Positions 1 to 34,926 of a stretch of DNA of 34,926 bases are shown here, piece by piece. Made by a program: the position numbers and the translations under genes. Within the stretch, counting starts at the first letter, position 1. Each line of letters begins with the position of its first letter. Source of the DNA: Eubacteriales bacterium (GTDB taxonomy: Bacteria > Bacillota > Clostridia > Tissierellales > Dethiosulfatibacteraceae); NCBI GenBank assembly GCA_030694905.1, contig JAUYTY010000009.1, positions 1 through 34,926 on the forward strand. Direction: 5' to 3'. The notes under the pieces are model-generated. The model had not been told where the DNA came from. It saw only the letters and a list, made by a program, of their open reading frames with translations, and ran no database searches.

Positions 1-795
1 GCATCAGGTGGAGGAGAAAATCTGCGTAACCTTAAGGAAGGAAATTTAGATCTTTGCATGCTCAACGTTGACATGGGATATTATTTTTACAGCTCTACTG
101 ATTCTTATGCTGGTGTAGGCGATGAAAGTCTACGTAGTCTTATTGCAATGCCTTCTTCTGCAATGCATATTATTGTTAGGGCTGGCCTTGGAATAGAGAG
201 TGTTCAGGATCTTAAGGGCAAAAATATTGCCGTAGGGACTGCAGGCAGCGGTTATGAATCATTTGCTAATAAAGTGATTTTAAGCGCAGGCATGACTTAT
301 GACGATATGAATGTTAGGATGATCAATGTTTCCCAGATGCCTGATGCTTTGAAGGATAACCAAATTGATGCGTTTTTCTTTCCTGTGCAGGTTCCAGGAA
401 GTGCAATCACTGAACTTTCTCTTGGCACTGACATAGAGGTACTTAATCTTTCATCTGAGTTTATCGATAAGTTCCTTTCTGAATATATTGGATATGTTAA
501 ATACACGATACCTGCTAATGTTTATAACAAGCAGAGTACAGCTGTTGAAACTTTTGCTACAGGTCAATTTATTGCGACTCTTCGAGATACGATGTCTGAA
601 GACGAAGTGTATCAGTTGCTCAGCGACATATTTGATAATCGTCCAGAATGGTTGAGTTCACATGTTACTTGTAATCAAATTACTGAAACAAATATTGATA
701 GCTTTATTGTACCGCTTCATGCTGGAGCTGTTAAGTTTTATAGAGAACGTGGAGTTACTATTCCAGAAGAATTAATTCCTCCAGAAGCAAAATAA
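1..795 (+). CDS. TAXI family TRAP transporter solute-binding protein (5' truncated by window)
   Basis: This is the extracytoplasmic substrate-binding subunit of a tripartite ATP-independent (TRAP) transporter of the TAXI class, which delivers small organic acids or amino acids to a membrane permease. The reading frame is open from the first base, so the N-terminus and signal peptide lie upstream; 264 residues are visible and end at TAA 793-795. The segment near visible residues 70-84 (DLKGKNIAVGTAGSG) is the typical TAXI 'DLKGK.VAVG..GSG' signature, and the tail (FYRERGVTIPEELIPP) is also typical of the family. The fused TRAP permease starts 47 bases downstream, so the two should form one transporter. 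A methionine codon at base 58 is internal and not a real start. The substrate cannot be read from the sequence; the catabolic genes downstream suggest a carboxylate. Confidence 0.9.
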   Translation, partial: ASGGGENLRNLKEGNLDLCMLNVDMGYYFYSSTDSYAGVGDESLRSLIAMPSSAMHIIVRAGLGIESVQDLKGKNIAVGTAGSGYESFANKVILSAGMTYDDMNVRMINVSQMPDALKDNQIDAFFFPVQVPGSAITELSLGTDIEVLNLSSEFIDKFLSEYIGYVKYTIPANVYNKQSTAVETFATGQFIATLRDTMSEDEVYQLLSDIFDNRPEWLSSHVTCNQITETNIDSFIVPLHAGAVKFYRERGVTIPEELIPPEAK

Positions 796-842
796 AACTT
801 TATTATTAAAATTGGAAATGGTAAATAGAAAGGAATTGTGTT

Positions 843-2753
843 ATGTCAAATAATTGTGTAATAGATAGTCCTGCGTATAAGAAAATAATAAAATTCATCG
901 CCATTGGGATGGGTATTTTTCAACTCATTGTTGCAGGATATGGGTTCCTTGTCACCAATATGCGAGGCAGCATCCACTTAACGTTTGCAATGGTGCTAGT
1001 TGCTATGTACAAACCTGTGAGATTTAAAAATGCTAAGCTTACGGATGTATATAATATACTGTTTGTTTTGGTCGCGTTATTTTGTGGAATGTTTCTTACC
1101 TTCCAGACGAGAGCTTCCTATGCACTCATTTACACACTTAATGGACCTTCTCAGATAGACGTTATTGTAGGAATGCTAATAATTGTAATGATTCTTATTT
1201 GTTCAAGGCGAACAACTGGCTGGGCACTACCATTAATCTGTACTGTTTTTCTTTTGTATGGTCTTTTCGGACACTACCTACCTGGGTTTCTTAATCATAA
1301 AGAGTATACCTTGCGTAACATCGTTGATGTAGTAGTGTACACAAGCGAAGGGCTTTTGGGGCAACCTCTAAGCATTTCTTCTTCTTACGTAGCATCATTT
1401 GTTATGTTTGGTGCTTTTTTAGCAAGCACTGGAGCGGGGCAGTGGTTCATTGATATGGCGTTTGCTCTAACAGGACGATCTCGAAGTGGTCCTGCAATGG
1501 CTGCGGTAGTTTCTTCAGCTGCATTGGGTACAATTTCCGGGACAGGTGTGGCCAATGTTGTAACTACTGGAGCGTTTACAATTCCACTGATGAAGTCTTG
1601 TGGTTATTCTGCAAAGATGGCAGGCGCGATAGAAGCTACAGCCTCAACAGGTGGACAGATAATGCCTCCTATTATGGGTGCAGGTGCCTTTATACTTGCA
1701 GAAATGATCGGTGTACCATATGGTACTATCGCACTAGCGGCAACTTTACCAGCCTTGTTGTATTTTCTTGCTGTCGCATTTCAGGTGGATTTTGAAGCTG
1801 GAAGGCTGGGAATGAAGGGTCTTCCTGCGAGTCAACTACCTCCAAAATATAAAACTTTCAAAACTGGTTGGTTCTTTCTCATGCCAGTTGCAATGATTGT
1901 ATGGTCTTTAGTCATTATGAATTTCAGCGCGAATTATTCAGCGCTTATGGCTATAGGCATGGTCCTATTAGTTGGATATTTTTTCAAAAGTAAAAAAACC
2001 AGATTGAATTTTAGTAATGTATTTCAAGCCCTTGAGGGTGGATCGAAGGATTTGATATCGGTTGCTATGGCCTGTGCGGTGGCTGGATTAATGATTGGTG
2101 TATTGACCAAGACAGGTCTAGGTTTGAAGTTTGCGTCGTTACTTATACTTGCAGCTGGAGGAGAAATACTTCCTACTTTGGTCCTTACTATGGTTTGCTG
2201 CATCTTCCTCGGGATGGGTTTGCCTACAACTGCTGCTTTCATTATTACTGCAACGTTGTGTGCACCCGCCCTTATAACACTTGGGATACCTCAGCTAGCT
2301 GCTTACATGTTTGTGTTCTACTTTGCGTGTTTATCTGCTATCACACCACCGGTTGCGCTTGCGGCATTTGCGGCTGCTGCGATTTCAGGTTCAAGGCCTA
2401 TGGAAACTGGATTAAAAGCTACACGAATTGGTCTTGCTGGATTTGTCATTCCATATTTTTTCTGCTTTACACCTGCATTACTCCTTCAGGGATCGCTTAC
2501 TGAAATAGTTCAGGTAGCTGTCACATCTATAATTGGCATTTTCTTCCTTTCGGGTGGACTGGGGGGATATATGTGGAAAAGTCTCAATGTCATAGAAAGA
2601 TTAGCCTTAATTATAGCGGCTTTGCTGATGGTTGAGGGTGGTAATCTGACTGATATAATTGGTATTGTGATTGGAGGGAGTGTAATCTTACTCCAGGTTA
2701 AAGGAATTAAAAAGAAAAATTTGTTAGATATTCAGAAGACTGCTATAAGTTGA
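843..2753 (+). CDS. TRAP transporter permease, fused DctQM type (TAXI class)
   Basis: This 636-residue polytopic membrane protein is the cation-coupled permease of a TAXI-TRAP system, with the small (DctQ-like) and large (DctM-like) parts fused, as is usual when the partner is a TAXI binding protein. Hydrophobic segments run through almost the whole length. Residues about 215-300 carry the conserved DctM region, including GTISGTG (about 229-235) and ASTGGQIMPP (about 267-276). A second related motif, GMGLPTTAAF, lies in the C-terminal half, as expected from the internal duplication of DctM. AGAAAGGA at about 827-835 precedes the ATG with good spacing. It follows the binding-protein gene closely and is followed by a terminator-like hairpin, so the two genes look like a complete transporter transcription unit. 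Confidence 0.93.
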   Translation: MSNNCVIDSPAYKKIIKFIAIGMGIFQLIVAGYGFLVTNMRGSIHLTFAMVLVAMYKPVRFKNAKLTDVYNILFVLVALFCGMFLTFQTRASYALIYTLNGPSQIDVIVGMLIIVMILICSRRTTGWALPLICTVFLLYGLFGHYLPGFLNHKEYTLRNIVDVVVYTSEGLLGQPLSISSSYVASFVMFGAFLASTGAGQWFIDMAFALTGRSRSGPAMAAVVSSAALGTISGTGVANVVTTGAFTIPLMKSCGYSAKMAGAIEATASTGGQIMPPIMGAGAFILAEMIGVPYGTIALAATLPALLYFLAVAFQVDFEAGRLGMKGLPASQLPPKYKTFKTGWFFLMPVAMIVWSLVIMNFSANYSALMAIGMVLLVGYFFKSKKTRLNFSNVFQALEGGSKDLISVAMACAVAGLMIGVLTKTGLGLKFASLLILAAGGEILPTLVLTMVCCIFLGMGLPTTAAFIITATLCAPALITLGIPQLAAYMFVFYFACLSAITPPVALAAFAAAAISGSRPMETGLKATRIGLAGFVIPYFFCFTPALLLQGSLTEIVQVAVTSIIGIFFLSGGLGGYMWKSLNVIERLALIIAALLMVEGGNLTDIIGIVIGGSVILLQVKGIKKKNLLDIQKTAIS

Positions 2754-2767
2754 TGAAATAAACCATT

Positions 2768-2810
2768 AATTACTTGGCTGATAAGAAAAACAAATTAGCC
2801 AAGTAATTTT
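2768..2810 (+). terminator. Terminator-like hairpin after the TRAP permease
   Basis: A perfect 12-bp inverted repeat (AATTACTTGGCT at 2768-2779 and its complement at 2797-2808) with a 17-base loop lies 15 bases after the permease stop. Only four T residues follow, so termination is plausible but not strong. It would end the TRAP transcript before the MmgE/PrpD gene. Confidence 0.5.
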
Positions 2811-3262
2811 CTAAGTTTGAGCCTAATCGACAGAAAATTCGAATAGATACGTATTAATGTCAAATAGTTTTTCAACTCACAAGGCATTAGAAGTCAAGTA
2901 TGGATTGTTTACATCTTAATCAATAGGCGCTTGACACGACAGGCTGGCAACTTCCCGGTAGAGATACAGTCTATGATATTGGAATGGTTGAATAAAGAAC
3001 ACTGGATAAAAGCATTACGCACCTTTTTAAAAAAACAAAAAGCTCGGGGTTCACTATTTGTGATAGTTTCCGAGCTTTTTACACCTACCAACTGTCAGAG
3101 ATGGGATTGTATTCTGTGATATTATAATACAACGGTGCATTTTCATTTTCCAAGATATCGCATCAAAGTCTGTACATTGTTTGTTCCACTTTTTCAGAAC
3201 TAGCGCAGTTTTTACAAAATATTCTTACTAAACCAAAATTATTCAGAAGGGAAATGAAGTTT
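2811..3262. other. Gene-free stretch between the TRAP permease and mmgE/prpD
   Basis: I find no convincing gene here. Short open frames exist on both strands around 2909-3119, but they run through the hairpin at 3037-3080 and resemble no family I know. A TATAAT hexamer occurs at 3123-3128 about 140 bases ahead of the next gene, but no acceptable -35 box sits at the right distance. The sequence could be debris of an inserted element, but I cannot show that. Confidence 0.4.
3037..3080 (+). terminator. Rho-independent terminator-like hairpin
   Basis: AAAAAGCTCGG at 3037-3047 pairs perfectly with CCGAGCTTTTT at 3070-3080. The 22-base interval contains a smaller nested repeat (ACTAT 3053-3057 with ATAGT 3063-3067), so a long structured stem is possible. 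The A-run before and T-run after the GC core would let it act in either direction. No intact gene ends directly at it, so it may be left over from a lost gene or element. Confidence 0.5.
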
Positions 3263-4627
3263 ATGCTAATAACACAAGCGTTTGCTAAATTTATCAATAA
3301 TACTAATTATGATGATTTGCCGAAAGATGTAATTGAATCAGCAAAAGAGCGAATACTGGATACAATCGGGTCAATGCTGGCAGGTTACTGTGGTTGGGAT
3401 TACAAAGAACAGTTTTTAACTGCATGTCGTCAGATTGATTCCGGTGATTGCAGTATACTGTGCGATGAGAAAAAAGAATTTTCAATTGCACGGACAGCAA
3501 TGATAGATTCAACTTTTGCACATGCAATTGAGCTGGATGACGGACACAAAAATGCGGGAGTGCATGCAGGAGCTGTAGTTATTCCAACAGCGCTTAACAT
3601 AGGTAAAGAACTAGGATCTAGTGGAAAAGATATTATTGAAGCGGTTGTTTTAGGTTATGAAATTGTTTATCGTATTGCTTCAAGCATGAGCCCTTATCAA
3701 ATACAAAAGGGTTTTCATCCTTCCGGAAACTGTGACACTTTTGGAGCAATGGCGGTTGCAGGAAAATTATTGGGTCTTAGTGAAGAACAATTAGCCAATG
3801 GATTGGGAATGGCAGGACTTTATGCCGCAGGACTTATGGAGGCTACTGTTTCAGGACAGCAGTCAAAATGCATACAAGTTGGAAATGCTGCTTTTAATGG
3901 GGTTGCAGCTGCATATATGGCAAAAAGCGGTATGGAAGGAACAATAACTGTATTTGAAGGAAAAACAGGATTCTTTAATGCGCAGTCTGAAAAGGTTGAT
4001 TTAGAAAAGGTTGTTCTTAACTTAGGTAAAATCTACACAATCGGGGATACTTATACTAAGCTTTACCCTACCTGCAGGCATTCTCAGCCTGCTATTGAAG
4101 CTGTAATTGATTCAATGCAAGAACACGGGTTTAAATATGAGGATGTTGAAAAAGTACTGGTTAATACCCATCAGGTGGCATATGATTTAACAGGAAAAAT
4201 AGTACACCCTAAAAATTCTGGAGAAGCTAAGTTTAGTTTAGCATATGGGATTGCTCTTGCGCTTACAGAACAGAGCGTAGGTGTTGCACACTTAATGGAA
4301 GAATACACAGAGAATAGTATCAACAAAGAATTATCAACCCTTGTTGAGGTTAAGGTAGATCCGGAAGTGCAGGCTCTATATCCTGGAAGAAGAGGAGCGA
4401 TAGTGACTATTTGCCTTAAAGATGGGCAAAAGATAGTGAGGGAATGTTATGATTTGAAAGGGTCGCCTAACAATCCTGTAGGTTTTGGTGAAATAAAACA
4501 AAAATTTGTAAGCAATGCTAAGTCAATGATTACAAAGGAAAGCATCGATAAAATAATCGATATACTAAATAATCTGGAAAAAGAACAAAAGCTAGATGAT
4601 GTTTTGACACTTCTTAAGCCACAATAA
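3263..4627 (+). CDS. MmgE/PrpD family protein (dehydratase/decarboxylase-like)
   Basis: This 454-residue protein has the full length and signatures of the MmgE/PrpD family: a DTIGSMLAG segment near the N-terminus, the catalytic-region block HAIELDDGHKNAGVHAG, and GFHPSG followed by the long all-alpha core. Known members include 2-methylcitrate dehydratase (PrpD), cis-aconitate decarboxylase and an iminodisuccinate epimerase, so the family does not fix the reaction. Neighbouring aconitase-like, PrpF-like, CoA-transferase and lyase genes point to a di- or tricarboxylic acid. I chose ATG 3263 because AAGGGA at 3247-3252 lies about ten bases before it. An in-frame ATG at 3254 would sit only one base from that site and adds three residues. 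A 331-base gap separates it from the next gene, so it may be transcribed separately. Confidence 0.9.
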   Translation: MLITQAFAKFINNTNYDDLPKDVIESAKERILDTIGSMLAGYCGWDYKEQFLTACRQIDSGDCSILCDEKKEFSIARTAMIDSTFAHAIELDDGHKNAGVHAGAVVIPTALNIGKELGSSGKDIIEAVVLGYEIVYRIASSMSPYQIQKGFHPSGNCDTFGAMAVAGKLLGLSEEQLANGLGMAGLYAAGLMEATVSGQQSKCIQVGNAAFNGVAAAYMAKSGMEGTITVFEGKTGFFNAQSEKVDLEKVVLNLGKIYTIGDTYTKLYPTCRHSQPAIEAVIDSMQEHGFKYEDVEKVLVNTHQVAYDLTGKIVHPKNSGEAKFSLAYGIALALTEQSVGVAHLMEEYTENSINKELSTLVEVKVDPEVQALYPGRRGAIVTICLKDGQKIVRECYDLKGSPNNPVGFGEIKQKFVSNAKSMITKESIDKIIDILNNLEKEQKLDDVLTLLKPQ

Positions 4628-4958
4628 AAAGATTTTGGAAAACAAATCCAAAAAATGCTGTGGAAACATCTGATCCTTTAGATAAAACATATTAGTTATT
4701 TCAGTTTGATTAAGATCTGAAATACGAAAAATATTAATCATAAAATTACATTCATTAAATTTGCCATGAATAAAAATGCCGGAATATTATCAGAGCTGTT
4801 TGTAGCGGGAGTAATAGTCATCGCCTCGCATAATATTAGAAAATAATAATAATTAAACGTATTTTTCCAACATCAGTATTTTTTTAATTCTACCATGATA
4901 GGTTTTATTGTAAAGAAACCTTGTCCTTAATGATTACAGAATAAAGGAGAACAATAAT
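4628..4958. other. 331-base intergenic region
   Basis: I see no supported gene. A weak 7-bp hairpin (TTTTGGA 4633-4639 with TCCAAAA 4647-4653) follows the MmgE/PrpD stop without a T-tail. A 26-codon open frame at 4766-4846 has no convincing ribosome site or homology. The region probably carries the promoter for the CoA-transferase operon, but I could not pick a consensus pair with confidence. Confidence 0.4.
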
Positions 4959-6146
4959 ATGTCAGCATTAAATGGAATTAGAGTATTAGAATTGGCTACG
5001 GTAATTGCAGGTCCTTATGCAGGAAATATTTTTTCTGATTTTGGAGCAGAAGTTATAAAGGTAGAAATGCCCGGATTGGGCGATGCTTTTAGGACGCAAG
5101 GCCCTTTTCATCAAGGGAAAAACATAAGATGGCCGTCTTTATCAAGGAACAAAAAATCAATTACGTTAGATTTACGTCAAGACGAAGGGAAAAATATTTT
5201 GCTTGAGTTGATTGCCGTGAGTGATGTAATCATAGAAAATTTCCGTGTTGGTACCCTTGATAAATGGGGTTTGGATATTGAGACGATGAGAAAGGCTAAT
5301 CCTAAAATAATTGTTGCTAGAGTTACAGGATACGGGCAAACTGGACCCAAGAAGCAATTGTCGGGATTTGGGACACCTTGCACTGCTTTTTCTGGAGTGA
5401 CTTACTGCACCGGTTATCCTGATAGATCTCCGGTTAGCCCATATTTCTCATTAGCAGATTATGTGGCTGGTCTTTATACTGTTATAGGTGCTTTAATGTC
5501 GCTTTATAACCGCGATATCTTTGAAGGTAAATCGCAGGAAATAGATATAAGTTTATATGAAGGTTTATTCAGGATGCAGGAATCTTTGGTTGCGGACTAC
5601 CATCTTAATGGAATTATAAAAGAGAGACAACCTAAAATGAGTGGTTCAGCAAGCCCATCGGCGACTTTTAAGACCAAAGATAATAAATGGGTTGTAATCG
5701 TATGTAGTACTGATAAGACATTTGAGTATTTAACAAATGCTATGGGAAGACATGATGAATTGATGAAGAATTATGATACGGCGTTAAAGAGAATAAATGA
5801 AGATGATTATATTTTAAGTATTACAGATGATTGGGTATCTAAATTGAATTATAAAGAGCTTGAAGAAATATGCCGAAAAGAAGGCGTTCCTGTAGACCTA
5901 GTGTATAGTATAGAAGACATTTTTGAAGATGATCATTACGCTGCCAGAAATGACATTATTGAATTTCCTAGTGAGGAGTTTGGAACAGTTAAAATGCCTA
6001 ATGTCTTCCCAATACTAAGTGAAACTCCTGGTGAGGTAAATTGGATAGGCCCCAAATTAGGAGCACATAACGAAGAAGTCTATTTAGGGTTATTGAATAA
6101 AAGTAAAGAATATTTAGAAATATTAAGAGAGAAGAATATAGTTTAG
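4959..6146 (+). CDS. Class III CoA-transferase (CaiB/BaiF family)
   Basis: This 395-residue protein belongs to the class III CoA-transferases, which move CoA between carboxylic acids through an aspartyl intermediate. It starts with the family hallmark (ALNGIRVLELATVIAGP), followed by GAEVIKVEMP and a region of RNKKSITLDL type. Asp167 in the segment SLADYVAGLYT aligns with the catalytic aspartate of formyl-CoA transferase. The C-terminal GPKLGAHNEEV segment is also typical. AAAGGAGA about ten bases before ATG is the ribosome site. It is the first gene of a tight row with the aconitase-like, PrpF-like and HMG-CoA-lyase-like genes. I infer that it activates the hydrated acid with CoA before cleavage; the CoA donor and acceptor cannot be told from sequence. 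Confidence 0.92.
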   Translation: MSALNGIRVLELATVIAGPYAGNIFSDFGAEVIKVEMPGLGDAFRTQGPFHQGKNIRWPSLSRNKKSITLDLRQDEGKNILLELIAVSDVIIENFRVGTLDKWGLDIETMRKANPKIIVARVTGYGQTGPKKQLSGFGTPCTAFSGVTYCTGYPDRSPVSPYFSLADYVAGLYTVIGALMSLYNRDIFEGKSQEIDISLYEGLFRMQESLVADYHLNGIIKERQPKMSGSASPSATFKTKDNKWVVIVCSTDKTFEYLTNAMGRHDELMKNYDTALKRINEDDYILSITDDWVSKLNYKELEEICRKEGVPVDLVYSIEDIFEDDHYAARNDIIEFPSEEFGTVKMPNVFPILSETPGEVNWIGPKLGAHNEEVYLGLLNKSKEYLEILREKNIV

Positions 6147-6181
6147 TTTTTGATTTGAATGCTGAAGTAGGAGGGAAGCTA

Positions 6182-8101
6182 ATGGGTAAGAGCATTTTCG
6201 AAAAAATTGTCTCAGCTCACAAAATTTCTGGTGAATGTAAAGTTGGTCAAGAGTTAGCGATTAAAATAGACCAGACATTGACACAGGATTCATTAGGTGC
6301 GATGGCATATTTGCAGTTTGAAGCAATGAACAAAGACAGAATAGAGACGGAACTGTCGGTGTCCTATACAGACCATCTGATGTTACAGTTAGGACAAGGT
6401 AATGGGGATGTACATCGTTATCTCGAGACGGTAGCCGACAAGTTCGGAGTAGTTTATTCAAAGGCAGGTAATGGAATTTGTCATCAGGTCCACTTGGAAA
6501 GATTCTCAAAGCCAGGTAAAACACTAATAGGAAGTGATAGCCATACAGTAACCTGTGGAGCTGTAGGAATGCTTGCCCTTGGAGTAGGAGGTTTGGATGT
6601 AGCTCTTGCGATGGCTGGGGTTCCATTTTATATTAAATATCCTAAGATTATGAGAATTGTGTTAGAAGGTCGAATGAAACCTTGGGTAACAGCTAAAGAC
6701 GTAGCTTTAGAAGTGCTTAAAAACGTTACTACAAAAGGTAATGTTGGTACAGTTCTGGAGTATTGTGGTAACGGACTGGAATTTTTAACAATTCCAGAGA
6801 GAGCAACCATTACAAATATGGGAGCAGAAACTGGTGTTACAACATCAATATTTCCAAGTGATGAAATGACAAAGAAATTTTTGGAGTCTCAAGGACGGTT
6901 GGAAGATTGGGTTGCAATTTCTTCGGATGATGATACAGTTTATGACATTGAATTGGTGATTAATCTTGATGAACTTGAGCCAAATGTTGCTGTTCCCCAT
7001 TCTCCTGACTTAGTACTTAAGGTAAAAGACATTAAAGATTTGAAGGTAAATCAGGTTCTCATAGGAAGTTGCACAAATTCATCATATTTAGACATGATGA
7101 GAGCTGCAGCTGTTTTAAAGGGTAAAAAGATTAAACCGGATATAAGTTTTGGAGTATCCGCAGGTTCTAGGCAGGTAATGTCTATGTTGGCTGATTCGGG
7201 TGCTTTAAGCTGGTTTATTGATTCTGGAGCAAGGGTATTGGAAAGTGGATGTGGATTTTGTGTTGGACAAGGACAAGCCCCTGAAATGGGAGCGGTATCA
7301 GTAAGAACGAATAACAGAAATTACAAAGGGAGAAGTGGAACTCAGGATGATCAAGTATATCTTGTAAGCCCAGAAACTGCTGCGGCTACAGCTATAATGG
7401 GTGTGCTGACAGATCCAAGAACTTTGCAGATGGAGTACCCTAAAATAGATATTCCGGAGAAGATGAAACTAGATGATAGTATGCTTATTTTTCCAACTTA
7501 TACGAAGAATATTTTCAGAAGCCCTATAATTGGTGAGCCACCGGTAAATACTCTTATGCCTAAGAAAATAACTGGTCAGGTAGCTATTAAACTAGGAGAT
7601 ATGATTAATACTGATGATATAATTCCTGGAGGATCAGCTATGACCTATCGTGCAAATATCAAAAAGTCATGTGAATTTATATTTCAATTTGTTGATAGTC
7701 GTTTTCCTAAAAAATGTGAGGATATTGTAGAGCAGGGGAAATATCCTATAATAGTTGCGGGAGAAAGCTATGGACAAGGTTCGTCTAGGGAGCATGCTGC
7801 ACTTTGTCCGATGGTAATGGGGGTTAAATATATATTGGCTAAAAGTATTGAAAGAATACACCAAACCAATTTAATCAATTTTGGGATTTTGCCTTTGTTG
7901 TTTCAAAACCCTGAAGACTATGGTGATATTGAGTACGACGACATTATCGTCATGAAAGACTCGGAAGTATCTGTTCGGATGGATGTTGTACAAATAGAAA
8001 ATATTACTAAAAATAAAATATATAATGTAAAAAACAGTGCTACAGAAAGACAACGTGAGATTATTCTTCTTGGTGGTCTGTTAAATTCAATAAACAAATA
8101 G
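6182..8101 (+). CDS. Single-chain aconitase-family hydratase
   Basis: This 639-residue protein is a fused LeuC/LeuD-type member of the aconitase family, of the length seen for clostridial aconitase. The catalytic part holds GNGICHQVHLERF, GSDSHT (117-122) and the three [4Fe-4S] ligands Cys297 (GSCTNSS), Cys357 and Cys360 (GCGFC). The swivel domain carries GESYGQGSSREHA (about 527-539) and the HQTNLINFGILPL segment. All residues needed for cluster-dependent hydration/dehydration appear present. The reaction may be citrate/isocitrate interconversion, but the context (PrpF, CoA-transferase, lyase) also allows hydration of a citraconate-, methylaconitate- or dimethylmaleate-like acid. I chose ATG 6182 because AGGAGGG at 6169-6175 lies six bases before it. 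An upstream in-frame TTG at 6155 has no ribosome site and would place that Shine-Dalgarno inside the gene. Confidence 0.9.
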   Translation: MGKSIFEKIVSAHKISGECKVGQELAIKIDQTLTQDSLGAMAYLQFEAMNKDRIETELSVSYTDHLMLQLGQGNGDVHRYLETVADKFGVVYSKAGNGICHQVHLERFSKPGKTLIGSDSHTVTCGAVGMLALGVGGLDVALAMAGVPFYIKYPKIMRIVLEGRMKPWVTAKDVALEVLKNVTTKGNVGTVLEYCGNGLEFLTIPERATITNMGAETGVTTSIFPSDEMTKKFLESQGRLEDWVAISSDDDTVYDIELVINLDELEPNVAVPHSPDLVLKVKDIKDLKVNQVLIGSCTNSSYLDMMRAAAVLKGKKIKPDISFGVSAGSRQVMSMLADSGALSWFIDSGARVLESGCGFCVGQGQAPEMGAVSVRTNNRNYKGRSGTQDDQVYLVSPETAAATAIMGVLTDPRTLQMEYPKIDIPEKMKLDDSMLIFPTYTKNIFRSPIIGEPPVNTLMPKKITGQVAIKLGDMINTDDIIPGGSAMTYRANIKKSCEFIFQFVDSRFPKKCEDIVEQGKYPIIVAGESYGQGSSREHAALCPMVMGVKYILAKSIERIHQTNLINFGILPLLFQNPEDYGDIEYDDIIVMKDSEVSVRMDVVQIENITKNKIYNVKNSATERQREIILLGGLLNSINK

Positions 8102-8134
8102 TAAATACTAAAAATATCAAGGAGATTGAAGAAG

Positions 8135-9301
8135 ATGTATAAAGAAAACAGGAAAATACCATGCGTTTATATGAGAGGCGGAACCAGTAAAGCAGTTTTT
8201 TTCCACGATGAGGATTTACCACAAGAGGTTGGAGCAAGAGACAAAGTAATATTAAGTGCCTTTGGAAGTCCGGATTTGAGGCAAATTGACGGTATGGGCG
8301 GAGCCAATACGTCTACCAGTAAAGTTGCAATCATTAAGAAAAGCGAACGGGAAGGGATCGATGTAGATTATGATTTTGGGCAAGTCAGCGTTGATATGTC
8401 TGTTGTGGGAAAGACAATGAACTGTGGGAATATATCCTCAGCAGTAGGACCTTTTGCAATTGACGAAGGATTAGTTGAACCGGTAGAACCAATTACCATC
8501 GTAAAGATTTTCAACACCAATACAAATAAGATACTTGTATCGAGAGTTCCGGTAAAGAACGGAAGAGCGATGACTGAAGGCGATTTTGAGATAGACGGTG
8601 TCCCTGGAACAGGCGCTAAGATTCAAATAGAGTTTGAAAAACCTCAAGGCGCTGCATCAGGCAAGTTGCTTCCAACAGGAAACCCCAAGGATACTATTGA
8701 GATTGAAGGAAAAGCATATGAGTACTCCTTTGTAGATGCGGCAAATCCCGTGGTATTTGTAAGAGCGGAGCAATTTGGACTTAAAGGGACAGAGCTACCT
8801 TGGGAATTCGAAGCATTGAGCCAATGCAAAGAAATCTGCAGATTGCTTGAGATTATAAGAGGAACTTGTGCTATTACAATAGGGTTAGCTAAAGATTTGG
8901 AGGACGCTGCTGTTAATAGCCAGACTTTACCTAAAATCGCCTTTTGTACAGATCCTACGGATTATAAAGCTGGAAACGGCAAAGTAATCAAAAAAGAAAG
9001 TATCGACTATGTAGGACGATTATTTTCTTTAGGCATGAAAATGATTCAGGCTTATATGGGAACTGGCGCTATTTGTACTATCGTAGCGGCTAACACACCA
9101 GGAACAATCGTGAATGAAATAGTGTGCAAAGAAAAGAACAGCAATAAGGTTGAGCAAATGAGAATTGGACATCCTTTTGGCATCATGGAAGTAGATGCAG
9201 ATTTGGAAGACTTGGAGGAAGGTGGTCATACTGTAAAATGCGGTATGATAGGTAGAACTGCAAGAAGGATAATGGAAGGCTATGTTTATGTAAGAGACTA
9301 A
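8135..9301 (+). CDS. PrpF-family isomerase (methylaconitate/methylitaconate isomerase type)
   Basis: This 388-residue protein belongs to the PrpF / 3-methylitaconate isomerase family, which shifts or flips double bonds in unsaturated di- and tricarboxylates without cofactor. Visible signatures are MRGGTSKA (13-20), GMGGANTSTSK (about 53-63) and NCGNISSAVGPFAI (96-109). Lys63 and Cys97 occupy the places of the Lys/Cys pair implicated in PrpF catalysis. Known activities are trans- to cis-2-methylaconitate (PrpF), 3-methylitaconate to dimethylmaleate (Mii) and trans-aconitate isomerisation, so the substrate is open. ATG 8135 is chosen because AAGGAG at 8119-8124 lies ten bases away; the in-frame TTG at 8126 abuts that site. 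The gene begins 33 bases after the aconitase-like gene, so the two are clearly co-transcribed. Confidence 0.9.
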   Translation: MYKENRKIPCVYMRGGTSKAVFFHDEDLPQEVGARDKVILSAFGSPDLRQIDGMGGANTSTSKVAIIKKSEREGIDVDYDFGQVSVDMSVVGKTMNCGNISSAVGPFAIDEGLVEPVEPITIVKIFNTNTNKILVSRVPVKNGRAMTEGDFEIDGVPGTGAKIQIEFEKPQGAASGKLLPTGNPKDTIEIEGKAYEYSFVDAANPVVFVRAEQFGLKGTELPWEFEALSQCKEICRLLEIIRGTCAITIGLAKDLEDAAVNSQTLPKIAFCTDPTDYKAGNGKVIKKESIDYVGRLFSLGMKMIQAYMGTGAICTIVAANTPGTIVNEIVCKEKNSNKVEQMRIGHPFGIMEVDADLEDLEEGGHTVKCGMIGRTARRIMEGYVYVRD

Positions 9302-9346
9302 TAAAAATTTTTTTCAAGCTTTTGCAATTGAGAGGGAGAGAAGTGT

Positions 9347-10285
9347 ATGAATTTAGTTAAAAAAATTACAATATGCGAAGTGGGTCCAAGAGACGGTATA
9401 CAGAATGAAAAAAATATCTTGGCGTTTGAACAGAAGGTTGAACTTATAAACGATTTGACAGATGCAGGGTTTAAAGTAATAGAAGTTGGGTCTTTTATGC
9501 ATCCAAAAGCCGTGCCGCAGTTGGCGGATACTGATGCGGTTTTCAAGAAGATAAATAGAAGAGAAGGCGTGGAATACAGAGCACTTATTGCAAATGTTAA
9601 AGGAGTAGAAAGAGCTATAAACTGCGGATGCAGTAAAGTTAAATTAAATGTATCTGCCAGTAGAGCACATAATTTAAGCAATTTAAACAGAATGCCAGAA
9701 GACACTATTGTAGGGTTTAAAGATAGCGTTCATTTGGCTTTAGCTAATGGTATTGACGTTTCCGGCTCTATCTCTATGCCATTTGGATCTCCTTGGGAGT
9801 ATAAAATACCATTAGAGGATATTAAGAGCATTACAGAGGCTTATGTTAAAGCTGGAGTGAATGAGATATCATTATCTGATACCTCAGGTATGGGCGTTCC
9901 AAACCAGGTTTATAGTATTTGCAAGGAAATGAAGAGAGCTTTTCCTGACGTTAAATGGATACTTCATTTTCACAATACAAGAGGAACTGGTATTGCCAAT
10001 ATTGTGGCAGGCATGGCAGCAGGTTTTACTTGGTTCGATACATCCTTTGCAGGAGCAGGAGGTTGTCCTTTTGTACCAGGTGCAGCTGGGAATGTTTCAA
10101 CAGAAGATTTAGTTCATATGTGTGATGAAATGGGTATTGAAACGGGTATTGATATTGATAAGGTTATAGCCATCGGTAAAAAAGTTACAGAGCTGATTGG
10201 ACACGATGGAGACAGTTATGTTTTAAGGGCAGGAAAATCGACAGACTTGCTAAGAAGCAAGCCAACAGGACAGGAAAAAAAGTAA
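9347..10285 (+). CDS. HMG-CoA-lyase-type acyl-CoA lyase (DRE-TIM metallolyase)
   Basis: This 312-residue protein belongs to the hydroxymethylglutaryl-CoA lyase branch of the DRE-TIM superfamily, which cleaves 3-hydroxyacyl-CoAs to acetyl-CoA and a 2- or 3-oxoacid. It has EVGPRDGIQNE (11-21, with Arg15/Asp16), VGSFMHPKAVPQLAD (47-61), the metal ligands His207 and His209 (HFHNTRG), the catalytic-loop Cys240 (GGCPFVPGA) and Asn249. The active site therefore looks complete. It closes the operon that contains a CoA-transferase and a hydratase. I infer a substrate such as citramalyl-CoA, dimethylmalyl-CoA or citryl-CoA rather than leucine-derived HMG-CoA, because no leucine-degradation genes are nearby. 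GAGGGAGAG at 9332-9340 is the ribosome site. No clear terminator follows. Confidence 0.88.
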   Translation: MNLVKKITICEVGPRDGIQNEKNILAFEQKVELINDLTDAGFKVIEVGSFMHPKAVPQLADTDAVFKKINRREGVEYRALIANVKGVERAINCGCSKVKLNVSASRAHNLSNLNRMPEDTIVGFKDSVHLALANGIDVSGSISMPFGSPWEYKIPLEDIKSITEAYVKAGVNEISLSDTSGMGVPNQVYSICKEMKRAFPDVKWILHFHNTRGTGIANIVAGMAAGFTWFDTSFAGAGGCPFVPGAAGNVSTEDLVHMCDEMGIETGIDIDKVIAIGKKVTELIGHDGDSYVLRAGKSTDLLRSKPTGQEKK

Positions 10286-10457
10286 ATTGATTAGCTTTTG
10301 GATGCTGTATATGTATTGTATTAGCATGTGTATATCATTTTATTTGCTTGTTGTATAACCATGTATATGCAAGTACTATATTAAGATTTACTGCAGCTTT
10401 TGATTAAAAATATATAAAATAATTTTAATTTTATAATTGCAATAGCTACTGGTAAAC
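10286..10457. other. Gene-free A/T-rich spacer after the lyase gene
   Basis: I see no gene, strong hairpin or promoter in this stretch. It contains several imperfect repeats of a GTATATG-like word around 10305-10375. It joins directly to the transposase remnant at 10458, so the left edge of that element may lie here, but I could not find an inverted repeat marking it. Confidence 0.35.
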
Positions 10458-10839
10458 TTATGACAAATGATAAAAGTCGCGGATGGTCTCAAAGATATGT
10501 CCATTGTAAATCACGCAGATGCTAGATCTATGGCTAATGAGAACCTGTGTGGTTTTTGTTTTTGAGATAATGGTGAATCCCTTGTCAAGAATATGGAAGC
10601 AACAATCTTTGAAGGAGAATGCGCCGGTTTTGTCGGCTTTTTTTCATACTTGACACAGAGGATATCATCGATCCAATCCGGTTTAAACAACAAGATAAAC
10701 AGGCTCTCTTGCACATCGTCCTGGAAAGACCTAATAGTTCAGCTGCCTTTTCTCGGGTGATGGCTTTGTCGATAAAGCGGTTGATCACCTTGTAGGTTTT
10801 TAGTTGGGCTTGGGTCATTGTCACTGTTCTCTCTTTCAT
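10458..10839 (-). pseudogene. Remnant of an ISNCY-type transposase (internal deletion, frameshifts)
   Basis: The minus strand starting at ATG 10839 encodes a typical N-terminus of ISNCY-group transposases (MTQAQLKTYKVINRFIDK, then ITREKAAELLGLS). After about 45 residues the family match stops and the frame ends in unrelated residues. In the other two frames there follow pieces resembling a transposase C-terminus: one with PDWIDDILCVKYEKK, and a later one with TGAFSFKDCCFHILDKGF running to a stop at 10458-10460. I infer a large internal deletion plus at least two frameshifts, so the gene is dead. The family assignment of the N-terminal part is from memory of the family and is fairly secure; that of the C-terminal part is inference. 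Confidence 0.72.
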
Positions 10840-10860
10840 AGTTTATAGTGTAGCTGAAAG

Positions 10861-10906
10861 TGACATTTTCTCAAGTTAATTATAGGGTGACATTATCACA
10901 AGTTAA
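10861..10906 (-). repeat. Two 19-bp direct repeats at the IS-remnant end
   Basis: TGACATTTTCTCAAGTTAA at 10861-10879 recurs as TGACATTATCACAAGTTAA at 10888-10906, matching at 17 of 19 bases with a 27-base period. They lie just upstream of the transposase remnant's start, where such elements often carry transposase-binding repeats. They mark the right end of the element, only 22 bases from the tRNA promoter. Confidence 0.65.
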
Positions 10907-10928
10907 CAACATTAGCACCTTGTTTAAA

Positions 10929-10957
10929 TTGACATGCTTAACCATTTTATGTATAAT
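10929..10957 (+). promoter_or_regulatory. Perfect sigma-A promoter for tRNA-Ser / SRP RNA
   Basis: TTGACA at 10929-10934 and TATAAT at 10952-10957 are both exact consensus hexamers separated by exactly 17 bases. Transcription should start around 10964, some 17 bases before the tRNA. No terminator lies between the tRNA and the SRP RNA, so this promoter probably serves both. Confidence 0.9.
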
Positions 10958-10980
10958 GTTAAAGCTATCAAAATTTTTAT

Positions 10981-11070
10981 GGAAAGGTGACCGAGTGGCT
11001 GAAGGTGCACGCCTGGAAAGCGTGTGGGCGGGAAACTGCCTCAAGGGTTCGAATCCCTTCTTTTCCGCCA
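10981..11070 (+). tRNA. tRNA-Ser(GGA)
   Basis: This is a class II tRNA of 90 bases. The acceptor GGAAAGG pairs with CTTTTCC (one G-U pair), followed by the discriminator G and an encoded CCA at 11068-11070. The anticodon stem CACGC/GCGTG encloses the loop CTGGAAA, giving anticodon GGA at 11015-11017, which reads UCC and UCU. A long variable arm (about 11025-11042) identifies it as serine. The T arm AAGGG-TTCGAAT-CCCTT is perfect. Confidence 0.95.
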
Positions 11071-11073
11071 TTG

Positions 11074-11343
11074 AGCCGTGCTAGATGGGGTGTTAGCGGT
11101 ACCTTGTAGCCTGCAATCCGCTATAGCAGGGTTGAATCCCTTTATGAGGAATAACTCCGGTCGGGCCTGCCCTGAGCAAGTGATGTTGAGAATTTGGTCC
11201 TGCGCAATGAAAAGCTGTGAACTCCGTCAGGTCTGGAAGGAAGCAGCGGTAAACGGATTTTTTCATGTGCCGCAGACAATCCGGGTTTGAGTCAACTACT
11301 TGGGTTACGCCGGTTAGAGTATTTCGAATTCAGGTGCACGGCT
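11074..11343 (+). ncRNA. ffs: Signal recognition particle RNA, large bacterial type
   Basis: This is the RNA scaffold of the signal recognition particle, which with Ffh targets membrane proteins to the translocon. The 5' AGCCGTGC (11074-11081) pairs with 3' GCACGGCT (11336-11343), closing a molecule of about 270 nt, like the Bacillus scRNA. The 5' part has the Alu-domain sequence typical of the long form. The Ffh-binding helix 8 motif CAGGTCTGGAAGGAAGCAGC lies at 11228-11247. It begins three bases after the CCA end of tRNA-Ser, so it is probably cut from a common precursor. Open frames across it are incidental. Confidence 0.95.
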
Positions 11344-11345
11344 TG

Positions 11346-11387
11346 AAAAAACACATGTGTCAAAAGATACGTGTGTTTTTTCTTTTT
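11346..11387 (+). terminator. Terminator of the tRNA-Ser/SRP RNA unit
   Basis: AAAAAACACATGT (11346-11358) pairs with ACGTGTGTTTTTT (11369-11381) around a 10-base loop, with one G-T pair, and is followed by CTTTTT. This is a good rho-independent terminator directly after the SRP RNA. Confidence 0.88.
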
Positions 11388-11407
11388 AAGGCAGGGGAAG
11401 ATATCAT

Positions 11408-11435
11408 TTGAATAAAATGTAAAGTTTGATATAAT
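11408..11435 (+). promoter_or_regulatory. Promoter of dnaX operon
   Basis: TTGAAT at 11408-11413 and an exact TATAAT at 11430-11435 are separated by 16 bases, 30 bases ahead of the dnaX start and just after the SRP terminator. It probably drives dnaX, ybaB and recR. Confidence 0.75.
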
Positions 11436-11465
11436 GATGTAGATACTATACTAGGTGGTGTTTCA

Positions 11466-13043
11466 ATGTCGCATCAGGCAATCTACAGACAGTACAGACC
11501 AAAAACATTTGATGAAGTGATCGGGCAACAACATATAACGGAGACAATCAAAAATCAGATCATGAGAAAATCAACTGCCCATGCCTATCTTTTTTCAGGA
11601 ATAAGGGGAACAGGGAAGACCTCGACTGCAAAGATATTTGCAAGGGCTATCAATTGCACCAATAATACTGACGGCAATCCATGCAATGTCTGTGATTCCT
11701 GTCTGAGTATACTGGCTGACCGCAATATGGACGTTATAGAAATGGATGCGGCTTCCAACAACGGCGTGGAAGACATAAGGGATCTAAGAGAGAAAGTCAG
11801 ATTTCTACCCTCCCAAAGTAAATTCAAGGTCTATATAATTGATGAGGTCCATATGCTTTCAAAAGGGGCTTTCAATGCATTGCTAAAGACACTTGAAGAG
11901 CCACCGCCACACTTGTTGTTTTTGCTGGCAACCACAGAGCCTCAGAAAATACCCGCCACCATTCTATCCAGGTGTCAGAGATTTGATCTGAGAAGGATTG
12001 GGGTTGATGACATCATCCAAAGCCTTAAAGACATTTTAAGCGATTTGGGCGTGAAGAGTGAAGACGAGGCTCTCAGAATGATAGCAAATAGCGCAGAGGG
12101 GGCCATGCGGGACGCTCAGAGCCTATTGGACAGGTGCCTGACCCATAACAACAAGATGATAACCTACAAAGATGTCACAACGCTTCTTGGGACTGTCAAC
12201 TACAAAACCATACTGGAATTTACCGACGCATTGATAAAGGGAGACATACGAAACACACTCATTCTATTGGACGATATATTGGCCGAGGGAAAAGAAATAT
12301 CAACTTTTCTGGAAGACCTTATTGCCCATCTTAGGAACCTTCTGATTGTAAAATCAGTAAAGGACAGCCAGAAATTCATCAAACTAGGCGAAGATGCCGT
12401 TCAGCAACTGGAAGTTCAGAGTAAAACGCTGTCAGTTCAAGACAATATAAGGTTCATAGAGGATTTGTCTGAAACGCTGTCACTTTGCAAGAAAGCGGTA
12501 AATGACAGAATTCTTCTTGAGACCAGGGTAATCAGACTGTTAAGCACAAGTCAGATGTTGAAGCCGGAGGCATTTCAAAAGAAAGAAACAACTGTAGAAA
12601 TAATTGCCAAAAACCATAAAAATGAAAGTCAAGCAACTACAGAACCGAAGAATGACAAAAAACCACACAATCAAAAAAACGCCGAATTAAAGCTAATTAA
12701 AGACCAATGGGAAAATATTCTGGCTGTCATAAAGAAAGAGAAGGTCACTTTCAACGCGGTTCTAAAAGAGGCAGAGCCATATAATGTGGAGGGTGATGAG
12801 GTTACTGTGAGATTTGGTGAAAAATTCAATTTCCACTTTAACAGAGCAAATAATAAAGAAAATGTCGAGCTTCTGCAGCGCATTATCAGCAGCATTCTCA
12901 AAAAAAATTGCACTGTGAAGTTTGTAATCGATAATGGTGATGAAGATTCATCATCAAGGGTATCCAAGCAACAATTGAAAGAAGAATTAAATCAAAAGAC
13001 TTTTGATATGTTTGGTGAAGACAAAGTAGAAATAATCGAATAG
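11466..13043 (+). CDS. dnaX: DNA polymerase III subunit gamma/tau
   Basis: This 525-residue protein is the ATPase of the clamp loader that places the sliding clamp on DNA. The N-terminus (YRPKTFDEVIGQ) is diagnostic. Walker A is GIRGTGKT (45-52), the zinc module uses Cys64, 73, 76 and 79, the Walker B region is IIDEVH (124-129), and sensor/arginine-finger motifs are LLATTEPQKIP and SRCQRF (168-173). The C-terminal part (from about 380) is polar and variable, as in tau, with a folded last domain. AGGTGGTG at 11453-11460 is the ribosome site. It lies directly after the SRP RNA, as in B. subtilis. I saw no obvious frameshift site to make a separate gamma form. Confidence 0.97.
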   Translation: MSHQAIYRQYRPKTFDEVIGQQHITETIKNQIMRKSTAHAYLFSGIRGTGKTSTAKIFARAINCTNNTDGNPCNVCDSCLSILADRNMDVIEMDAASNNGVEDIRDLREKVRFLPSQSKFKVYIIDEVHMLSKGAFNALLKTLEEPPPHLLFLLATTEPQKIPATILSRCQRFDLRRIGVDDIIQSLKDILSDLGVKSEDEALRMIANSAEGAMRDAQSLLDRCLTHNNKMITYKDVTTLLGTVNYKTILEFTDALIKGDIRNTLILLDDILAEGKEISTFLEDLIAHLRNLLIVKSVKDSQKFIKLGEDAVQQLEVQSKTLSVQDNIRFIEDLSETLSLCKKAVNDRILLETRVIRLLSTSQMLKPEAFQKKETTVEIIAKNHKNESQATTEPKNDKKPHNQKNAELKLIKDQWENILAVIKKEKVTFNAVLKEAEPYNVEGDEVTVRFGEKFNFHFNRANNKENVELLQRIISSILKKNCTVKFVIDNGDEDSSSRVSKQQLKEELNQKTFDMFGEDKVEIIE

Positions 13044-13052
13044 GAGGACATT

Positions 13053-13400
13053 ATGTCAAAGGGAAAAAGAATGCCTGGCGGAATGCCGGGAGGTAACATG
13101 AACAATATGATGAAGCAGGTTCAGAAGATGCAGCAGCAGATGGCTGAGGTGCAAAAGGAACTGGAAGAAAAGGAAGTTGAGGCGTCAGCTGGAGGCGGTG
13201 CGGTAACTGCGGTTGTCAATGGGAAAAGAGAATTGCTCAGACTTCAGATCAATCCGGAAGTTGTTGACCCAGAAGATGTGGAAATGCTGCAGGATCTTAT
13301 TGTTGCGGCTGTGACGGAGGCATCCAAAAAGGCTGAGGATATGATGGAAAAGGAAATGGCCAAGGTTACAGGAGGCCTGAATATTCCAGGCATGTTTTAG
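13053..13400 (+). CDS. YbaB/EbfC nucleoid-associated protein
   Basis: This 115-residue DNA-binding protein of the YbaB/EbfC family coats or bridges DNA as a dimer. It begins with a Gly/Met-rich leader, then [25 protein letters not shown]-like coiled sequence (long helix, about 18-43), followed by the conserved beta-strand part with [12 protein letters not shown] and [21 protein letters not shown]. Length and order between dnaX and recR are the standard arrangement in Firmicutes and proteobacteria. AGGAGGA lies before the ATG, nine bases after the dnaX stop. Confidence 0.95.
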
Positions 13401-13414
13401 ATGGAGTTGATGTG

Positions 13415-14011
13415 ATGGAACACTATGCCGCTCCTATAAACCATTTAATTGAGGAACTGTCAAAGCTGCCGGGCATCGGTAGAAAAACGGCACAAAGGCT
13501 GGCTTTTCATATACTGGATATGAAAGGGGACCAGGTTGTCAGATTGGCCCAGTCAATAGTGGATGCCAAAAAATTGATCAAGTTTTGTTCCAATTGCGGC
13601 AATATGACTGATAAAGATCCTTGCTCGATTTGCGGCAATGTCAAGCGGGACAAATCAATGATTTGTGTTGTTGAGGATTCAAGAGATGTGGCAGCAATGG
13701 AAAGGATTAAGGAGTTTCATGGCTATTACCACGTTTTGCATGGAACCATTTCACCTATGGACGGAATAGGCCCTGATGAAATCAATATAAAAGGTTTGAT
13801 TACCAGATTGAACAATGACGTGAAAGAGGTTATTCTAGCTACCAACCCAACAATAGAGGGTGAAGCGACAGCCATGTATATAGCAAGGCTTATTAACCCT
13901 ATGGGCATACGCGTCACGCGACTTGCTCACGGCATCCCTGTTGGTGGGGATATAGAATACGCAGACGAGGTAACCCTTGTTAAAGCTTTGGAGGGCAGAA
14001 CACAGTTATAA
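13415..14011 (+). CDS. recR: Recombination mediator RecR
   Basis: This 198-residue protein loads RecA with RecO during gap and break repair. In order it has the helix-hairpin-helix ([17 protein letters not shown], about 18-34), a Cys4 zinc finger (CSNCGN...CSICGN, about 57-74), and a Toprim domain starting at [14 protein letters not shown], with the conserved [15 protein letters not shown] and [13 protein letters not shown] segments. ATG 13415 is preferred, with GGAG at 13403-13406; an in-frame GTG at 13412 directly precedes it and could be used instead. A hairpin follows the stop. Confidence 0.96.
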
Positions 14012-14014
14012 TAG

Positions 14015-14038
14015 AAGAGGGAATGTGTTCCCTCTTTA
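14015..14038 (+). terminator. Hairpin terminator after recR
   Basis: AGAGGGAA (14016-14023) pairs with TTCCCTCT (14028-14035) across a TGTG loop, five bases after the recR stop, and is followed by a short T-rich run. It probably ends most dnaX-operon transcripts, though read-through into the next gene is possible. Confidence 0.65.
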
Positions 14039-14060
14039 ATAATTCACGAGGAGAGTCGGA

Positions 14061-15254
14061 ATGATCGATAAAATACTATTAGAAACTATTGATAAAGCTT
14101 CTGAACGGATAGTTAAAGACCTGATTGGAATTCGTAGAGATCTCCATCAAATACCTGAATTGGGGACTGATTTGCCCAAGACACGAGAGTATATTTTGAA
14201 GGAACTCAGAATGCTTGATGTTGAAATTAAAGAAAATGTCGGTGAAAATGGCATAGTAGCAACTCTATATGGAGGCCATAAAGGCAAAACCATTGCTTAC
14301 AGAGCGGACATGGATGCCCTCCCTTTGAAAGAGGCAAATTCTTTCGATTTCGCCTCAAGACATGAAGGTAGAATGCACGCCTGCGGGCACGACGGACATG
14401 TTACTATCGCCTTAGGGATACTGAAAATCCTAGCTGACATCAAGAATGACATAAAAGGCAACATCAAGTTTATCTTTCAACCGGCAGAGGAAACAACCGG
14501 TGGCGCATTGAACATGATCAATGACGGTGCGCTGCAAAACCCTGATGTGGATTATATTCTTGGATGTCATATTTGGCCTTCCTTAGCAAGCGGAAAGATA
14601 GGGCTTCGAAAAGGCCCTATAATGGCAGGGACCGACATAGTTGACATTACTATCGAGGGTAAAGGGGGACATGGTGCCATACCCCATAAAACGATTAATC
14701 CTATAGTTGTCGGCAGCAAAATCGTTAATGAAGTGGAGGGTATCAAGAATTATTTTGTTCCATCCAGCCAGAACTCAGTCATTAGTTTTGGTTCATTCAA
14801 AGCTGGAGAGACCAATAACGTAATTCCTCAAAGTGCGAGGTTATTGGGGAGCGTGAGAACATTTTCAAAGGAGACCCAGTCAATCTACATTTCCAAGCTT
14901 ACCGACATAATCAAGAGTGTAGAGACTGTTTATGGCGTGAAATGTGAATTGAATTACAGGACCAATTATCCACCGACCATCAATGATGAACAGGTTGTGG
15001 AGAAAATCGAGACAGCTTTAATGGAATTAGGTTTGCAGGATAAAATATTTCAAATCGATGAGCCTTCCATGGGGGCGGAGGATTACAGCTATTTCCTTCA
15101 AAATGTACCCGGAGCATATATGTTCATTGGCTCACGAAATGAGGAGAAGGGTGTCGTCCAAGAAATCCATCATCCGAATTATGACATGGACGAGGCTATT
15201 TTTGAGACAATTCCAGGGATTTTTTCCAAACTTATATTAGAGTTTCTGTTCTAA
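14061..15254 (+). CDS. M20 family amidohydrolase (M20D; N-acyl-amino-acid/IAA-amino-acid hydrolase type)
   Basis: This 397-residue metal-dependent hydrolase cleaves the amide bond of an N-acylated amino acid or similar compound in the cytoplasm. Typical blocks are IRRDLHQIPELG (24-35), YRADMDALPLKEA (80-92), MHACGHDGH (105-113) and FQPAEETTGGAL (139-150). Expected metal ligands are Cys108, His110, Glu144 and His170, with a late His in EIHHPNYDMDE. The inserted dimerisation domain begins near residue 185 (GTDIVDITIEGKGGHGA). AGGAGAG before ATG is a good ribosome site. The exact substrate cannot be told; N-acetyl-diaminopimelate deacetylase is a relative. Its stop codon overlaps that of a minus-strand coding-like frame. 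Confidence 0.92.
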   Translation: MIDKILLETIDKASERIVKDLIGIRRDLHQIPELGTDLPKTREYILKELRMLDVEIKENVGENGIVATLYGGHKGKTIAYRADMDALPLKEANSFDFASRHEGRMHACGHDGHVTIALGILKILADIKNDIKGNIKFIFQPAEETTGGALNMINDGALQNPDVDYILGCHIWPSLASGKIGLRKGPIMAGTDIVDITIEGKGGHGAIPHKTINPIVVGSKIVNEVEGIKNYFVPSSQNSVISFGSFKAGETNNVIPQSARLLGSVRTFSKETQSIYISKLTDIIKSVETVYGVKCELNYRTNYPPTINDEQVVEKIETALMELGLQDKIFQIDEPSMGAEDYSYFLQNVPGAYMFIGSRNEEKGVVQEIHHPNYDMDEAIFETIPGIFSKLILEFLF

Positions 15255-15428
15255 TTAATCAAGTTCCATAGATCAAAGGAATAGGTATGTCCTCTACTGT
15301 CCACCATTTTGACAATACCTGTAATCTTCTCCGTTTTTTCAATCAAATCTTTAAAGCTATAAGAGCCGTTAATCAACAATTCATATTTGGGATTCTCCGA
15401 TAGGATTATTATTGGAGAATCTTCTTTA
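15251..15428 (-). other. Coding-like tail downstream of the YjiH-family gene, no start codon of its own
   Basis: On the minus strand a second frame runs from inside the end of the YjiH-family gene to TAG at 15251-15253. It reads as an ordinary soluble protein end: NKEDSPIIILSENPKYELLI, then a segment with FKDLIEKTEKITGIVKMVD and finally YSFDLWNLIN. There is no ATG, GTG or TTG in frame until well inside. It joins the upstream frame if the ribosome slips +1 at CUU-UAA, the stop of the YjiH-family gene. The alternatives are the stub of a decayed neighbouring gene or a base lost by mutation. I do not recognise the sequence. It fills the gap completely and converges on the M20 gene with a two-base overlap of stop codons. 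Confidence 0.5.
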
Positions 15429-16730
15429 TTAAAGAATAATCCAACTCCATAGCAAAGTGATGGGAACTGACAGAATTATCCTTTGTAAAAAAATGAAAAG
15501 AAAGTCTTTTTTGGTCGTCAAACCCTGAAAAGACATGATTATAAGCATGGGTGCTATGTAGATCAGTTGATTCATTGTGATTGCCGCCATAATGATCTGT
15601 GTGTTTGAAGACACAATATTTCTAAGTATGACCGCTGGCATGATCAGGTCAATTGTGTAAAGAATCAAAGTCTGAGCAAGCAGAAAAGGCTGTCCAAAGC
15701 CAAAGAACTTCAAATAAAGTCCGTAGGGATAGGACATGATTTCAAAAACGTTGGTATATTCTATCAGCAGCACTGATAACGTCCCCAATGTAATCAGAAA
15801 TGGAACGAATGACAACAATATGTTGGCGACATAAGTCAGGCTATTTTTAACGGAGTATCTCGTTTTGAGAGCCTTCTCTCCGGCCTTTTGAATCCCACGT
15901 TGAAATTTGTTGCCATTTTGATGATTGGCTTCCGGCAAGATGGTTTTGCTTGAATCCATCTTGGTAAAGGGTGGCATTCTTACCATAATAAACGCCAACG
16001 TAAAAAAAACGAGAACAGTCAGGCCGTAGAATTTGAAGAAGTAGGCACTGTCGCCGATTACACTCCAGTATAACAGGCCTGTTGAAAGAGAGGGCACCGT
16101 AAGGGCGGTCATGATTCGCATAGCTTCTTGTTTGGAGTAGATGCCCTTTTCATATTGTATGCCTGTCAGATACATGCTCATAGTCGATCCGACGAAAAAC
16201 GACGTGACCAGATTGACCATAGCGTTGCCAGGCACTTTGAACACGGGCTTGATTATCTTGTCAAGCATGACTTCCAGAAACTCAGCCAAACCATATTCGC
16301 TTAGCAACGGCAAAAAGAAATTGGCAATGGTGATGAAGATGATAATGCTGCCAGTCATTTCTATTATTTCAGCGCTGGCAATATTTAACTTTAATAGACT
16401 GCCAAAGTCAAGAAATTTATAGCTGATTACAAAAAATAAGGCTGCAAATCTAAATAGTATCTGCAATGCTTTGACATTGAAGTTTTTTCTGATAAACTGA
16501 TATCTGGCCAAATGTTTTGGCTTCAGAAATCTGACATAGATGGTCAGAAGGCAAACTGTCAACATGAAGGCTAGCGTAATATGGCTGTAGTAGCTTTTTA
16601 AGATATTCTGAACAGCGTGTACTATCATCAATAATATGTTATCATTTGAGTGAGGTGGTCTCGCAATAAACACAAAGAGCCCCAATCCTGTGAAGATATA
16701 AAATTTTGCGCTTCCACTGAATTTGCTCAT
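15429..16730 (-). CDS. YjiH-family membrane protein (nucleoside-recognition/Gate domain)
   Basis: This 433-residue polytopic membrane protein resembles the YjiH group, which carries two Gate (nucleoside-recognition) domains. The first Gate region is around PGNAMVNLVTSFFVGSTMSM with the family-typical LTGIQYEKGIYSKQEAMRI after it. The second half contains a long Lys-rich cytoplasmic loop (about 270-300) and further membrane helices (TLILYTIDLIMPAVILRNI). A transport role is likely but the substrate is unknown. AGGAGAGA lies just before ATG 16730. It is the only clear minus-strand gene in the window and is divergent from nadE. The stop may be read through by a frameshift (see the tail at 15251-15428). 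Confidence 0.8.
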   Translation of the reverse strand: MSKFSGSAKFYIFTGLGLFVFIARPPHSNDNILLMIVHAVQNILKSYYSHITLAFMLTVCLLTIYVRFLKPKHLARYQFIRKNFNVKALQILFRFAALFFVISYKFLDFGSLLKLNIASAEIIEMTGSIIIFITIANFFLPLLSEYGLAEFLEVMLDKIIKPVFKVPGNAMVNLVTSFFVGSTMSMYLTGIQYEKGIYSKQEAMRIMTALTVPSLSTGLLYWSVIGDSAYFFKFYGLTVLVFFTLAFIMVRMPPFTKMDSSKTILPEANHQNGNKFQRGIQKAGEKALKTRYSVKNSLTYVANILLSFVPFLITLGTLSVLLIEYTNVFEIMSYPYGLYLKFFGFGQPFLLAQTLILYTIDLIMPAVILRNIVSSNTQIIMAAITMNQLIYIAPMLIIMSFQGLTTKKDFLFIFLQRIILSVPITLLWSWIIL

Positions 16731-16758
16731 GATTCTCTCCTGAATGAATTCTTAGAAT

Positions 16759-16787
16759 AGTATATATTATAAGGTTCGGTTAATCAA
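16759..16787 (-). promoter_or_regulatory. Promoter for the YjiH-family gene
   Basis: On the minus strand TTGATT (16787-16782) and TATACT (16764-16759) are separated by 17 bases, 28 bases ahead of the start codon. Each hexamer differs from consensus at only one or two bases. Confidence 0.65.
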
Positions 16788-16795
16788 ACAATAAA

Positions 16796-16801
16796 TATAA
16801 T
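16796..16801 (+). promoter_or_regulatory. Possible -10 box for nadE
   Basis: An exact TATAAT lies 61 bases before the preferred nadE start. The best -35 candidate, TTCGGT at 16775-16780, has a short 15-base spacer, so this promoter is uncertain. It overlaps the divergent YjiH promoter region. Confidence 0.35.
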
Positions 16802-16862
16802 GTCGACTGTTCATGCAGATGGCATTGTTCAGAAATCTATCGATGCAATAATCGGAGGACTT

Positions 16863-17723
16863 ATGTCGGAAAGAAAAGACAAGATAATAGATTTTATAAA
16901 AAAAACGATACATGATTATGAATTTTATGGTGCCGTGATTGGTATCAGCGGCGGGCTGGATTCAACGGTTGTTGCCAAGCTGCTCATAGAGGCGCTGGGT
17001 CATAAGAGAGTTCTTGGATTGTCTATGCCCGAGAGAGATTCCTCAAGACAGGTTGCCGCAGATAGCCGTTTTGTATGTGAAAACCTAGGATTGGAATACA
17101 AGACAATTAATCTGTCTAGACAGTTGAGGGCGATGGGTGTTTACTCACTCAAGCCACCGACTTTTTTGTTTACTGAAAAATTCAAAGAAAAGTATGCTAA
17201 AGGATTGTGGGAGAATATGGAGAATCCTTACATAGCTGATTTGAAATCCAGCGGTGATATGGAGAATCGAAAGAATCAAGCCTATTATCGGGCAAAAAAT
17301 AGAATGAGAATGATCAATCTCTACTTTGAAGCCGAAAAAAGAAGGTATGCTGTAATTGGAACAACCAACAAAACAGAGTACGATTTGGGTCTATACGTGA
17401 AGTGGGGAGACGAGTCATCAGATATAGAGCCAATTTTACATCTTTACAAAACTGAAGTGTTTGAACTTGCGAGAGAACTGGGTGTTCCTGAGCGAATAAT
17501 TGATAAAGCGCCGAGTCCTGACATCGCTCCAGGGGTTACAGATGAGTATTTGCTGGGCATGGACTACAACACCATAGACAGAATACTGATAAAAATATAT
17601 AATAACCTTGATTTATCAGAGGAAAACGAAAAACACGTAAAAACAGTCATAGCCATATTGGGAAATGTGAAATACAGAAAAATTAAAGATATTAGCTTAT
17701 TGAAAGAGGGATTAGATGAATAA
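16863..17723 (+). CDS. nadE: NH3-dependent NAD+ synthetase
   Basis: This 286-residue protein makes NAD+ from nicotinate adenine dinucleotide, ATP and ammonia. It shows the PP-loop GISGGLDSTVVAKLL (SGGLDS at 29-34), the MRMINLYFEAEKRRYAVIGT region, TNKTEYDLG, and the late KAPSPDIAPGVTDE segment typical of NadE. No glutaminase domain is present, so it should use free ammonia. I chose ATG 16863, with GGAGGA just before it. An in-frame ATG at 16800 overlaps a likely -10 box, has no ribosome site, and adds 21 residues without family resemblance. The last eight bases overlap the next gene, so the two are co-translated. Confidence 0.93.
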   Translation: MSERKDKIIDFIKKTIHDYEFYGAVIGISGGLDSTVVAKLLIEALGHKRVLGLSMPERDSSRQVAADSRFVCENLGLEYKTINLSRQLRAMGVYSLKPPTFLFTEKFKEKYAKGLWENMENPYIADLKSSGDMENRKNQAYYRAKNRMRMINLYFEAEKRRYAVIGTTNKTEYDLGLYVKWGDESSDIEPILHLYKTEVFELARELGVPERIIDKAPSPDIAPGVTDEYLLGMDYNTIDRILIKIYNNLDLSEENEKHVKTVIAILGNVKYRKIKDISLLKEGLDE

Positions 17724-18624
17724 GACTAAAGGTATATTGCTGATTATGATGGCATCCAGTATTTTTGGATTAATGCCATTGTTTGCCAGGATAGGCACAA
17801 GCAACGGACTCAATTCTATAACCATTGTCATGTTTAGGAGCTTTTTCGCATCCATATTTCTATATGTCTATATGAAGCAGAAAGGGATTGATAGTAAGGT
17901 TGACAAGTCATTGCTCAAAGACCTTGTCCTTGTCAGCTTTTTTGGGTACGGATTGATGCTTTTGACCATGTTCTCCTCCTACAATTATCTACCTACAGGA
18001 ATAGCGACCACTATTCATTTTGTCTATCCTGCAGTTGTTCTGATCGGTTCTGCCATGTTTCACAAGGAAAAATTGACAATTGAAAAAATTGGGATTGTAT
18101 TGGCGGCATTTATTGGCATATACCTTCTTTCGGCTGAATCAGGGAGGATATCAATCAGTATTGTCGGGTTTTTGCTGGCATTTATTTCTGGCGTTTTTTA
18201 TGCCTACTACATACTCAAGGTATCCTATAGCAATCTAAAAACGATGAATTCGTATGTGCTGGTCTATCATATTTCCTTGCACAATTTTTTCTATTTTCTG
18301 ATTACCGCTCTGTTTACGAACACCCTCACATTGGACATTACTATCATAGCCTACCTGGATGTCATTCTACTGGCATTGTTTTCAATTGTCGCAATGTCCG
18401 CATTTAAGACCGGTTTGAACTATATATCATCCTGGTCAGCTGCAATCTTGAGCTCCTTTGAACCGCTTACCAGCATAATGGTTGGGGTGGTCATATTCAG
18501 GGAGACATTTAACATAAGAAGCTTTTTCGGTACAGGCATCATTATTCTGTCAGTCGTCTATATCGCTTTGATTGAAAAAAGAAACGAGGTCAGATTGAAA
18601 AATGTTAAAGCAGGTGTCAAATAA
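17716..18624 (+). CDS. DMT-superfamily permease (EamA type)
   Basis: This 302-residue membrane protein has two EamA repeats of about five helices each, the first beginning with SSIFGLMPLFARIG and the second around residue 155 (GFLLAFISGVFYAYYI). The conserved C-terminal segment SAAILSSFEPLTSIMVGVVIF is diagnostic of EamA permeases, which export or import metabolites such as amino acids or nucleobases. The ATG lies inside the end of nadE (8-base overlap), suggesting translational coupling. The cargo cannot be told. Confidence 0.9.
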   Translation: MNKTKGILLIMMASSIFGLMPLFARIGTSNGLNSITIVMFRSFFASIFLYVYMKQKGIDSKVDKSLLKDLVLVSFFGYGLMLLTMFSSYNYLPTGIATTIHFVYPAVVLIGSAMFHKEKLTIEKIGIVLAAFIGIYLLSAESGRISISIVGFLLAFISGVFYAYYILKVSYSNLKTMNSYVLVYHISLHNFFYFLITALFTNTLTLDITIIAYLDVILLALFSIVAMSAFKTGLNYISSWSAAILSSFEPLTSIMVGVVIFRETFNIRSFFGTGIIILSVVYIALIEKRNEVRLKNVKAGVK

Positions 18625-18631
18625 TATGCTC

Positions 18632-18660
18632 TTTATTAAAGGTGTCAATCATTGTATAAT
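18632..18660 (+). promoter_or_regulatory. Possible promoter before the small membrane protein genes
   Basis: An exact TATAAT at 18655-18660 lies 39 bases before the start of the 68-residue protein; TTTATT at 18632-18637 is a weak -35 box 17 bases upstream. It would let the following genes, through ricT, be transcribed separately from nadE. Confidence 0.45.
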
Positions 18661-18699
18661 AGGCTTAGTTGTTAGCAATCTGATGCGAAGGTGTTTAGT

Positions 18700-18906
18700 A
18701 TGTTGAGTAAGATAGTTTTAGGTATTTTTGTTTTTATGATGGTCGTTTTCATGGCAGTACTGATCATGGAAACCATATCTTCGGCCGCTGACGCCGAAAA
18801 GAGGAAAAAAAAGCAATCTTCAAAGAATGGTCAATCCAAACAGATCATCAAGAAGAATAATCCTTATCCTGATGATTATTTTGACAAGTACAATAGGAGG
18901 TTCTGA
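18700..18906 (+). CDS. Small single-pass membrane protein, function unknown
   Basis: This 68-residue protein has one hydrophobic helix at about residues 5-27 (VLGIFVFMMVVFMAVLIMET) followed by a very Lys-rich cytoplasmic tail ending in YPDDYFDKYNRRF. I do not recognise a family. ATG 18700 is preferred because AAGGTG at 18688-18693 precedes it; a GTG at 18691 overlaps that site. Its stop overlaps the next start (TGATG), so the two proteins are made together and may interact. Confidence 0.7.
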   Translation: MLSKIVLGIFVFMMVVFMAVLIMETISSAADAEKRKKKQSSKNGQSKQIIKKNNPYPDDYFDKYNRRF

Positions 18907-19433
18907 TGTCTGAAGAGTTTTATGCCAGGGAAGTTCTGAAAAAGAAGCGAAAATCCACAACATTCTTCATTATTTCTGGGTTTTTGTCAATCATTGTGTT
19001 GAACAATCTGATAACATTGACCAATAGACTTGTAAACAACAGAAATATAGTTAGCATTGGCCTCATCATAGTATTTGGAATTATGATTTATTTGCTGATG
19101 GAGAGATATCTATCAGTTTATATCTATAAAATAGGAAAAGACGCGATCATTTTTGCTAAAAAATCTGGAAACAGAGAACATGATATCTTGATTGTCAATC
19201 TCAATCAAATCACAAATATGAAAGATCTGAAAGCTATGGAACCCAACTCAGAGGTCAGAGAAACCTATTACTTTGTCTATGGCGATATGGAAAATGAATG
19301 CAAGGTCTGTGAATTCATGAAAGAGAATAAGCTTTACAGGTTTGTCTTTTCGCCGAGTGAAAGGATATTAAGAATACTGGATAGGAAGTTGGGCCATCAT
19401 GAACATGGAAGATCAATTAAAAAGATACAATGA
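18906..19433 (+). CDS. Hypothetical two-helix membrane protein
   Basis: This 175-residue protein starts with a basic stretch (VLKKKRKSTTFF), has two hydrophobic helices at about 20-37 and 50-72, and then a soluble domain of about 100 residues rich in beta-strand-like sequence (YIYKIGKDAIIFAKK, YRFVFSPSERILRILDRKL). The arrangement resembles small membrane-anchored PH-like proteins, but this is only an impression. It overlaps the upstream gene by one base and the decarboxylase gene by 35 bases, so it belongs to this operon. No function can be assigned. Confidence 0.75.
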   Translation: MSEEFYAREVLKKKRKSTTFFIISGFLSIIVLNNLITLTNRLVNNRNIVSIGLIIVFGIMIYLLMERYLSVYIYKIGKDAIIFAKKSGNREHDILIVNLNQITNMKDLKAMEPNSEVRETYYFVYGDMENECKVCEFMKENKLYRFVFSPSERILRILDRKLGHHEHGRSIKKIQ

Positions 19434-20817
19434 TAAAAAACCTTACAGATTTCATATGCCCGGTCATAAAGGAAAAAGTATTCTCTCTCCGAAGGAAGAA
19501 ATTCTTGTATATGGCAATGATATAACTGAAATCGAAGGCATGGATAATCTCCATAACCCGAAAGGGGTCATAAAGGATATGCTGCGTCATATCGCCAACA
19601 CTTACGGCGTCAGAAGGACATTCATGTCAATCAATGGCAGCACGACCTCTTTGCACGCGGCAATACTTGGACTGACCAACCCAAAAGAAAAAATCATTAT
19701 AGCACGGGACTGCCATAAGGCTGTTTATAACGCGATGATTTTGGGAGATCTGAATCCGGTATACTTACCGGTATCAGTCAACAAGGATATCGGGCTGATT
19801 AATTTAGATGATTTGATGAATTTTGAAACTATTATTAAGGATACAGATGCCAAGGTTGTTGTGATCACTTATCCATCATATTCTGGAATTTGTTGCGATA
19901 TCGAGGAGGTAGTCAAAATAGTCCACAAATACAATAAAATAATCATTGTGGACGAAGCGCATGGAAGTCATATGAAGTTTAGCGGCTTATTGCCGATATC
20001 CGCAGAAGAGTCAGGAGCGGATGTTATCGTGCAAAGTGCCCACAAGACACTGCCTGCACTGACCCAGACCTCGATGCTTCATATCAACACAGATTTAGAC
20101 ACATCAAGGATTGAAAGCTACTTGTCCATTTTGATGACGACAAGCCCTTCCTATCTGATGATGGCCTCATTGGAAAAATCAGTCAGATACATGGCAGACT
20201 ATGCAAAAATCCGATTGGAAGAGAATCTCCACAGCATCAATATGCTGGCAAAAGAGTTTGTGAATGCAGGCAGGGTTTATAAAAGCAGGGACTATTTTAT
20301 GTCAAACCATGTATATGATTTTGACTCATCAAAACTTTTATTCAGGGTAGCGGAAGCTGGCATTGTTGCAACACACGGCAAAAGTCTTTTAAGAAGTCGT
20401 TTCAATATCGAGATGGAAATGGCTGACATAGAGTATATCAATGGCTTTATGACTGTCAGTGATGAGATGGAGGATTTGCGTTTTCTATTTCAGTCAGTTG
20501 ATGATATAATTAGAAGCGAGGGTAGCAATACCATCATTGATACCAGTTCCTACGCCAGAAAGGCTGTCACTCCTGAAATCAGCATGAACATAAGAAGCGC
20601 GTTTTATGCTGAGAAAACTGTGTTACCCTTGAATTCGGCTACAGAAGAGATTTCAGGGGATTATATTATTCCCTACCCGCCGGGAATTCCATTGATATGT
20701 CCCGGTGAAAAGATAACTGGAGAATTGATCGATCTGATCAATGAGCTGGACAGGAAGGGAATAGAAATTCTAGGCCTGGAAAATGGCATCATTAAAGTAA
20801 TCAAAGACAATCAATAG
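19399..20817 (+). CDS. Orn/Lys/Arg decarboxylase family PLP enzyme (YaaO type)
   Basis: This 472-residue PLP enzyme belongs to the short form of the Orn/Lys/Arg decarboxylase family, like Bacillus YaaO/SpeA. The start PYRFHMPGHKGKS (15-27) is diagnostic. ITEIEGMDNLHNPKG, the VDEAHGSH motif (Asp185, His188) that contacts PLP, and the Schiff-base Lys216 in QSAHKTLPALTQ are all present. The C-terminal domain ends with the conserved YPPGIPLICPGE. A polyamine-forming decarboxylation is likely, but which of Arg, Lys or Orn is used is not visible. The ATG at 19399 lies within the previous gene; a second ATG follows two codons later (19405). It stands next to tmk, as in B. subtilis. Confidence 0.92.
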   Translation: MNMEDQLKRYNDKKPYRFHMPGHKGKSILSPKEEILVYGNDITEIEGMDNLHNPKGVIKDMLRHIANTYGVRRTFMSINGSTTSLHAAILGLTNPKEKIIIARDCHKAVYNAMILGDLNPVYLPVSVNKDIGLINLDDLMNFETIIKDTDAKVVVITYPSYSGICCDIEEVVKIVHKYNKIIIVDEAHGSHMKFSGLLPISAEESGADVIVQSAHKTLPALTQTSMLHINTDLDTSRIESYLSILMTTSPSYLMMASLEKSVRYMADYAKIRLEENLHSINMLAKEFVNAGRVYKSRDYFMSNHVYDFDSSKLLFRVAEAGIVATHGKSLLRSRFNIEMEMADIEYINGFMTVSDEMEDLRFLFQSVDDIIRSEGSNTIIDTSSYARKAVTPEISMNIRSAFYAEKTVLPLNSATEEISGDYIIPYPPGIPLICPGEKITGELIDLINELDRKGIEILGLENGIIKVIKDNQ

Positions 20818-20826
20818 GAGAAGCTG

Positions 20827-21444
20827 ATGAAGAAAGGTTTATTCATAGTATTGGAAGGTCCTGATGGAGCCGGTAAAAGCACTGTTTCGGAAATGATAGC
20901 GCAATACCTGCAGCAGAAAGGCCATGAGATAGAATTTACGCGGGAGCCTGGTGGAACGCCCATAGGAGAAAAAATAAGAGGCATCGTACTGGACAATGAG
21001 AATACAGAAATGGCCGGAACTACTGAGGCATTGCTCTATGCCGCTTCCAGGGCTCAGCATGTGTCTGAGAAAATAAGACCGATACTAATGTCCGGCAAGA
21101 CACTGATATGTGAAAGATTCTACCACTCAAGCCTTGTCTACCAGGGAATCGGAAGAAAGCTGGGCGTTGAGAAAGTAAGGAGTATAAATGAATTCGCCAT
21201 AGAAGGAACCTATCCCGATCTTGTGCTTTTTCTGGATATTGATCCGGCGGAAGCGCTGTCCAGAAAAAAGAGCCTCGATGGCGGTGACAGATTGGAACAG
21301 GAGCATGTTTCATTCCATATGGACGTTTATAATGGCTATAAGGAAATTATTAAGATATCACCTGAAATAAAGGTGATCAACGCATCCAAATCAAAAGAAG
21401 AAGTATTCAACAGTGTTATAGAACAGCTTGAGAGAATATTATAA
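20827..21444 (+). CDS. tmk: Thymidylate kinase
   Basis: This 205-residue kinase makes dTDP from dTMP. It has the P-loop LEGPDGAGKST (9-19), the dTMP-binding TREPGGTPIGE (38-48), ASRAQHV, and a LID with GGDRLEQE. The usual DR(Y/F) motif before SSL.YQG reads ERF (CERFYHSSLVYQG), a conservative Asp-to-Glu change at a catalytic-site position. AGGAGAAG precedes the ATG. It lies nine bases after the decarboxylase stop. Confidence 0.95.
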   Translation: MKKGLFIVLEGPDGAGKSTVSEMIAQYLQQKGHEIEFTREPGGTPIGEKIRGIVLDNENTEMAGTTEALLYAASRAQHVSEKIRPILMSGKTLICERFYHSSLVYQGIGRKLGVEKVRSINEFAIEGTYPDLVLFLDIDPAEALSRKKSLDGGDRLEQEHVSFHMDVYNGYKEIIKISPEIKVINASKSKEEVFNSVIEQLERIL

Positions 21445-21458
21445 GGGGAGGAATTACA

Positions 21459-21791
21459 ATGAAACTCATTATTGCGGTTATTCAGGATGAAGACGCCAAC
21501 AAGGTGTCAAATGATTTGAGAAATAGGAATTTCGGACTGACTAAGCTTGCGTCAACTGGTGGTTTTTTGAGTTCGGGAAACACAACACTTTTAATTGGTG
21601 TGGAAGAAGAAAGAGTCGACAGCGCATTGGAAATCATTAAAGAAAGCTGTAAAACCAGAAAAAAGATAACAACAGATTCCATACCCAGTACTTACACAGC
21701 CGCGAGCGGATATATTCCCAGAACTATAGAGGTTTTGGTCGGCGGCGCTACGATTTTTGTTGTTGATGTGGATAAGTTTGAAAAAATGTAG
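21459..21791 (+). CDS. darA: Cyclic di-AMP receptor, PII-like (DarA/PstA)
   Basis: This 110-residue trimeric PII-like protein binds the second messenger c-di-AMP. The whole sequence fits the family: MKLIIAVIQDEDANKV, the TKLASTGGFLSSGNTTLLIGV block that forms most of the ligand pocket, and the C-terminal VGGATIFVVDVDKFEKM. It was formerly YaaQ/DUF970. GGGGAGG precedes the ATG. It lies between tmk and holB as in B. subtilis, but the yaaR gene normally found between darA and holB is absent here. Confidence 0.95.
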   Translation: MKLIIAVIQDEDANKVSNDLRNRNFGLTKLASTGGFLSSGNTTLLIGVEEERVDSALEIIKESCKTRKKITTDSIPSTYTAASGYIPRTIEVLVGGATIFVVDVDKFEKM

Positions 21792-21805
21792 ACAAAGGAA
21801 AAGAC

Positions 21806-22795
21806 ATGCAGTATAGTTTGATAATAGGTCAGGATAGTATAAAAAAACACTTGAAGCAGATTGCGAAAAGCAAACAGATTTCTCATGGCTATATTTTCGA
21901 GGGACCCAAGGGAACCGGAAAATTTGATATGGCAAAAATTTTTGGCCAATCAATATTATGTAGAAACCAAGGGCCTGAGCCATGCGAGATATGTTCATCA
22001 TGCATAAAGGCCAATAGTGGCAATCATCCTGATATGCAATACCTTGACCTGGATGAAGATTCAATTAAGAGACAGGATATCGATGGAATTCTGAACAAGA
22101 TTTATACCAAGCCCTACGAAAGCAACAGAAAGATTTTCATCATCAATGAATCCCATAAGATGACAGTTCAGGCAGCCAATGCGTTCTTGAAAACATTGGA
22201 GGAACCGCCTGCAGATACAATCATCATTCTGATAACAACCAATATAAATCTTTTGCTTCCAACCATAGCATCCAGATGCCAGCATTTTAGATTTGAGGAA
22301 ATCAGTTTTAATGAAATTGTAAGGATTCTGGTCAGAGATTACAACTCGACTGAATCCGAGGCAAGATTACTGGCCGGATATTCAAAAGGAATACTGCAGA
22401 GGGCAATCAACATAAAGCACAAGACCTTTGATTTGTTGGCATTAAGAGATCAGGTGCTGGAAATAGTTGACGGGTTGATGGATGGTGGGAGATTCACTGC
22501 CTTCCGGTTTGAAAAGTACTTTGATCAAAACAAGGCTCATACTGAAGAAATCATTGAAATAATGATGATTTGGTTTCGGGATGTATTATTTTACAAAACA
22601 GATCTCAAAGAGAATATAATCAATATAGATAAGCTTGAATTGGTGGCAAAACACAGCAAAAAAGCAAATAGCATCAAATGTTCGGAGATTTTCGGGCATT
22701 TGCAGATGACATATGAAGATATAAATAATAATTCGAATTTCAAATATGCAATAGACCATTTGCTTTTTGAAATTCAGGAGGTTAGGCATGGTTAA
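21806..22795 (+). CDS. holB: DNA polymerase III subunit delta'
   Basis: This 329-residue protein is the delta' subunit of the clamp loader and partners DnaX from the same window. It has IIGQDSIKKHL, a zinc module (Cys52, 60, 63, 66), the FLKTLEEPPADTI segment and an arginine-finger SRCQHF (157-162). The Walker A is GPKGTGKF (33-40), with Phe where ATPases have Ser/Thr, and the Walker B position reads IINESH instead of DExH. It is therefore probably not an ATPase itself, in line with the structural role of delta'. Its end overlaps the ricT start by eight bases. Confidence 0.93.
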   Translation: MQYSLIIGQDSIKKHLKQIAKSKQISHGYIFEGPKGTGKFDMAKIFGQSILCRNQGPEPCEICSSCIKANSGNHPDMQYLDLDEDSIKRQDIDGILNKIYTKPYESNRKIFIINESHKMTVQAANAFLKTLEEPPADTIIILITTNINLLLPTIASRCQHFRFEEISFNEIVRILVRDYNSTESEARLLAGYSKGILQRAINIKHKTFDLLALRDQVLEIVDGLMDGGRFTAFRFEKYFDQNKAHTEEIIEIMMIWFRDVLFYKTDLKENIINIDKLELVAKHSKKANSIKCSEIFGHLQMTYEDINNNSNFKYAIDHLLFEIQEVRHG

Positions 22796-23600
22796 AGTGG
22801 TAGGTGTTAGGTTTAAAAAGGCAGGAAAGATATATTATTTTGATCCTGACAGAAAAATGATAAAAGAAGACGATTATGTAATTGTTGAAACCGCAAGGGG
22901 AATAGAATTCGGTCATGTTGTTGTTGGCCCTAAATTAGTGAAGGAAGATGAAATTGTTCAACCTTTAAAGAAAGTTTTAAGAGTCGCAACATCAGATGAT
23001 ATAGAGAAAAACAACAAAAACCAAGAGGATGAAAAAAGAGCGTTCGCTGCCTGTATGGAAAAGATTGCCGAGCATAATTTGGATATGAAGCTAATTGATG
23101 TGGAGTATACGTTTGACAATAATAAGGTCATCTTTTATTTTACGGCAGATGGACGTGTGGATTTCAGAGACTTGGTCAAAGATCTTGCGGCGGTATTTAA
23201 AACTAGAATCGAGCTGAGGCAGATTGGTGTCAGGGATGAGGCAAAGATGATAGGTGGATTAGGCCCTTGTGGAAGACCACTATGCTGCACAACATTTTTG
23301 GGAGATTTTGCTCCTGTTTCAATCAAGATGGCCAAAGAGCAGAACCTTTCGTTGAACCCGACCAAAATATCCGGTATCTGCTCCAGACTGATGTGTTGCC
23401 TGAATTATGAAAAAGATTTATATGAAGAAAATCTGGACAGGCTGCCGAATATTGGTGAGAAAGTAGTTACCCCCAATGGCATTGGCGAGGTTGTTCATAT
23501 CAATCCATTGATATGTAAATTGAAGGTTAAATTAAAGAAAAAGGACGAGGATATATCTGAGATCTTGGAATTTTTTGAAAAGGATATTTCTAAAACCTGA
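22788..23600 (+). CDS. ricT: PSP1-domain regulator RicT (YaaT)
   Basis: This 270-residue PSP1-domain protein corresponds to RicT/YaaT, a member of the Ric complex that binds [4Fe-4S] clusters and modulates RNase Y-dependent mRNA maturation in B. subtilis. The conserved cysteine region is visible: GPCGRPLCCTTFLGDF and GICSRLMCCLNYE, which are PSP1 hallmarks. ATG 22788 follows AGGAGG at 22776-22781; an in-frame TTG at 22767 lies upstream of that site and is rejected. It overlaps holB by eight bases. The partners YlbF and YmcA are not in the window, and yabA, which follows in Bacillus, is absent. Confidence 0.93.
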   Translation: MVKVVGVRFKKAGKIYYFDPDRKMIKEDDYVIVETARGIEFGHVVVGPKLVKEDEIVQPLKKVLRVATSDDIEKNNKNQEDEKRAFAACMEKIAEHNLDMKLIDVEYTFDNNKVIFYFTADGRVDFRDLVKDLAAVFKTRIELRQIGVRDEAKMIGGLGPCGRPLCCTTFLGDFAPVSIKMAKEQNLSLNPTKISGICSRLMCCLNYEKDLYEENLDRLPNIGEKVVTPNGIGEVVHINPLICKLKVKLKKKDEDISEILEFFEKDISKT

Positions 23601-23618
23601 TAAAGCTTGTTAAAATCA

Positions 23619-23647
23619 TTGACTAAGCGATTAAAATATTGTAGAGT
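23619..23647 (+). promoter_or_regulatory. Probable promoter of the ferredoxin gene
   Basis: TTGACT at 23619-23624 and TAGAGT at 23642-23647 are separated by 17 bases, 29 bases before the ferredoxin start. The -10 box matches consensus at four of six positions. Confidence 0.5.
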
Positions 23648-23655
23648 TTATTTAG

Positions 23656-23847
<192 letters not shown>

Positions 23848-23858
23848 TTGTTCAAATC

Positions 23859-23887
23859 AAAAAAAGTTCTCATTGAGAACTTTTTTT
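23859..23887 (+). terminator. Strong rho-independent terminator after ferredoxin
   Basis: GTTCTC (23866-23871) pairs with GAGAAC (23875-23880) around a three-base loop, flanked by an A-run and a run of seven Ts. The A/T flanks extend the stem to about 13 bp. It can work from both sides. Confidence 0.9.
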
Positions 23888-24022
23888 AATGCCTGGACTT
23901 TTTCAAAAGCATTGATATGTGATGTGCCTAGGACTATGTTCAATGAGGGTTATCTAAAGTTGATCATGAATTAGAAACGCTGGAATATCAGGAGCTATAA
24001 TCAAATTGAAAACGTTTTTTGC

Positions 24023-24051
24023 TTGACAAACTTTAAGAATATCTTTATTAT
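24023..24051 (+). promoter_or_regulatory. Strong promoter in the gene-free region
   Basis: An exact TTGACA (24023-24028) and TATTAT (24046-24051, five of six matches) are separated by 17 bases. The expected start site, near 24058, falls at the edge of a palindrome, so the promoter is probably repressible. The next intact gene is the symporter, about 640 bases downstream. Confidence 0.65.
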
Positions 24052-24059
24052 AAAATTTA

Positions 24060-24162
24060 TAGAACGTTCAATCAAATTTATCTATATGAAGTATGTAACC
24101 GCATCAGTATTTGATTCAATTTATCAAACAGTTCTTTAGCTTAAACATATTGAACATTCAAT
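24060..24162 (+). promoter_or_regulatory. Two related palindromes resembling TetR-family operators
   Basis: TAGAACGTTCAAT at 24060-24072 has a perfect 8-bp palindrome (GAACGTTC). ATTGAACATTCAAT at 24149-24162 has perfect six-base arms (ATTGAA/TTCAAT) around CA. The two sites share GAAC-TTCAAT and their centres are 90 bases apart. GAACNTTC-type sites are common for TetR-family repressors. No regulator gene is intact nearby. Confidence 0.5.
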
Positions 24163-24697
24163 AAAATATGAGTTTTGTGAAAAACACATAGAAGCATCAA
24201 CAGACACCTTTAAAGAAAATCCGCTTGTAGAAAAATGAGAGCATCTGAATGAAGTACGTTATTATATAGAACTGCAGATTGCATTGAACAACAAATAGAT
24301 AAAGGCCAAAACTGAGAGTATAAACAAAGGTAAAATATTCAAGGAAACCAGATGTGACTATGTCTATTGGTTTGAATGTGTTTTGAGGAGGAGTAGTTTA
24401 AAGCTTGAAAAGGGTTAAGACCGTCAAATAGGGTTATGATTTAGTTTAAAAACTGAGGAGAAGCTATCAGCAAGATTATTATTGTTTAGCTGAACTGTTA
24501 AGTCATTAAGAGGTAGATAGGAGGTTGCCTCAACAAACATCTAGGTGAAGATATGCTGATATAGGGAAGATAGATTACAAGCATATTAATCTAAGAATAA
24601 TCACATTGGAGTTTAGCTGATGTATGATAGTAGACTAATAATTAAAATTGCTTTACATTACCTAGTTTAATATTAGATAACAAGGAGGAAAATAAAT

Positions 24698-26149
24698 ATG
24701 AATCAAACAAGTACACATAATGAAGCCGTTTCAGAGAAACTTAAAATCAGTGAGATTTTAAAATTTGGAATAGGTGGAGCAGGAGAAAACCTATCTTATA
24801 ACTTATTCTACATGTTTTTTATATTTTTCTTAACTACAGTTGCAGGTATTGGTCCTGCAATAGCAGGAACAATATCTCTTGTTGCCGTCATGTGGGATGC
24901 AATTACAGATCCACTCGTTGGGTTCTGGTCTGATAAGTTCAAAGGCAACAAATTCGGTAAAAGAGCGGCATTTATTATAGGAGGAGCAATACCACTGGGT
25001 GTGTCAGTTTTTCTACTGTTCTGCGACTTAAATTTGAGTCAGTCAGTTAAAACGATTTATTTTCTTATCATCAACATAGCTTTCTGGTTATTTTTTACAA
25101 TTGTTGACATTCCATATAATACAGCGGCAGCTGAGATTACCAGTGATTACGATACAAAAACAAAGCTGCGTACATCGCTTATGTTTTTTGCATCTGCAGG
25201 ACAGCTGTTAATATCGGTTGGAATCTTTAAGTTCATTGATTTTATGGCAGAACAAGGACAGAGTTCGGTTGAAACATGGAGAATTATTGGGGCAGCATTT
25301 GGCACACTCGTCATTATTTCATTCTTAGTTGCTGGAACCCTCATAAGAAGAAGAGAACTAAGTTCAGTAAGTGAGAGTTTTTATGATGAGACGCAAAAAA
25401 CCAGCATATTATCTGACGTAGTGAAAGTTTTTAAAAACATGATTCGTTTGAAGCAATTTCTGATTATTGCACTGATGGCTTTTATATTTAATATTAATCT
25501 TGGTCTCGTGAATAGTTCTTTATTTTTCTTCTTCATGTTTACTCTTAAACTTGATTACAGTCAAATGGCCATGATTAACTTTTGGCCTATTATATTAAGT
25601 TTGCCACTTATTCTAAGCATGGGAGGAATAGTTGTCAAAGTAGGTAAAAAATCTGGCATGATAGTTGTGTTTTCAGTCTTATTCCTAAGCTCGGTATTTT
25701 TCTCATTTACGACGCCTGGTGCAGTGGCATTGGTCGGAATACTGTTGGCAGTTGTGACAGCAGGCGCAACATTCTGGATTATCATCTATGGCATGGTCTA
25801 TGACACTTTTTCTTTATATGAGTACAAGTTTGAAGACAGAAAAGATGCAACGATTCTTTCTATCATTTCATTTTTGACCAAAGCGGGAGTTGCTATTGGT
25901 ATGTGGCTTAATGGCATTCTATTGCAAATTCTAGGCGTTGATCCTACAGCCGAGGTTATAACTGATAGCATGGCTGAAGCACTTAGAGTCATTACCGGAA
26001 GAATTCCAATGGTTGTTGCAATATTCCTGATAGTATTGTCTACGCTATACAAAATTAATAAAAACAATATTCAGGAAGTTCAGCGTTCAATTGAAATGAG
26101 AAGAATTGGAGAGATTTACTCAGACGAGAGCTTTAAAAATATTGTCTAG
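24698..26149 (+). CDS. MFS transporter of the GPH (MelB-like) symporter family
   Basis: This 483-residue polytopic protein resembles glycoside-pentoside-hexuronide:cation symporters. The N-terminal half has the family motifs FGIGGAGENLSYNLFYMFFI, MWDAITDPLVGFWSDKFK with the following GKRAAFIIGGAIPLG, and DIPYNTAAAEIT. Twelve hydrophobic segments are expected from the pattern. Such proteins bring in sugars or other small solutes with Na+ or H+. The ribosome site AAGGAGG lies before the ATG. A terminator follows, so it may be its own unit, driven from the operator-bearing promoter far upstream. The cargo is unknown; the hydrolases downstream suggest it need not be a sugar. Confidence 0.88.
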   Translation: MNQTSTHNEAVSEKLKISEILKFGIGGAGENLSYNLFYMFFIFFLTTVAGIGPAIAGTISLVAVMWDAITDPLVGFWSDKFKGNKFGKRAAFIIGGAIPLGVSVFLLFCDLNLSQSVKTIYFLIINIAFWLFFTIVDIPYNTAAAEITSDYDTKTKLRTSLMFFASAGQLLISVGIFKFIDFMAEQGQSSVETWRIIGAAFGTLVIISFLVAGTLIRRRELSSVSESFYDETQKTSILSDVVKVFKNMIRLKQFLIIALMAFIFNINLGLVNSSLFFFFMFTLKLDYSQMAMINFWPIILSLPLILSMGGIVVKVGKKSGMIVVFSVLFLSSVFFSFTTPGAVALVGILLAVVTAGATFWIIIYGMVYDTFSLYEYKFEDRKDATILSIISFLTKAGVAIGMWLNGILLQILGVDPTAEVITDSMAEALRVITGRIPMVVAIFLIVLSTLYKINKNNIQEVQRSIEMRRIGEIYSDESFKNIV

Positions 26150-26218
26150 CCATTGATAATTCTGGTATAGCTAGCATGAACAGTTTATATAAGGTCGGCT
26201 ACAAAACCATAGATTGAA

Positions 26219-26257
26219 ATAGAGCATGGCATATAACCATGCTCTATAATGATTTTT
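26219..26257 (+). terminator. Terminator after the GPH symporter gene
   Basis: ATAGAGCATGG (26219-26229) pairs perfectly with CCATGCTCTAT (26237-26247) around a 7-base loop. A T-rich stretch (ATTTTTCTT) follows after a short gap. Confidence 0.7.
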
Positions 26258-26372
26258 CTTATTTAACCAACGTCTATCTAAAAGAAAAATAAAAATGGAT
26301 TATTACAGAAAAAATTGTAGTCAAAAAAAGCATATTATAGAAAACTATTAAAGCGAACAGAAAGGATAAAAA

Positions 26373-27554
26373 ATGAAAACTTGCTTTAAAAATATCCGGT
26401 TTATAGATGGAACTGGAAAAGATCTGCGTAAAAACATTCAAATTCTAGTCAATGATGGCATCATCCAAGCAATAGACGAAGGAGCTTCGGATGATTGTCC
26501 AGAAGACTATTTGATGATTGATATGGATAACAGATATGTTATTCCTGGCATGATTGATTGCCATACACATATTTTTCTAGATGCAGGAGTGGATTTTGAG
26601 ATTAAAAATTTAACCAATACGCCAGTCGACGATCTTGTGACAGCCATCCAGAATCTGGAAAAGCAAATCAGAAGCGGAGTCGTTTTCATACGCGATGTTG
26701 GTGGCAAGCATCATTATGACATTCACTTAAAAAAGCATATTGAGAAAGGTACCATAACCGGTCCTGATATGTATTGTGCCGGGAAAATTGTTACCATGAC
26801 AGGCGGACATGGCCATCAAATTGGAAGAGAGGCTGATGGCATAGATGAGGTCAGAAAAGCCGTCAGAGAACAATTGAAAGCGGGAGCAGATGTGATAAAA
26901 GTAATCTCAACCGGTGGGGTTATGACCCCCGGCGTAGATATCAATGCCTATCAATTCAATATTGAGGAACTGAAGGCTGCTGTAGAAGAAGCGCATAAAG
27001 CGGGCAAAAAAGTCTGTACCCATTGCCATGGGACTCAGGGGATTAAAAATTCGGTTGTTGCAGGTATTGATTCAATAGAACATTCATCACTTCTTGATGA
27101 AGAGGCGGCTGATATGATGGCAAGTGCAGGCACATATATGGTACCAACCTTGTCGGCTCCTCACAATATCATCAGATATGGCGAACAAAGTGGGATACCC
27201 AAGTTCGTTGTAGAAAAGACAATAGAAATAGGAAAAAGATGCTATGAAAGCTTCAATTTGGCAAGAAAAGCAGGTGTCAGTATTGCTATGGGAACAGATG
27301 CGGGGACACCTTTCAATGAACATGGATCAAGTGCTCAAGAATTGGTTCTCATGGTAGAAGCGGGTATGAGTCCCATGGAAGCCATCGTAACAGCATCGAA
27401 GAACTCATCGGAATTGATAGGTATTGATCATTTGTACGGAACCTTAGAAATTGGAAAATTTGCAAATTTCATTGTATTGGACGACAATCCCTTAGATAAT
27501 ATTAAGAGCATGAGAAATCCATTCGCGGTTTACAAAAAAGGTGTATGTATATAG
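26373..27554 (+). CDS. Metal-dependent amidohydrolase (imidazolonepropionase/prolidase-like)
   Basis: This 393-residue cytoplasmic hydrolase belongs to the amidohydrolase superfamily with a binuclear metal site. It shows the HxH motif (His64, His66 in PGMIDCHTHIFLD), a probable carboxylated Lys176 (ADVIKVISTGGV), His217/His219 (CTHCHG), His237 (SIEHSSLL) and the catalytic Asp309 (GTDAGTPF), so the site is complete. The N- and C-terminal strands (residues 1-55 and about 350-393, including GKFANFIVLDDNPL) form the usual small beta-sandwich. Close relatives hydrolyse Xaa-Pro dipeptides or cyclic amides. AGAAAGGA precedes the ATG. It is followed without a gap by the CapA-type gene. Confidence 0.9.
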   Translation: MKTCFKNIRFIDGTGKDLRKNIQILVNDGIIQAIDEGASDDCPEDYLMIDMDNRYVIPGMIDCHTHIFLDAGVDFEIKNLTNTPVDDLVTAIQNLEKQIRSGVVFIRDVGGKHHYDIHLKKHIEKGTITGPDMYCAGKIVTMTGGHGHQIGREADGIDEVRKAVREQLKAGADVIKVISTGGVMTPGVDINAYQFNIEELKAAVEEAHKAGKKVCTHCHGTQGIKNSVVAGIDSIEHSSLLDEEAADMMASAGTYMVPTLSAPHNIIRYGEQSGIPKFVVEKTIEIGKRCYESFNLARKAGVSIAMGTDAGTPFNEHGSSAQELVLMVEAGMSPMEAIVTASKNSSELIGIDHLYGTLEIGKFANFIVLDDNPLDNIKSMRNPFAVYKKGVCI

Positions 27555-27610
27555 TTGACGTTCAATCAGTTAGAATAGAAAAGCTAAACTTAAAACACGG
27601 GAGTGATCTT

Positions 27611-28957
27611 ATGAGCAAATACATCCCAATTAATCTTCCTTATGATGCCTTAAGCATCATGAAGTTTGATGAAGAAAAAATGGCTTATCTTAAGATGAAA
27701 ATTGATGAGGCATTCAAAAATGGGTCTTTAAAGACAAACCAACCGATTGAATTTGACCCAACTAATCTGGACAATCTAGCCTATTGGGTAGCGAAAACCA
27801 TGATGCCAGTAGAAAAACCTGAAATAGGCACTGGGATTGAAGCGTGGTTTAAACCTTATAAAAAATCCAAATTTGGATTCGACATCGATGATTTACAAAT
27901 TGACAGAACGGTTAGCTTTAGTGCTGTTGGGGACCTTATGGCTGCAAAAGGTTTAGAATTATCGAAAGAAAAGTTGTATGAGGGAGTATCAGATCTGATT
28001 TTTAACGCAGATATCATTCATGGCAATCTTGAGTCTACCTTAACAAAAAATGTTATTGAAGAGGTTGCATTCAACCAAGATGAGACGCCGAAAATCAATA
28101 TGAGCAATATACAATATGAGACTGTTCTGTCTCATAATCATAGAAAATTCGACGTGATGACGTTGGCAAACAATCATATTTTAGACTGTGGAGAAGAAGG
28201 CATCAAAACAACACTTGAGAGACTGGATTCAGATAAAATATTTGCTGTGGGTGTTAATCGAAATCAACATGAGCAGCATAAGCCTCAGATAACGGAACTT
28301 GCCGGTGTCAAGATTGGATGGGTTGCCCATACATGGAGTGTAAACTTCAAGCCATTTCCAAAAGATAAGCCATGGATAGTCAACATGACACCGTTCCATC
28401 AAATTAAGGATTTGGATATATCTCATATATTGGACCAGATAAAAGCTTGCCGGGACAAGGGTTGTGATTTGGTTGTCGCATCAATGCATTGGGGTGTGGA
28501 ACACGAACTGTATCCTAGAGCAGAACAATTAAAATGGGCAAGACAAATGGTTGAATCAGGTGTTGATGCAATCATTGGGCATCATCCACATGTACCCCAA
28601 TGCTATGAGATGTTAAACCCTGAATATGATCGACATAAATATGTACCTGTCATATACAGCCTCGGAAATCTAACACCTGTTGTGTCGCATCCTGCCATGG
28701 TACTGAGTCTTGTGTTGCAAATGGATATAGTCCAGGGGGTTAAAAACGGGAAAAAGATAACGAGGATATCAAATGTTAATATAAATCCTGTAGTCATTGT
28801 TCAAGAAGAAAATGGCGTGCTAAGACTCGAAAAGCTGTCTAAACTGATTGAAATGAAAAAAAATGATAATATGACAGAATATATTGATAAAGTAGCATAC
28901 TATGCTGACACTGTAATGGGCATAGATTGGAGAGAGGGCAGCATGAAAAATGAGTGA
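27611..28957 (+). CDS. CapA-type metallophosphatase-like protein
   Basis: This 448-residue protein carries a CapA (poly-gamma-glutamate synthesis-associated, PGA_cap) domain from about residue 100 onward. Visible motifs are AVGDLM (105-110), HGNLES (137-142), LANNHILD (185-192), SMHWGVEHE (291-299), GHHPHVPQ (323-330) and VIYSLGNL, the metal-site pattern of this family. There is no signal peptide or membrane anchor, unlike the classic cell-surface CapA, so it should act in the cytoplasm. The first 95 residues are extra and not recognised. I chose ATG 27611 with GGGAGTG before it. An in-frame ATG at 27545 overlaps the upstream gene, has no ribosome site and would add 22 residues. It overlaps the next gene by eight bases. 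Confidence 0.85.
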   Translation: MSKYIPINLPYDALSIMKFDEEKMAYLKMKIDEAFKNGSLKTNQPIEFDPTNLDNLAYWVAKTMMPVEKPEIGTGIEAWFKPYKKSKFGFDIDDLQIDRTVSFSAVGDLMAAKGLELSKEKLYEGVSDLIFNADIIHGNLESTLTKNVIEEVAFNQDETPKINMSNIQYETVLSHNHRKFDVMTLANNHILDCGEEGIKTTLERLDSDKIFAVGVNRNQHEQHKPQITELAGVKIGWVAHTWSVNFKPFPKDKPWIVNMTPFHQIKDLDISHILDQIKACRDKGCDLVVASMHWGVEHELYPRAEQLKWARQMVESGVDAIIGHHPHVPQCYEMLNPEYDRHKYVPVIYSLGNLTPVVSHPAMVLSLVLQMDIVQGVKNGKKITRISNVNINPVVIVQEENGVLRLEKLSKLIEMKKNDNMTEYIDKVAYYADTVMGIDWREGSMKNE

Positions 28958-29873
28958 TCAAACAAGGGGTTTTTTATATATTATTTTTGGCGTTACTCTT
29001 CTAGGGTTGCTTTCAATGTCCATAAAAATAATTTATGGCTTGGGAATTTCCGAAAGAAATTTAACACCGTTATTTACTTTAATAATAGCAATAGTTTCTT
29101 TTATGAATGTTTTTAAGTTCAAAAGAGAAAAGATCAAGCTAAAAGAAACAAAATTAAAATATATGATTCTTCAGGGAGTATTTGGCAGTGCTATCTATGT
29201 AGCTTGTTTTTACAGATCGCTAATCTATTTAGATGCATCAGTATCGATTATGATTTTGTATTCAAACTGTATATTTGTGTTTTTATATGAGACTTTAATC
29301 AAGAGAAAAAAAGTTTCGACTGTAGGGATTATTAGTTTGATAGTACTACTTGTTGGACTTATACTTACAACTGGTGTTTTTTCCGAATCTCTCCAGGTAA
29401 GTAGTATAGGTATTTTATATGCAATTGTTGCAAGTTTAGGATTTGCCTTTCAAAACATAAATCTGTGTGAAAACCTAAGTGACGTAGATACGACGGTTTC
29501 TTTACTGTATACATCATTGTTTTCATTTATTACTTTAGTGGCTTTTTATGGCCCAAAAAATATAATAGATTTCCAACCTACTATACTGAATATTTCCGTA
29601 CTGCTTTTTATAGCTGTAGTGACAGGATATTTACCTGCATTACTTCAGTATAAAGGAATACTTTTGGTTGGTGCTTATAAAGCCTCTGTAATATCATCAT
29701 TGGAGATACCTATTACTGCTGTTATGGCGTTTTTTATTCTAAGTGAAAAACTAAATATTACGCAAATTATTGGCATGATTTTGATAGTAACAGGCAGTAT
29801 ATATATTCAGAAAAATCAACAAATTAGTATCAAAACCAAAACAAGAAACGAAGTCTTGAAAGTCAAATTCTGA
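28950..29873 (+). CDS. DMT-superfamily permease (EamA type), second copy
   Basis: This 307-residue membrane protein has the ten-helix, two-repeat EamA layout, with GVFGSAIYVACFYRSLIYLDAS-type sequence in repeat one and the diagnostic VISSLEIPITAVMAFFIL near the end of repeat two. It is not close to the permease at 17716-18624. The 8-base overlap with the CapA-type gene shows co-translation. I infer that it exports or imports a product of the amidohydrolase/CapA pair. Confidence 0.88.
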   Translation: MSDQTRGFLYIIFGVTLLGLLSMSIKIIYGLGISERNLTPLFTLIIAIVSFMNVFKFKREKIKLKETKLKYMILQGVFGSAIYVACFYRSLIYLDASVSIMILYSNCIFVFLYETLIKRKKVSTVGIISLIVLLVGLILTTGVFSESLQVSSIGILYAIVASLGFAFQNINLCENLSDVDTTVSLLYTSLFSFITLVAFYGPKNIIDFQPTILNISVLLFIAVVTGYLPALLQYKGILLVGAYKASVISSLEIPITAVMAFFILSEKLNITQIIGMILIVTGSIYIQKNQQISIKTKTRNEVLKVKF

Positions 29874-29932
29874 TACCAAAGTAATTTGGTTAAAGAATCT
29901 CAAATTTCTTTAATAAAACTTGGAGGCGTTAT
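29874..29932. repeat. Two overlapping short inverted repeats before the CocE-type gene
   Basis: ACCAAA-GTAA-TTTGGT spans 29875-29890, and TTAAAGAA (29890-29897) pairs with TTCTTTAA (29906-29913). They share one base, so they could form alternative hairpins or operator sites between the permease and the hydrolase. Both stems are A/T-rich and weak. The ribosome site TTGGAGG follows. Confidence 0.35.
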
Positions 29933-32050
29933 ATGAATGCAATCAAAAAATTATTAATTTACCGATACGGCATTGAGATTGGAAAATTGGAAAATAAGGA
30001 TGGTAAATATTATTATTCTGAGAAAAATCTTGAAACAAACATGTATTCTGATAGTTGCTTAATTGATCATGAAAATCTAACTGGTAAAGCTACTTTTTTT
30101 ATGTATCATGACAAACTTTTACCACTTTTAGACCAAGTGAATAGCCTAACATATAATCAATTTGAAACAGATAGCATAGAACTTTTGGGATCAAAATATA
30201 TTGCAAAAATAATTGACGCCAATGAAACGATTATCTATTGCGATATGGGTAAAACTACACCTGCTATGGATATCATTGTACATAAAAAGCAGCCTATCGG
30301 TATTGTAAGTCTTGAATATGAAACTACAGTTTATGTTGTGCCAGGGTATGAAGATTATACACCTATCAAAGATTGGAATGAACCACATCTGTCAATAGGT
30401 GGACACGGTGTTAAGTTACTAAGTACTCATATGGTGGAAATGCGAGATGGTATTAAGCTAGCTACAGATGTATTCGTACCTGCTGATTATAAAAATGAGG
30501 ATACTCTACCCGTACTGCTGATGCGTACGCCATATAGCAGGAAATTCTTACATGCATGTGAAACACATATATGCGACAGAGGATACGCCTTTGTATCTCA
30601 GGATATTCGTGGCACAGGTGACTCGCAAGGCGATTTTCCAGCACTGATGGATGAGGATTGGGACAGTAGCGATACCATAGACTGGATTGTATCTCAGGCA
30701 TGGTGTGATGGCAATATTGGTAGCCAAGGAGGTTCGTACGAAGGGTATTGGCAGATACAAGCCATATGCTCAGGCAATAAGGCCTTGAAATGCGCCAATA
30801 TTTTTTCGCCAGCAATCAGTATGTTTGATTCAACTTGGAGAAGAAGTGGGGGTGTTGTAGGGTTTACAATGTCGTGGCTCTTAACACAGGCTGCGAAAAG
30901 AAATCCTATTACAAATCCAATAGGGCTTGAATTTATGGATCACATTTTAGAAAAGCCTTTTATTGATATGCCAAAAAAAGTGATAGGATTTATTCCAGAA
31001 GTATTTCAAGATATGGCAGACCATATAGATCAAGATGAATTTTGGGAGAAAGATCGTATTGTTGAAAGATTGAAAGACTACAACATTCCTATTTTGCTGT
31101 ATGAAGGATTATATGATAGTGAAAATGTAGGGGCAAGAATTCTTTGGGAAAGTATGCAAGACAATGATTATGCAGATAGAAAGATGATTTTAGGACCATG
31201 GCCTCATATTTGTAATGGACAAAGATCAATAGGAGATGAAACTCATGGTATCAATGGTTCTTATTACAATATGGAAATAGAATATTTAAAGTGGTATGAC
31301 AAACATCTAAAGCACATGAAAAATGATATTTGTGATGATATTGTAAGCTATTATGTTGTTGGTGAAGATAAATGGTATACATCTGAAGTGTTTCCTCCAA
31401 AAGATTCAAAGCAAAAGGTCTTTTATTTAGGCACAACCGGAAATGCAGCTACAGATATAGAAAGTGGCAAATTAAATGAAAAAAAACCTGGAAAACTAGG
31501 TAAAGATTCTTATGTTTCAGACCCTGAAAATGTCCCAACAACTGATTTGTTTCCAGATCTATACGGCAAATCAATTGGACCATATAGCTATGATGATATT
31601 GAAGCACGAGAGGATGTTCTCACATATACGACTGATCCATTTGTAGAGGATATTGTATTGATAGGTAGCGCAAGTTTAAAACTATATGCGATTTCCACAG
31701 CAGTAGATACTGATTGGGTTGCAAGGATTACAATAGTAAGAAATGATGGAAAATCAGTCAGATTGACGGATGAGACGATGGTTGCAAGATATAGGAATGG
31801 CTATGATAAATCAGAGTATCTAACGCCTGGAGAAGTATACGAGTATGTTATTAAATTACCTTTTGTATCGAGAAAATTCACTAAAGGGGAGCGCTTAAGA
31901 TTAGAAATATGTTCAGGTAGATTTGGATTGTTCTTGCCCAATACACAGACTGATGAAAACCCATTTTATGCCACGAAAACAGTAATAGCAACAAATACGC
32001 TTTTATGTGGCGGTGATTTTCCATCGGCATTAACGATCTATTGCCAATGA
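29933..32050 (+). CDS. CocE/NonD family hydrolase (peptidase S15-like)
   Basis: This 705-residue alpha/beta-hydrolase belongs to the CocE/NonD group, which includes cocaine esterase, glutaryl-7-ACA acylases and X-Pro dipeptidyl peptidases. The hydrolase part begins near residue 165 (MRDGIKLATDVFVPAD). The nucleophile is Ser268 (GSQGGSYEGYWQ), with Asp395 (YEGLYDSENVG) and His425 (ILGPWPH) completing the triad, followed by the C-terminal jelly-roll domain (from about 500). The first 150 residues are an extension not seen in short CocE proteins and resemble beta-rich sequence; I do not recognise it. No signal peptide is visible. It may release amino acids or acyl groups for the upstream amidohydrolase. 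Confidence 0.88.
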   Translation: MNAIKKLLIYRYGIEIGKLENKDGKYYYSEKNLETNMYSDSCLIDHENLTGKATFFMYHDKLLPLLDQVNSLTYNQFETDSIELLGSKYIAKIIDANETIIYCDMGKTTPAMDIIVHKKQPIGIVSLEYETTVYVVPGYEDYTPIKDWNEPHLSIGGHGVKLLSTHMVEMRDGIKLATDVFVPADYKNEDTLPVLLMRTPYSRKFLHACETHICDRGYAFVSQDIRGTGDSQGDFPALMDEDWDSSDTIDWIVSQAWCDGNIGSQGGSYEGYWQIQAICSGNKALKCANIFSPAISMFDSTWRRSGGVVGFTMSWLLTQAAKRNPITNPIGLEFMDHILEKPFIDMPKKVIGFIPEVFQDMADHIDQDEFWEKDRIVERLKDYNIPILLYEGLYDSENVGARILWESMQDNDYADRKMILGPWPHICNGQRSIGDETHGINGSYYNMEIEYLKWYDKHLKHMKNDICDDIVSYYVVGEDKWYTSEVFPPKDSKQKVFYLGTTGNAATDIESGKLNEKKPGKLGKDSYVSDPENVPTTDLFPDLYGKSIGPYSYDDIEAREDVLTYTTDPFVEDIVLIGSASLKLYAISTAVDTDWVARITIVRNDGKSVRLTDETMVARYRNGYDKSEYLTPGEVYEYVIKLPFVSRKFTKGERLRLEICSGRFGLFLPNTQTDENPFYATKTVIATNTLLCGGDFPSALTIYCQ

Positions 32051-32085
32051 GGTTTGATTGATTCTTTTCAAAAGGAGGACTTAAC

Positions 32086-32808
32086 ATGAAACAATATTGT
32101 TACCCGATGGAATTGGTTGAAAAGATAAAGCTTGGAAAAAAAACGGCTACTGGAGTCTTTAAAGAGCTTTTAGACAAGGAAGAATTAGGGGATTTCCTTG
32201 CCTTAAATGGACAGATCGTAGAAGTTGTTGACGAGATTGGTAATGTACATTGTCGAATAAGAATTATTGATTGCTTTGAAGTAAATGTTGCTAATCCACC
32301 TTTAGAAGTGGCAATCAAGGAGTGCTTTGATAGTATAGAAGCGTGGCAAGCTGATTGTAAGGAATATTGGACTGATGAATGCCCTGACCAAGAATGGAAT
32401 GAAAATACTGTGATGCTGATGCAAAACTTTGAGCTTGTATTGGTAGGAATGTGTGGATTTGTTTGCGATGAGTGTCCGGCATATAGTAAAAATATTACAG
32501 ATGACAAAGACAGAAATGAAGTGAGTAGAAAGTGGCAGGAATTATTTGATTATGACATAGAACCTGAAAAAATCCGATGTGATGGATGTTATAAGGTCAG
32601 AATCGAAGGTCGTGAGCTACTGCATGGGGACTGTGAGTATAAGGCTTGTGCAGAAAAAAAGAAGTTAGAGAGATGCTCACAGTGTGAAGAGTATATGTGC
32701 ACAAAATTATTTGAATTTGTAAATGCATATAAAGAGTTATCACAATCATCAAATATAACCAGGGAAGATTTTGAAAAATATTTTAAAGCACATTGTTCGA
32801 TAATCTAA
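32086..32808 (+). CDS. ASCH-like domain fused to DUF3795 cysteine-rich domain
   Basis: This 240-residue protein joins two parts. Residues about 1-118 look like an ASCH (RNA/nucleic-acid binding, PUA-like) domain: LGKKTATGVF (16-25), the GDFLAL strand, EVVDEIGNVHCRIRI and a late Trp-rich AWQADCKEYW. Residues about 120-205 match the DUF3795 pattern: GMCGFVCDECPAY (Cys123, 127, 130), IRCDGC (Cys165, 168), then Cys183, 188, 197, 200 and 205, which could hold Zn or an Fe-S cluster. I do not know of a function for this fusion. AAAGGAGGA precedes the ATG. It is in the same direction and close to its neighbours but need not share their role. Domain names are from pattern memory. Confidence 0.75.
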   Translation: MKQYCYPMELVEKIKLGKKTATGVFKELLDKEELGDFLALNGQIVEVVDEIGNVHCRIRIIDCFEVNVANPPLEVAIKECFDSIEAWQADCKEYWTDECPDQEWNENTVMLMQNFELVLVGMCGFVCDECPAYSKNITDDKDRNEVSRKWQELFDYDIEPEKIRCDGCYKVRIEGRELLHGDCEYKACAEKKKLERCSQCEEYMCTKLFEFVNAYKELSQSSNITREDFEKYFKAHCSII

Positions 32809-32869
32809 GGACTCAATCTTCATAAATGATATTCATTTTGGTAAAACCGATTTTTGAGGAGTAAATAGT

Positions 32870-34288
32870 ATGGAAGTAAAGAGACCAAGTGTTTTTATGT
32901 CATTAATACCTTTTATATTTTTAGTGGTATCTGTCTATATAGGTGTCTTTGTGTACAAGACAGATATACAAATCTTGTTGCTTCTGTCCGCTTCAGTTGC
33001 CGCAATAGTTGCAACGAGTTGTGGGATGAAGTGGGAAGAAATTGAAAAATCAATCATTGATTCAATCAAGATTAGTCTGCCGTCAATATTGATATTAGCA
33101 ATCATTGGCATCATCATCGGTACTTGGATTTTATCCGGAGCGGTGCCAACAATTATATATTATGGTTTGAAAATTTTATCACCGAAGTATTTTCTTGTCA
33201 CCACCGCATTAATTTGTACAATCATCTCATTGGCTACTGGAAGCTCATGGACTACCATTAGCACAGTTGGTGTCGCTTTAATGGGTATTGGAGCCGGCTT
33301 GGGAGTTCCAGAAGAGATGATTGTCGGAGCCATAATTTCCGGTGCTTTTTTCGGGGATAAAATGTCGCCTTTATCAGATGTGACCAATATTATACCTGCT
33401 GTGGTAGAAACCACATTATTTGAACATATTAAACACATGCTGTTTACTACTGTGCCTGCTCTTGTGATTAGTCTAGTAATTTACCTAATTATTGGACTTG
33501 AAAACTTTTCATCTGGAACTGTCAACACTGACAGTATCCATTTAATATTAAATTCGTTGGACCGTAGTTTTTATATTCATCCTGTCAATTTAATACCTAT
33601 TGTTATAGTTTTCACTTTAGTGATCAAGAAAATGTCTCCAATTCCTGCACTGTTCATAGGAGGTGTATTGGGTGGGGTATTTTCAATGATGCTGCAAGGT
33701 GCTAAGCTAGGGGAAGTTATTCAGACTGCACATTATGGCTATATATCAAATACAGGGGTTGAGATCATTGACAAATTGCTTTCAAGAGGCGGATACAACT
33801 CCATGTTTTGGGTTATTTCATTAATCATTGCGGCTATGTGTTTTGGAGGCATAATCGAAAGTTCGGGTATGTTACATGTGCTGTCGGAAAGAATCATCAG
33901 AAATGTCAAATCTCTAGGTCAATTGACGGTAGCAACACTATTCACATCTTTCTTTGTTGCCTTTGCAGTGGGAAATACTTATCTATCCTTGATTCTGCCA
34001 GGAAGAATGTTTAAGAACGAATATGAAAATAGAAACCTGGCTAAAAAGCAGTTATCAAGAACAATATCAGATATTGGCACTTTGGCACCTCCACTGATAC
34101 CTTGGGCCGACAGTGGCGCATTCATATATGCGACGTTGGGCGTGAGTGCCTTAAAGTATATACCCTATTCATATTTGTGCATTTTAACACCAATCATAGC
34201 GGTGATATTTGGATATACCAACAGATTTATTGCTTATGATGTGAAAATTTCTACAAGAGTAACAGTGATCGACGTAGGTTTGGATTGA
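32870..34288 (+). CDS. NhaC-family Na+/H+ antiporter
   Basis: This 472-residue polytopic protein fits the NhaC family of Na+/H+ (or amino-acid/Na+) antiporters. Diagnostic segments are ISLATGSSWTTISTVGVALMGIG, the GAFFGDKMSPLSDVTN motif (near residues 160-175) and GGIIESSGML. The last helices contain TLAPPLIPWADSGAF, also typical. Relatives such as MleN exchange malate and lactate together with cations, so an organic-acid role cannot be excluded. GAGGAG precedes the ATG by about nine bases. Confidence 0.9.
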   Translation: MEVKRPSVFMSLIPFIFLVVSVYIGVFVYKTDIQILLLLSASVAAIVATSCGMKWEEIEKSIIDSIKISLPSILILAIIGIIIGTWILSGAVPTIIYYGLKILSPKYFLVTTALICTIISLATGSSWTTISTVGVALMGIGAGLGVPEEMIVGAIISGAFFGDKMSPLSDVTNIIPAVVETTLFEHIKHMLFTTVPALVISLVIYLIIGLENFSSGTVNTDSIHLILNSLDRSFYIHPVNLIPIVIVFTLVIKKMSPIPALFIGGVLGGVFSMMLQGAKLGEVIQTAHYGYISNTGVEIIDKLLSRGGYNSMFWVISLIIAAMCFGGIIESSGMLHVLSERIIRNVKSLGQLTVATLFTSFFVAFAVGNTYLSLILPGRMFKNEYENRNLAKKQLSRTISDIGTLAPPLIPWADSGAFIYATLGVSALKYIPYSYLCILTPIIAVIFGYTNRFIAYDVKISTRVTVIDVGLD

Positions 34289-34334
34289 ATGTTTTTTTGT
34301 GGAGAGCATGCGCTATATAACAGGAGACATAAAT

Positions 34335-34471
34335 ATGATTTTTGATGAACATACTGACATACTTTTAAAATGCAAAAAAGAGTCGTTTATGGAAATGAGA
34401 ATTACTTCAAGAATGCACACTTAAATAATTTAATGATAGGTTCAATTCAAATGATTATAGAGGGCATATAA
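34335..34471 (+). pseudogene. Remnant of an M19 membrane dipeptidase gene (frameshifted, truncated)
   Basis: AGGAGA precedes ATG 34335, which opens MIFDEHTDILLKCKKESF, matching the start of M19 dipeptidases (…FD.H.DIL…). After the GAAATGAGAAT stretch near 34391-34401 this frame soon stops at TAA 34422-34424. The next frame then continues the family pattern as ENYFKNAHLNNLMIGSI and ends at TAA 34469-34471. So about 45 residues of the N-terminus survive with one frameshift, and the remaining 250 or so residues have been lost. The MoaD/ThiS gene starts directly afterwards. The assignment rests on a short match and is moderately sure. Confidence 0.6.
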
Positions 34472-34741
34472 ATGATCGTACATATTTTGTATAGTGGGAC
34501 ATTATTTAGTGTAACAAAAAAATCATATGAAATGTTAGAATTCAAAACTGAGATCAAATTAGAAGAATTAATCAATTCTTTAGTGCTTATCTATGGGGAA
34601 AAATTTGCCGATAGCATTTTTGATAAGGATATGGCGACGTTAAAAGTTCCGATTTTTAGAAGTGGAAAAAAGTTAAATTTAAATGACACTATTAAAAACG
34701 AAGAAAGACTAATTTTTTCATTTGCTGTATTTGGCGGTTAA
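34472..34741 (+). CDS. MoaD/ThiS-family sulfur carrier protein
   Basis: This 89-residue ubiquitin-like protein ends in FAVFGG. The C-terminal Gly-Gly is the site that is adenylated and thiocarboxylated in MoaD and ThiS. Its position 23 bases before an aldehyde:ferredoxin oxidoreductase gene is a common pairing, in which the MoaD-like protein is thought to provide the dithiolene sulfur of the tungstopterin cofactor. AGAGGG lies just before the ATG. The activating MoeB/ThiF enzyme is not seen here and may lie beyond the window. Confidence 0.88.
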   Translation: MIVHILYSGTLFSVTKKSYEMLEFKTEIKLEELINSLVLIYGEKFADSIFDKDMATLKVPIFRSGKKLNLNDTIKNEERLIFSFAVFGG

Positions 34742-34764
34742 TAAAATTTTGAAAGGAAGATATT

Positions 34765-34926
34765 ATGATATATGGATATAACGGAAAAGTATTACATGTA
34801 AATTTGACAGACAGAACATATTCTGTCGAAGAACCTAGTTTGGAATTTTATAGAATGTATATAGGTGGCAGTGCAATGGGTACCTATTATTGCTTAAATG
34901 ACATACCTGCTGGAGCAGACCCTTTA
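34765..34926 (+). CDS. Aldehyde:ferredoxin oxidoreductase, N-terminal part (3' truncated by window)
   Basis: Only 54 residues are visible, but they match the start of tungsten-containing aldehyde:ferredoxin oxidoreductases: MIYGYNGKVLHVNLTDRTYS, then FYRMYIGGSAMGTYYCL. These enzymes oxidise aldehydes to carboxylic acids and pass the electrons to ferredoxin; the reaction can run backward at low potential. GAAAGGAAG precedes the ATG. It is directly downstream of the MoaD-like gene and would belong to the same operon. The ferredoxin gene at 23677 is a possible but unproven electron partner. Confidence 0.9.
   Translation, partial: MIYGYNGKVLHVNLTDRTYSVEEPSLEFYRMYIGGSAMGTYYCLNDIPAGADPL

Follow-up and report, generated by a model that had tools for sequence, protein, structure and literature searches.

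The analyzed window comprises 34,926 nucleotides of contig JAUYTY010000009.1 and carries five intact enzyme genes on the + strand, as an earlier sequence-only reading had described. These encode an MmgE/PrpD protein (3254-4627, alternative start at 3263), a class III CoA-transferase of the CaiB/BaiF type (CaiB; 4959-6146), a single-chain aconitase-family hydratase (ORF 6155-8101, with ATG 6182 as the likelier start), a PrpF-family allylic isomerase of the STSK/IDGM type (ORF 8126-9301, likelier start ATG 8135) and a lyase of the HMG-CoA lyase family (HMGL) of the R78/K99 type (9347-10285). The families were confirmed by profile searches, with E-values of 4e-59 for MmgE_PrpD, 5e-105 for CoA_transf_3 (PF02515), 5.5e-105 for Aconitase, 2.4e-120 for PrpF (PF04303) and 5.5e-49 for HMGL-like. 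Upstream on the same strand are a TAXI solute-binding protein that lacks its N-terminus because the contig begins within the gene (58-795; it matches TIGR02122 only from model position 91 onward) and a fused TRAP permease of the TAXI type (843-2753; TIGR02123, 2.8e-197), which together form a possible uptake system.

The four genes from CaiB to HMGL are spaced by 30-50 bp, and this tight row (4959-10285) is the core of the locus. The MmgE/PrpD and TAXI-TRAP genes are separate units, since an intrinsic terminator hairpin (3037-3080, + strand, -19.5 kcal/mol) precedes MmgE and 331 bp lie between MmgE and CaiB. The transporter that had been placed upstream of the pathway is present, but its membership in the operon found no support. 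Downstream of the row a terminator-like stem and T run was found in the sequence (10623-10637, + strand), and no regulator adjoins the row.

The MmgE/PrpD protein is probably a neighbor and not a member of the core. Its closest PDB structures are IDS epimerase/IRG1, not PrpD. The active-site His and Lys align with those of cis-aconitate decarboxylase, while IDS epimerase scores equally well, and the family includes epimerases and dehydratases beside decarboxylases. A related protein is a methylsuccinate isomerase (PMC12290011). The proposal that the window protein makes itaconate found no support. Nor does MmgE travel with the set: no relative above 34% identity was present in 249 genomes of the order, and the gene was absent from the sister sets, i.e., loci of relatives with the same functional set (L numbers denote these and other loci; C143 is a locus of the present genome). 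TAXI-TRAP genes also adjoin the L130 and L037 sets, and MmgE and TRAP may assist the row.

Catalytic residues were found in CaiB, the aconitase, PrpF and HMGL as the sequence-only reading had claimed, and we take their roles to be those established for the families. CaiB contains the CoA_transf_3 domain and the catalytic Asp (D167) of class III CoA-transferases. The known CaiB equivalogs (mesaconate, glutarate, oxalate, carnitine) gave at best 226.4 bits against a cut-off of 750. CaiB resembles human succinate-HMG CoA-transferase (9br7) and has a 62% identical relative beside HMGL in L130; its proposed substrate is a citrate/homocitrate-type acid, with CoA from acetyl- or succinyl-CoA. HMGL belongs to the HMG-CoA lyase family (PRK05692, 324.5 bits, cut-off 246), carries R15, D16, H207, H209 and C240, and adopts an HMG-CoA lyase fold in the AF2 model (pLDDT 93.4). 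The PRK05692 score and the likeness to 9br7 would also suit a true HMG-CoA lyase with a SUGCT-like CoA-transferase in leucine/HMG metabolism, the aconitase and PrpF being unrelated neighbors. This is most improbable, because leucine-degradation genes, including those for methylcrotonyl- or glutaconyl-CoA (compare L084 and L085), were not found among the window ORFs, the hydratase and PrpF are repeatedly co-located with CaiB-HMGL in other genomes, and the lyase falls in a clade from non-leucine clusters.

The hydratase scored 838.7 bits with PRK07229 (cut-off 612) and has the cluster cysteines Cys306/366/369, the NRNxxGR arginines and the SSRE motif. As expected for an aconitate hydratase, R499 aligns with the tricarboxylate Arg of bovine aconitase (R580), and the loop bearing it is the published substrate recognition region of the aconitase family (PMC7308503). 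The hydratases of C143 and L036, both citrate/IDH loci, likewise keep this Arg. The position is Ile in L037, and the small subunits of L031, L078, L139, L142, and L143, which are LeuD-like, lack the Arg. The L130 small subunit, for which homoaconitase is the best match, has a Lys aligned with the Arg of homoaconitase 2pkp. R499 is the ordinary aconitase state, and its retention is therefore weak evidence for a tricarboxylate substrate. At 27 of 208 near-invariant columns the hydratase departs from ordinary aconitases, a divergence that would speak against a tricarboxylate module.

In PrpF, K66 and C100 are equivalent to the reference residues K73 and C107 of SoPrpF (PMC5690661). The protein carries an STSK motif, as do the methylaconitate isomerase PrpF 2pvz, C143 and L036, while LTSK is found in Mii, six nicotinate-cluster isomerases and L031, L037, L078, and L139. 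In the PrpF tree the LTSK group on the Mii side excludes the window protein (support 0.98); support for grouping the latter with C143, L029, and L036 is close to nil (0.05). It thus falls outside the LTSK group and appears from these comparisons to be on the 2-methylaconitate-isomerase side. The marker is not perfect, since L033, within another tricarboxylate-type locus, has LTSK. The 2-methylaconitate isomerase equivalog TIGR02334 gave 319.1 bits (cut-off 440.6), which indicates superfamily membership only. The trans-aconitate isomerases TarA/TbrA also belong to the PrpF family (PMC11495376). A variant of the methylcitrate cycle with 2-methylcitrate/2-methylaconitate as substrates could account for PrpF beside an aconitase-type enzyme, as the two correspond to AcnD and PrpF, which act together in that cycle (PMC5690661), and for the nearby MmgE/PrpD protein. 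It is nevertheless very unlikely, as neither PrpB nor PrpC is found among the window ORFs, the PrpD and AcnD models score 53.6 and 159 against cut-offs of 575 and 1420, and a CoA-transferase and HMGL are foreign to the cycle.

R78 and K99 were found in all 38 members of the clade of the window lyase and in L130, but in none of 17 lyases from CaiB-HMGL pairs. R78 may face outward, judging by strand parity. The wider R78/K99 clade, to which L146 also belongs, has full tree support (1.0). With lyases of a quinate/shikimate-like ring-cleavage cluster the window lyase shares 58-70% identity, and it is nested among them, its exact place having weak support (0.50). Cultured bacteria that carry this cluster include Lutispora thermophila and Acetoanaerobium pronyense. 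A partner ring-cleavage cluster was sought in the same genome; the only TPP enzymes that turned up were distant ones (33%), and HMGL has no second copy there. Searches of the accessible literature on HMGL-type citryl-CoA or homocitryl-CoA lyases and on anaerobic quinate ring opening gave nothing relevant. The ring-opening logic of the cluster would yield homocitryl-CoA, and the row could accordingly convert homoaconitate (3-carboxyhex-2-enedioate) via homocitrate and homocitryl-CoA to acetyl-CoA and 2-oxoglutarate. The homoaconitase-like L130 subunit and the divergence of the window hydratase agree with this version. We consider it rather unlikely, as homocitrate rarely serves for growth, what the quinate-like cluster acts on is itself a hypothesis, and we know of no PrpF acting on homoaconitate isomers.

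The exact row was found nowhere else among genomes of the order or the class sample; it is the functional set that recurs in relatives, in different gene orders and independently assembled, and the row is therefore more than a chance arrangement. L037, L031, and L139 contain CaiB, hydratase, PrpF, and HMGL, L078 has a SucCD-like CoA ligase in place of CaiB, and L130, L142, and L143 have sets without PrpF. Many loci hold CaiB and HMGL alone, mostly accompanied by a PrpR-type regulator, and across the order these two genes often stand side by side. A common ancestral cassette was rejected, as the window lyase branches apart from those of the CaiB-HMGL pairs. Recurrence in independently assembled loci, including L078, lends good support to the proposed logic of isomerization, hydration, CoA activation, and cleavage.

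In most sister sets the hydratase pocket is hydrophobic or LeuD-like, the isomerase carries LTSK and the lyase lacks R78/K99, a pattern to which the window does not conform. Of the two schemes put forward earlier, conversion of itaconate via citraconate, (R)-citramalate, and (R)-citramalyl-CoA to acetyl-CoA and pyruvate appears from these residues to fit the sister sets better than the window. Its final enzymes are known, namely succinyl-CoA:(R)-citramalate CoA-transferase (EC 2.8.3.20) and (R)-citramalyl-CoA lyase (EC 4.1.3.46) (PMC8307300), and sister sets of the same function have LeuD-like, C5-type pockets. For the window it is unlikely, given the Arg that is Ile in L037, a PrpF on the methylaconitate side and a lyase with R78/K99. 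These markers in three enzymes favor the tricarboxylate scheme, and the window enzymes thus probably handle a tricarboxylate.

The four-gene row looks like a complete route. PrpF would shift the double bond, as from trans- to cis-aconitate, and the aconitase-family enzyme would hydrate the product to a 3-carboxy-3-hydroxy acid, either citrate or its homologue homocitrate. CaiB would then move CoA from acetyl- or succinyl-CoA to the CH2-COO- arm, and HMGL would cleave the thioester in a retro-Claisen reaction, releasing acetyl-CoA and either oxaloacetate or 2-oxoglutarate as the 2-oxo acid. The net effect would be citrate splitting that depends on neither ATP nor the prosthetic group of CitDEF; substrates, direction, and CoA donor are those we infer. 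We give about even chances to the row being a catabolic module for an unsaturated, plant-type tricarboxylic acid in an uncultured anaerobe of the Sedimentibacter-containing order. Against this reading, a second citrate route looks redundant, because the genome already has the citrate-lyase/aconitase/PrpF locus C143; the possibly outward-facing R78, the lack of an adjoining regulator and the failure to find the exact row in the other genomes searched also count against it.

The Chloroflexus (R)-citramalyl-CoA lyase is an HMGL-family enzyme. The (R)-citramalate CoA-transferase/(R)-citramalyl-CoA lyase pair resembles the window in that a class III CoA-transferase acts ahead of an acyl-CoA lyase whose products are acetyl-CoA and a 2-oxo acid (PMC8307300), but it acts on a C5 methyl substrate, and the window adds PrpF, an aconitase-type hydratase, and tricarboxylate-type residues. 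Aerobic itaconate degradation by Ict, Ich, and a CitE-type lyase likewise combines CoA activation, hydration, and cleavage to acetyl-CoA and pyruvate, but activates before hydration and proceeds via (S)-citramalyl-CoA (PMC12290011). No CitE-type citramalyl-CoA lyase or itaconyl-CoA hydratase was found among the window ORFs, the lyase being of the HMGL type, and the row indeed differs from both this route and the methylcitrate cycle, as first claimed. The nicotinate set of Eubacterium barkeri (Mii/DmdAB/Dml), with counterparts in L028, L030, L032, L034, L035, and L039, shares a PrpF-type isomerase followed by an aconitase-type hydratase, but has a B12 mutase upstream, a PrpB-type lyase, and no CoA activation. 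CitDEF (C143) also splits citrate to an acetyl unit and oxaloacetate, but is an acetyl-ACP prosthetic-group complex using neither free citryl-CoA nor an HMGL fold. In the tar system of Bacillus velezensis a PrpF-family isomerase likewise supplies cis-aconitate, but this enters central metabolism and no dedicated CoA-transferase or lyase is described (PMC11495376).

More broadly, we tentatively suggest, at somewhat less than even chances, that HMGL-family lyases together with class III CoA-transferases make up a modular anaerobic route, so far overlooked, for splitting 3-carboxy-3-hydroxy acids, with the window as the tricarboxylate version (a citryl-/homocitryl-CoA lyase needing neither CitDEF nor ATP) and L037, L031, L139, and L078 as the missing itaconate/citraconate fermentation pathway. 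According to a 2025 paper, no bacteria that ferment itaconate are known so far (PMC12290011), and the sister sets are therefore testable candidates. The residue split makes the substrate predictions directly testable on four soluble enzymes. If true, anaerobes would possess a means of splitting citrate (or homocitrate) that requires no ATP and no citrate lyase, and the sister loci would supply gene sets for the fermentation of itaconate-type acids.

The genome (G000; 2.8 Mb in 221 contigs, 99% complete) contains the window as one contig of 34,926 bases, the start of which cuts the TAXI gene. All five reading frames proposed in the sequence-only reading were found intact by ORF calls, and profile matches confirmed their families. 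Within the row of CaiB (class III CoA-transferase), aconitase-like, PrpF and HMG-CoA-lyase-family (HMGL) genes at 4959-10285, gaps are 30-50 bp, assuming the likelier ATG starts 6182 and 8135. A distance of 331 bp separates the MmgE/PrpD gene from CaiB, and a hairpin with a T run (-19.5 kcal/mol) separates the TRAP genes from MmgE. The four genes are therefore likely to be one unit, with MmgE and TRAP as neighbours. The window MmgE protein has IDS epimerase and IRG1, not PrpD, as best structural relatives, and no relative above 34% was found within the order; its role is probably accessory. In an aerobic itaconate cluster, another protein of the MmgE family acts as methylsuccinate isomerase (PMC12290011).

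Downstream of the row a truncated transposase-like remnant (10640-10870, minus strand) lies close to a tRNA-Ser and suggests that the segment was rearranged or acquired. It is followed by an ordinary arrangement of tRNA-Ser(GGA) and large SRP RNA (10981-11341) and then dnaX-ybaB-recR.

Co-occurrence of the row in other genomes had been proposed as a check. The functional set recurs in relatives, but no second copy of the exact row was found among genomes of the order or in a sample of the class. PrpF matches within the order fell mostly in nicotinate-fermentation-type clusters, and two further loci had all four functions: L037 (same genus; PrpR-type regulator, CaiB, PrpF, aconitase, HMGL, TRAP, TAXI) and L031 (PrpR, PrpF, transporter, two-subunit hydratase, CaiB, HMGL). 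Wider searches with lyase and CaiB as queries added L139 (PrpR, CaiB, HMGL, hydratase, PrpF), L078 (PrpR, PrpF, HMGL, hydratase, with a SucCD-like CoA ligase replacing the CoA-transferase), L142 and L143 (CaiB, HMGL, hydratase), L130 (CaiB, HMGL, hydratase, TAXI-TRAP, PrpB-like lyase) and pair-only loci. CaiB and HMGL with a transporter alone occur at many loci, most with a PrpR-type regulator. Since gene order varies and the lyases, including that of the window, form no single cassette clade, the sets were put together more than once, which supports shared logic over common descent.

The nicotinate-like clusters of several relatives (L028, L030, L032, L034, L035, L039), assigned by eye and gene order, hold Mii-like PrpF, DmdAB-like hydratase, a 619-aa mutase-like protein, and Hgd-, MutL- and Dml-like proteins. 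Beside the closest CaiB-HMGL relative, L130:783-3341 encodes an FAD-dependent oxidoreductase-like protein (548 aa) and a PrpB/Dml-like lyase. These may serve oxidation of the tricarballylate type or another route of cleavage.

Arg499 of the window hydratase aligns with R580 of bovine aconitase; of the bovine tail used in the alignment, the 627-697 part was confirmed. The Arg is shared by the C143 (G000) and L036 aconitases, which belong to citrate/IDH loci; L037 has Ile, and in L130 a Lys takes the position of the Arg in homoaconitase 2pkp. Hydratase small subunits of L031, L078, L139, L142 and L143 have a short LeuD-like loop. Substrate recognition in this family resides in the loop that carries the marker (PMC7308503). 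Window PrpF shares STSK and IDGM motifs with 2-methylaconitate isomerase 2pvz, C143 and L036; LTSK and IDGL are found in methylitaconate isomerase 3g7k, nicotinate loci and the L031, L037, L078 and L139 isomerases (tree support for the LTSK group 0.98), with L033 as an exception to the split.

The window lyase belongs to the HMG-CoA lyase family, although HMG-CoA as substrate is not supported by context. Its AlphaFold model (mean pLDDT 93.4) best matched HMG-CoA lyases, including 6nds, whose structure contains CoA and 3-methylmalate. The window lyase, L130 and all 38 members of the clade have R78 and K99, predicted to sit in neighbouring strands (76-81 and 97-103); the two residues were found in none of the 17 lyases that come from CaiB-HMGL pairs.

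Jointly, these sequence markers speak for a side chain that bears a carboxylate in the case of the window, and for a methyl one in most of the sister sets. The best reading of the window is a route in which trans- to cis-aconitate-type isomerisation would precede hydration to citrate, CoA transfer onto citrate and retro-Claisen cleavage to acetyl-CoA and oxaloacetate. Two observations stand against citrate: a citrate-lyase locus is already present at C143, and at 27 of 208 near-invariant columns the hydratase differs from ordinary aconitases, suggesting an altered substrate. The main rival is the homocitrate homologue of this route, because the nearest relatives of the window lyase (58-70%) are lyases of a different conserved cluster (L090-L127); should that cluster act by opening a ring derived from dehydroquinate, homocitryl-CoA would be the expected acyl-CoA.

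The L090-L127 cluster, for example in Lutispora thermophila (L094:2759-8843) and Acetoanaerobium pronyense (L124:9001-18062), combines the HMGL-like lyase with an ALS-like TPP enzyme, SauS-like acylating aldehyde dehydrogenase (ALDH), xylose-isomerase-like TIM protein, AroE-like (sometimes AroD) protein and TRAP/Tct transporter. Partners at 41 loci with this lyase were ALDH (37), TPP enzyme (35), AroE (27), TIM protein (26) and AroD (8). The cluster may ferment quinate/shikimate by a non-aromatic route whose last step is the cleavage of homocitryl-CoA. The second tricarboxylate locus of G000 (C143, L024, L025) carries TctABC, PrpF, MmgE/PrpD, a LarA-family (malate-racemase-like) protein, IDH, aconitase, a 765-aa second aconitase-like hydratase, LysR and CitDEF-like genes.

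The sister sets fit a route from citraconate through (R)-citramalate and (R)-citramalyl-CoA to acetyl-CoA plus pyruvate, and activities of the last two enzymes are known (EC 2.8.3.20 and 4.1.3.46; PMC8307300). An isopropylmalate-dehydrogenase-like gene within the CaiB-HMGL-hydratase set of L143 (9863-10936) is perhaps a 3-methylmalate dehydrogenase, as would be expected if 3-methylmalate were an intermediate. The two schemes of the sequence-only reading are thus supported in part, the markers favouring the tricarboxylate scheme in the window and the citramalate scheme fitting the sister sets.
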